DNA from: Phycisphaerae bacterium
GTDB taxonomy: Bacteria > Planctomycetota > Phycisphaerae > Sedimentisphaerales > SM23-30
Direction of reading: 5' to 3'
Length of the DNA: 41,129 nt
Assembly (NCBI GenBank): GCA_016342495.1
Contig: JAEIOG010000040.1
Span: 1-41,129 of the forward strand
The position numbers were made by a program, and so were the translations under genes. Every line of letters starts with the position of its first letter. Position 1 is the first letter of the stretch. This document shows positions 1-41,129 of this stretch, one piece after another. The notes under the pieces were generated by a model, which was not told the DNA's origin, did not search any database, and saw nothing but the letters and a program-made list of their open reading frames with translations.

Positions 1-64
1 GCAGTTTAAGGTTGAAAACGCTCAGACAAAATTGAAATCACTCTACCCAACTATTAAAGTGTGA
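1..64 (+). CDS. C-terminal end of an unidentified protein (partial)
   Basis: An open frame enters from the left edge (first full codon at 2) and ends with TGA at 62-64. The 20 visible residues end in KSLYPTIKV and are mixed polar and hydrophobic, as in a normal protein tail. It is too short to identify, and a chance open frame is possible. Confidence 0.3.
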   Translation, partial: QFKVENAQTKLKSLYPTIKV

Positions 65-139
65 CTGAGCACTAGTAATATTGAACAGACTATGAGTGAT
101 TTGAAGTTTATAAGCATAATAGTAGATCTCCGGGCAAAG

Positions 140-700
140 TTAATTGCATTGTTTATGTCTAAAACAGGTAATTAAGTGGTCATTAACCATTCCCGCTGAT
201 TGCATGAAGGCATAGCAGATGGTTGAGCCAACGAATTTGAATCCGCGTTTTTTCAGGGCTTTACTCATAGCATCAGATTCAGGAGAAGTTGCGGGCATGT
301 CTTTGAATGATTTGAGCTGATTATTGATAGTTTTGCCATTGACGAATTGCCAGATATATTTATCAAAAGTGCCGAATTCTTTCTGAACCTCGATAAAACA
401 ATTGGCATTGGTGACTGCATGCTGGACTTTTAAGCGATTGCGGACAATACCGGGATTGTTTAAAAGTGATTCGATTTTGGTTTTGCCATAGCGAGCGATT
501 TTTTCAGGATCGAAATTATCAAAAGCTTTGCGGTAATTTTCGCGTTTGTTCAAGATAGTCTGCCAGCTAAGGCCAGCCTGGGCATTATCGAGTAATAAAA
601 ACTCAAATAGTTTGCGGTCATCATGCAATGGCGTGCCCCATTCATTGTCATGATAAGCAATCATTAATTCATCATCAGTTGACCAACATCGGGTTTTCAT
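140..700 (-). CDS. tag: DNA-3-methyladenine glycosylase I (TAG)
   Basis: Base-excision repair glycosylase that removes 3-methyladenine from alkylated DNA. The whole family pattern is visible: an N-terminal RCW, YHDNEWG, AGLSWQTIL, KRENYR, then SKALKKRGFKFVG and ICYAFMQ, and a final NDHLITC. The N-terminal Cys and His and the C-terminal His and Cys match the zinc ligands of E. coli TAG. The start is placed at the internal Met (MKTRCW) because AGGA lies 8 bases before it; an ATG at 733 would add 11 residues but has poorer signals. The product is 186 aa, the usual family length. The gene is monocistronic, divergent from the PqaA-like gene. Confidence 0.95.
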   Translation of the reverse strand: MKTRCWSTDDELMIAYHDNEWGTPLHDDRKLFEFLLLDNAQAGLSWQTILNKRENYRKAFDNFDPEKIARYGKTKIESLLNNPGIVRNRLKVQHAVTNANCFIEVQKEFGTFDKYIWQFVNGKTINNQLKSFKDMPATSPESDAMSKALKKRGFKFVGSTICYAFMQSAGMVNDHLITCFRHKQCN

Positions 701-775
701 CGAAACAATCCTGTAATTGAGCATATTCTTCATTCTTCAAAGACATCGCTATCAAAGAGACTTTAGCGTATAATA

Positions 776-804
776 TTGACATTTCAAGAAATATCTATTA
801 AAAT
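776..804 (+). promoter_or_regulatory. Sigma-70-type promoter for the PqaA-family gene
   Basis: TTGACA (776-781), a 17-bp spacer and TAAAAT (799-804). The expected transcription start is near 811, about 64 bases before the chosen start codon. The same -35, spacer length and -10 recur at 4927-4955. Confidence 0.6.
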
Positions 805-874
805 AATTTCGATAATAACATTGCTTTAATGTATTATCAGCTTGCCAATTTTAATTTCCTTAATGAGGTTGCAT

Positions 875-2287
875 ATGTTTAAGATATCAGCAGCGTACAA
901 TAGTATATTAAACTTTCATTCAGCTCGGGTAAAAGTTTTATTAGCATCGGCCTGGATATTATTGCTATTTAGCCTTTGTGCCCATGCTACTGAATTGGAT
1001 GATTATATCGCAGCACCCGATGCCAACTATAAATATGAGATAGTTGACACCCAAAAAGGCGAAGGCTATACTGCCTATATTATCAAAATGACTTCGCAAA
1101 CCTGGCGCAAAGCCTCAGAAATAGATTCAATTATATGGTGGCATTGGCTCACTATTATCAAACCGGACAAAGTCGATTACGATAAATCCCTGCTATGGAT
1201 TGATGGCGGCAGCAATAAAGACACCGCTCCAACAAAACCAGATAATATGCTGCTTAAAATTGCTCTTAAAACCAACTCGATTGTTTCCGATCTTAAAATG
1301 GTACCTAATCAGCCTTTAACTCTTCAAGGCCAGAGAAAAAACTGCTATGAAGATGCTATTATTGCAAGATCTATCGATATGTGTTTTAAAACTGATGATT
1401 ATACCTGGCCATTATTTTTACCTATGACAAAATCGGCTGTCCGGGCAATGGACACCATTCAAAAAGTAATAGAAGAAAAAACTAAAGGCAAATTAAAAGT
1501 CAATAACTTTATTGTCAGCGGCGCATCCAAACGTGGCTGGACTACCTGGCTGACAGCAGCTGTAGATAAACGTGTCGTTGCTATCGTTCCAGTTGTAATT
1601 GACATTCTAAATGTAAACGACCACATGCAGCATCACCACGATGCTTATGGTTTCTATGCTGAAGCTATTGGCGATTACGATGAGATGAATATTATGGCCA
1701 GGCTTGATACCGCCAAAGGCCAGAAAATCCGCAAGATAATCGACCCCTATGAATATATAGATCGTCTGACAATACCAAAATTGTTGATTAATGCCAGCGG
1801 CGACCAGTTTTTCCTGCCTGATTCTTCACAGTTTTATTTCAATCGCCTTCAAGGTGAAAAACACCTGCGTTATATTCCCAATGTTGGCCATTCATTGCAA
1901 GACTCCGATGCCGCAAAAAGCCTTGCGAGTTTTTACCTGTCAATACTTGACAAATCCCAAAGACCCAAGGTTACATGGTCATATGACAGCGAAAATAATC
2001 TTAGAATAGAGGCAAATCAAAAGCCCCAGCTGGTCAAATCATGGCAGGCAACCAACAAAACAGCTCGTGACTTTCGCATCAATATAATTGGTAAAGCCTG
2101 GGAATCTAAGATTCTTAAACCCGACAAAGATGGTAAATACCTTGTGAAAATCCAGGAACCGGCAAAAGGCTGGACCGGCTTCTTTGTCGAAATGACCTTT
2201 GCCGGTAAAGATGATATACCCTTTATTTTTACCACGAATATAAAAGTATTACCTGAAACTCTCCCATTTAAATCCCAAAACAAATAA
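875..2287 (+). CDS. PhoPQ-activated pathogenicity-related (PqaA) family hydrolase, exported
   Basis: Alpha/beta-hydrolase-fold protein of the PqaA / PhoPQ_related family; its substrate is not known. The N-terminus has a hydrophobic stretch (VLLASAWILLLFSLCAHAT) ending in a plausible signal-peptidase site, so it probably acts outside the cytoplasm. The likely catalytic triad is visible: nucleophile Ser in GASKRGW, Asp in NASGDQFFLPD and His in NVGHSL. Family landmarks IIWWHWLTI, DDYTWPLFLPMTKSAVRAMD and YGFYAEAIGDY are present. The C-terminal ~100 residues look like a beta-rich accessory domain. Start ATG 875 is chosen because GAGG lies 6 bases upstream; a TTG at 842 and an ATG at 863 are in frame but lack one. 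Length 470 aa, typical. Promoter at 776-804. Confidence 0.9.
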   Translation: MFKISAAYNSILNFHSARVKVLLASAWILLLFSLCAHATELDDYIAAPDANYKYEIVDTQKGEGYTAYIIKMTSQTWRKASEIDSIIWWHWLTIIKPDKVDYDKSLLWIDGGSNKDTAPTKPDNMLLKIALKTNSIVSDLKMVPNQPLTLQGQRKNCYEDAIIARSIDMCFKTDDYTWPLFLPMTKSAVRAMDTIQKVIEEKTKGKLKVNNFIVSGASKRGWTTWLTAAVDKRVVAIVPVVIDILNVNDHMQHHHDAYGFYAEAIGDYDEMNIMARLDTAKGQKIRKIIDPYEYIDRLTIPKLLINASGDQFFLPDSSQFYFNRLQGEKHLRYIPNVGHSLQDSDAAKSLASFYLSILDKSQRPKVTWSYDSENNLRIEANQKPQLVKSWQATNKTARDFRINIIGKAWESKILKPDKDGKYLVKIQEPAKGWTGFFVEMTFAGKDDIPFIFTTNIKVLPETLPFKSQNK

Positions 2288-2782
2288 CTACCTGCTACTA
2301 AACGCACGGCTCACTTTTGAATGACTACTAGGCGTAGGGCCCACTTTTTTGAATGAGTCATTGCGATGGCATAAAATTATTAACATCTGTCCCTCGCTTA
2401 CGACATCCAGCCCGATGCAGGCGGTAACGACGCCGGGAGTATTCACCCACCAGTGATTCTCCTGACAAACATGCCATGCCAATACAATGAAAATTATACA
2501 AAAAAATATTTCCTGAACCATTTATTGCGTTTTTGAGCAAGCCCTAATTAGGTAGCATTATTTATATTTTGTGAAAATTCATTTAACTGACTGATTGTTT
2601 TTTATGATTAAATCATGTACAATGCAGTGTTTAGTAGTATCACCTATAAGTTTTGATCAACCTACAAGACTAAAGTAATGCTATTATAGAAACAACGTAA
2701 ATACTTATAGATAAAGGACATAGCTATCGCAATGATGCGATTTGACTATTAAAAATCCTCACAGAATTAAAATAAAACTTAT
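2288..2782. other. Intergenic region with a degenerate, GC-richer relic
   Basis: No gene is supported. Two near-identical stretches (CACTTTTGAATGA at about 2312 and CACTTTTTTGAATGA at about 2342) precede a GC-richer block (about 2390-2470) unlike its AT-rich surroundings; this could be a dead mobile repeat. Minus-strand open frames of 60-77 codons cover it, but they overlap each other in different frames and have no ribosome binding site. Just before lepA lies the palindrome ATCGCA-ATGA-TGCGAT (2726-2741), a possible operator. TTGACT (2742-2747) and TAAAAT (2768-2773) could serve as a promoter, but their 20-bp spacing is long. Confidence 0.4.
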
Positions 2783-4579
2783 ATGAAAACAGAAAACATT
2801 CGTAATTTTTGTATTGTTGCCCACATTGACCACGGTAAAAGCACCCTGGCGGATCGAATTATGCAATTGACCGGGGCTGTCAGCGAACGAGATATGCAGG
2901 AACAGTTACTAGACAGCATGGACCTGGAACGTGAACGCGGCATTACTATAAAAGCCTCAGCGGTAACCATGAACTACAAGCATAATGGTCAGGAATACAT
3001 GCTCAACTTGATTGATACTCCCGGTCACGTGGATTTTCATTATGAAGTCTCCCGAGCGATGGCGGCCTGTGAAGGAGCTTTGCTGGTGGTGGATGCGACT
3101 CAGGGCGTAGAAGCCCAGACGGTGGCCAATGCTTATTTAGCTATCGAAAATGATCTTGAGATAGTTCCGGTTATCAACAAAATCGATTTACCTTCGGCTC
3201 AGCCCGATGTGGTAGCAGAAGAAATCGAGCATATTCTAGGCTTAAAAAAAGAAGATTGCTATAATGTCTCTGCTAAAAGTGCCGCCAATATGGAGGAATT
3301 GCTCGAAGCAATAGTTACATTACTACCCCCACCAGAAGATCATTGTAATGAACAACCAAGGGCTTTGATTTTCGATAGTCACTATGATGATTATCGTGGC
3401 GTAATCTGCTATGTTCGTATTTTTGGCGGTACACTCAAAACCGGACAAAAAGTTCGCATGATGAATACGGGCCGCAGTTATTTAGTCAGCGAACTGGGCA
3501 AGTTCACACCTAAAATGAAACGGATTAATGAATTAACCTGTGGCGAAGTGGGCTATATGGTCGCCAGCATCCGCACATTATCAGAAGTCACTATCGGCGA
3601 TACCATTACCGACGAATACAACCCGGCAAGTAAACCCTTACCGGGCTATCAGAAACCCATGCAGATGGTCTTCAGTGATTTTTATCCCGGCAATTCGACA
3701 GACTATACCAAGCTGCGTGCCGCTTTTGACAAGCTGGCACTAAACGATGCCAGTTTTACATTTGTGCCCCAGAGTTCACCGGCCCTGGGCTTTGGATTCC
3801 GTTGCGGCTTCTTAGGCTTGTTGCATATGGAGATCGTTCAGGAAAGGCTCGAACGTGAAAATGGTGTTGAAGTGGTCCAGACCGCTCCTACGGTCAGCTA
3901 CGAAATCCTTACCAATGATGGCGAAGTAAAACGAGTTGATTCACCCAGCCAGATGCCAGATCCGACCAATATTGCTGAGTTGCGTGAGCCTTTTGTGAGA
4001 TTGGAAATTATCACGCCCACCGATACTATCGGAGCAATTATGAAGCTTACCGAACAGCGTCGCTGCACGTTAATTAAAACCGATTATCTCAGCACCACCC
4101 GGGTAATGATGGAATTTAAGGCACCGCTGGCTGATATTGTTTATGATTTTTATGATATTCTCAAAGGTGTAAGCCGTGGCTATGCGACCATGGATTATGA
4201 ATTGATCGCTTTTGAAAAATCTGACCTGGTCAAAATCAATATTTTGATTAACAAAATTCCCGTTGACGCCCTGTCATCAATTGTTCATCGCAGTAATGCT
4301 GAACAACGGGGCCGCAAGATGCTCATTCGTTTGCGCAAAGCTATTCCGAGGCATCAGTTTGAGGTTCCTTTGCAGGTTACCATCGGCGGCAAAATCATTG
4401 CCCGCGAAACGATTAAAGGTTTTCGTAAAGATGTAACAGCCAAACTCTATGGTGGGGATATCACCCGTAAGATGAAAGTGCTGGAAAAACAGAAAAAAGG
4501 TAAAGCCAGAATGAAAAATATCGGATCAGTCACCATCCCACAGGATGCGTTTATGACGATATTGGATAATAGTGAATAA
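2783..4579 (+). CDS. lepA: Elongation factor 4 (LepA) GTPase
   Basis: Ribosome-associated translational GTPase that acts on stalled or mistranslocated ribosomes. It is full length (598 aa). G1 is AHIDHGKS (residues 13-20), G3 is DTPGHVDF and G4 is NKIDLPSA. The C-terminal LepA-specific region is intact, including GFRCGFLGLLHMEI, RGYATMDYE, and the tail with GGDITRKMKVLEKQKKGK. There is no Shine-Dalgarno sequence; the ATG follows an AT-rich TAAAAT-like box by 9 bases, so the mRNA may be nearly leaderless. It stands alone and is followed by a clear terminator at 4643-4669. Confidence 0.98.
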   Translation: MKTENIRNFCIVAHIDHGKSTLADRIMQLTGAVSERDMQEQLLDSMDLERERGITIKASAVTMNYKHNGQEYMLNLIDTPGHVDFHYEVSRAMAACEGALLVVDATQGVEAQTVANAYLAIENDLEIVPVINKIDLPSAQPDVVAEEIEHILGLKKEDCYNVSAKSAANMEELLEAIVTLLPPPEDHCNEQPRALIFDSHYDDYRGVICYVRIFGGTLKTGQKVRMMNTGRSYLVSELGKFTPKMKRINELTCGEVGYMVASIRTLSEVTIGDTITDEYNPASKPLPGYQKPMQMVFSDFYPGNSTDYTKLRAAFDKLALNDASFTFVPQSSPALGFGFRCGFLGLLHMEIVQERLERENGVEVVQTAPTVSYEILTNDGEVKRVDSPSQMPDPTNIAELREPFVRLEIITPTDTIGAIMKLTEQRRCTLIKTDYLSTTRVMMEFKAPLADIVYDFYDILKGVSRGYATMDYELIAFEKSDLVKINILINKIPVDALSSIVHRSNAEQRGRKMLIRLRKAIPRHQFEVPLQVTIGGKIIARETIKGFRKDVTAKLYGGDITRKMKVLEKQKKGKARMKNIGSVTIPQDAFMTILDNSE

Positions 4580-4642
4580 CATGCATAAATGAACTAAAAG
4601 AACAATATCGACAGCAAAGACACATACAACTAATTTTTCATT

Positions 4643-4669
4643 AAGGGCCAATATCTGGCCCTTTTTTAT
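4643..4669 (+). terminator. Rho-independent terminator of lepA
   Basis: Perfect 8-bp stem AAGGGCCA / TGGCCCTT around the 5-base loop ATATC, running into a T-rich tract (TTTTTTATT). Confidence 0.9.
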
Positions 4670-5047
4670 TATTATAGGAACAACTGGTAATAATAATATG
4701 ACAAGCTTTGCACCCAATAAATCCAGCACTTCAAAGCACAAACAATACTACTCCCACCAGAACCGACAAAAAAACTGATTTTAGGACGATACAAATGAAA
4801 TAATCGTCAAAACCATTAAAATCATTAAATCTTGTGTAATAAGTATTATATTTATAGCCGCCAGAATCGATCTATTTGTCATAACCATTTAGAATAAAAT
4901 AGCTTACGTAAGGTGCCTAATTTAAGTTGACATAAGATAGAGACGATAGTAAAATTAGAAAAGATAGGGGATATGAGCAATTGAGGCGCTTTATTTGTAT
5001 TTTAGTGCCTGACTAGCTCGCTTATATACTAAGATAGAGGCAGATTT
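4670..5047. other. Intergenic region before the signalling operon
   Basis: AT-rich, with no supported gene. It holds the promoter at 4927-4955 and an untranslated leader of about 85 bases. Nothing else was recognised. Confidence 0.5.
4927..4955 (+). promoter_or_regulatory. Consensus sigma-70 promoter of the signalling operon
   Basis: Perfect TTGACA (4927-4932), a 17-bp spacer and TAAAAT (4950-4955). The predicted transcript start, near 4962, leaves an ~86-base leader before the regulator gene at 5048. Confidence 0.7.
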
Positions 5048-5611
5048 ATGAAAAAAGTCTATTCTACCGGAGAAGCTGCTGGGTGCTGTAAAGTCAGCCA
5101 GCAAACAATTATACGCTGTTTCGACTCAGGAAAACTAAAAGGTTTTCGGGTGCCGGGATCACGCTTCAGACGTATTCCACGTGAAAGCCTGATACTTTTC
5201 ATGAAAGAAAATGATATACCACTAGATAACCTTGATTCAGGCAAGAGCAAAGTTCTGGTCGTAGATGATGATCCGGAAATTGTAGAATTGATGGTTGACG
5301 TGCTGGAACGCGATGGCCGCTTCGAAGTCAAAACCGCCAGCAGCGGCTATGACGCAGGGGTGCTGACTCAGGAATTCCGCCCTGACCTGATGATACTTGA
5401 TTTTATGCTGCCAGATGTCAATGGCAATGTGGTTTGCAAAACTATTCGTTCTAACCCAGCCTTTGAACACATGAAAATTATCATTGTTTCTGGTGTGGTA
5501 AAACAAGAAGATATTGACCACCTCCTAGAAATGGGCGGCAATGCATTTATGCGTAAGCCTTTCAGTATCGATGAACTGGTCGGAAAAATGAGTGAATTGT
5601 TAAGCATATAA
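5048..5611 (+). CDS. Response regulator with N-terminal excisionase/MerR-like HTH domain
   Basis: Residues 1-60 form a helix-turn-helix of the excisionase/BldC type (STGEAAGCCKVSQQTIIRCF then GFRVPGSRFRRIPRESLILFM). Residues 67-187 form a receiver domain. The acidic pocket is D73-D75, the phospho-acceptor is D118 (MILDFMLPD), the switch Ser is S148 (IIVSG) and the conserved Lys is K170 (MRKPF). The order is unusual, because most response regulators have the receiver first. It should be an intact, phosphorylatable DNA-binding regulator. GAGG sits about 10 bases before the ATG. The next gene encodes a histidine kinase in the same direction and is the likely partner; that pairing is inferred from position. 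Targets are unknown. Confidence 0.85.
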   Translation: MKKVYSTGEAAGCCKVSQQTIIRCFDSGKLKGFRVPGSRFRRIPRESLILFMKENDIPLDNLDSGKSKVLVVDDDPEIVELMVDVLERDGRFEVKTASSGYDAGVLTQEFRPDLMILDFMLPDVNGNVVCKTIRSNPAFEHMKIIIVSGVVKQEDIDHLLEMGGNAFMRKPFSIDELVGKMSELLSI

Positions 5612-5724
5612 TACAGTTGCGAAAGCACAAATTACTTTGACAATAAAGTTATCAGGAAGATTTTGTGATTTGAATATTGCAAAATCTTTCTGTTTATCAC
5701 TGCCAAAATACTGAGGTCGAAAAT

Positions 5725-7971
5725 ATGAATCAGGAGCTGCAAATACAGCGTGCAAAAAGCAGGAAAATCGAACTGGTCCTGCATCAGCTCAATTCTCTGC
5801 CAACATTGCCAACAGTGGCAACCAGACTATTACAGTTAACTGTCCGAAGTGATACCCAGGCGCATCAGATCGTCGAACTAATTGAATCAGATCCTTCACT
5901 GGCCTCTAAAATAATAGCCTTAGCTACCAGTGCATCTACAGGGGTAAGTAAAAGTTCAGCTTCACTTAGCAAGGCGGTAGTGCTGCTAGGCTTTGACGCA
6001 GTCCGTAATGCGGTTTTGAGCATAAAAGTATTTGAAGCATTAAAGGGACATGCACAAGAAAGTGTAGATGGATTTGACTGGATAGGTTTCTGGAAACACA
6101 GCTTAGGTGTCGCCTGTGCTTCAAAATTATTAATAAAACATATCGATCCCAAGGTAGATCCCGAAGAAGCATTTGTCTGTGGACTACTGCATGATATAGG
6201 CAAACTGGCATTAGCATCATCATTGCCAAAAAGCTATGACAGAGTTGTCCAGTTAGCCAAATCTGCAGTGTGCAATATAGCCGAAGTCGAACAAAAAGTT
6301 CTGGGTGTTGACCACACCATTGCCGGCAAAAGATTAGCGGAAAAATGGGCTCTGCCCGAAGCGGTGATCGAAAGCATATGGCTGCATCATCAATGGGTAA
6401 CCGGCTTGCCTGAAGCGGTTAAAAACCGTTCGATGGTCCAAACTATCCATTTAGCTGACATTATCACCAGACGCGAGCATATCGGCTATTCCGGCAACCA
6501 AAGCTTTTCCGACAGCGCAGAAAATGTCGCAATGGAACTGGGCTGCAAAGAAAATGTATTAGCAAAAGTAACCACCCCTCTGCGAGAGCTCATCAGTGAA
6601 AGAGCCAGCATCTTAGGCCTGGAAGATATCGAACCGACTGAACTTTACCAGGAGGCCCTGGTGGGCGCCAATGATGTACTTGGCAAACTCAATACTAAAC
6701 TGCAAGTTCAAAATCAACGTCTGAAATTACGCAGCAATTATTTTGATCTGCTAAGCACATTGGCTAATTGCATCGAACCGAATCAAACCGCCATAGACCT
6801 TTGTCAACAGATAGTCGAACTCTGGCAGCAGCACAGCAAATGCAAAAAATGCGCGGTATATGCCATTGACCGTGAAGAACAATGTATCGAAGGTATGCTG
6901 AAAACCGAACCGGACGATACTGCTGCATTATTCATGATTGATATGCCCGAAGGCTTTGGCCAACCAGAAGAAGGTTTTAACATCAAGCCTGTCGACAAAG
7001 AACATTACTGGTTTTTTGAACAGGTAGCCCCGATGTTTGAAATGGGTGTAACAGTTATTATGCCTTTAACGATTGGCAGCGAATTAATAGGAGAAGTACT
7101 CTGGCAGTCCGATAATGAAAATTTCAATTATAAAAATCAACTAAAAGAACTTCAGGCCCTGGCATGTTCTATAGCATTGACTCTAAAACAAACCCAGATC
7201 AGAACCCGTCAAAGTCGGCTTTGTGAACAGATGGGACAGAGCAATGAAATGCTCCAGAAAGCCCAGCAAAAACTTATGCGGACCCAGAATCTGGCTACCA
7301 TAGGTGAGATGGCCGCCGGTGCTGCTCATGAAATTAATAACCCTCTTGCTATCATTGTTGGCCGGGCACAGTTGCTTGCCAGTACTGAGCAGGACGAAAA
7401 ACGCCTCGAAAGCCTAAATAAAATCGCTGCTAACGGCAAAGAAATAACCAATATAATTACCGACCTGATGAACTTTGCTGACCCGCCTAAACCCAATCCG
7501 TATAATATCTGGGTAGGTGACCTGATCGAGTTAGCTCTAGAGAGAATGCAAGATATAATTCAAACTAAAAACATTATGATTTCTACAAAGTTGGCTCCTG
7601 ATTTACCCGATGTATTTGTTGACAGAGAACAAATTAGCGAAGCGCTGATCGATTTGATTTCCAATGCTATTGAAGCTTATATGGACCAGCCGGGAGCAAT
7701 TGAAATAAAAGCTGTTTTAGATGAACTGGAAAACCAGGTATTAATTGAAATCAGCGATAATGGTTGCGGCATGGATCCGGTAACGCTGGAGAAAGCGACA
7801 GATCCGTTTTTCTCATTCAAGCCAGCTGGTCGCAAACGTGGACTGGGGCTTAGTCGCAGCATACGTAAAATAGAACGCAATAGCGGCAAAGTCAAAATTA
7901 CCAGCCAACTGGAAAAAGGCACAACTGTTTTTGTAAGCCTAAAGATCAAAGACGAGATTGAAACAGCATAA
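5725..7971 (+). CDS. HDOD-GAF-histidine kinase hybrid
   Basis: Three modules in 748 aa. Residues ~10-215 are an HDOD domain (LPTLPTVATRLLQL, ESDPSLASKII, CGLLHDIGKLAL, KRLAEKWALPEAVIESIWLHH). Residues ~325-485 are GAF-like. Residues ~525-745 are a histidine kinase core: H-box GAAHEINNP with the phospho-acceptor His near 535, N-box ISNAIEAY, G boxes DNGCGMD and RGLGLSRS. The HD of HDOD keeps HD but usually lacks phosphodiesterase activity in this family, so it is probably sensory or regulatory. No membrane segment is visible, so it is cytoplasmic. Start ATG 5725 has GAGG 8 bases upstream; a TTG at 5677 would add 16 residues without one. It probably phosphorylates the preceding regulator. Confidence 0.85.
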   Translation: MNQELQIQRAKSRKIELVLHQLNSLPTLPTVATRLLQLTVRSDTQAHQIVELIESDPSLASKIIALATSASTGVSKSSASLSKAVVLLGFDAVRNAVLSIKVFEALKGHAQESVDGFDWIGFWKHSLGVACASKLLIKHIDPKVDPEEAFVCGLLHDIGKLALASSLPKSYDRVVQLAKSAVCNIAEVEQKVLGVDHTIAGKRLAEKWALPEAVIESIWLHHQWVTGLPEAVKNRSMVQTIHLADIITRREHIGYSGNQSFSDSAENVAMELGCKENVLAKVTTPLRELISERASILGLEDIEPTELYQEALVGANDVLGKLNTKLQVQNQRLKLRSNYFDLLSTLANCIEPNQTAIDLCQQIVELWQQHSKCKKCAVYAIDREEQCIEGMLKTEPDDTAALFMIDMPEGFGQPEEGFNIKPVDKEHYWFFEQVAPMFEMGVTVIMPLTIGSELIGEVLWQSDNENFNYKNQLKELQALACSIALTLKQTQIRTRQSRLCEQMGQSNEMLQKAQQKLMRTQNLATIGEMAAGAAHEINNPLAIIVGRAQLLASTEQDEKRLESLNKIAANGKEITNIITDLMNFADPPKPNPYNIWVGDLIELALERMQDIIQTKNIMISTKLAPDLPDVFVDREQISEALIDLISNAIEAYMDQPGAIEIKAVLDELENQVLIEISDNGCGMDPVTLEKATDPFFSFKPAGRKRGLGLSRSIRKIERNSGKVKITSQLEKGTTVFVSLKIKDEIETA

Positions 7972-8090
7972 AGCCGATAATGTGTGCTCTAGTGAAAATG
8001 TTTAAATTATAATAATGACGAAACAACTTAGATTTGCATATATTTGCCTGCTATGGAGGATCCATAGGCAAGGCCACAGGAGCGAAAAAC

Positions 8091-9179
8091 TTGACTAATA
8101 ACCAGCAAAGCCTGAGCATTCTATCCTTTTTGGCAAACACCCATGCTAAAGATCTATGCCAGGCATTAAATTACAGTGAAAAAGAAATTACAATTCTGGG
8201 AACCGATAACTCCTGCGATATCGAAGATATGACCAGCGAAATATTCTGGCAGCATTTTGCTCTGGAAAATATCAATGCCATTGTAATACCTTTTGACAGC
8301 CATAAATTATATGAATTAAGTGATTATATCAAAGCCAATCCTCAGACTACCGGCAAACTTGGTTTCTGGTCCTGGCTCAATTGTGCGGTTATCGCGGTAT
8401 TGACCGAAGATTCAATGCAGGATGCTATTGTCGCAGCAGAACTTGATTTTGATGGCATAATCAGTATGCCCACCGATGGCCAGGACATCGAAGGATTGCT
8501 GGAAAGTTCTATCAAACGCAGCTCCAGCAGACATCAGATTTCTTCACGATATTCCAAACTCCAGGGCTTATTAAGAGAAGTAAATAAAAATCGACATCAT
8601 TTGCAGGACAAAGTAGATTTGCTTTGTAAAGACCTGGTTCAAACCAATAGAGATTTTACCAGTTCATTATTAGATGTGCGCAAAGCTTATGAATTTCAGC
8701 AGAGCCTTGTGGGCCAGTTCGATATGCATTATACCCTGCACAAAGGTCTGGGCGATATTATCTGCAGCATCGAAGATGCCAGCGCTGCTTTGTACCTGAC
8801 CCGTAGCGGTGATTTCGAGGCCCATGCTTTAGGAGCCTGGCAGGAACAATATCAAGATATGACCGACATCGAAGAAATTTTCGGTAAGACGATAATCTCT
8901 GAAACCCTGACCAAAAGCGACATGATGCTTTTCAGTGGCCAAACCGTTATCGACCTGACCAGTGAAGACCTAAGCAATCACCAGGAAAACCTGCTCGGGA
9001 ATTTATCCATAATGACCGTGCCACTAATGGATAATGGTCAACCGGTCGCAATCATTACCATCTATCGCGACAGCCAAAAGCCACTGACCAGCAATGAATT
9101 CAAAGCTATCAAACCCATCATCCAGCCCTTTGCCAAAACCATAAAATCATTATTGAAACTCGAAAACCTGCTACTTTGA
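8091..9179 (+). CDS. GAF-domain protein with a degenerate receiver-like N-terminus
   Basis: Predicted soluble signalling protein of 362 aa. Residues ~1-135 alternate strands and helices like a receiver domain (AIVIPFDS, AVIAVLTEDSMQDAIVAAELDFDGIISMPTDG) but lack a clear acidic pocket and phospho-acceptor. A helical, probably coiled-coil linker follows (~150-210). Residues ~215-355 resemble a GAF domain. The start is a TTG at 8091, supported by AGGAG 8 bases upstream; the frame stays open to a TTG at 8034 without a binding site. It is third in the unit after the regulator and kinase, 119 bases downstream, so it probably serves the same pathway. Its ligand is unknown. Confidence 0.65.
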   Translation: MTNNQQSLSILSFLANTHAKDLCQALNYSEKEITILGTDNSCDIEDMTSEIFWQHFALENINAIVIPFDSHKLYELSDYIKANPQTTGKLGFWSWLNCAVIAVLTEDSMQDAIVAAELDFDGIISMPTDGQDIEGLLESSIKRSSSRHQISSRYSKLQGLLREVNKNRHHLQDKVDLLCKDLVQTNRDFTSSLLDVRKAYEFQQSLVGQFDMHYTLHKGLGDIICSIEDASAALYLTRSGDFEAHALGAWQEQYQDMTDIEEIFGKTIISETLTKSDMMLFSGQTVIDLTSEDLSNHQENLLGNLSIMTVPLMDNGQPVAIITIYRDSQKPLTSNEFKAIKPIIQPFAKTIKSLLKLENLLL

Positions 9180-9214
9180 TTAAAAAAGATTCTGGTAAAA
9201 GTAAGCGTTATCAG

Positions 9215-9547
9215 TTATGGACCGCTGGCTACAATGCTGTCTTGCATGGCTGACCTGGCTATCGCTGCTTTGACTTTTCTACCAATCATTAACGTACCGG
9301 CAAACAGAATCAGGAATATCCCAAAGCAAACTGCAGAGATGATATAAGATTGCTTATAGTCAACTGCTTTATCGGTGGCATCGGCCCCGACGGTTTCAAC
9401 TGCAATAACTTCTGAATTATCAGATTTTTTATGTTCATCCCGGGCAACCTTTAAAGCTGCAACTGAAAACATCAAAGCAATGCTGGCGACAAAAGCAAAT
9501 AAGCTGGTGATAATAATGCCGGTTTTATAAATTGATTTTGGATTCAT
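9215..9547 (-). CDS. Small two-TM membrane protein, unknown function
   Basis: 110 aa with two hydrophobic segments: residues ~8-32 (TGIIITSLFAFVASIALMF) and ~72-92 (YIISAVCFGIFLILFAGTLM). They are separated by an acidic, polar loop and followed by a basic tail (GRKVKAAIARS). I do not recognise the family. The same frame stays open to 9967, but that extension runs through the terminator and into the end of the aminotransferase gene, so the start is set at the ATG just after the terminator. No Shine-Dalgarno sequence is evident. Confidence 0.6.
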   Translation of the reverse strand: MNPKSIYKTGIIITSLFAFVASIALMFSVAALKVARDEHKKSDNSEVIAVETVGADATDKAVDYKQSYIISAVCFGIFLILFAGTLMIGRKVKAAIARSAMQDSIVASGP

Positions 9548-9560
9548 GGAAATCTTTACT

Positions 9561-9596
9561 AAAAGAAAAGCAGCCCCCAACATATAGCTGGGGGCT
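9561..9596 (-). terminator. Rho-independent terminator of the DegT-family gene
   Basis: On the minus strand, an 8-bp perfect stem AGCCCCCA / TGGGGGCT with a 9-base loop is followed by CTTTTCTTTT. It lies just downstream of the aminotransferase stop codon. Confidence 0.85.
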
Positions 9597-9605
9597 AAAC
9601 TAAGA

Positions 9606-10706
9606 TTATTTTTTGTAGAAATCGTTAATGCATCCAGCGGCATAAATAACTTTCTCATCAGCCAGTTCAGGATAAACCGGCAAGGCCAGAACTTCTTTAC
9701 ATGCCTGTTCGGCAACCGGACAATCACCGACTTTACCGCCCAGATGTTTGAAGCATTCCTGCAAATGCAATGGCACTGGATAATAAATACCGCTGCCCAC
9801 TTCATGTTCGGCCAAATAAGCCTGCAATTCATCCCGTCGGGGTGCGCGAATGACATATTGATTATAAACAGAGGTATTGCCCGGCTTGATAACCGGTGTT
9901 TTAACTTCATCGCAAAGCAAACGATTAAAAATAGCTGCATGGTCGCGACGTTTTTGAGCCCAGCCATCCAGATATTTGAATTTGATATTCAGGATCATTG
10001 CCTGAAAAGCGTCGAGACGGAAATTGCCACCAATCATAGAATGATAATAACGTTGGTCTTCGCCATGCATACGCATATATTTGCATTTCTGAGCGAATTC
10101 TTCCGATTGAGTCAGAATCATACCGCCATCACCAAAGGCCGAAAGGTTTTTACTGGGATAAAAACTCAGACAGGCACAATCACCAATTTCACCGGGACGT
10201 TCGCCATTCTGCTCAGAACCAATAGATTGACAAGCATCTTCAACAACTTTAATATTATGTTCTTTAGCGATAGCCATCAGCGGTTTCATATCAACCATTT
10301 GCCCATAAAGATGGACTGGCATGATCGCTTTGGTTTTTGAGGTAATTGCCGCTTTGGTTTTTTCCAGATCAAGATTGAAAGTTTCTGGATCAATATCAAC
10401 GAAGATCGGCGTTGCACCGGTTCTGGCGACAACACCCGCCGAGGCAAAAAAGGTAAAGGTCGGAATAATAACTTCATCGCCATAGCCAATATCCATAGCC
10501 ATCAATGCACAAAGCAGTGCGTCAGTTCCAGAACTAACACCAATACCAAAAGCACAATTGCTATGGGCTGCGAGAGTTTCTTCCAATTGAGCGACAGGTT
10601 TACCCAGCACAAACATCTGACTGGCCATCAATTCCAGAACAGCGGGCTCTACTTCAGCTCTTATTGTTTCATATTGTTCTTTGAGATCGAGCAAAGGTAC
10701 TTTCAT
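9606..10706 (-). CDS. DegT/DnrJ/EryC1/StrS-family PLP-dependent sugar aminotransferase
   Basis: Aminotransferase that adds an amino group to a nucleotide-linked keto-sugar. Visible motifs are the phosphate-binding SSGTDAL, DACQSIGS, and SFYPSKNLSAFGDGG, in which K186 is the Schiff-base lysine, then GGNFRLDAFQAMIL. The N-terminus (MKVPLLDLKEQYETI) is close to WbpE-like enzymes that make 3-amino uronic acids, but the exact substrate cannot be read. Start ATG 10706 is chosen because AAGGGA lies 8 bases upstream; two further Met residues upstream have worse spacing. Length 366 aa, typical. No other sugar-biosynthesis gene is adjacent. A strong terminator follows. Confidence 0.92.
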   Translation of the reverse strand: MKVPLLDLKEQYETIRAEVEPAVLELMASQMFVLGKPVAQLEETLAAHSNCAFGIGVSSGTDALLCALMAMDIGYGDEVIIPTFTFFASAGVVARTGATPIFVDIDPETFNLDLEKTKAAITSKTKAIMPVHLYGQMVDMKPLMAIAKEHNIKVVEDACQSIGSEQNGERPGEIGDCACLSFYPSKNLSAFGDGGMILTQSEEFAQKCKYMRMHGEDQRYYHSMIGGNFRLDAFQAMILNIKFKYLDGWAQKRRDHAAIFNRLLCDEVKTPVIKPGNTSVYNQYVIRAPRRDELQAYLAEHEVGSGIYYPVPLHLQECFKHLGGKVGDCPVAEQACKEVLALPVYPELADEKVIYAAGCINDFYKK

Positions 10707-10962
10707 GTTCATAATCCCTTTTTCACATGTTAATATTAACTGGTCGGCCAACCTGGTCGAGCCTTAGGTTGATATAATAACAGTAAAAAACGGATAATTA
10801 AATGAAATATCTGCTAAATTCAATGTTTTTAATTGAAATTCAAGGCCCGACAGCACTATACTTTTAATGACAAGCCTTAACTTGTCTTATATAAAAGACT
10901 ATAAACAAACAACTTATGATTACCTGGCTAAATAACTGCATATTCACACGAACAAATTACTA

Positions 10963-10992
10963 TTGACTTATGTATGTAATAACAGTTATAAT
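10963..10992 (+). promoter_or_regulatory. Promoter of the Cys-rich peptide / ABC exporter genes
   Basis: TTGACT (10963-10968), an 18-bp spacer and TATAAT (10987-10992). Transcription should start near 10999, only about 7 bases before the ATG at 11006. This makes the upstream in-frame ATG at 10970 unusable and points to a nearly leaderless mRNA. Confidence 0.6.
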
Positions 10993-11005
10993 AGACTTTA
11001 ATATT

Positions 11006-11353
11006 ATGAAATTACACTATAACATTTTGATTGTTTTATTGATGGTTGCTCTGGTAAGCCTCCCTATCGGACTTGCCACCGCAAATGATTGCTATTGCGC
11101 CGGTAATTGTGAATGCCATAGTGATTCAAGCGACTGCTGTGGTGGCTGCGATGATACCAGCCATAAACACAAGCAAAACTCTAATGATGATTGCAAATGT
11201 CATTTCAGCCACATAACCAACAGCTCTATGACTACTATTGACAATGCACATAGCATCGGCAATACTGACATAGCGGCTTATCTTACATATTTGCCCGACA
11301 ACCGCAAAGCTGCGGCCTTTCTTTTTGACACCCCACGCCCTCCTGCCTGCTGA
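11006..11353 (+). CDS. Small exported Cys/His-rich protein, putative metal binder
   Basis: 115 aa with a signal peptide (LHYNILIVLLMVALVSLPIG, then LATA). The mature part begins with a dense Cys/His cluster: CYCAGNCECH, then DCCGGCDDTSHKHKQ and DCKCHFSH, about ten Cys and several His in ~45 residues. Such a cluster suggests binding of soft metals or zinc. The tail ends in DTPRPPAC, similar to the Pro-rich ends of small proteins beside metal-efflux genes. The family is not recognised. Start 11006 is chosen because the promoter at 10963-10992 overlaps the alternative ATG at 10970. It is followed after 87 bases by an efflux-type operon in the same direction, hence the guess of a role in metal handling. 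Confidence 0.6.
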   Translation: MKLHYNILIVLLMVALVSLPIGLATANDCYCAGNCECHSDSSDCCGGCDDTSHKHKQNSNDDCKCHFSHITNSSMTTIDNAHSIGNTDIAAYLTYLPDNRKAAAFLFDTPRPPAC

Positions 11354-11440
11354 TTTCTATTTTTTAAGATTAAGTATGCGCTGATTTTCTGCGCATAAAA
11401 TGCATAATCAAAACATTATTAATAGAAAAGCAGATTAACA

Positions 11441-12958
11441 ATGAGCGGAAAAGATTTAAATTCGCTTGGTAATAGCGTTAGTTCAAATATAATCCCAGAG
11501 CCTAAAGTGCAGGTTTTTCGGCGATATGGCCTGCCGATCGCCATCATCCTTGCTTGCATATGCTTATTAGCCTGGTCAGCAAGAGACAGTATCTTACCTG
11601 CAAAACCGGTACAGACAGCTGAAGTTGTAGGCCGGGCCGTTACTCGAAGCGTGGGCACCGTGACCGTTCAGGCCCCCGGCTGGGTCGAACCTGACCCTTT
11701 TGCTACCTATGTACCAGCTCTTACCCCAGGGGTGGTTAAAGAAGTCCTCGTGCTGGAAGGCCAGCAGGTCAAAGCTAATCAGATTGTAGCAAAACTTATC
11801 GATGACGATGCTAAATTTACACTGGATAAAGCCAATGCAATGCTGGCTCAAAAACAGGCAATGCTTGATATTGCTAAAGCGATGCTTACAACTGCCCAAA
11901 GCAACTGGGATAATCCTATCGAACAGGATCGCGCCGTATCAGTAGCCCAGGCTAAACTACAGGAAGCTCAGGTTGATCTTGAAAAAAACAAAGCTGAACT
12001 CCTCATTCAAAAAGCCAAACTGGCGGAGATTCAAGACCAATACGAAAGATTAATCAAAGTTGGTGAAGGCTCGGTTTCCAAAAGCCAGATCGCCCAAACC
12101 GGATTCAAACGTGATGCCCAAAAGGCCACCGTCGCTGCCAGTCAGCAGCAAATCACCGCAACTGAAAACTATATCCAGCAATGCCAGGCAGATTCCAAAG
12201 CTGCCCAACAGCATAGAAAATTAAGAATCACCGAACACAATAATTTGGCCGTTGCCAAGGCTGAGCTGGCCAGATTAAAAGCTGAAGTGTTAAATGCCGA
12301 AGCGGTCGTTGGCCAGGCAAAATTAAGTTTGGACCGAACAGATGTACGCAGCCCGGTCAATGGCATTGTGATGAAACGCTTAGCCGCCACCGGTACAAAA
12401 GTAATGCTCGAAGGTGATATGAAAACCTCAGCCGATATTGTGCATTTGTATAATCCTCAAAAAGTGCAGGTACGTGTCGATGTACCTTTATCAGAAGCTG
12501 CTCAAATCGGTGTCGAACAGGAAGCTGAAATAATTGTCGATGTCTTGCCGGATAAAAAATTCAAGGGCAAAGTAACTCGCATAGTCCATGAAGCTGACAT
12601 TCAGAAAAACACATTGGAGATCAAGGTTGCCATCATCGACCCGACAAGCGAAATCAAACCTGAAATGCTGGCCCGAGTCAAGTTTATCGCCAAAAAACAG
12701 GAACTCCAAAAAGGTGAAAACCCCGCAGCCACAGTCCATGCTTTTGTACCTGAAAATGCCTTAGTAAATAAACAAGGTTCAACTGCCATCACCTGGACTA
12801 TCAGTATCGACAATAAAGCCGCCAAAAGAAATGTCACTGTTGGCGATAATCGAATCGAAGATCACATTGAAGTAATTGAGGGCTTAAATCCCGGCGATAA
12901 AGTCATAGCTAATCCCGGTGACATTCAGGAAGGCCAAAGAGTTCGAGTTCAAAACTAA
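11441..12958 (+). CDS. HlyD/MFP-type periplasmic adaptor (membrane fusion protein)
   Basis: Adaptor linking an inner-membrane exporter to the periplasm, 505 aa. There is one N-terminal membrane anchor (residues ~31-46, LPIAIILACICLLAW). A split lipoyl domain follows (PALTPGVVKEVLVLEGQQV, later LDRTDVRSPVNGIVMKRLA). Between the two halves is a long Ala/Gln/Lys-rich coiled-coil hairpin (about 120-300), and then a beta-barrel and membrane-proximal part ending in VIEGLNPGDKVIANPGDIQEGQRV. The length of the hairpin suggests a trans-periplasmic contact. The ATPase and permeases downstream complete a MacAB-like system. No outer-membrane TolC-like protein is present in the window. Confidence 0.88.
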   Translation: MSGKDLNSLGNSVSSNIIPEPKVQVFRRYGLPIAIILACICLLAWSARDSILPAKPVQTAEVVGRAVTRSVGTVTVQAPGWVEPDPFATYVPALTPGVVKEVLVLEGQQVKANQIVAKLIDDDAKFTLDKANAMLAQKQAMLDIAKAMLTTAQSNWDNPIEQDRAVSVAQAKLQEAQVDLEKNKAELLIQKAKLAEIQDQYERLIKVGEGSVSKSQIAQTGFKRDAQKATVAASQQQITATENYIQQCQADSKAAQQHRKLRITEHNNLAVAKAELARLKAEVLNAEAVVGQAKLSLDRTDVRSPVNGIVMKRLAATGTKVMLEGDMKTSADIVHLYNPQKVQVRVDVPLSEAAQIGVEQEAEIIVDVLPDKKFKGKVTRIVHEADIQKNTLEIKVAIIDPTSEIKPEMLARVKFIAKKQELQKGENPAATVHAFVPENALVNKQGSTAITWTISIDNKAAKRNVTVGDNRIEDHIEVIEGLNPGDKVIANPGDIQEGQRVRVQN

Positions 12959-13007
12959 AAATGCGGTATCGCTTAGCGATGCAAAAAATACATAGGAAAT
13001 AATCATC

Positions 13008-13691
13008 ATGGCACAGATAAATTGTGTAAAATTGACCAAAGAATATAATAAAGGTGAAAATGTCATTCGCCCATTAGATGAAGTTGACCTTGAAGTCGAA
13101 AGTGGCAAATTTCTGGCTTTAATGGGCCCATCAGGCAGTGGCAAAACTACCCTTCTAAATTTAATCGCAGGAATAGACCGGCCTACCCTTGGCAATCTGA
13201 TTATCGGCGGCAATGACATCACCGGTTTATCAAACAGCAAACTGGCTCAATGGCGATCAGAATATATTGGCTATGTATTCCAGCTGTATAACCTGGTACC
13301 GGTCCTGACAGCCTATGAAAATGTCGAATTGCCTTTGCTGTTACAAAATCTTTCCCGCAAAGAAAGACATAATGAAGTTCAATTAGCTTTAGAATTAGTT
13401 AACTTATCCGATAGATACAAACACTATCCAAGACAGCTCAGCGGTGGTCAGGAACAACGCGTCGCCATCGCCAGAGCAATCGTGACCGATCCCAAAATTA
13501 TCGTTGCCGATGAACCTACCGGAGATCTGGATAAAAAATCCGCTATGGCCATCATGCAGCTAATGCAAAGGCTAAATAAAGAACTCGGTAAAACCATGAT
13601 TATGGTTACCCATGACCCAAAAACAGCCGAATTTGCCGACTTGACCCTGCACCTTGAAAAAGGCAGACTCGTCGAGCAAATGGTCCATTAA
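13008..13691 (+). CDS. ABC transporter ATP-binding protein (LolD/MacB type)
   Basis: ATPase subunit, 227 aa. Walker A is GPSGSGKTT, the Q-loop region is GYVFQLYNLVP, the signature is LSGGQEQRVAIARA, Walker B is IIVADEPTGDLD and the H-loop is VTHD. The signature has E after GGQ where most relatives have Q, a minor variation. A clear AGGA sits about 10 bases before the ATG. It belongs to the class that powers FtsX-fold permeases (LolCDE, MacB, FtsEX), in keeping with the two permeases that follow. Confidence 0.95.
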   Translation: MAQINCVKLTKEYNKGENVIRPLDEVDLEVESGKFLALMGPSGSGKTTLLNLIAGIDRPTLGNLIIGGNDITGLSNSKLAQWRSEYIGYVFQLYNLVPVLTAYENVELPLLLQNLSRKERHNEVQLALELVNLSDRYKHYPRQLSGGQEQRVAIARAIVTDPKIIVADEPTGDLDKKSAMAIMQLMQRLNKELGKTMIMVTHDPKTAEFADLTLHLEKGRLVEQMVH

Positions 13692-13707
13692 ACGGAGGTG
13701 AATTATT

Positions 13708-14859
13708 ATGATAGCACTAAAATTTTTACCATATGTCGTCAAGCAACTGACCCGCCATCGTCTCAGGACATTCCTGACATTAGCTGGTGTCGGGGTCGCG
13801 ATGTTTTTGTTTGTTGCCGTCCAGGCAATGCAGCGCGGCGTATCGGCTGCTACTGAAATCAACGCGAACGACACTACACTGGTGGTCTATCGCAAGGACA
13901 GGTTCTGCGTCTTTACCAGCCGCATGCCCCAACGATACATCAGCGACATTAAAAAAATCGATGGCGTCAAAAGCGTTATCCCCATGAAAGTTGTCGTCAG
14001 TAATTGTCGGTCCAGCCTGGATGTCATCACATTCAGGGGCGTTCCGGTGGATGATTTTCTGGCAGTTCGCAAAAATGAATTAAAGATTCTTAACGGTTCA
14101 ATTGAAAACTGGAAAAAGAGAACCGACGCAGTTTTGCTCGGTAAGACCCTAGCTAATCGCCGAGGTCTGAAAGTCGGCGACAAATTTGAAGCCGCCGGCA
14201 TCACCGCCTATGTCGCCGGTGTCATCGACTCCGATGAAGTACAGGATCAAAATGTTGCTTATGGCCATCTCAGTTTCATCCAGCAAAGTAGCGATGGCGA
14301 CCTGGGTGTCGTAACTCAGTTTAATGTAGGTGTAACTGATTCAACTAAACTTAAAACTGTACCGGCACAAATCGACGCTATTTTCAAACATGACCAGGAC
14401 CCTACCACCACCAGGTCAGAAAAAGCCTTTGTCGCTTATGCCGCCGCTGATATGATAAGATTGGTCTCTTTCACCCGCTATCTGGGTTGGGGTTGTATAG
14501 CTGCTGTCTTAGCTCTGGTTGGCAACGCCATTGTTCTATCAGTGCAAGATAGAGTCAAGGAACATGCGATATTACAAACCCTTGGCTTTAATACCTCTCT
14601 GATTGGCCAAATGATTGTAATCGAAGGTATTATCGTTGGATTGGCTGGCGGGATAATTGGCACCTTTGGCGCCCTTGGTATTTTACTTTGGGGCCAATTC
14701 AGTATGAGTATCGATGGCCAGAGCATCCCGATGCAGGCCGAAACCACCCTACTGCTATCCGGCATGGTAATTTCTGTTGGACTGGGATTATTAGCCGGGG
14801 TCGTACCGGCCTTCCAGGCCAGCCGAAATGAAATAGCCCACTGCTTCAGAGCAGTATAA
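13708..14859 (+). CDS. ABC transporter permease, FtsX fold (first)
   Basis: Membrane subunit, 383 aa, with the MacB/LolC layout. One membrane helix lies near residues 17-36 (FLTLAGVGVAMFLFVAVQAM). A ~220-residue periplasmic domain follows, then three helices (WGCIAAVLALVGNAIVLSV, IVGLAGGIIGTFGALGILLW, LLLSGMVISVGLGLLAGVVP). The cytoplasmic stretch HAILQTLGFNTSLIGQMIV is the coupling region typical of the FtsX fold. The start has an almost perfect Shine-Dalgarno sequence (GGAGGTGA, 6-base spacer), 16 bases after the ATPase stop. The periplasmic domain contains two Cys residues (DRFCVF, VVSNCRSS). The substrate is unknown. Confidence 0.9.
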   Translation: MIALKFLPYVVKQLTRHRLRTFLTLAGVGVAMFLFVAVQAMQRGVSAATEINANDTTLVVYRKDRFCVFTSRMPQRYISDIKKIDGVKSVIPMKVVVSNCRSSLDVITFRGVPVDDFLAVRKNELKILNGSIENWKKRTDAVLLGKTLANRRGLKVGDKFEAAGITAYVAGVIDSDEVQDQNVAYGHLSFIQQSSDGDLGVVTQFNVGVTDSTKLKTVPAQIDAIFKHDQDPTTTRSEKAFVAYAAADMIRLVSFTRYLGWGCIAAVLALVGNAIVLSVQDRVKEHAILQTLGFNTSLIGQMIVIEGIIVGLAGGIIGTFGALGILLWGQFSMSIDGQSIPMQAETTLLLSGMVISVGLGLLAGVVPAFQASRNEIAHCFRAV

Positions 14860-14940
14860 AATATGTTAAAAGTGAGCATAGCGAACACCGCAACTTTTAG
14901 TTTTTCACTATTAACTTTTAACTCATAAGAAAGATATGTT

Positions 14941-16107
14941 ATGCGTAAATTACCATTTGAATATGCCGTCCGAAATCTGGGCCGAAAACCCTTGAGGTTA
15001 CTATTAAGCCTCGGTGGCAGCGCTTTGGTTGTATTATTGGTTTTAACCGCTTCGGCTTTTGTCCGGGGCATGGAAAAATCATTAGTCAACAGCGGCAATG
15101 ACAAAAATATCATGATCATGCAGGCCGGCAGCACCGACAGTGTCGAACGCAGTGATATGTCCGCCAGCGTCCCTGGCATCGTGCGGTCCAGCATTCCCGG
15201 AATCAAAAACAAACTGGGCATGGACTATGTCTCACCGGAAGTTCATATCGCTTTACAGATTTTTAAAGATGAAAATGATACCAAAGAAAGTTCCGCTGTC
15301 ATACGCGGCTTTACCCCGGCGGCCTTGCTGGTCCATGAACAGATCAATATTATCGATGGTCGCCTGCCCGAAGCTGGTAAGGACGAAATAATGGTTGGTC
15401 AATTAACCGCCGCCCGCATGGGATGGAACCCCGAAAGATTAACTCCGGGCCAGACCGTCTGGTTTGACAATCGCACCTGGACTATCGCTGGCCAATTCGC
15501 CGCTGCTGGCACGGTAATGGATGCCGAAATATGGTGCCCGATTACCGATATTATGATCGCCACCAAACGGGAAGGCTATAGCTGTGTCGTTGTGACACTG
15601 GACCAGGCCGAACTTAGCGATGTCGAAATGTTTACAGCCAGCCGAAATAATCTCGAACTGGCTGCCATATCAGAAACAGAATATTATAAAAAGCTGGTTT
15701 CATTTTACAAACCCGTCCGGCTAATGATCTGGGTTACCGCTGGTCTGATTGCCTTAGGTGGCCTGTTCGGAGGCCTTAACACCATGCACGCCGCCTTTTC
15801 GGCCCGACATAGAGAAGTTGGCATGCTGCGCTCACTGGGTTTTTCCCGCCGTGCTATCGCTATAAGCCTGATACAGGAATCAATTTTAATTTCTTGTTGC
15901 GGAGCATTACTTGCCTGTATCTTTGGCATGATTTTTATCGATGGAATGTCAGTACAAATCTCTATGGGGGCCTTTGGTCTCAGTGTAGATTCCACGACGG
16001 TTGCAATTGGTTTGATTTCAGGATTATTTTTAGGATTTGCCGGTGCAAGTCCCGCTATTATCAATATGACAAAAATGCCGGTAACTTTGGCATTAAAAGC
16101 TGTTTAG
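14941..16107 (+). CDS. ABC transporter permease, FtsX fold (second)
   Basis: Paralogue of the preceding permease, 388 aa, with the same four-helix layout. The N-terminal helix is LLLSLGGSALVVLLVLTASA. The C-terminal helices include LMIWVTAGLIALGGLFGGLN, SILISCCGALLACIFGMIFI and TTVAIGLISGLFLGFAGASP. The coupling segment is RHREVGMLRSLGFSRRAI. The two permeases probably form a heterodimer on the ATPase, as in LolCE. The 81-base gap from the first permease contains a T-rich repeat-like stretch (ACTTTTAGTTTTTCACT and a similar run). An AAGAAAG sequence lies about 7 bases before the ATG. Confidence 0.9.
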   Translation: MRKLPFEYAVRNLGRKPLRLLLSLGGSALVVLLVLTASAFVRGMEKSLVNSGNDKNIMIMQAGSTDSVERSDMSASVPGIVRSSIPGIKNKLGMDYVSPEVHIALQIFKDENDTKESSAVIRGFTPAALLVHEQINIIDGRLPEAGKDEIMVGQLTAARMGWNPERLTPGQTVWFDNRTWTIAGQFAAAGTVMDAEIWCPITDIMIATKREGYSCVVVTLDQAELSDVEMFTASRNNLELAAISETEYYKKLVSFYKPVRLMIWVTAGLIALGGLFGGLNTMHAAFSARHREVGMLRSLGFSRRAIAISLIQESILISCCGALLACIFGMIFIDGMSVQISMGAFGLSVDSTTVAIGLISGLFLGFAGASPAIINMTKMPVTLALKAV

Positions 16108-16146
16108 AAAATTTTTATTACCTCAATTTAATTAGGAGATGTTACT

Positions 16147-16695
16147 ATGAAGAAAATTATCACAAGTTTAATGGTGTTGGCACTAGCTGTTATCGTCGGC
16201 TGTGGCAAAGAAGGCACTGACACGATTGATACTGGCAACGGCTCAACTAACACTTTTACAGATATCACCTTAACGGCTAAACCCGATAGTGTCCAGCCAA
16301 TCAACGATCTGCAAAAACAGGCCAAAGTTGGCGATGAAGTTGTATTTACCTGCGTCGTTGGCGGCGAAAGCAAAGTCCATATCACTGGCCTGGCCGCTAC
16401 AAAAGTTATCGATGCCGCCTATCCAAACCCATGCCTGGCAGAAGATGACCACTGCAAAACCCCCTGGGATTATTGCTGCAGTCCCGTTGAAGAAAGAAAA
16501 GCCAATATGGCATTAATCCAGATTGTCGATGAAAATGGCAAAGCTCAAAAAATGGATATTTCCCAAACCGATACGTTCAAAAACTTAAGCGCTATGACCA
16601 TTAAAGGCACCGTCAGTAAAGCTCACAGCGATGAATCCATACTGACTATAGACGTAAAAGGCATCTTCCCCGAAGCACCAATTGTCAAAAAATAG
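16147..16695 (+). CDS. Cys-containing lipoprotein, last gene of the exporter unit
   Basis: 182 aa with a lipoprotein signal peptide: KKIITSLMVLALAVIVGC, lipobox IVGC, with C19 the predicted lipidated residue. A Gly/Thr-rich linker follows, then a beta-rich domain with a Cys/His cluster (NPCLAEDDHCKTPWDYCC) that could bind a metal or form disulfides. The fold resembles small nucleic-acid- or ligand-binding beta-barrels, but this is a guess. AGGAG lies about 7 bases before the ATG. Together with the Cys/His-rich peptide at the other end of the unit, it brackets the exporter genes with potential metal-binding proteins. Confidence 0.65.
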   Translation: MKKIITSLMVLALAVIVGCGKEGTDTIDTGNGSTNTFTDITLTAKPDSVQPINDLQKQAKVGDEVVFTCVVGGESKVHITGLAATKVIDAAYPNPCLAEDDHCKTPWDYCCSPVEERKANMALIQIVDENGKAQKMDISQTDTFKNLSAMTIKGTVSKAHSDESILTIDVKGIFPEAPIVKK

Positions 16696-16701
16696 TGATA
16701 T

Positions 16702-16737
16702 AAAAAAGCACCCTCGAATATAACTTTGAGGGTGCTT
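16702..16737. terminator. Terminator between converging genes, stronger on the minus strand
   Basis: 10-bp perfect stem AAGCACCCTC / GAGGGTGCTT with a 12-base loop. On the minus strand it runs into TTTTTTATA, so it best ends the RNase H gene; on the plus strand the following TTAATATA is weaker, but the hairpin lies directly after the lipoprotein gene. Confidence 0.85.
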
Positions 16738-16761
16738 AATATAAACCTGTTATTATAATCG

Positions 16762-17541
16762 CTATACGCATATCGTAACAATCGCAATTAACTGCTGATC
16801 GGCATTGGCATTCAGCACTAAACCTTCGACACCAGCTAACTGCAGCCAGCAACCCACCTTAACCGGCTTTACTGTCGAACCGATAACTATTTCACCTGCC
16901 CCGCGCATTACAGTTACAAATGCTTTACCAGCAGCCTTATTCATCTGATAAGTTTTCCCCGGTTCCAGGCAGATTAATTCCGTAACAGCATTTTCAGCAT
17001 CGGAAAGAACTTTATGGCAAATACCATCTGGAGATGATGATATTGCTTCCCGCAAATCAGCAAATGCAATTAATTCACCGGCATAATTTCCCGGCGAAAC
17101 AACTTCCGTTAAAACTACCGGATCTTTAAACCCGCCGGTATCACTTCTGGCATCCATCGCCTGATTAGCCATCGCATCGGCATGGGCATTGTCTTCACGG
17201 TAGACATGCGAAACTTTCACCTTATCAAATTCACCTATAAGCTGACAAATTTGCTGATAAAAAGTTTTCAAAGTCGGATTTTTAACTTTATAGATGCCGT
17301 TAATCTGTTTGACAATTAACTCGCTGTCAAGTTTGACATCAAGTTCGGTCCCGCCCAGTTCTTTGGCCGTTTCCAGCCCTTTTAGCAAACCGGTATATTC
17401 GGCCACATTATTCGTCTGGGTGCCAAGATAAAAACCACCTTCAAAAACCACATTGCCATTACGGTCACAAATAGCGACCCCGGCACCAGCAGGTCCGGGA
17501 TTACCACGCGAACCACCATCAGCATTAATTCTTAAATACAT
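16762..17541 (-). CDS. Ribonuclease HI domain fused to a cupin-like domain
   Basis: Residues 1-140 are a compact RNase HI domain (type seen in Bacillus YpdQ and archaea) that would cut RNA in RNA-DNA hybrids. The four acidic catalytic residues are visible: D8 (NADGGSRGNPG), E48 (NNVAEY), D72 (VKLDSEL) and D122 (NAHADAMANQA). Residues ~175-259 look like a single cupin barrel (LEPGKTYQM, VTVMRGAGEIVIG, VKVGCWLQLAGVEG) without the usual metal-binding histidines, so probably non-catalytic. Start ATG 17541 has GGGAA 7 bases upstream; a TTG at 17571 is the alternative. The upstream gene encodes a coiled-coil zinc-ribbon protein, 69 bases away, and the two are probably co-transcribed. Confidence 0.85.
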   Translation of the reverse strand: MYLRINADGGSRGNPGPAGAGVAICDRNGNVVFEGGFYLGTQTNNVAEYTGLLKGLETAKELGGTELDVKLDSELIVKQINGIYKVKNPTLKTFYQQICQLIGEFDKVKVSHVYREDNAHADAMANQAMDARSDTGGFKDPVVLTEVVSPGNYAGELIAFADLREAISSSPDGICHKVLSDAENAVTELICLEPGKTYQMNKAAGKAFVTVMRGAGEIVIGSTVKPVKVGCWLQLAGVEGLVLNANADQQLIAIVTICV

Positions 17542-17610
17542 GCAAAAATTCCCATAATAAAAGCCCCGCAATATTTCACGGAGCTTATAAATTTCTAATT
17601 TAATTTTTGT

Positions 17611-18336
17611 TTATCGCATCGCCAGAATTCGGCCACAACTCGGACAGGTCAAAATCACATCATTTGAACCCATAAGTGAATTTACCACCTCCAGCGGCAC
17701 TGTCATATAACAGCCACAGCAACTCTGTTCGCTGCGTTTGCCACCGCTATGGGTAACTTCTGCGATAACTTCACCTTCATAACGCTCAGCTAATCGCTCA
17801 AACATATCCTGATATTTTGCCGGAACGGCTTTCAGTTTCTCATCATAACCCTTTTTATAAACATCAACTTCACTCTGAATATCATCTTGATTTTCAGTCA
17901 GTTTAGCCTGAAGTTTTTCCAGGTTTTCATTGCACTGAGCAATTTTTCCTTCTAGTTCAGTGCATTCAGCCTGATCACTTTCCAATTGACTCATCAATGC
18001 TAACATCTGGTCTTCTAATTTCGATGTATCAGCTTTGGTAGTATTGATCTGAGTGAGAACCGCACTGTATTCCTTATTGGTCTTCGCTGAATTAAGCGAT
18101 ATCCGAAGTTTAGCTACTTCTTCTTCGCGAGTCTTCAAATCAAGGTCAAGTCTGTCATAATGCATCTTGGTCTGCTTGATTTCCTCACGCTTGGCTTGCA
18201 GTGTTTCAGTAAATTGATTAATTAAATGTTGCTGACGAAGGATAGCTTTTTTACCTTTGTTCAGTTTATTTAATGTAGTTCGCAGCTTTTGTTCTACTGC
18301 CTGAAGTTCAACTAAAGAACTTAAGGTCGGTCCCAT
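17611..18336 (-). CDS. Coiled-coil protein with C4 zinc ribbon (PF02591-type)
   Basis: 241 aa. Residues ~10-180 are a long heptad-like helical region rich in Glu, Lys, Gln and Leu. The end carries a C4 zinc ribbon: CCGCYM and, 27 residues on, CPSCGRIL. This is the widespread bacterial family of unknown exact role; nucleic-acid association has been suggested for relatives. Start ATG 18336 is chosen because AGGAG lies 5 bases before it and the protein then begins MGPTLSSLVELQ, as relatives do; the frame remains open to 18444. It precedes the RNase H gene, a pairing that hints at shared RNA or replication roles. Confidence 0.88.
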   Translation of the reverse strand: MGPTLSSLVELQAVEQKLRTTLNKLNKGKKAILRQQHLINQFTETLQAKREEIKQTKMHYDRLDLDLKTREEEVAKLRISLNSAKTNKEYSAVLTQINTTKADTSKLEDQMLALMSQLESDQAECTELEGKIAQCNENLEKLQAKLTENQDDIQSEVDVYKKGYDEKLKAVPAKYQDMFERLAERYEGEVIAEVTHSGGKRSEQSCCGCYMTVPLEVVNSLMGSNDVILTCPSCGRILAMR

Positions 18337-18517
18337 ATCGGCTCCTGCTTGTATATATATCAGATTTAAAAGATCATTTGGCACACAATGGCGCCTATAA
18401 ACATAATGTTCCGTTATTATCTGGTCTACAATAAACAATTGCAAGAAATATTTTCTTGATTTATTCTTTTTTATGCACCAACCCCTATGGGCCTACCATA
18501 AAACCGCATCTTTTTCA

Positions 18518-18546
18518 TTGCTCAAAACCCTTTCTCAATGTATATA
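18518..18546 (+). promoter_or_regulatory. Candidate promoter giving a leaderless mRNA for the DUF167 gene
   Basis: TTGCTC (18518-18523), a 17-bp spacer and TATATA (18541-18546). The expected transcript start falls on about 18553, which is the A of an in-frame ATG. Confidence 0.4.
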
Positions 18547-18552
18547 TTTTGT

Positions 18553-18852
18553 ATGTCGCTTGATATCCAACATAATAATAATTCCATTACTTTCCCAGTC
18601 AAGATCGTACCTGGAAGCTCCAAAAACAAAATTGCGGGTCTGCTGGGCAATTCCCTCAAAATCAACATCGCTGCTGCCCCGGAAAAAGGGAAAGCCAACA
18701 AACAATTAATAGCTTTTCTCGCCAAAAAACTTAAAATACCCACTGGCGATATTGAAATTGTTGCAGGAATGCACGACGCTAGAAAAAAAATCAAAATTTA
18801 TAACCTTAAGCTTAATGCTTTTACTATAATTTTAAACGAGATAATTAAATGA
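18553..18852 (+). CDS. DUF167 (YggU-like) family protein
   Basis: 99 aa, complete for this small conserved family of unknown biochemical role. Motifs are ITFPVKIVPGSSKNKI, LKINIAAAPEKGKANKQLI and then a Lys-rich GMHDARKKIKIYNL. No Shine-Dalgarno sequence is visible. Start 18553 is preferred over the in-frame ATG at 18538, because a -10-like TATATA ends 6 bases before it and overlaps the earlier ATG. The stop overlaps the folK start (ATGA), so the two are translationally coupled. Confidence 0.85.
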   Translation: MSLDIQHNNNSITFPVKIVPGSSKNKIAGLLGNSLKINIAAAPEKGKANKQLIAFLAKKLKIPTGDIEIVAGMHDARKKIKIYNLKLNAFTIILNEIIK

Positions 18853-19337
18853 ATCATTCTGATAAATTCTCCGATACTGCCATCGTTTATATTGGCATAG
18901 GCAGTAATATTGGTGACCGGGCCGCATATATCAATAAAGCTCTAGCTATACTCGAAGCTACCCCGGGTATCATTCTTCTGAAAATGTCAGAATTATTTGA
19001 AACTATACCTGTGGGTGGCCCAGAAAACCAGAGCAACTTCCTTAATGGTGCTGTTATGATTAAATGTCAGTTGCCACCAACGACACTTTTGGAGTTATTA
19101 TTAAATATTGAAAACAAGCTCGGACGCAAAAGACAGGATCATTGGGGTTCAAGAACTATTGATCTTGACATCCTGCTTTTCAATGACCATATTATTGATC
19201 TGCCCAATTTGAAGGTCCCTCATCCCCTGATGAATCAAAGATTATTTGTTATTGAACCCTTGGCCCAGATAGCCCCTGATGCTATACACCCCGAATCAAA
19301 CAAAACCATTAGCCAAATCCTTCAGGATCTTAGGTGA
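18849..19337 (+). CDS. folK: 2-amino-4-hydroxy-6-hydroxymethyldihydropteridine pyrophosphokinase (HPPK)
   Basis: Folate biosynthesis enzyme that transfers pyrophosphate from ATP to hydroxymethyl-dihydropterin. The 162-aa length is standard. Signature motifs are GIGSNIGDR, SELFETIPVGGPENQSNFLN and WGSRTIDLDILLF, the last with the Mg-binding aspartates, then VPHPLMNQRLFVIEPL. It overlaps the preceding DUF167 stop by 4 bases and is followed after 6 bases by the deoxynucleoside kinase gene. Confidence 0.96.
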   Translation: MNHSDKFSDTAIVYIGIGSNIGDRAAYINKALAILEATPGIILLKMSELFETIPVGGPENQSNFLNGAVMIKCQLPPTTLLELLLNIENKLGRKRQDHWGSRTIDLDILLFNDHIIDLPNLKVPHPLMNQRLFVIEPLAQIAPDAIHPESNKTISQILQDLR

Positions 19338-19343
19338 AAATAT

Positions 19344-19952
19344 ATGTTAAAACCTAAACTTATCAGCATAGCTGGAATCATAGGTGTCGGCAAGACCACT
19401 CTGGCACGTAAATTATCAGAAAAATATCACGCCCAACTAATTCTGGAAGAATATGACCAGAATCCATTCTTGGATCAACAGTTTAAGGGCGACCATGGCG
19501 TAGCGCTGGCTTCGGAATTATTCTTCCTTATGTCACGAACCAAACAACTTAATGTTACCGAACTGGAAAAACACCATATTTGTATTAGTGACTATGTCTT
19601 CGATAAAAATCGCCTGTTTGCCTCTCTTAACCTCGATGACACCCAGATGGCTACCTATAATCAAGTTGAAAAAGCTGTTATAAACTATATAGCCCAACCT
19701 GATATTGTTATCTACCTCCATGATACTGTTAAAAATTGCCTGGCTCGCATCAAAAGCCGGGCTCGTGGCTTCGAACAATCAATTTGCCCCAGTTGGCTTT
19801 CCAAGCTTGACCATGCCTACCAGATATTTTTTGAAAAGTATAATAAACCCCGGCTATATATCGATTGCAGTAAATACGATGTCCGCTGTGACCAGGATGT
19901 ACAGCTTATCATCAATATGATCAATAATAAGGATATTCACCTTGAATATTAA
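19344..19952 (+). CDS. Deoxynucleoside kinase (dCK/dGK family)
   Basis: Nucleoside salvage kinase of the deoxyadenosine/deoxyguanosine/deoxycytidine kinase family, 202 aa. The P-loop is GIIGVGKTT (residues 11-19), the substrate-side acidic residues are in LEEYDQNPF, a DRS-like motif appears as SDYVFDKNRLFA, and the LID Arg cluster is RIKSRARGFEQ. The base preferred cannot be told from sequence alone. The end overlaps the panC start by 11 bases. The position between folK and panC suggests one cofactor and nucleotide operon. Confidence 0.9.
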   Translation: MLKPKLISIAGIIGVGKTTLARKLSEKYHAQLILEEYDQNPFLDQQFKGDHGVALASELFFLMSRTKQLNVTELEKHHICISDYVFDKNRLFASLNLDDTQMATYNQVEKAVINYIAQPDIVIYLHDTVKNCLARIKSRARGFEQSICPSWLSKLDHAYQIFFEKYNKPRLYIDCSKYDVRCDQDVQLIINMINNKDIHLEY

Positions 19953-20799
19953 AGTCGTTAATACCATCAACCAAACCAGAAACGAAATCGCAACCGCACG
20001 CCAACAAGGAAAATCTATCGCCCTGGTCCCTACCATGGGCGCTTTGCACGATGGCCATCTTTCCCTGATTCAACAGGCAAAAAAACTTTGTGATTATGTC
20101 GCCGTCAGCATTTTTGTCAATCCTACCCAGTTTGGCCCCAATGAAGACCTCGATAAATACCCCAGAACCCTCGATAATGACATTAATTTATGCGAATCAG
20201 AAAGGGCCGACCTTATTCTTGCCCCTTCCTCCAAAGAAATCTACCCCACCGCTAATTTCACTTGGGTCAATGTTGACAAATTAACCAAAACCCTCTGTGG
20301 TTCCACCCGCGATGGTCATTTTCAGGGTGTCTGTACCGTCGTCGCTAAATTATTCAATATTTTTATGCCTGACAAAGCCTTCTTCGGCCAGAAAGATGCC
20401 CAGCAACTCGCGGTCATCCGCCAGATGGCCTCGGACCTGAACTTCCCTATCGACATCATAGGCTGCCCTATTATCCGCGAACCTGATGGCCTGGCCATGA
20501 GCAGCCGAAATCGTTATCTATCCGGCGAACAAAGAACTCAGGCACTCGTAATTAATAAAGCTTTGCAGCTTGGCCAGAAATTATTTGCTGGCGGTATGAT
20601 AAAATCTCAAGATATTATTAATAAACTCTCAAAAATGATTCAACAGCAGCCTCTGGCCAAAATTGACTATATCTCTATTGTTGACAAGGACTTAATGCAT
20701 GAACTGGATACTATTGACCGACCCGCACTGCTTGCCTTAGCTGTTTATATCGGCAATACCAGGCTTATTGACAACATTGTTCTGGACCCAAAAGATTAA
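19942..20799 (+). CDS. panC: Pantothenate synthetase
   Basis: Condenses pantoate and beta-alanine using ATP, the last step of vitamin B5 synthesis. Full length (285 aa), with the ATP-binding PTMGALHDGHLSLI, VNPTQFGPNED, KYPR, FFGQKDAQQLAVI, and MSSRNRYLS. The start is a TTG at 19942, confirmed by AAGGA 8 bases upstream; it lies inside the preceding kinase gene (11-base overlap). Its substrate beta-alanine is supplied by PanD, encoded just downstream. Confidence 0.97.
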   Translation: MNIKVVNTINQTRNEIATARQQGKSIALVPTMGALHDGHLSLIQQAKKLCDYVAVSIFVNPTQFGPNEDLDKYPRTLDNDINLCESERADLILAPSSKEIYPTANFTWVNVDKLTKTLCGSTRDGHFQGVCTVVAKLFNIFMPDKAFFGQKDAQQLAVIRQMASDLNFPIDIIGCPIIREPDGLAMSSRNRYLSGEQRTQALVINKALQLGQKLFAGGMIKSQDIINKLSKMIQQQPLAKIDYISIVDKDLMHELDTIDRPALLALAVYIGNTRLIDNIVLDPKD

Positions 20800-20864
20800 A
20801 ATCGCTAAAATACAACGTTTGTATTAAACTAAAACTTTCAAGCTATCCTAGACTATAAATTTAC

Positions 20865-21233
20865 ATGGAACTTAAACTATTAAAATCTAAAATCCACCGT
20901 GCCACGGTAACTGCCGCTAACATTGATTACGTTGGTAGCATTGCTATCGACCGCGATCTTATGGACGCAGTGGGAATTATCGCCAATGAAGTCGTCCTTG
21001 TCGCAAATGTCACTAATGGCACCCGACACGAAACCTATGTCGTACCGGCTGAACGAGGCTCTGGAGAAATTGGTGTCATGGGCGCCGCTGCCCATCTGGT
21101 CAGTGCTGGTGATCTGGTCATAATTATGGCTTTTGCTAATTTGACCCCAGATGAAGCTCAAACCCACCAGCCAAAGGTCGCTATCGTAGACCAAAACAAC
21201 AAAATCACTACGCTTACATCATATCACCCATAA
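20865..21233 (+). CDS. panD: Aspartate 1-decarboxylase proenzyme
   Basis: Pyruvoyl enzyme that makes beta-alanine from aspartate, feeding PanC. 122 aa, normal for the family. The self-cleavage site is G24-S25 in YVGSIAID; S25 becomes the pyruvoyl group. Further motifs are KIHRATVT (residues 9-16), NGTRHETYV and GAAAHLVSAGDLVIIM. No Shine-Dalgarno sequence is apparent; TATAAAT lies directly before the ATG, so a separate leaderless transcript is possible. Confidence 0.96.
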   Translation: MELKLLKSKIHRATVTAANIDYVGSIAIDRDLMDAVGIIANEVVLVANVTNGTRHETYVVPAERGSGEIGVMGAAAHLVSAGDLVIIMAFANLTPDEAQTHQPKVAIVDQNNKITTLTSYHP

Positions 21234-21260
21234 GGATTACGATCAGACCTCTGACTTATT

Positions 21261-22262
21261 ATGCTGCCAGAATTATTCACCATACCGTTTCTAAACATCA
21301 GTATCCAAAGCTATGGCACCATGATGGCTTTAGGTTTTGTTTTTGCTGTCATGCTCGCCAGGCATCTGGCTAAAAAACAAAATGAAAACCCTGAAATCAT
21401 TATGAACTTTGCTCTATGGGCAATGCTTTGTGGTGTTGGTGGCGCCAGACTTTTCCACGCTATTCATCATCATCAAGAGTATGACAGCTTCATAGAATTT
21501 TTCATGGTATGGAAAGGTGGACTCGAATTTCTCGGTGGCGTTATTGCTACGATAATTTTCGCTTTCTTCTATTTCAGAAAACTGAAAAAATCCGTTTTGA
21601 AATTCTTTGACATATTAGCTCCCGCTTTGATGATAGGTCTGGCTTTTGGACGGGTAGGCTGTTTAATGAATGGCTGCTGTTTTGGCGCTACCACCGACAA
21701 ACCCTGGGCTATTACTTTCCCGGCTATCAATTATCGCACAGACAACGCACCCGGTAAACAAAAAAATAAAGAACCTCAATACAGCCACCCTTTCTATCAT
21801 CAGTTAGTTTCTGACCCACAAAGGCGACCTGGAAAAGGTCCATTGCTGGAATTGCCCGAAGAATATTATCAATCTGGCTATGATGAAAATAATGATAAAG
21901 TCAGATACCCAATTGCTCCATCTGAACTGCCAGAAAAACAATTGCATGACCTTAAATGTGGCTGCTACAAAATGCACCCGATTCACCCCACCCAGATTTA
22001 TTCTACAATCAATGGCCTGCTTGCTGCCGGAGTTTTACTGCTGTTAATGCGCCGTAAAAAATTCCATGGCATGATAACCGCAGCCATGCTGATTTGGTAT
22101 GGTATCGCCCGGTTTATCCTGGAATCACTCCGCGCCGACAACCCGATAGAAAAAACCGGCTTCACAATATCCCAAAATCTAGGGATACTCTCAGTCTTAA
22201 TTGGCTTGGGATTACTCATTTATCTATACAAAACCCAGCCCAGATTAAACACAAAAAAATAG
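21261..22262 (+). CDS. lgt: Prolipoprotein diacylglyceryl transferase
   Basis: Inner-membrane enzyme that attaches diacylglycerol to the lipobox Cys of prolipoproteins. Seven or so membrane helices are visible. Family motifs are GVGGARLFHAI, VWKGGLEFLGG, the signature GRVGCLMNGCCFG and HPTQIYSTING. The protein is longer than usual (333 aa against ~260-290) owing to a polar insertion of about 70-80 residues between the Cys-rich signature and HPTQIYS (about residues 160-240), containing RRPGKGPLLELPEEYYQSG. Last gene of the cluster; its stop abuts the stop of the converging GrpB-family gene. Confidence 0.96.
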   Translation: MLPELFTIPFLNISIQSYGTMMALGFVFAVMLARHLAKKQNENPEIIMNFALWAMLCGVGGARLFHAIHHHQEYDSFIEFFMVWKGGLEFLGGVIATIIFAFFYFRKLKKSVLKFFDILAPALMIGLAFGRVGCLMNGCCFGATTDKPWAITFPAINYRTDNAPGKQKNKEPQYSHPFYHQLVSDPQRRPGKGPLLELPEEYYQSGYDENNDKVRYPIAPSELPEKQLHDLKCGCYKMHPIHPTQIYSTINGLLAAGVLLLLMRRKKFHGMITAAMLIWYGIARFILESLRADNPIEKTGFTISQNLGILSVLIGLGLLIYLYKTQPRLNTKK

Positions 22263-22763
22263 TTATACACCCATTTCAGCCCTAACCAATACCTTCTCAA
22301 TAAAAGAATTTTTCCTTTGGGTATATCTATGAGTATCGTTGGGAAACTGTCGGGCTAGATCCTGTTTTAACGCCTGATATTGCAGTGCCAAATCATTATC
22401 GGCATTAAGCAAATCTCTAAAGGCGCATTGCCTTTTCACTACTATACCCGCCACCGGACACCAATGCAGATGATGAGTAACCGGCCTATGTTTTACAAAC
22501 CAGTACTGCCCCTGAAAACCCCCGGCACCTTCATGCCGATAATCCAGCCGTCCAAGAATCTCTAATACTTCTTTAGTTGGAGGATAAATCTCACTCTGAA
22601 CCGTTATATCAATAATCGGCTTAGACATTATCCCTTTTATCGATGTACTCCCTACATGATCTATATCGATAATGTAATTCCCTAATTTCTCCATAAGCAG
22701 ACATTTTTCATCTTCAAATTCCTGCTCCCAGGCATGACTCCATTTCACCAGTTTAACTTCCAT
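22263..22763 (-). CDS. GrpB family (UPF0157) protein, nucleotidyltransferase-like fold
   Basis: 166 aa. Family pattern: WSHAWEQEFEDEK, IDHVGSTSIKGIMSKPIIDI, GRLDYRHEG, HLHWCPV, FRDLLNADNDLALQYQALK. GrpB proteins share a nucleotidyltransferase-like core, but their cellular task is not established. GAAGG lies 11 bases before the ATG. It ends back-to-back with lgt. A candidate structured RNA and terminator lie about 100 bases upstream on the same strand. Confidence 0.88.
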   Translation of the reverse strand: MEVKLVKWSHAWEQEFEDEKCLLMEKLGNYIIDIDHVGSTSIKGIMSKPIIDITVQSEIYPPTKEVLEILGRLDYRHEGAGGFQGQYWFVKHRPVTHHLHWCPVAGIVVKRQCAFRDLLNADNDLALQYQALKQDLARQFPNDTHRYTQRKNSFIEKVLVRAEMGV

Positions 22764-22864
22764 AGCATATCCAACCTTCTTTCTTTTTTCAGAACAGAAA
22801 TTTATAGCTACTCATAATTTACGTCAACAATATCATTATAGTTCGCCTTGCCAGCAAAATGCGC

Positions 22865-22899
22865 AAAAAAAAAAAGCTCTCCCTGCGTCCAGGAAGAGC
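22865..22899 (-). terminator. Intrinsic terminator with a competing upstream hairpin
   Basis: 10-bp stem with one G-U pair, a 4-base loop (GACG) and 11 T residues. An alternative hairpin GAGCC-CAGA-GGCTC (22896-22909) would consume the first arm of the terminator. This terminator/antiterminator layout allows attenuation upstream of the GrpB gene. Confidence 0.85.
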
Positions 22900-23055
22900 C
22901 TCTGGGCTCATGGCCCTATAATTATCGAGGTTCAGTGAAGGTAAATTTGTAGGCTTCCGGTCCATACCTTGCTCTGGGCATTGGCGCCAGCACCGCGTTG
23001 GGCATTGACAATAATGGATCAGGAAAGTCTCTTTGTACTGTTTAATACCTCGTAA
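22865..23055 (-). ncRNA. Candidate structured RNA with strong intrinsic terminator (identity unknown)
   Basis: The minus-strand transcript would be closed by a 9-bp stem (23047-23055 with 22922-22931, one bulge), followed inward by CAGU/ACUG and CUU(U)CC/GGAAG pairings, giving a rod with internal loops. It ends in an intrinsic terminator: GCTCTTCCTG-GACG-CAGGGAGAGC (one G-U) and 11 T (22865-22899). The GC-rich middle contains CAATGCCCA twice. The segment AAGCCUACAAAUUUACCUUCA loosely recalls part of 6S RNA, but that identity is weak. It lies between a 68-aa gene and the GrpB gene. Confidence 0.45.
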
Positions 23056-23195
23056 ATTTCAGCTTTAATCGTATAACATTTTACGATCATTAATTACATC
23101 TTAAAGGTAATATATAATAACTGGATATGCAAATATGCGGAGTTTTATTTTTGCTATTTTGGAAAAAACCTGTTTATAGGCTGGAAATGAGATTG

Positions 23196-23402
23196 TTATG
23201 AATAATGCCTGACCGTTGGTTCAAGCTTCTGAAGCATTGCCGCTAAAAGAATATGCCGAAGCTTCCCAGTTGCTAATGTCTCCAGATAATCTTTGGTATA
23301 ATCCAGCTTAAATTGGCCATCAAAATGCAATAGCTCATGCATGACAGCCTCCCGCTCCATTTTTTTAATTTTATCGGATAAAACATGAAATAAATCTGAC
23401 AT
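23196..23402 (-). CDS. Small conserved-looking protein, unknown function
   Basis: 68 aa, charged and probably helical, with motifs EAVMHELLHFDGQF and RHILLAAMLQKLEP. The start is well supported: GAGGA lies about 7 bases before the ATG. No signal peptide, membrane segment or metal motif is seen. I do not recognise a characterised family. It is followed on the same strand by the candidate structured RNA. Confidence 0.6.
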   Translation of the reverse strand: MSDLFHVLSDKIKKMEREAVMHELLHFDGQFKLDYTKDYLETLATGKLRHILLAAMLQKLEPTVRHYS

Positions 23403-23560
23403 AACAATTCCTCTTTTGTGCTAACTCTTGATGCTATCTATACTATCGGAAAAAATCAAGTCATAAAATATCACTTTTCTGACCAGATTAAACAACTTAC
23501 TACACTAAAATATAAAATTTTTCCTTTGTCAAAATGCTCAGGTCTGATAATCTCTTGGCC

Positions 23561-24622
23561 ATGAAAACCAATGAACTAGATTTTTACCTGCCCAATGAAC
23601 TCATAGCACAACAAGGCCTTGACCAGCGTAGCCAGTCCAGACTACTGGTCCTACCACGCCTGGAAGGCCAGATTCAACATAAAAAATTCTTCAATATCAA
23701 ACAATATCTAATGCCAGGAGACTGCCTGGTCCTTAACCAGACAAAGGTTATCCCCGCTAGATTCTATGTTCAAAGAGCTACCGGAGGCAAGATAGAAGGG
23801 CTTTTTCTTGAAATAAATCCCGATGGTCTGTGGAGAACCCTGCTAAAAGGCGCTTCCAGACTCAAAATCGGGGAAACCATCGAAATTATAAATACCTTAG
23901 CTGATCAGCAACCTCCAAAACCTGCCCAGCTAAAAGTCATTGAAAAACTGGATCAGGGCCAATGGCTATTGCAAAATCTATCAGATCAGCCCCATTTGCA
24001 AATTCTCGCCGAAAATGGCGTTACCCCCCTGCCACCCTATATCCATCGCAATTACACCTCTCAGAGTGAAAACCACGACCGTAATCGATACCAGACCATC
24101 TATGCCCAAAGTCCCGGCTCGGTCGCTGCACCTACCGCTGGCCTGCATTTCACCGACGAACTTCTATCTGATCTGCAAGCCAATGACATAAAAATCGCAA
24201 AAGTCACCCTCCACGTTGGCATGGGAACCTTCAAACCCGTCTCCGTTGATAATCTCATAGACCACGAAATCCACAGCGAACAATACGACGTAGACCAGAC
24301 CAATGCCGACATCATCAATAGCACAATAGATTCTGGTGGCCGCATCATCGCCGTTGGCACCACATCTGTCCGCACATTAGAATCCGTCGCAGCCGATGGC
24401 CATATCCAACCCGCCTCTGGCAGCACCAAACTCTTTATTATGCCCGGCTATCAATACAAAGTCGTCGATGGCATCATAACAAATTTCCATCTGCCCAAAT
24501 CAACCCTGTTGGCCTTGATCTGCGCCTTCTCAACCAAAGAACGCGTCATGGACGCCTATAAAATAGCCGTCGGGGAAAAGTACCGTTTCTACAGCTATGG
24601 CGATTCCATGCTGATTATTTAG
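23561..24622 (+). CDS. queA: S-adenosylmethionine:tRNA ribosyltransferase-isomerase
   Basis: Queuosine pathway enzyme that transfers and isomerises the ribosyl group of SAM onto preQ1 in tRNA. 353 aa. Motifs are ELDFYLPNELIAQ at the start, LVLNQTKVIPARF, LPPYIHR, RYQTIYAQSPGSVAAPTAGL, HVGMGTFKPV and FITNFHLPKSTLLALICAF-like residues near the end. Start ATG 23561 is chosen because relatives begin here; an ATG at 23534 adds nine residues, and neither has a good Shine-Dalgarno sequence. The last 8 bases overlap the converging DUF2007 gene. No other queuosine gene is in the window. Confidence 0.96.
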   Translation: MKTNELDFYLPNELIAQQGLDQRSQSRLLVLPRLEGQIQHKKFFNIKQYLMPGDCLVLNQTKVIPARFYVQRATGGKIEGLFLEINPDGLWRTLLKGASRLKIGETIEIINTLADQQPPKPAQLKVIEKLDQGQWLLQNLSDQPHLQILAENGVTPLPPYIHRNYTSQSENHDRNRYQTIYAQSPGSVAAPTAGLHFTDELLSDLQANDIKIAKVTLHVGMGTFKPVSVDNLIDHEIHSEQYDVDQTNADIINSTIDSGGRIIAVGTTSVRTLESVAADGHIQPASGSTKLFIMPGYQYKVVDGIITNFHLPKSTLLALICAFSTKERVMDAYKIAVGEKYRFYSYGDSMLII

Positions 24623-25094
24623 CGAAACTCAACGGTTGCTTTTGCCACCACTGATACATGCAATTGCGACATTGATAACATTTTCTTTTATCAACAAAAC
24701 CTAAAAACCAGAACATCCCCAAAGTTATCACTATCAAAACTATTTGAGCTATTGGTATATAATTATAACCGGTATTAACTTCAACCACATTATCGCACTT
24801 GCATTTTGGGCATTTCAAATCAAGCTTATCAGCCTGCTCTCTGGCTAATTCTCTGGTCTGTTCAAACTCTTGCATTAATTCCAATGCCTGCTGCTGGTCA
24901 GATTCCCTTACCTGAACCTTTGCCCCGCTGATAAAAGAGCCTATCGAGCCATAGGCCCCGGCCATATTCTCATCTGCAATAAAAGCCGCCACCCCTTGAG
25001 CTTCAAGCATATTGCACAACATATGCGCATTCACTGGCTCATTAAAGTTGGCAATCGTAACCAGTTTTGTTATTTCATTTTCATCAGTACTCAT
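24615..25094 (-). CDS. DUF2007 protein with zinc ribbon and membrane segment
   Basis: 159 aa in three parts. Residues ~8-80 match the DUF2007 pattern (LVTIANFNEPVNAHMLCNML, AAFIADENMAG, KVQVRESDQQQALELM). A split zinc ribbon (CPKC at ~98 and CYQCRNC at ~143) surrounds a hydrophobic segment (IAQIVLIVITLGMFWFLGFV). The function is unknown. The ATG follows the stop of the GLUG gene by one base (TAG-A-ATG), and its AAGGA ribosome binding site lies inside that gene, so both are probably on one mRNA. Confidence 0.75.
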   Translation of the reverse strand: MSTDENEITKLVTIANFNEPVNAHMLCNMLEAQGVAAFIADENMAGAYGSIGSFISGAKVQVRESDQQQALELMQEFEQTRELAREQADKLDLKCPKCKCDNVVEVNTGYNYIPIAQIVLIVITLGMFWFLGFVDKRKCYQCRNCMYQWWQKQPLSFAK

Positions 25095-25095
25095 T

Positions 25096-27159
25096 CTATT
25101 TTCCTTCCAGCCAATGACCTGCCAAATTAATCAAATCACCCATATCATAACCATCGCTATCCAGCCACCCAATAGCCAACTCGGCCAAATCCTCCAGATC
25201 AACTCCATCTCCCCCAGCCATATCACCAGCAATATCAACCTGATACCACAACCGCGGATAACTCACCTTACCCGAATGCATCCGCCAAATATCTTCTTCC
25301 CCATTTTCAGTCTCACCAACGAAATCCCAACCAACCCCAATTAATACCGCCGAATCCTGCAGCTGCCCAGTCCCAACACCAATACCACCCGCTGAAACCG
25401 ATAAACCACTAGTCTCAACATCCCAACCCGAACCCATAACACCGCCGTTATTAGAACCCACCAGTCCCCCAACTTTTTCAGTGCCAATGACAGTGCCGAT
25501 AGAATAGCAATTGTATATCCCCGCTTCGTTTAATCCTACCAGTCCTCCTGCCGTATGAGTAACTGCTGATACCGAGCTGAAGGCATAGCTATCATATATA
25601 CTGCCACCATTATTGCCACCAACTAAACCACCTATACCCCAGTTGCCTGCTACTTGGCCAGTTGCATAGCAATTACTAATGCTGCCAGCATTAAAAGCTG
25701 CAACAGCGCCAACACCAGCTTTGCCAGTTATATTTGCATTAACAATACCAAGATTTCTAACTACGTAAGGCCAGCCATGGACACAGCCGAATAAACCCAC
25801 ATAATTGGTGTCTGGCCGATTAATTGTAAGCCCTTTTATTGTATGTCCCCAACCCTCAAAACTACCGGTAAACATATTGATATAATCGCCAATAGGCTTA
25901 AAACCTTCCAGAATAGTATCATCAGTCCCTTCATCATTCCAATAGGCAGTCTCTCTGGCATCAATATCACACATAAGGGCATAGGTGCCATCTAAAGGGT
26001 ATGAAGGGTCATTACCAATTTTAGCCAGTGTAGCCAGAGTATCGATCCCAATAGCTGGGGCAAATTTTGCAACAAACTCACTACTCGTCCCTACATAAAC
26101 AAAAGTCTGAGGATTTTCCTTAAAATCATGCCATTCGATAAATACACAAGGGACATCTCCTGATATCGCCCTTAAACTAATAAGGGTTCCGGGAGCATAG
26201 CGGCCATTATCAGATTCAGGAGAGATGATCACCTGACCTGGCCCATCAACTGTTACTGTTAGTTTATAAGTTGGCACCATATCCTTAATGTATGGATAAC
26301 TCCTGTTTTCCAGAATTTCCCAGGTATTTTCAAAATCCCAGTTTGGATAATTAGTCTGCTGTAGCATTTGCCCAATATATCTACCTGCACCACCAGCAGA
26401 ATTATTTTTACCACTCAAATAAACATCCCAGTAACAATCAATTACTGTTGCCGAAGAAGATTGGCTGCCGATAAATCCACCACCATTGCCTATGACCTTT
26501 GTTGTGGAATAACTCGTTGCAATAGAAGCATTATTTATTCCAACAAATCCTGCTGCACCATAGTTTGTTGCTTTGGCTGTTCCGGTAGCAAAAGTATTGC
26601 TGATAAACCCATAATTTTCCCCTACCAAACCGGCAGGATAAATTGCCGCACCCACAAAACCATCTGCATAACAATGACTAACAACTCCACCGTTAATTCC
26701 AACGACACTACCAGCACAATAATTTCCTGTTATGGCTGTATCAACCAGCCCCAGATTTTTAACTATGCCATCGGTGCCAATACAGCTAAACAAACCGACA
26801 TAATCTCTATCAGGACGATGAATATTAAGACCGGTTATAATATGATTCTGCCCATCGAAAATCCCATTAAAAGGGTTAATGGCACTTTCGGTATATACGC
26901 CAATAGGTTCAAACCCTTCCAATATTTCTTCATCGCTTTCTTCATCGTTCCAGTTCGCGGTTTGCCAAGCATCAATATTAGCAGTAAGGATATAATGTTC
27001 ATCCAGCGGATAATTCGGGTCATTGCCGATTTTAGCCAGTGACTCTAATGAATCAATCTCAATAGTAATCCAGAAATCAGCTAAAATTGTCTTGTCACTA
27101 TCCATTATTACTGTAGCGACAAGGCCATCGGCCAAATGAACACCCTGCCAACCTTTCAT
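25096..27159 (-). CDS. GLUG-repeat protein, C-terminal part of a gene split by duplication
   Basis: 687-codon frame that is the 3' part of one large gene. It begins inside the duplicated segment (MKGWQGVHLADG) without a signal peptide. It carries two GLUG clusters (NPFNGIFDGQNHIITGL, then GSFEGWGHTIKGLTI), with many GGLVG/CYATG-type repeats and a divergent InlB B-repeat-like domain between them (YKLTVTVDGPGQVIISPES ... FVAKF). It ends in a dockerin-like tail (GGDGVDLEDLAELAIGWLDS, then MGDLINLAGHWLEG), typical of Phycisphaerae exported proteins. The true gene is restored by deleting one 458-bp copy. As it stands this part is probably not exported, and its internal Met has only a weak ribosome binding site. 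Confidence 0.75.
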   Translation of the reverse strand: MKGWQGVHLADGLVATVIMDSDKTILADFWITIEIDSLESLAKIGNDPNYPLDEHYILTANIDAWQTANWNDEESDEEILEGFEPIGVYTESAINPFNGIFDGQNHIITGLNIHRPDRDYVGLFSCIGTDGIVKNLGLVDTAITGNYCAGSVVGINGGVVSHCYADGFVGAAIYPAGLVGENYGFISNTFATGTAKATNYGAAGFVGINNASIATSYSTTKVIGNGGGFIGSQSSSATVIDCYWDVYLSGKNNSAGGAGRYIGQMLQQTNYPNWDFENTWEILENRSYPYIKDMVPTYKLTVTVDGPGQVIISPESDNGRYAPGTLISLRAISGDVPCVFIEWHDFKENPQTFVYVGTSSEFVAKFAPAIGIDTLATLAKIGNDPSYPLDGTYALMCDIDARETAYWNDEGTDDTILEGFKPIGDYINMFTGSFEGWGHTIKGLTINRPDTNYVGLFGCVHGWPYVVRNLGIVNANITGKAGVGAVAAFNAGSISNCYATGQVAGNWGIGGLVGGNNGGSIYDSYAFSSVSAVTHTAGGLVGLNEAGIYNCYSIGTVIGTEKVGGLVGSNNGGVMGSGWDVETSGLSVSAGGIGVGTGQLQDSAVLIGVGWDFVGETENGEEDIWRMHSGKVSYPRLWYQVDIAGDMAGGDGVDLEDLAELAIGWLDSDGYDMGDLINLAGHWLEGK

Positions 27160-27362
27160 ACCAAAAGTTCCAGTGTCATCAGCGGTTAAAGTAATAACTG
27201 TTCCAGGAACATAACAGCCATTAACCGGTGCGGGTTCAAATAAAACCGACCCTGAGCCTTTGACCTCAATATCCAGCTTAAATTTGGGCTGCGAAGCTAT
27301 GAAATATGGATAGCTAAATCCATCATTGATAGCCCAGATATTTTCAAAGTCCCAGTCAGCAT
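26903..27362. repeat. 458-bp perfect tandem duplication, copy 1
   Basis: Bases 26903-27362 match 27361-27820 at every position compared. The repeat period is 458 bp, and the copies share the two bases AT at the junction (27361-27362), a 2-bp microhomology. Just outside, the sequences differ at once (C against A at one end, A against C at the other). Confidence 0.95.
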
Positions 27363-29642
27363 AGGTTCAAACCCTTCCAATATTTCTTCATCGCTTTCTT
27401 CATCGTTCCAGTTCGCGGTTTGCCAAGCATCAATATTAGCAGTAAGGATATAATGTTCATCCAGCGGATAATTCGGGTCATTGCCGATTTTAGCCAGTGA
27501 CTCTAATGAATCAATCTCAATAGTAATCCAGAAATCAGCTAAAATTGTCTTGTCACTATCCATTATTACTGTAGCGACAAGGCCATCGGCCAAATGAACA
27601 CCCTGCCAACCTTTCATACCAAAAGTTCCAGTGTCATCAGCGGTTAAAGTAATAACTGTTCCAGGAACATAACAGCCATTAACCGGTGCGGGTTCAAATA
27701 AAACCGACCCTGAGCCTTTGACCTCAATATCCAGCTTAAATTTGGGCTGCGAAGCTATGAAATATGGATAGCTAAATCCATCATTGATAGCCCAGATATT
27801 TTCAAAGTCCCAGTCAGCATCGGTAAATGTTGCCTTCTGATGCATCTGTTCAGTGGTTTTGTCGATACCTCCATCAGAATCATCACATTGACTGGTTTGA
27901 CTGTCCCAAAATCCGGCTGCTGATTGGGAACTACTGTTTGTTGCGATTAGACCACCAGCATAATTTTCCGCAATAATTCTTGCTGTGCTATAGTTGTGTT
28001 CTATGATGGCACAATAATTGATAGAACCCAACAGCCCACCCACAACATAAGTACCTGTTATTTTGCCTGTAACAAAACAATTATTCACTCTATTAACCGT
28101 ATCAATATTGCAGGTAGATTCGTAAATATATCCGACCATACCAGCTACAATATTGCCACCCGTAATATTGGCATTTATCAGGCCCAGCTTTTTGACTTCA
28201 GCACCGTTGCCAATACTACCAAACAAAGCGACACAATTGTCTTGTGGGGCATTGATGGTCAAATTATGAATAATATGGCCATCGCCATCGAAAGAACCAG
28301 TAAATTTTTCACCTTCAAATTCATAATCTTCATAAAAACCCGGTGCAATCAATGCCTTGTCAAAATCATAATCGCCCATATCTATATCAGAAGTCATAAT
28401 AAAGCACTTATCATAATCTTTAACACTATAGCCCAAATCAATCATATCTCTGGCTGTAGATATTTGATAAGGATCTGCAGAGCTACCAACACCGCCCGAA
28501 TAAGTAATATTACGCAATTGCGGATAATCGCCATCTGGCAGGAGCCATATATTTTTTATACCATTATCCGTCTCGCCAACAAAATCCCAACCCGCATCAG
28601 TAAAGGTTGAAAGAGTTTGCATCTCGGCGGTGGTTTTGCCATAGCTAATACTCCCTGCGATATTACCCACACCCTGAGCAACACCACCAGTTTGAATGTC
28701 CCAAAAACAAGCAGTAAGTGTTGGGTTATCACCATAAGGAAAAGAACTAAGGGCACCAACCATGCCCCCAACAGAATTATCACCACTAATATCACCGGTT
28801 GTATAACATTTTTCGAAATGCCCGCCATTGACACCAGCCAAACCGCCAACATGCTGACTACCATTAACAGATGCTTTCGCATAACAGTTTCTTATAGTAG
28901 AATACAAATTTCTACCAACTATTCCGCCTGCAAAAGATTCTTGAGCATTAACAACGCCATTAGTAAAACTGCTGACAATATAACTCCTATTATCTCCTAC
29001 CAGCCCGCCAACATAATTAATCCCGCTTACATTAACATCGGCACGACAAGTATTAATAGTGGCAATTGTGCCTGGGCCTTCAGAAATATAGGTAAGAGCA
29101 AAACTGCTGCCAGCCAAACCTCCGACATAAGTATCTCCCTCAATATGGCCAGAAACAGAGATAGATTCTATTTGGCTGTAGTACAAAATACCAACTAACC
29201 CGCCAGTTTCCTTACTGCCGTGTATATCGACATTTTTCAAATTTAAATGACTCACCTGTGCTTCATAAAGCATACCAAATAATCCTACACAATCATTGCC
29301 AGAGCCATCAATGGTTAAGTTGCTAATTGTATGATTATTGCCATTAAAACTTCCAGTAAATTTTGACCCTTGCAACCCAGATTCCGTCGAATCATCCGGT
29401 GCGATAACCGCTTGTGTGAATTCATAACACGCCAGATCAATATCCGCTGTCATTATGAAACAGCTATTATAATCTTCAGTGGTGTTTCCCAATCTTATCA
29501 AATCTTCTGCGGTAGCTATCTGGTAAGGGTCTGCCTCGGTGCCTGTGCCGCCGGAATATTGTCCCAGACAGGTAGCTCCTGATATAATAAAAATTGTCCA
29601 GATTAATAATATAAACTTGATACACTTGTTGAAGAACTTCAT
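27297..29642 (-). CDS. GLUG-repeat protein, N-terminal part of a gene split by duplication
   Basis: 781-codon frame with a signal peptide (CIKFILLIWTIFIISGATC). Two blocks begin GGTGTEADPYQIATAEDL and GGVGSSADPYQISTARDM, each followed by GLUG modules (GSFNGNNHTISNLTI, YVGGLAG, GGLVGDN, CYAKASV). Near the end is a divergent InlB B-repeat-like domain (FKLDIEVKGSGSVLFEPAP ... KTILADF). GLUG repeats form beta-solenoid-like surface or secreted domains; adhesion or polysaccharide contact is plausible but unproven. The last 20 or so residues (after ILEGFEP) are out-of-frame sequence created by the duplication. Deleting one copy joins this frame to the C-terminal part: 4547 minus 458 is 4089 bp, 1362 codons plus stop. 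Confidence 0.8.
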   Translation of the reverse strand: MKFFNKCIKFILLIWTIFIISGATCLGQYSGGTGTEADPYQIATAEDLIRLGNTTEDYNSCFIMTADIDLACYEFTQAVIAPDDSTESGLQGSKFTGSFNGNNHTISNLTIDGSGNDCVGLFGMLYEAQVSHLNLKNVDIHGSKETGGLVGILYYSQIESISVSGHIEGDTYVGGLAGSSFALTYISEGPGTIATINTCRADVNVSGINYVGGLVGDNRSYIVSSFTNGVVNAQESFAGGIVGRNLYSTIRNCYAKASVNGSQHVGGLAGVNGGHFEKCYTTGDISGDNSVGGMVGALSSFPYGDNPTLTACFWDIQTGGVAQGVGNIAGSISYGKTTAEMQTLSTFTDAGWDFVGETDNGIKNIWLLPDGDYPQLRNITYSGGVGSSADPYQISTARDMIDLGYSVKDYDKCFIMTSDIDMGDYDFDKALIAPGFYEDYEFEGEKFTGSFDGDGHIIHNLTINAPQDNCVALFGSIGNGAEVKKLGLINANITGGNIVAGMVGYIYESTCNIDTVNRVNNCFVTGKITGTYVVGGLLGSINYCAIIEHNYSTARIIAENYAGGLIATNSSSQSAAGFWDSQTSQCDDSDGGIDKTTEQMHQKATFTDADWDFENIWAINDGFSYPYFIASQPKFKLDIEVKGSGSVLFEPAPVNGCYVPGTVITLTADDTGTFGMKGWQGVHLADGLVATVIMDSDKTILADFWITIEIDSLESLAKIGNDPNYPLDEHYILTANIDAWQTANWNDEESDEEILEGFEPMLTGTLKISGLSMMDLAIHIS
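27361..27820. repeat. 458-bp perfect tandem duplication, copy 2
   Basis: Second copy, directly adjacent and in the same orientation. Since 458 is 3 x 152 + 2, the duplication shifts the reading frame of the GLUG gene and creates an early stop (27297-27299) for the N-terminal part. Confidence 0.95.
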
Positions 29643-29984
29643 TGTACTATCCTGACTTTATAGTTTATAAGCTCCCGCTTGCTGGCACTGCCAAATTTGT
29701 TAAACAATAAAATTATTGTAGTACATAAACTGCCTTTTGTCAATGTATTCTACCATTAAAATTAGACACCCTAAAAGGTATGGCCACCGAGAGTTTTTAC
29801 CCCTATGTTGTTTTTTTGCAACATATTTTCATGTCATTTTTTTGATATTTTTGGTAAAAATGGGGTTTTTAATGACTTTTTGGTAGATAAACTGCTTTTT
29901 CGGGACTGTTATGATTGTAAAATTTCCCTGAAAATGCGCAATCGGTTGCTTTTTGGTAATCCCAATTTGTATAAGAAATGCTGA
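29643..29984. other. Intergenic region between GLUG gene and cheD
   Basis: AT-rich and T-rich, with no supported gene. A 7-bp inverted repeat TATGTTG / CAACATA surrounds a T-run near 29802-29823; it lacks a following T-tract and is not a convincing terminator. The upstream promoter of the GLUG gene is presumably here but was not identified. Confidence 0.4.
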
Positions 29985-30491
29985 TTAGATTTGACTGATA
30001 TTTTTACGGCTGCGAATAGTAACTGATCCATCATCAACCCGCAACATAGCTGTACGACTATTAGCTTTGCCTATATCGCAGGCCTTAATTTTGATATTAC
30101 GCCGATGCAATTCATTTGTGATAGAATTAACGTTTTGAGTACCGATATCATTAGAAGAATTGGCCAGAACCTTCGCTCCGCCAATAAGTTTAACTTCCGC
30201 TAAGCGTAAATCGCCCCCTTTTGCCTGGAATTGTTCTAGAAACATATCTAAGCCACTATCAGCGTATTTGAGAGGATTATCGATATTTTCGGGCGATTCT
30301 GGCAAAAGGAAATGCCAAAGCCCGCCAACGTTTGCTTTTGAATCCCAGATAGATACTGCGACACATGATCCTAATGCATAAGTAACAAGGGTAACTGCCT
30401 GGTCAGAACTGCTTTTAGCTTCAGAAATGCCTACAACCTTAACCATACGGTTTTTGGTGGCTTCTAAGCTGTATATTTTGGTATCGGGCAC
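29985..30491 (-). CDS. cheD: CheD-type chemoreceptor glutamine deamidase
   Basis: 168 aa. The catalytic Cys is C43 in TYALGSCVAVSIWD and the His is H60 in GGLWHFLLPES; the later AEVKLIGGAKVL and NIKIKACDIGKANSRTAML are also family features. CheD deamidates receptor glutamines and binds CheC/CheY-P in chemotaxis. The start codon is GTG, supported by a GGGGGGA run 6 bases upstream. No receptor, CheA, CheC or CheY gene is in the window, so it is an orphan here. Confidence 0.93.
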   Translation of the reverse strand: MPDTKIYSLEATKNRMVKVVGISEAKSSSDQAVTLVTYALGSCVAVSIWDSKANVGGLWHFLLPESPENIDNPLKYADSGLDMFLEQFQAKGGDLRLAEVKLIGGAKVLANSSNDIGTQNVNSITNELHRRNIKIKACDIGKANSRTAMLRVDDGSVTIRSRKNISQI

Positions 30492-30587
30492 GATAAATCC
30501 CCCCAGATATATATGTTGCCAATTTACATATATCAGTATCGGCGTATTTCAAGTAGAAATTAATGCTTTTTCAGTTAATGCAAGAAA

Positions 30588-31211
30588 TTATAGTTTTGAA
30601 AGTGCGATTTTATAGCTGTTGCGTCCTTCCCGAATATATTTGCGTTCAAAATTAGTACCGACTAATTCGCCATCCTTAGCACCTTCTGCCGGGCAAAAGT
30701 CGATTTTTTGAAAGCAGGAAGCGATTTTCTGATCTTTGAGCAGCACTTCCTGCATTTGCTGGAAATATTCTTCATGGTCGGTGGCTACCCGTAATTGGCC
30801 ACCTGTTTTCAGGCATCGAATTACCTCCAGCATATTATCCTGAGCAAAAAAACGGCGTTTATTATGGCGTTTTTTGGGCCATGGGTCTGGATAATAAATG
30901 TGCAGAGCCTCAATAGAGGAATCCTTGACATAATCACGGATAAAATCACGGGCATCGGCTCGCAGCATCCTGGTATTTGAGAGTTTCCAACGTGCCAGAC
31001 GGTCACAGCTGTGCCGATAATATCTGCTGGCCCACTCAATTCCTAAATAATTTATATTTAAATTAGCTTTTGCCTGATGAACCAGAAAAGTCCCCTTGCC
31101 TGATCCTATTTCAATTTCGACCGGGCCGGGATTTGGGAATAAATCTTGTAAGTCCATGGGCTGACTACACTTATCTAAATCTACGGCTATATCTTTATCA
31201 GTTAATTCCAA
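30588..31211 (-). CDS. trmB: tRNA (guanine-N7-)-methyltransferase
   Basis: SAM-dependent enzyme that makes m7G46 in tRNA; 207 aa, normal length. The SAM-binding motif is VEIEIGSGKGTFL (residues ~31-43). Other motifs are NINYLGIEWASRYY, IHIYYPDPWPKKRHNKRRF-type residues with the catalytic Asp, and GTNFERKYIREG near the end. The start is a TTG with AGGAG 7 bases upstream, which decides the start. It stands alone on the minus strand, 96 bases from cheD. Confidence 0.96.
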   Translation of the reverse strand: MELTDKDIAVDLDKCSQPMDLQDLFPNPGPVEIEIGSGKGTFLVHQAKANLNINYLGIEWASRYYRHSCDRLARWKLSNTRMLRADARDFIRDYVKDSSIEALHIYYPDPWPKKRHNKRRFFAQDNMLEVIRCLKTGGQLRVATDHEEYFQQMQEVLLKDQKIASCFQKIDFCPAEGAKDGELVGTNFERKYIREGRNSYKIALSKL

Positions 31212-31390
31212 TTTATCGCTCCTGTTATAAATTCAAAAGTGCATTATAATAATCAAAATCTGTAACTAATGCAAGAGCAGTGCTGGCATTGCTATAATTT
31301 TAGGAAGGCCAACGGCTTTAGTTGGATGTATAAAATGCCGATGCAAACCATAGCGTATAAAAAAGGTTTTACTTACAGGAAAATGAAATT

Positions 31391-32053
31391 ATGGGTAAGT
31401 ATCTATTTAGAAGAAGATTTCGCCGAGTGCTGATCGACATTCAGACTCAATATGATCTGATTTATGGCAATGGCCATGATCATAAGGAAATTCTCCATAA
31501 AATTCGCAGAATAATGGCCTGGAGCCGGGTGCACAATGTACCCATCATCTCAATAGCTTTGGCTAAAACTCCAGATATTTGTGAAGATGATATCTGCGTG
31601 GAAGGTACACCGGGCCAAAAAAAGATACGGTATACAATGCTGCCCTGCCACAAAACATTTTGTCCTGAATCCTGCACGGATATTCCCGAAAATATTCTGC
31701 GGGAATATCGCCAGATTATTTTTAACATTCGTGAAAATGATCCTTTTGCATTGCCAAGGGCGGACAGGCTGCTGACCAATCTCAAAGCGGATGAATTTGT
31801 ATTATTTGGTATTGGTCTAAATGATGTAATGAAATATACCGCTCTGGGTCTTCTAAAACGTGATAAAAAGGTATCGATTCTCTCTGATGCGATAGATTTT
31901 TCTGAAAATGATATAGAAGACGAAATGACCGCGCGAAAACTGGCGGCTAAAGGCGCTGATTATATCGAAACGGCTTCTATCACCGGAGAAAGTAAATTAT
32001 GCGGACCATCAGTACATCCGGAACCCTGGCGTGACATGGCATTGACCAGATGA
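31391..32053 (+). CDS. Isochorismatase-fold protein lacking the usual catalytic Cys
   Basis: 220 aa with the cysteine-hydrolase (isochorismatase-like) layout: strand RRVLIDIQTQYDLI with D16 at the usual catalytic Asp, then FVLFGIGLNDVMKYTALGLL, which aligns with the nucleophile motif (normally ...DVC...). Here Met replaces the Cys, and the usual catalytic Lys segment reads NIRENDPFALP, apparently without Lys. It instead carries a Cys cluster elsewhere (DICEDDICVEG, MLPCHKTFCPESC), which might bind a metal. Activity as a normal hydrolase is therefore doubtful. An AGGA lies 10 bases before the start. It is monocistronic; its role is unknown. Confidence 0.7.
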   Translation: MGKYLFRRRFRRVLIDIQTQYDLIYGNGHDHKEILHKIRRIMAWSRVHNVPIISIALAKTPDICEDDICVEGTPGQKKIRYTMLPCHKTFCPESCTDIPENILREYRQIIFNIRENDPFALPRADRLLTNLKADEFVLFGIGLNDVMKYTALGLLKRDKKVSILSDAIDFSENDIEDEMTARKLAAKGADYIETASITGESKLCGPSVHPEPWRDMALTR

Positions 32054-32375
32054 TAGAAATAATCGCAACACTTTAGTCACAAGAAACAACTATTTGGTTA
32101 ATGTCAGTGGTAATAAGATATTAGTCACGGATTCTAAAGGATTATCACTGATTTTCGCAGATCCGTTTAATTTACTATTATGGTTTTTGACAGTTGGTAT
32201 CTGATTTTTAGTTGGCACAGCCACCCTGAAAACCCAGTGGTTTATGATGGTTTTTTAGAAAAATCAGTAACACTTTAGCCAAGTGAAACAATGCATAATA
32301 ATTGGTATCGCTATCGCGATATAATTTTTATCAGCATGGGCGGAGCCCATCCTGCTTAGCCTAATGCTACCAAAG
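32054..32375. other. Repeat-bearing intergenic region
   Basis: Contains copy A of the 102-bp dispersed repeat (32112-32213). Similar words also recur within the spacer (AACACTTTAGTCAC at about 32069, AACACTTTAGCCA at about 32269). A hairpin ATGGGC-GGA-GCCCAT lies at 32336-32350, just beyond the stop of the minus-strand gene. It lacks a T-tract, but may help end that transcript. Confidence 0.5.
32112..32213. repeat. Dispersed 102-bp intergenic repeat, copy A
   Basis: Matches 33958-34059 in the same orientation with about five single-base differences over 102 bases and no gaps. It includes GATTATCACTGATTTTCGCA. The sequence resembles the 'CACGGATT...CACTGATTTTCGC' intergenic repeats that recur in many planctomycete and other genomes (recalled, not searched). 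Confidence 0.9.
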
Positions 32376-33812
32376 CTATTTGAATGGATTTTTTAGCCAG
32401 TCGATAATTATTTGTTCCATGGTTCGGGGTTTTACAAGTTTGATCTGGCCTTGGTTAGTATCGACAACAATTTCAGCATCAGACGGGGACAGAGTCTGCA
32501 ATTCTTCCAGTAATTTCGTAGGGGTGGTGTTTTGGTATTGAGTTTGCGGCATTAAGGTATCGTGCGGGATATTATTGAAGTAAAAATCCAGCTGAGTGGC
32601 ACCTTTGATTATATCTTCAGCATCCCGGGCATACTCAAGATAGACAAAGGGGATATTGACTTCCATAAGGTCGACAATATTGTCATTTTGTTTGGGGGTA
32701 TCCGGCAAGGTGCCAATGTCGACAATGAAGCGTTTCACGCCAGCGTAACGGTATATGCGCAAATATTCTGCTTTGTGCTTTGTATAATTGGAAAGCAGGT
32801 CGACATAATCATTACCATAAATGCTTGTTTCACTGCCGATGGGATTGCTGTCTTTATCGAGGAACTGGGCAGTGACCAGATGGCCCATGCTTTTGGGTGT
32901 CATGCCAACGGCTATGCATTGCTGTTTATGATTGGAGTCAACATCGAAACGATATTCCACACTTTCATTCCCCCAGGAAGAACTATTAGAATAGGCAATA
33001 AATGGATCGGTCAAAATGCGAATAAAAACATCGGGCAAAATGGCTTCGGCATTTTTTTTAAGAGGGATATCGATTTGCTGGCGTGGCCCATGGGCGATAT
33101 CGACGAGCCAACGCATCTGAACTGGATGATATACATTCATGTTATGAGAAACTTCATAAGGATTTTCAAATCGATGAGACCAGGATGAGCCATTGTTCAA
33201 GGGGGCCAGGGTTGCGACATCATAGAGTTCCGAGCCAACATGCCGGGGGTGGTCAAGATTGTGAACTTCATACACTATTTGAATGCTTGAACGATTACGT
33301 TGAATCCAACGTGACTTGCGATGGTGATTGAGAGGCAGTTTTTCTTCGGGAAGGATGTTTCCCTGTAGGTCATAATAAGAATATTTAATTTGTGTGCCAG
33401 AATTATCAGCCCATTTTTCGATAATCTCAGCGGATGGATTATTTTCACGTGCAATTCCAATCGCTATTGGCAGGACATAGGGCCCATCAGTTGGCAATAA
33501 ATCAAGGTTGAGTTTTTCAACGGTATAGGCGACCTGGGAAGCTTGAATTTCGTCTTTGGGAGCTGATTTGAAATCGAAACGCAGCTCGGTATCAGTATGG
33601 ACGGTCGGCTCAAGTGAACGAAGAAATTCAGTTTGGGGAGCCGGTATGGGAAGAGCCGGGCCGATTTGTTCATTGTATTGGTCCAGATGTTTTTTAACAA
33701 TAAGATCGGCAGGTCGGATTTTATTGACGGAGTTGCCGGTGAATGTCATTACTATGGCGCCGATAAAAGCTATTATAAAGATAATAAATATTGTGGATTT
33801 ATGAATTTTCAT
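32376..33812 (-). CDS. Membrane-anchored or exported protein of unknown function
   Basis: 478 aa. The N-terminus MKIHKSTIFIIFIIAFIGAIVM is a membrane anchor or signal peptide; the rest is polar and beta-rich, without a domain I recognise. Notable stretches are YDLQGNILPEEKLPLNHHRK, YEVHNLDHPRHVGSELYD, and the C-terminal PSDAEIVVDTNQGQIKLVKP. Start ATG 33812 has GGGAG 8 bases upstream; the ATG at 33827 is an alternative. The gene is bracketed by two direct copies of the 102-bp repeat, so recombination between them would delete it. Confidence 0.7.
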   Translation of the reverse strand: MKIHKSTIFIIFIIAFIGAIVMTFTGNSVNKIRPADLIVKKHLDQYNEQIGPALPIPAPQTEFLRSLEPTVHTDTELRFDFKSAPKDEIQASQVAYTVEKLNLDLLPTDGPYVLPIAIGIARENNPSAEIIEKWADNSGTQIKYSYYDLQGNILPEEKLPLNHHRKSRWIQRNRSSIQIVYEVHNLDHPRHVGSELYDVATLAPLNNGSSWSHRFENPYEVSHNMNVYHPVQMRWLVDIAHGPRQQIDIPLKKNAEAILPDVFIRILTDPFIAYSNSSSWGNESVEYRFDVDSNHKQQCIAVGMTPKSMGHLVTAQFLDKDSNPIGSETSIYGNDYVDLLSNYTKHKAEYLRIYRYAGVKRFIVDIGTLPDTPKQNDNIVDLMEVNIPFVYLEYARDAEDIIKGATQLDFYFNNIPHDTLMPQTQYQNTTPTKLLEELQTLSPSDAEIVVDTNQGQIKLVKPRTMEQIIIDWLKNPFK

Positions 33813-33957
33813 GATTAAGGCTCCCATTTAATAAAGTTAAAAACTAAAGTATTTACTGGTCAGTTTTAGTGATATATTATAATTGTAAAGCATCAATGTA
33901 AAGAGATAAATTTATCAGGTAAGATGGGAAAAATATAAGAACAGGACACGGAGTGAA

Positions 33958-34059
33958 AATAAGATATTAGTCACAGATTCTAAAGGATTATCACTGATTT
34001 TCGCAGATCTGTTTAATTTACTATTATGGTTTTTGGCAGTAGGTTTCTGATTTTTAGTT
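33958..34059. repeat. Dispersed 102-bp intergenic repeat, copy B
   Basis: Direct copy of 32112-32213 (about 95% identical by eye, gap-free), lying upstream of the start of the minus-strand gene that the pair surrounds. Confidence 0.9.
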
Positions 34060-34151
34060 AGGGTGTTTACCTGCGGCGGTAAATGCTAATTCTAATGCCA
34101 CTTAAGTCTTTACTTATCTTCAAAACATCAGCGAAATCATAAAGTTCCACG

Positions 34152-34352
34152 TCCTGAGACTTATCAACAGGACTCTGGGGCTTATTTCCAGAGCTATGGG
34201 AGGCATTGCCATAACACTGGGGGGCTTCTACTGAGCTATGGGAGTCATTGCCATAACGCCGGGAGGCATCTACAGGGCTATGGGAGTCGTTCCCATAACG
34301 CCGGGAGTCATCCCCAGAGCTATGGGGATCATTGCCATAACTATGGAAACTG
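34152..34352. repeat. 21-bp-period tandem repeat of imperfect palindromes
   Basis: About nine and a half units of exactly 21 bp. Alternate units (starting 34194, 34236, 34278, 34320) read close to TATGGGAGTCATTGCCATA, giving a stronger 42-bp period. Each is an imperfect inverted repeat, with TATGG pairing CCATA; the unit at 34278 is a perfect TATGGGA/TCCCATA hairpin. The first units (CTCTGG...CCAGAG at 34173) keep the hairpin but not the sequence, suggesting compensatory change. There are no unique spacers, so it is not a CRISPR array. Confidence 0.85.
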
Positions 34353-34567
34353 GTTTTTTAGGCATAAAACCACCTTTTAGTCCTTAAATGTACAGTTTTG
34401 CCATCCGTTAAGGGAAGGCATTGCTGTTAAAATCTAATTTTTTAGATATTACGGTAAATTAATTGTAACCATATCTGTTTTCTGGGGTATAACAATTGTA
34501 AATCATTTACCGATTGGCGGGCCAAAAGCCCAATTATTAACCTAAAAAATCTTTCCAGGAGCAAATT

Positions 34568-35518
34568 ATGAAAACTAAATTATTATGTATGTTGTTATTA
34601 CTGGGCTTTTGCAGTCCGCTGCTGGCGACTGTACCATTAAATGAAATCCCGCAGGATACCAAATGGATAGCCCATATCGATATTGGAGCGATTGGCAATA
34701 CTGAAATGTATCGAATTTGCCAGAATGATGCAAAATATGCTGATTTCCTCCGGGCCATGGACAAAATCAATGATAAAACCGGTCTGAATCTGCCTGAAGA
34801 TCTTCAGTCAATCACCATTTTTGGTGATAATTTCCAGGAAGAACGCGGCATGATCATTGCCCGGGGCTTTTTCGATGTCGACAAAATCGGTGATGCCGTC
34901 ATGGATAAAGTTGCATGGACCGAATCATATTATGGTCGCCACACCATTTATAATTGCACCGAACAGGCCAAATACAAGGCATTTCTGGTATGCTATATCT
35001 CTCAGGAATATATGCTGGTCACCAAGCAAAAGGATTTAATGGAGAAAACCCTGGATGTAATTGACCGTAAAAGAAATGCCAAAAATGCGACAAATTCGGA
35101 AATTGCTAATAACCTGGCAAATCTTCCAGCTGGCACCATTTTCACTGCTGCCGTTACCGAAATGCCAAAAGGCAAAAGTCGACCTCAAGGCCAGCCAAAC
35201 ATGATGCAAAATGTCAATAAAATGACAGTTGTAGCTGGTGAAAGCAATGGCAAAGTATTTATGAAAATGGAAGCGATATGCAATACTGCAGAAAATGCAG
35301 CTAATATGGCACAAATGGGCAATGGCATATTAGCAATGGCTAAGATGTACGCCCCACTGCCAGAAGCACAGGATTTATTAAATGCCATGACAATTACCGC
35401 CGATGGCGACAGACTAATCTGTAATTTTAGTTTTGATTCTGATAAGTTTATTGCTAATATGAAAGTTGTAGGCGAAAAAGCCAGACAAATGAAATCGGCA
35501 GGCCGTGCCAGAAGGTAA
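34568..35518 (+). CDS. Exported protein of unknown function
   Basis: 316 aa with a signal peptide (TKLLCMLLLLGFCSPLLATV). The mature part starts NEIPQDTKWIAHIDIGAIGN and contains a region alternating strands and helices (ITIFGDNFQEERGMIIARG, KAFLVCYISQEYMLVTKQ). The overall look is of planctomycete exported proteins that begin with 'AHID' or 'VDID' motifs, but I cannot name a family. AGGAG lies 6 bases before the ATG. It is followed by a terminator and then the sigma / anti-sigma pair; whether it is their target is unknown. Confidence 0.7.
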   Translation: MKTKLLCMLLLLGFCSPLLATVPLNEIPQDTKWIAHIDIGAIGNTEMYRICQNDAKYADFLRAMDKINDKTGLNLPEDLQSITIFGDNFQEERGMIIARGFFDVDKIGDAVMDKVAWTESYYGRHTIYNCTEQAKYKAFLVCYISQEYMLVTKQKDLMEKTLDVIDRKRNAKNATNSEIANNLANLPAGTIFTAAVTEMPKGKSRPQGQPNMMQNVNKMTVVAGESNGKVFMKMEAICNTAENAANMAQMGNGILAMAKMYAPLPEAQDLLNAMTITADGDRLICNFSFDSDKFIANMKVVGEKARQMKSAGRARR

Positions 35519-35553
35519 AAAAGAAGTAAAACCTTAACCTCTTATTTGGTTAA

Positions 35554-35591
35554 TTGATGCCGGGACATTTGTCTTGGCATCAAATTTTTTT
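35554..35591 (+). terminator. Rho-independent terminator of the exported-protein gene
   Basis: Stem TTGATGCC / GGCATCAA with inner GACA / TGTC pairing, followed by A and seven T. Confidence 0.88.
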
Positions 35592-35620
35592 GTATTATCT
35601 TTATACTGATAGTTTTAGCA

Positions 35621-36211
35621 ATGATCGATGCCATATCCGAAAACATTATTACTGAGCCTTCTATGGTTTTGTCTTTTACCGAAAGCACAGACAAGACTCT
35701 GGCTGGCAAAGCTGCCGAAGGCTGCCAGAGAAGCTTTTCGGTTCTGGTCGATCGTTATAGTCCCAGGATAGTTGGTTTTATTTATGGACGCTGTGGTAAG
35801 ATTCAGGATGCCGAAGATATCGCTCAGGATGCTTTTATCAAAGCCTGGCAAAATATTCAACGTTATGATAATCGTTATGAATTTTCGACCTGGATATTTA
35901 CAATCGCCATCCGGCTGACCAGTAATTATTATCGCAATCAGCGTATGATATTAAATGATGAGATATTAGAGCAATTGCCCGCCAAAGCCAATGAAGGCCC
36001 GGAGATCGCTCTTGACCAAAAAGAACAAAAAGATCAACTGTGGCAGCTGGCCGGCAAACTGTCAGCCATCCAGTATAATATCCTTTACCTGCATTATGCT
36101 CAACAGATGAGCATTAAGCAGATATCCCAGACAATCGGCAAGACTAAAGTAGCGGTGAAAGTGAACCTGTTTCGGGCTCGCAAAAACCTGCAAAAGCTAT
36201 TGGAGCAATAA
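35621..36211 (+). CDS. ECF-type RNA polymerase sigma factor
   Basis: Alternative sigma-70 family factor, 196 aa. Region 2 is clear (SFSVLVDRYSPRIVGFIYG, DAEDIAQDAFIKAWQNI, YEFSTWIFTIAIRLTSNYYR), as is region 4 with its helix-turn-helix (LSAIQYNILYLHYAQQMSIK, QISQTIGKTKVAVKVNLFRA). A Shine-Dalgarno sequence is not obvious; TATACT ends 13 bases before the ATG. A later ATG at 35663 is possible. The next gene, 2 bases downstream, encodes a zinc-binding anti-sigma factor, so activity is probably controlled by that partner. Confidence 0.93.
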   Translation: MIDAISENIITEPSMVLSFTESTDKTLAGKAAEGCQRSFSVLVDRYSPRIVGFIYGRCGKIQDAEDIAQDAFIKAWQNIQRYDNRYEFSTWIFTIAIRLTSNYYRNQRMILNDEILEQLPAKANEGPEIALDQKEQKDQLWQLAGKLSAIQYNILYLHYAQQMSIKQISQTIGKTKVAVKVNLFRARKNLQKLLEQ

Positions 36212-36213
36212 AA

Positions 36214-36783
36214 ATGAATTGTTTTAATTATCAATTGAGAATATCTCAGGCACTTGACAATCACGAGCACCTGCCTGAATCGCTACAGTTGCATATCGGC
36301 AAATGTGATAACTGCAAGAGATTCTATCAAGCCGCAGCAGAGCTAGATCAGCGATTATCCCGGTCGCCTAAACTGCCTAAGCAATTCAATAAAAGGGATT
36401 TCACGCAAAAGATTGCAGCGCAGCTGGACCATGTGACTCAAAAACAATGCAAGATAAAGCTCCCACAACTGATATTAATCAGGCGGGCCGCTATCGTGCT
36501 GCTGACAATATCAGCTGCGGTCCTTTTCAGTTCCATTTACTCAAAAACCGCCAAAACGGTCACCCCTCCGGATGTAATCTTTGCCAAGGCCCCCACTCAG
36601 GCAATTATAAACTGGTCGATCAAGAACATCATTGAAACTGACCGGGTCGAAATATCCAATAATGCGGCCCAAAAGTTTTATGACAACTCCCTCGGTAAAG
36701 AATATCAGGCTCTTTTAGCCGATGCCGACAGCGTCTATCGGCATGTCCTGGCCTGCACGCCCGGTGGCGACGTGAGTAATTAA
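36214..36783 (+). CDS. Membrane anti-sigma factor with ZAS-type zinc motif
   Basis: 189 aa. The N-terminus carries the anti-sigma zinc motif H27-x3-C31-x2-C34 (HIGKCDNC). One membrane helix follows at about 90-110 (AAIVLLTISAAVLFSSIYS). The remaining ~75 residues are outside the cytoplasm and would sense the signal. It is paired with the ECF sigma gene, separated by 2 bases, the normal arrangement. The signal is unknown. Confidence 0.85.
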   Translation: MNCFNYQLRISQALDNHEHLPESLQLHIGKCDNCKRFYQAAAELDQRLSRSPKLPKQFNKRDFTQKIAAQLDHVTQKQCKIKLPQLILIRRAAIVLLTISAAVLFSSIYSKTAKTVTPPDVIFAKAPTQAIINWSIKNIIETDRVEISNNAAQKFYDNSLGKEYQALLADADSVYRHVLACTPGGDVSN

Positions 36784-36854
36784 TTATATCATTAGATTAC
36801 GGCCAGAACAGCTTAGGGAACCTCTAAAAATTCAAAAGCAATTATTAGCTACCC

Positions 36855-38768
36855 TTAATGTTTGCCGCGGAGCAGGCGGGTATAGCCATCTCGACGAGTC
36901 AGGCCGATATTATCAAAGTAATCCAGCAGTGGAATAGCAAATTTACGGGTGGTTTCCAGCATATATTTGAACTGAACACTTTCCAGTCCGCCCTCTTTCC
37001 TGATATAATCGATAATCATCTGTCTGGCCGCCTCAATAGCTGCGGCATGGAAGAATATGCCCCGTTCGATTTCGATCAAAACCCCATTGTCTTTCAGTAC
37101 ATTTAAGGCCTTAGCCGCCGTGGTGGCGTTGATGTGGGATAACTGAGCGATATCGGCGGGTTTGGGCGGTTTGAACTGTTCTATTTTGAAGAGTTTTTCC
37201 ACCGCATCAAGCTGATTTTGCAGCTCATTAGAGACAGCCGGTTTAAAATCAGCAGCGATCAATCGTCCCCCGGCCAGCTTTACTCCGCTACCGACATCGC
37301 TAACAATGATGTCAAAGAGCTTTTTCGGCAGGTCAAAGCTTTGATGAATACTGTCAGCGGGCATTCCCGGGCTCTGCGGTGTGCTTTGATGATAAGCCCG
37401 CACCATCGTCAGGGTTTGGGATTTGATTCTATCGACAACATCCTTGTGAATGAACTGCCCGGGCATAAGTTCGATGATACTGCCCTGGGCCACGAGCTGG
37501 GCAATCAGCTGACTGACCCGCGCCGGGGCGATCTTGGTCGCCCTGGCAATGATATTGATATCGCTGATGACATTATCAGCTTTACGCAGGTAATATTCGG
37601 TATAATCGAGTTCATTTTCGACTGCCTGGGCCCTTTTTATGATATCATCAAGCACTGATGCATCGCTGCGTTTGAGCCTTTTGGCGATACTTTCGATAAT
37701 AGCCCCGCCACCAATGGTATCCACCGGGGACAGAGAGCGGATAATAAAGCGATCAGCGGGGCCGGCGACGATCGGTTCTTTAGTGCGGATCTGGACGATA
37801 TCACTTTGACCGGAACCCAGCACATCAGCTCCAGTTAAATACACCGTAGCAATTACCTCGCTGGTACCGGTATGGAACTTGACGCGTGAGCCGTTCTTTA
37901 AGGTCAGTTTTTCATGTTCGAGCAGGCCCAACTGAGCCAGAAACCAAGATTCAGCCTGAAAATAGCCGGGTAAGGCGATAGTTGAGCCTCGCCGAATCAG
38001 TTTATGATCCATTTGCGGGATCCCGACAGCGGCACACTGGCCGGCCTGGACCTTATCAGCTAATTGCGAGTACACCTGAATGGTCTTGACCCGACCGCGG
38101 ATATTATCCGGCAATAAAACCACCTCATCGCCAACACTGGCGGCCCCACTGATGGGGATACCTGAGACAATAGTGCCAAAACCCTTGATCGAAAAGCTGT
38201 TTTCGACCGGCATACGGAAGATGCCATCGATTCTTTTAGGGCAAATGCCGCTAACCAGCTCCTTAAGGGCATCATAAAACTCGCCAAAGCCCGCCCCGGT
38301 GATATTAGACATCGGCATAATGGCACTGTCGGCCAGAAAAGTGCCGTAAAGGTAATTTTTAACATCATTCGTGACCATAGCAATTTGTTCATCGCTGATA
38401 CGGTCAACCTTGGTCAAAGCGACAATGCCGTGTTTGACTCCGAGCAGGGTCAGAATCTCCAGATGTTCGCGGGTCTGGGGCATAATACCATCATCGGCGG
38501 CCACCACGAAGATCACCCCATCGATACTGCCAGCGCCGGCGACCATAGTCTTGATGAAATTTTCATGACCGGGCACATCGACAATACCCACTTCCAGGTC
38601 AGCGATCCTGCAAGGGGCAAAACCCAATTCGATAGACATACCGCGTTCTTTTTCGACTTTGAGCCGATCAGTTTCACAGCCGGTTAAGTTGCGAATCAAC
38701 GCAGTTTTGCCATGGTCAATGTGACCGGCAGTGCCTAAGGTGATATTAATCTGCTTTTTATCTTTCAT
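36855..38768 (-). CDS. selB: Selenocysteine-specific translation elongation factor SelB
   Basis: Delivers selenocysteinyl-tRNA to UGA codons at SECIS hairpins. 637 aa. G motifs: GTAGHIDHGKTALI, DVPGHENFIKTM, TKVDR. The segment GCETDRLKVEKERGMSIELGF and the C-terminal winged-helix domains (RATKIAPARVSQLI, HINATTAAKALNVLKDNGV, QFKYMLETTRKFAIPLLDYF, RRDGYTRLL) are specific to SelB rather than EF-Tu. The start is set at the second Met (MKDKKQINIT), with GGA 10 bases upstream; an ATG at 38780 adds four residues. No selA, selC or selD was recognised in the window, although selA often lies next to selB. The gene implies selenoprotein synthesis in this organism. Confidence 0.95.
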   Translation of the reverse strand: MKDKKQINITLGTAGHIDHGKTALIRNLTGCETDRLKVEKERGMSIELGFAPCRIADLEVGIVDVPGHENFIKTMVAGAGSIDGVIFVVAADDGIMPQTREHLEILTLLGVKHGIVALTKVDRISDEQIAMVTNDVKNYLYGTFLADSAIMPMSNITGAGFGEFYDALKELVSGICPKRIDGIFRMPVENSFSIKGFGTIVSGIPISGAASVGDEVVLLPDNIRGRVKTIQVYSQLADKVQAGQCAAVGIPQMDHKLIRRGSTIALPGYFQAESWFLAQLGLLEHEKLTLKNGSRVKFHTGTSEVIATVYLTGADVLGSGQSDIVQIRTKEPIVAGPADRFIIRSLSPVDTIGGGAIIESIAKRLKRSDASVLDDIIKRAQAVENELDYTEYYLRKADNVISDINIIARATKIAPARVSQLIAQLVAQGSIIELMPGQFIHKDVVDRIKSQTLTMVRAYHQSTPQSPGMPADSIHQSFDLPKKLFDIIVSDVGSGVKLAGGRLIAADFKPAVSNELQNQLDAVEKLFKIEQFKPPKPADIAQLSHINATTAAKALNVLKDNGVLIEIERGIFFHAAAIEAARQMIIDYIRKEGGLESVQFKYMLETTRKFAIPLLDYFDNIGLTRRDGYTRLLRGKH

Positions 38769-39044
38769 AGCGGTATCCATGCATTTAGAAGTTATCTATA
38801 TTAACCTACAGGGCATTATACCTGATAGGCCCGAAGCTTTCAAGCTAGCATTTGCCCGGAGTAAAGGTCATAAAATACCAGAAAGCACCCGGCCTCTGCC
38901 ACCGTCAGCTTCACAAAATGCATTAATCACCTAAGATTAAATAACAATATAGGCCACTGAGTCTTAGGGTGTTAATGCTACAAAGGTTTAAAGGCAACCA
39001 CGAAGAAGAAAGGATACGAAGGAATTTAATAGAAAATAACAGTG

Positions 39045-39177
39045 ATTAATTGTAACATTTTAGCTATCTGGAGCAACCGACGATTATTGCCTAGAAATAA
39101 GGGTTTTTACTCGATTGGCGCACTGTGGGGACAAGCTGGAAGCTTATCCTACTTATGGCTAAAATGTTACGATTAAT
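39045..39177. repeat. MITE-like inverted repeat enclosing a REP-like hairpin
   Basis: The 20-bp arms 39045-39064 and 39158-39177 are inverted copies with one mismatch (core GTAACATTTTAGC / GCTAAAATGTTAC), 93 bases apart. Inside lies the hairpin GGACAAGCT-GGA-AGCTTATCC (39130-39150, one mismatch). Confidence 0.75.
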
Positions 39178-39258
39178 TAAAATCCAGCTAATCTTGATAT
39201 CAGTGAGCCTGCACTCACTGATTTAGATGGCGGATAATGGTTGTCGATGGAACAGATG

Positions 39259-39279
39259 GACAAGCAAGATGCTTGTCCT
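39259..39279. repeat. REP-like palindrome
   Basis: Perfect 9-bp stem GGACAAGCA / TGCTTGTCC with a 3-base AGA loop. It is a relative of the hairpin at 39130-39150, and both are followed by TAC(T/TT). Confidence 0.7.
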
Positions 39280-39396
39280 ACTTTACTCTTATGACACGCT
39301 TCTAACATCCAGCTGCGCAGAAGATGACCTCAACAACCAGTAATTGTCACAAAAACACTCCAGTTTAAAACTAGTTGGGTGCGCAGGACCAGCGTG

Positions 39397-40935
39397 CTAT
39401 GGACGAGTTCTGACAGCAGCTTTGACTTCATTGAGTTTAGCGGTCAATTCCTTAACCTTGTCAGGATACTGTTTAGCTACATCGGTCGTTTCAGCGATAT
39501 CTTTGGATAAATCATATAGCTGAGCTGGTTGACCGTTTTTTTTGTTACGAGCCGGTGCGGCCGCTTCGATTAGCTTCCAGTTACCCACTCGAATAGCTAA
39601 ACGTCCTGCATGTTCGATAACATATTCCCGGCCCGTATCAGATTTTCCTAATAAGGCTGGCAAGACATTGAAGCTGTCTGGAGCTTCGTTTCCAGAAACA
39701 GTTGTACCGGTAAGCGCTGCAAAACTTGAAGTAAAATCAAGCTGTGAAACCATCGCATCGGTACGGCCAGGTTTGACCTTACCAGGCCATGAAAGGATAA
39801 ATGGCATGCGAGTACCGGCTTCCCAGAAAGTATACTTTCTGCCCTTATATTGAGCCCATGGTTTGTGGTCGCCAAGTAATTCATTAGCATTATCTTTATA
39901 CCCATCATCTAATACCGGACCATTATCACTGGTCACAATCAAGATTGTATTTTTCCGGATGCCAAGTTTTTCGAGTTTTTCAACAACTGCACCAACACAA
40001 AAATCAAATTGCACCAAAGCATCGCCACGCGGGCCCATGCCGGATTTGCCTTTGAAACGGGAATGGGGCAAACGGGGCACATGAATATCATGGGTTGCAA
40101 AATATAGAAAGAATGGGTTGGCTTTATTAGCTTCGATAAAGCCACTGGCCTTGGCTAGAAATGTATCAGCCATTTCGCGGTCATTCCAAAGGGCAGACTT
40201 GCCACCTTTCATGTAACCTATGCGTCCGACATTATTGACCACAGCCATGTTGTGGCCATGTGACCAGTCCATAGTCAATTCATCCCGATTATCTTTGCCA
40301 TTCTTTTCGCCGGGGAAAGGTTTTTGATAGCTAACCTCAATTGGGTCATTCGGGTCAAGATTAATAACATTATGGCCTTCCATATACACACAAGGAACCC
40401 TGTCGCCGGTAGCAGGCATCAGGAAACTGTAATCAAAGCCTATTTCCATTGGGCCGGGTTTAATATCTTTATTCCAGTTGATCGGGCCGGATCCATCGCC
40501 TAAGCCCAGATGCCATTTGCCCACAACTCCGGTCTTATAACCAGCCTTTTGCAGTTGGCCCGGTAATGTTCCTTGACCGGGATTTATGATCATCGCTGCA
40601 TCTCCGCGGAGAATACCAGTGCCTTTTTTACGCCAGGCATACTGACCAGTAAGCATTGAATAGCGAGAAGGCGTACATGTAGCCGAACTGGCATAAGCTG
40701 AATCAAAAACCAGAGATTCCTTGGCAAGTTTGCTAACATTAGGGGTTAAATCTGCTTTTGCACCATAACAGCTCAGATCACCAATTCCAATATCATCGGC
40801 ATAAATCAGGACAATATTGGGTTTTGCCACTTGTTGAGCCGCATTGACTTTACTATTGAGTAATGCTGGACCAAAAGCAGCAGCGGCCAGGGAAGATTTC
40901 ATAAATGATCGTCTATTAATTGGTTTATTGAGCAT
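39397..40935 (-). CDS. Tat-exported type I sulfatase (S1 family)
   Basis: Arylsulfatase-like enzyme, 512 aa, probably removing sulfate esters from polysaccharides. A twin-arginine signal is present (NRRSFMKSS then an Ala-rich stretch). Calcium-binding aspartates lie in YADDIGIGD (D47, D48). The sulfatase signature C87-T-P-S-R (ATCTPSRYSMLTGQY) contains the Cys converted to formylglycine. Further motifs are GKWHLG, ATHDIHVPRLPH, VTSDNGP and TFWEAGTRMPFILSWPGKV. AAGGA lies about 7 bases before the ATG. It stands alone here. A formylglycine-generating enzyme (or anSME) must be encoded elsewhere. The exact substrate cannot be read from sequence. Confidence 0.95.
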   Translation of the reverse strand: MLNKPINRRSFMKSSLAAAAFGPALLNSKVNAAQQVAKPNIVLIYADDIGIGDLSCYGAKADLTPNVSKLAKESLVFDSAYASSATCTPSRYSMLTGQYAWRKKGTGILRGDAAMIINPGQGTLPGQLQKAGYKTGVVGKWHLGLGDGSGPINWNKDIKPGPMEIGFDYSFLMPATGDRVPCVYMEGHNVINLDPNDPIEVSYQKPFPGEKNGKDNRDELTMDWSHGHNMAVVNNVGRIGYMKGGKSALWNDREMADTFLAKASGFIEANKANPFFLYFATHDIHVPRLPHSRFKGKSGMGPRGDALVQFDFCVGAVVEKLEKLGIRKNTILIVTSDNGPVLDDGYKDNANELLGDHKPWAQYKGRKYTFWEAGTRMPFILSWPGKVKPGRTDAMVSQLDFTSSFAALTGTTVSGNEAPDSFNVLPALLGKSDTGREYVIEHAGRLAIRVGNWKLIEAAAPARNKKNGQPAQLYDLSKDIAETTDVAKQYPDKVKELTAKLNEVKAAVRTRP

Positions 40936-41015
40936 AATAATTCCTTTTGTTATATATAACTACTACCTAGAATAAAATATTCTAATACTTATATATTTAC
41001 TCTAATAGTATATTT

Positions 41016-41043
41016 TTGACAAAATTATTGGGAAAATTATTAT
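41016..41043 (+). promoter_or_regulatory. Candidate promoter, divergent from the sulfatase gene
   Basis: TTGACA (41016-41021), 16-bp spacer, TATTAT (41038-41043) reading right. On the other strand, TTGTCA (41022-41017) with TAAATA 17 bases further could serve the sulfatase gene, so the -35 boxes of both would overlap. Confidence 0.4.
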
Positions 41044-41096
41044 TTTCACCTTTAATATTACTCCGGCAATTAAATAGATGAAAGTTTTGTATTTTT

Positions 41097-41129
41097 ATGC
41101 TATAATGTTGCGATGGAAACACGAGATGC
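41097..41129 (+). promoter_or_regulatory. Extended -10 box and start of a gene leaving the window
   Basis: TGC-TATAAT (extended -10; TATAAT at 41101-41106) ends 6 bases before an ATG at 41113 that stays open (METRD...) to the window end. If real, the gene is leaderless. Only five full codons are visible. Confidence 0.35.

Follow-up and report, generated by a model that had tools for sequence, protein, structure and literature searches.

A candidate gene for a folded small RNA common to one family of Planctomycetes

The locus and its transcription signals

The window, i.e., the whole stretch of 41,129 nucleotides that was analysed (contig JAEIOG010000040.1 of a Phycisphaerae bacterium), was found to possess a candidate gene for a small RNA, here called RNA-A, which occupies approximately 230 nt of the minus strand from a promoter pattern to a terminator (22865..23097). 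Upstream on the same strand lies a gene for a protein of 68 aa (23196..23402), which neighbours queA (23534–24622, plus strand). The conserved body of RNA-A, as spanned by the covariance model described below (22922..23055, minus strand), starts 141 nt downstream of this 68-aa gene. The gene downstream, which lies outside the RNA unit, belongs to the GrpB family (22263..22763, minus strand; PF04229, E 7.5e-38). The 68-aa protein was without a family in Pfam and NCBIfam searches. It is conserved as a protein of 65–70 aa with the motif FxGxFKLDF...LRHILLAA; of the 59 relatives searched, 49 gave a match at E ≤ 1 (two of these matches being weak), and by eye its gene adjoins queA in many relatives. 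The viral contigs scanned with the protein yielded no relative.

RNA-A ends in an intrinsic terminator (22865..22903, minus strand) with a 14-pair stem (22903–22872) and a run of 11 T (22875–22865), as an initial annotation of this spacer had described. The 851-base stretch searched contained more terminator-like sites than chance would give (three vs. 0.5 expected); two of these overlap, both representing this same hairpin. Just 5' of the terminator lies a hairpin of the form GGGC...GCCC (P5, 22904..22916, minus strand), predicted with pair probabilities of 0.99–1.0, and GC hairpins resembling it were seen by eye in several homologues. A hairpin proposed to compete with the terminator (GAGCC/GGCTC, 22909–22905/22900–22896, minus strand) exists on paper but is predicted never to be populated, with −7.8 kcal/mol vs. 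−28.4 kcal/mol for the terminator fold and an ensemble pair probability of 0.

The promoter pattern has the form TTGC-N19-TA...T and in the window comprises a −35-like box TTGCAT (23127..23132) and a −10-like box TACCTT (23104..23109), both on the minus strand and separated by a spacer of 17 bp. The box spacing would place the start of RNA-A near 23097. An RNA of ~190 nt had been proposed earlier; its end at 22865 coincides with the terminator, but the transcript is probably longer, given where the promoter pattern puts its start. The pattern was present within 200 bases upstream of RNA-A in all 11 copies identified vs. 0.26 expected from shuffles, a comparison made with a pattern chosen post hoc, after the sequences had been inspected. 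Its distance upstream is 196 bases in genome G004 and 121 in G005. Most copies have a hairpin with a T-rich tail 3' of RNA-A. With a simple terminator script none passed in G001 and G004 (in the latter a hairpin is visible, with few T), and G008 and G012 gave doubtful ones.

Homologues and conserved structure

A DNA similarity search of 98 genomes with the window stretch returned no match except the window itself, because the homologues are about half identical, and the conserved neighbouring 68-aa gene was used as the anchor instead. The GrpB gene, which was found in eight of the 59 relatives, failed as an anchor. In the family to which the window belongs (f1, 13 genomes in the set), eight genomes were found to carry a syntenic RNA-A downstream of the 68-aa gene, namely the window's own (G000), G001, G002, G005, G007, G008, G009, and G012. 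Pairwise identity among these eight copies averages 51% (range 43–82%), with the window copy being 45–56% identical to the other seven.

A covariance model (R1) was built from a sequence-only alignment of the eight syntenic copies (A2). When it was applied to 161 genomes of the order, under the stricter filters used for scans of more than 40 genomes, matches at E ≤ 1 were obtained in 11 genomes, all from the family (11 of its 13 genomes, in ten genera), and in none of the 148 genomes of other families. The window copy matched with 92.3 bits, its own sequence having been in the model. Three of the copies retrieved lay outside the training set (G010, E 1.6e-5; G004, E 6.4e-5; G011, E 0.04), and their surroundings differ. 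A model rebuilt with all 11 copies (R2) and run with laxer filters returned the same 11 genomes. Neither R1 nor this laxer R2 scan gave a match in G003 (72% complete) or in G006 (99% complete), which has the 68-aa gene without RNA-A. Elsewhere R2 produced seven rows at E 1.3–4.2, taken as chance, and among 397 genomes of the class it recovered six members of the family, plus a partial match in G360 (E 0.037) that was likewise treated as chance. A scan of public genome contigs provided 93 loci, of which 80 were kept. A simple pattern search found RNA-A in only five of these (L071, L073, L079, L082, and L102), each a public record of a family member included in the counts above; three other rows (L111, L121, and L139) were unconvincing.

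RNA-A is predicted to fold into a closing stem (P1, 23047..23052 with 22926..22931), a bubble of conserved size (23031..23046 on the 5' side and 22932..22950 on the 3' side), a second, covarying stem (P2, 23025..23030 with 22951..22956), and a branched apical arm, in which hairpin P4 lies on the 3' side (22966..22985; all minus strand) and the variable arm P3 was placed by eye only. Across the 11 sequences P1 is nearly invariant, with 98.5% of cells paired and one pair changed on both sides, and in the window it is part of a stem reading ACGAGGT/ACCTCG (about 23053–23047/22931–22926, minus strand). The strongest covariation was observed in P2 (87.9% of cells paired, four of six pairs changed on both sides) and P4 (81.2% and four of seven, respectively). 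The sides of the bubble measure 15–25 nt (5') and 15–19 nt (3'); its size is kept while its sequence varies widely between genera, and only the start of the 3' side, which is mostly A-rich, recurs.

In alignment A2, 89.1% of 175 cells pair, compared with at most 51.1% when the partners are slid by one column, and nine pairs were changed on both sides vs. 4.0 in shuffles (none of 500 as high). The alignment of 11 sequences gave 88.4% paired and 11 such pairs vs. 4.6 (again none of 500). Such counts are biased in favour of the structure, as it was set partly on the alignment from which they were taken. The three copies which were not used to set the structure (G004, G010, and G011) have 50 of 58 cells paired, though their alignment had been fitted to the model. 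By eye, the longest ORFs in the 11 copies showed no common reading frame.

The window copy by itself is less telling. Its 191-nt stretch (23055–22865) folds with z −1.91 (seven of 200 shuffles were as good) and a longer stretch with z −2.43, whereas the 134-nt body without terminator reaches z −0.14, no better than shuffled sequence. The advantage of the 191-nt fold is thus due to the terminator, and the case for RNA-A therefore rests on comparison. Over the 11 bodies z ranges from −0.14 to −5.88 (mean −2.24), and four copies besides that of the window are weaker than −1.5. The closed rod drawn from the window at the outset is not evident from the window alone; comparison recovered a closed structure with a branched apical arm. 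The conservation, covariation and terminator of RNA-A are established by this comparison of sequences. The locus very probably encodes a folded small RNA, has start and stop signals of its own, and is common to one family of little-studied Planctomycetes.

Comparison with known RNAs and possible mode of action

The window had no match to Rfam at gathering scores, and ARAGORN found neither tRNA nor tmRNA within it. SRP RNA and RNase P RNA were rejected as identities, with no model match at the locus and both RNAs found at other sites in the same genome, as is an ordinary 6S RNA. The exclusion of SRP RNA and RNase P RNA in the initial annotation is thereby supported, and that of tmRNA agrees with the ARAGORN result for the window. 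With permissive settings the 11 short RNA-A loci gave five Rfam rows, in which no family occurred twice and 6S did not appear. The best single score for the window was that of BcKCsr2 (RF02883), at 22.5 bits vs. a gathering score of 40 (E 0.0047 and 0.043 in two scans); the likeness lies in the terminator and a few letters of the window copy only, and none of the ten homologues matches. This and the other near-matches (among them ctRNA_p42d and PyrR) were taken as chance since they score below gathering and are not common to the homologues. Readings as sigma-54, T-arm, or Y-RNA-like elements were considered by eye and dropped. Nothing in Rfam fits RNA-A, and no paper describing it was found in searches of open-access articles, supplements apart. 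The proposal of a new structured RNA is supported by the occurrence in 11 of 13 family genomes, the covarying helices, the common promoter pattern, and the lack of a common Rfam family; that RNA-A is new with respect to the described families searched is supported by these sequence searches.

B. subtilis has 6S-2 RNA beside 6S-1. RNA-A might similarly be a second, highly diverged 6S-type RNA, the bubble of which would bind RNA polymerase. In the general description of 6S RNAs in PMC8876501, size, closing stem, and central bubble are characteristic and sequence identity is low. RNA-A resembles them in measuring ~200 nt, in having a closing stem and, between two arms, a central bubble that keeps its size, in its own promoter and terminator, and in the single copy found per genome. 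However, the 6S model (RF00013) gave no row for any of the 11 copies up to E 10, whereas canonical 6S RNAs were found above the cut-off in 12 of the 13 family genomes (47–65 bits) and separately from RNA-A in ten of the 11 genomes which have it, with none found in G012 (62% complete). In addition, the apical arm of RNA-A is branched (P4), unlike the unbranched, interrupted arm of 6S. Canonical 6S was rejected as the identity of RNA-A on the basis of the missing model match and its presence elsewhere in the genome, so that of the slight resemblance noted at first the shape remains, and even a second 6S-type RNA appears distinctly unlikely.

The genes downstream of RNA-A vary among the 11 copies. 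The most frequent is waaA (Kdo transferase), identified by Pfam in G001, G002, G011, and G012 and by motif in G010, at distances of about 300–940 nt; it is the next recognised gene after RNA-A at loci L153, L154, L155, L163, and L190 (five of the 11 genomes), and the order RNA-A to waaA is perhaps an older one. An FkbM methyltransferase follows in G005 and HlyIII in G004; a histidine kinase (G007) and a DEAD helicase (G008) lie on the opposite strand, and G009 showed no recognisable long gene downstream. GrpB was seen downstream in the window only and in none of the other ten genomes. This diversity bears on the initial annotation's reading of the spacer as an attenuator of the GrpB gene. Regulation of the following gene in cis, by attenuation or as a riboswitch, would agree with a terminator upstream of GrpB and with the recurrence of waaA, but the downstream genes differ and in part lie on the opposite strand, the distances to waaA are long, and the alternative hairpin has probability 0, leaving no predicted mutually exclusive terminator and antiterminator. 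Most homologues end in their own terminator before varied genes, and this reading is regarded as the least probable of those weighed. A reading of RNA-A as no more than the 3' UTR of the 68-aa gene, terminator included, is scarcely more probable. The two do share a strand, at a distance of 141 nt in the window, but a promoter pattern lies between them, RNA-A was not seen beside the 68-aa gene in G004, G010, and G011 (in G010 it is at a contig end), and G006 has the gene alone.

The features looked for in a stand-alone small RNA, namely a promoter pattern (chosen post hoc), a terminator and conservation across genera, were found, with the terminator not found in every copy. Like other bacterial RNAs of this kind, RNA-A occupies an intergenic position with promoter-like boxes, an intrinsic terminator and no shared open frame seen; it differs from them in being conserved by pairing with no visible seed, and in having no Rfam family common to its homologues. 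The main rival is a base-pairing regulatory RNA, in which the single-stranded bubble or leader would pair with mRNAs and the fold would provide stability. A stand-alone gene with terminator and unpaired bubble sides of 15–25 nt would suit such an RNA, but no invariant unpaired seed is apparent, the bubble differs widely between genera, and it is the pairing which is conserved; we regard this alternative as unlikely, though less so than a second 6S. As pairing and bubble size are conserved while the sequence is free, RNA-A would be a folded RNA recognised by its shape, and a protein partner is hence the first choice. It is somewhat more probable than not, in our estimation, that RNA-A is a stand-alone RNA of ~230 nt with its own promoter and terminator, held by a protein and acting in trans through its folded body. 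Transcription of the minus strand would proceed from a sigma-70-like promoter, with a start near 23097, to the intrinsic terminator at 22865, and the folded body, perhaps protein-bound, would act in trans instead of serving as a leader for the gene that follows.

Small RNAs on record are few for Planctomycetes, a phylum with unusual cell biology, and their allies; a table in PMC9029176 has eight in all for the PVC group. With its model, promoter pattern and boundaries, RNA-A can be targeted concretely in expression and pull-down experiments, and it adds to the RNAs that may be 6S-shaped.

RNA-B and a repeated stretch in the window

In other families the same spacer was observed to contain an unlisted small RNA candidate of ~125 nt (RNA-B), which follows the 68-aa gene but is encoded by the opposite strand. 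It has promoter-like boxes, a U/C-rich CTCTTTTTCTTCTTAT-like leader, a stem which by eye varies in step, and a terminator. A crude pattern detected it in 16 of 109 spacers (14 distinct), for example at L031:230-352 and L049:1055-1178 (plus strand), and no Rfam match at gathering scores was obtained for it in the loci scanned. An alignment of all 14 mis-set the stem, and model R3 was therefore built from seven of them. R3 had matches in 62 of the 159 order genomes scanned and in none of the 13 genomes of the window's family. It is conceivable, if on the doubtful side, that RNA-A represents a new structured RNA family confined to one planctomycete family, serving as the core of a ribonucleoprotein or, next to 6S, as a second RNA that binds the polymerase, and occupying the locus at which other families have RNA-B.

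Elsewhere in the window, two neighbouring long ORFs for repeat proteins (25096–27159 and 27297–29642) share an identical stretch of ~85 residues (~26900–27160 and 27300–27600, minus strand), with which one ORF starts and which the other has close to its end. Either the duplication is recent or the assembly is at fault here.

Follow-up and report, generated by a model that had tools for sequence, protein, structure and literature searches.

Duplications within bacterial open reading frames

Bacterial populations commonly harbour spontaneous duplications (PMC3411829). The duplications confirmed in that study have at least 11 bp of homology at their junctions, and long junction homology was used there to separate true events from chimeric reads. 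In pneumococci of the serotypes 3, 8 and 37 the capsule genes cap3A, cap8E/wchA and tts undergo spontaneous tandem duplications (Waite et al. 2001, 2003, as cited in PMC4022640 and PMC4243769). According to these citing papers, a head-to-tail duplication within the open reading frame inactivates a cell-surface function, which is restored by the precise loss of one copy. For Pseudomonas tolaasii a spontaneous intragenic duplication of 661 bp in a sensor-regulator gene is cited as the cause of phenotypic switching (Han et al. 1997, as cited in PMC11661271). Deletion between direct repeats of 438 bp occurs in Deinococcus at equal frequency with and without RecA (PMC4627823).

Here we describe a tandem duplication of 458 bp in a GLUG-repeat gene of a Phycisphaerae bacterium (GenBank assembly GCA_016342495.1). 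The window, i.e. the whole stretch of DNA that was analysed, comprises 41,129 nucleotides and is one complete contig (JAEIOG010000040.1). The duplication resembles those of the pneumococcal capsule genes in that it lies head to tail within an open reading frame, interrupts the gene of a putative surface protein and could revert if one copy were precisely lost. With the element of P. tolaasii it shares the similar size and the intragenic position. However, loss and regain of the pneumococcal duplications were observed in culture, as cited, and the switching of P. tolaasii was shown in a cultured organism and concerns a regulatory gene, whereas the present locus is a single allele known from assembled sequence alone.

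The tandem duplication and its breakpoints

A base-by-base comparison at an offset of 458 revealed an exact direct repeat of 460 bp, the two copies of which overlap by two bases (Table 1). The position, the period and the shared junction AT had been given correctly in the initial annotation, and TRF reports the same array with a period of 458 bp and 2.0 copies. No other exact repeat of at least 40 bp was found in the window by this comparison. The sampled third of the genome contains no further match to the duplicated unit; the only similar stretch, which is 68% identical, is located within the same GLUG gene.

Table 1. Features of the interrupted GLUG-repeat gene. Positions refer to the window.
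Feature	Position	Strand	Remarks
GLUG-repeat secreted/surface protein gene (putative), interrupted	25096..29642	-	4547 bp in the assembly; 4089 bp (1362 codons) after removal of one unit
N-terminal open frame, 781 aa	27297..29642	-	signal-like hydrophobic N-terminus; GLUG repeats; terminated within the second copy by a frame-shift stop
C-terminal open frame, 687 aa from the first ATG	25096..27159	-	GLUG repeats; without recognisable ribosome-binding site or signal-like N-terminus
First copy in gene direction	27361..27820	-	read in frame
Second copy in gene direction, identical	26903..27362	-	out of frame from the N-terminal side
2-bp junction AT, common to both copies	27361..27362

In the one-copy sequence the two breakpoints have nothing but AT in common. 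Two or more shared bases are found at 17% of random breakpoint pairs in the GLUG gene (P=0.17), and in register the sequences around the breakpoints show average identity. A perfect repeat of 460 bp is far beyond chance; a junction homology of 2 bp is not. Beyond this microhomology no pre-existing repeat or homology, as it would characterise an evolved hypermutable tract, was found at the breakpoints, and therefore nothing that would make the event recur at the same place.

The interrupted gene

Since 458 is not a multiple of three, the duplication results in a null or truncated allele. The initial annotation had described an upstream frame which stops early, a C-terminal part in a separate frame without signal peptide, and an uninterrupted gene after removal of one copy. 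The open reading frames and the translation bear out all three points. The downstream frame is open over 756 codons from stop to stop, and the one-copy gene has a single, terminal stop. Sequences with one to six copies of the unit were constructed in silico, of which only the one-copy form is open. In the forms with two to six copies translation ends at codon 781, since it enters the frame with this stop at the first junction. The idea that a higher copy number restores the frame was therefore rejected; this holds for four copies too, although the length is then a multiple of three. The locus accordingly has the architecture of reversible-duplication phase variation, i.e. a perfect duplication within the open reading frame, a length not divisible by three and an intact one-copy frame.

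Both halves of the gene share with the GLUG-motif repeat proteins (PF07581) matches above the curated Pfam cut-off of 20.5 (30.3 bits for P0001 and 44.9 bits for P0002). The duplicated unit encodes a region that matches the divergent InlB B-repeat domain (PF18998) weakly and below threshold; the following GLUG block also starts within the unit. Judged from the sequence, the N-terminus resembles a signal peptide, and from the family we infer a secreted or surface, adhesin-like function. A dockerin-like tail, as proposed in the initial annotation, could not be substantiated. No Pfam match was obtained for the C-terminal 140 aa (E<=1) or the last 53 aa (E<=10), which leaves a resemblance by eye.

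GLUG paralogs in the same genome

The genome encodes many GLUG genes, which form a large family here and in related genomes. The closest paralog at both ends of the gene is located on contig C64. It is intact (1099 aa), and the DNA of its tail is 86% identical. The differences between the two genes at the codon positions 1, 2 and 3 number 32, 33 and 66 in the tail and 24, 22 and 44 at the N-terminus. This excess at the third position indicates that both ends of the interrupted gene were under coding constraint until recently.

Two pairs of other GLUG genes contain long identical tracts. L039 11685-12543 (contig C90) and L040 14891-15749 (contig C139) are identical over 859 bp, with flanks of about 75-94% identity, and L044 7429-8655 (contig C69) and L046 17409-18635 (contig C13) have a perfect tract of 1227 bp between flanks of about 75-87% identity. 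These tracts look like recent gene conversion between paralogs or like collapsed assembly bubbles.

Tandem arrays in related genomes

The genus is represented by one genome only, which is the present one. For the neighbouring ORF 24615-25094 only weak partial matches were found, in two genomes of the family. A CheD-like neighbour is found in other genera, and the short stretches around these matches hold no clear GLUG array. By this neighbour-based comparison no counterpart of the locus could be recognised in other genera of the family. In the scanned contigs of named genomes only distant GLUG proteins were found, and none in plasmids.

We also scanned three closed genomes of the same order for tandem arrays, covering 400 kb around their GLUG genes. 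Many arrays lie within open frames there; wherever the unit measures at least 60 bp, the period is a multiple of three, and almost all of these arrays have diverged. This suggests that GLUG genes expand by amplification in frame and that out-of-frame events are not retained. In contrast to these arrays the present one is perfect and out of frame, and it looks like an event that is normally purged.

An array without an open frame through it was observed in one of the closed genomes (L184 3178-3930, genome G020). It consists of 2.2 copies of a 338-bp unit with 93% identity and is located about 0.3 kb from a GLUG array.

Assembly context

The draft genome comprises 221 contigs and is 95% complete. 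Many of the 107 contig ends compared have a common terminal sequence, which measures at most 77 bp except in two contigs with uniform (masked) ends. Shared ends of this length point to a short-read de Bruijn assembly with k=77. The ends of the window contig, positions 1-76 and about 41055-41129, are common to the ends of C64 and C35 and of C21 and C23, respectively, over 74-76 bp, which is consistent with a k=77 graph that breaks at repeats.

In a de Bruijn graph the k-mers of a junction must come from reads, and the end-to-end joining of overlapping contigs is not a normal operation. In a k=77 graph a tandem repeat of 460 bp forms a loop. Its closing edge depends on reads that carry the junction, and its number of turns is inferred by the assembler. 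It is therefore unlikely that overlapping contigs were simply joined end to end, and the junction is probably real in the cells. The copy number of the repeat is an inference of the assembler, since the repeat exceeds both k and the length of a short read. A fixed two-copy population, a higher-copy population and a mixture of one and two copies would look alike in such a graph.

The survey of repeats and tandem arrays began with 1.34 Mb of the genome and was later extended to 1.73 Mb of 5.42 Mb. Within this sample no second perfect tandem duplication with a length of at least 300 bp was found, which indicates that false duplications are not scattered through the assembly. Apart from the 458-bp duplication, a single near-perfect array with a unit of at least 100 bp came up in the survey, L065 13029-13569 (contig C11).

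The latter comprises 2.9 copies of a 188-bp unit with 99% identity and no open frame through the array, and is another young array. A longer and more diverged one, L202 14635-18799 (contig C171), has 2.4 copies of a 1767-bp unit (92% identical) in frame inside an open frame of 2367 codons. Within the window 3.6 copies of a 42-bp unit are located at 34189-34341, upstream of an ORF at 34568; arrays of 42/63-bp units recur on other contigs of the genome.

Possible origins of the duplication

The locus probably carries a single, very recent spontaneous tandem duplication, which would have left a null or truncated allele of a GLUG surface-protein gene. The copies would have been joined at the 2-bp microhomology by illegitimate joining or template switching, and the insertion would break the frame. 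The frequency at which two shared bases occur by chance and the average identity in register speak for a spontaneous event with random breakpoints. If real, the duplication should be recent, given the perfect identity of the copies and the absence of other stops; the 1362 codons that remain after removal of one unit contain no internal stop, so that no further decay has accumulated. An intact frame after removal of one copy would likewise be left if the genome contained one copy only and the assembler had added the second, for example by following a false loop that a chimeric junction had created, or through faulty repeat resolution or gap closing. We regard such an artefact as possible, although less likely than a real duplication. 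The fragmented, 95% complete draft, its k=77-like contig termini and a copy number that had to be inferred for a repeat longer than k are in keeping with it, and the perfect 859- and 1227-bp tracts, which could partly be collapsed bubbles, suggest that the GLUG family is hard for the assembler. As the confirmed events of PMC3411829 have junction homologies of at least 11 bp, a 2-bp junction does not give such support to the present duplication. Against the artefact stand the absence of Ns and of any comparable tandem duplication in the sampled third of the genome. In addition, judged from the workings of the assembler, an overlap of 2 bp is too short for a k=77 join without a read that carries the junction.

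Recombination, whether dependent on RecA or not, could collapse a perfect direct repeat of 460 bp and restore the intact gene, so reversion to one copy is plausible. It is unlikely, however, that the duplication regularly arises and collapses in the population and thereby switches the surface protein on and off. The architecture does match the known silencing duplications of the pneumococcal capsule types 3, 8 and 37 and of P. tolaasii, direct repeats of similar length are deleted independently of RecA in Deinococcus, and a population of mixed alleles would give the same short-read graph. But there is no pre-existing repeat to bring the duplication back to the same place, the gene would be ON in the one-copy state only, the second allele is absent from the assembly, and the arrays with units of at least 60 bp in open frames of the scanned GLUG regions of the closed relatives all keep the frame. 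The collapsibility is a generic property of tandem duplications and probably not an evolved device; beyond it there is no positive evidence for an on/off switch. We consider it quite improbable that the source population holds both alleles, which arise and collapse at high frequency and switch the protein, in a GLUG family that also exchanges segments by gene conversion. A functional split or frameshifted protein, made by a programmed -1 frameshift or from an independent start at 27159, is hardly credible. Past the junction the two open frames do overlap for a short distance (27297 to about 27366). Yet the only heptamer of the X XXY YYZ type in the vicinity, GGGTTTG at 27374, lies immediately in front of the junction, the ATG at 27159 is neither preceded by a Shine-Dalgarno-like sequence nor followed by a signal-like N-terminus, and the single-copy frame is perfect.

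Of the three readings offered in the initial annotation, the very recent event is thus the best supported and ranks as the most likely, in the form of a null-making duplication. The assembly artefact comes next and is a live rival in view of the k=77-like contigs. A maintained switch, which draws on generic collapsibility, is unlikely.

Implications

The locus calls for caution: when a tandem repeat in a draft genome is perfect and breaks a frame, the simplest explanations are a fresh mutation and an error of assembly. As it stands, the duplication in this uncultured bacterium is most likely a recent mutation of the ordinary kind, or it may be an assembly error. If both alleles were seen in reads, it would be an example of phase variation driven by duplication, affecting a GLUG surface protein of an uncultured bacterium from the environment.
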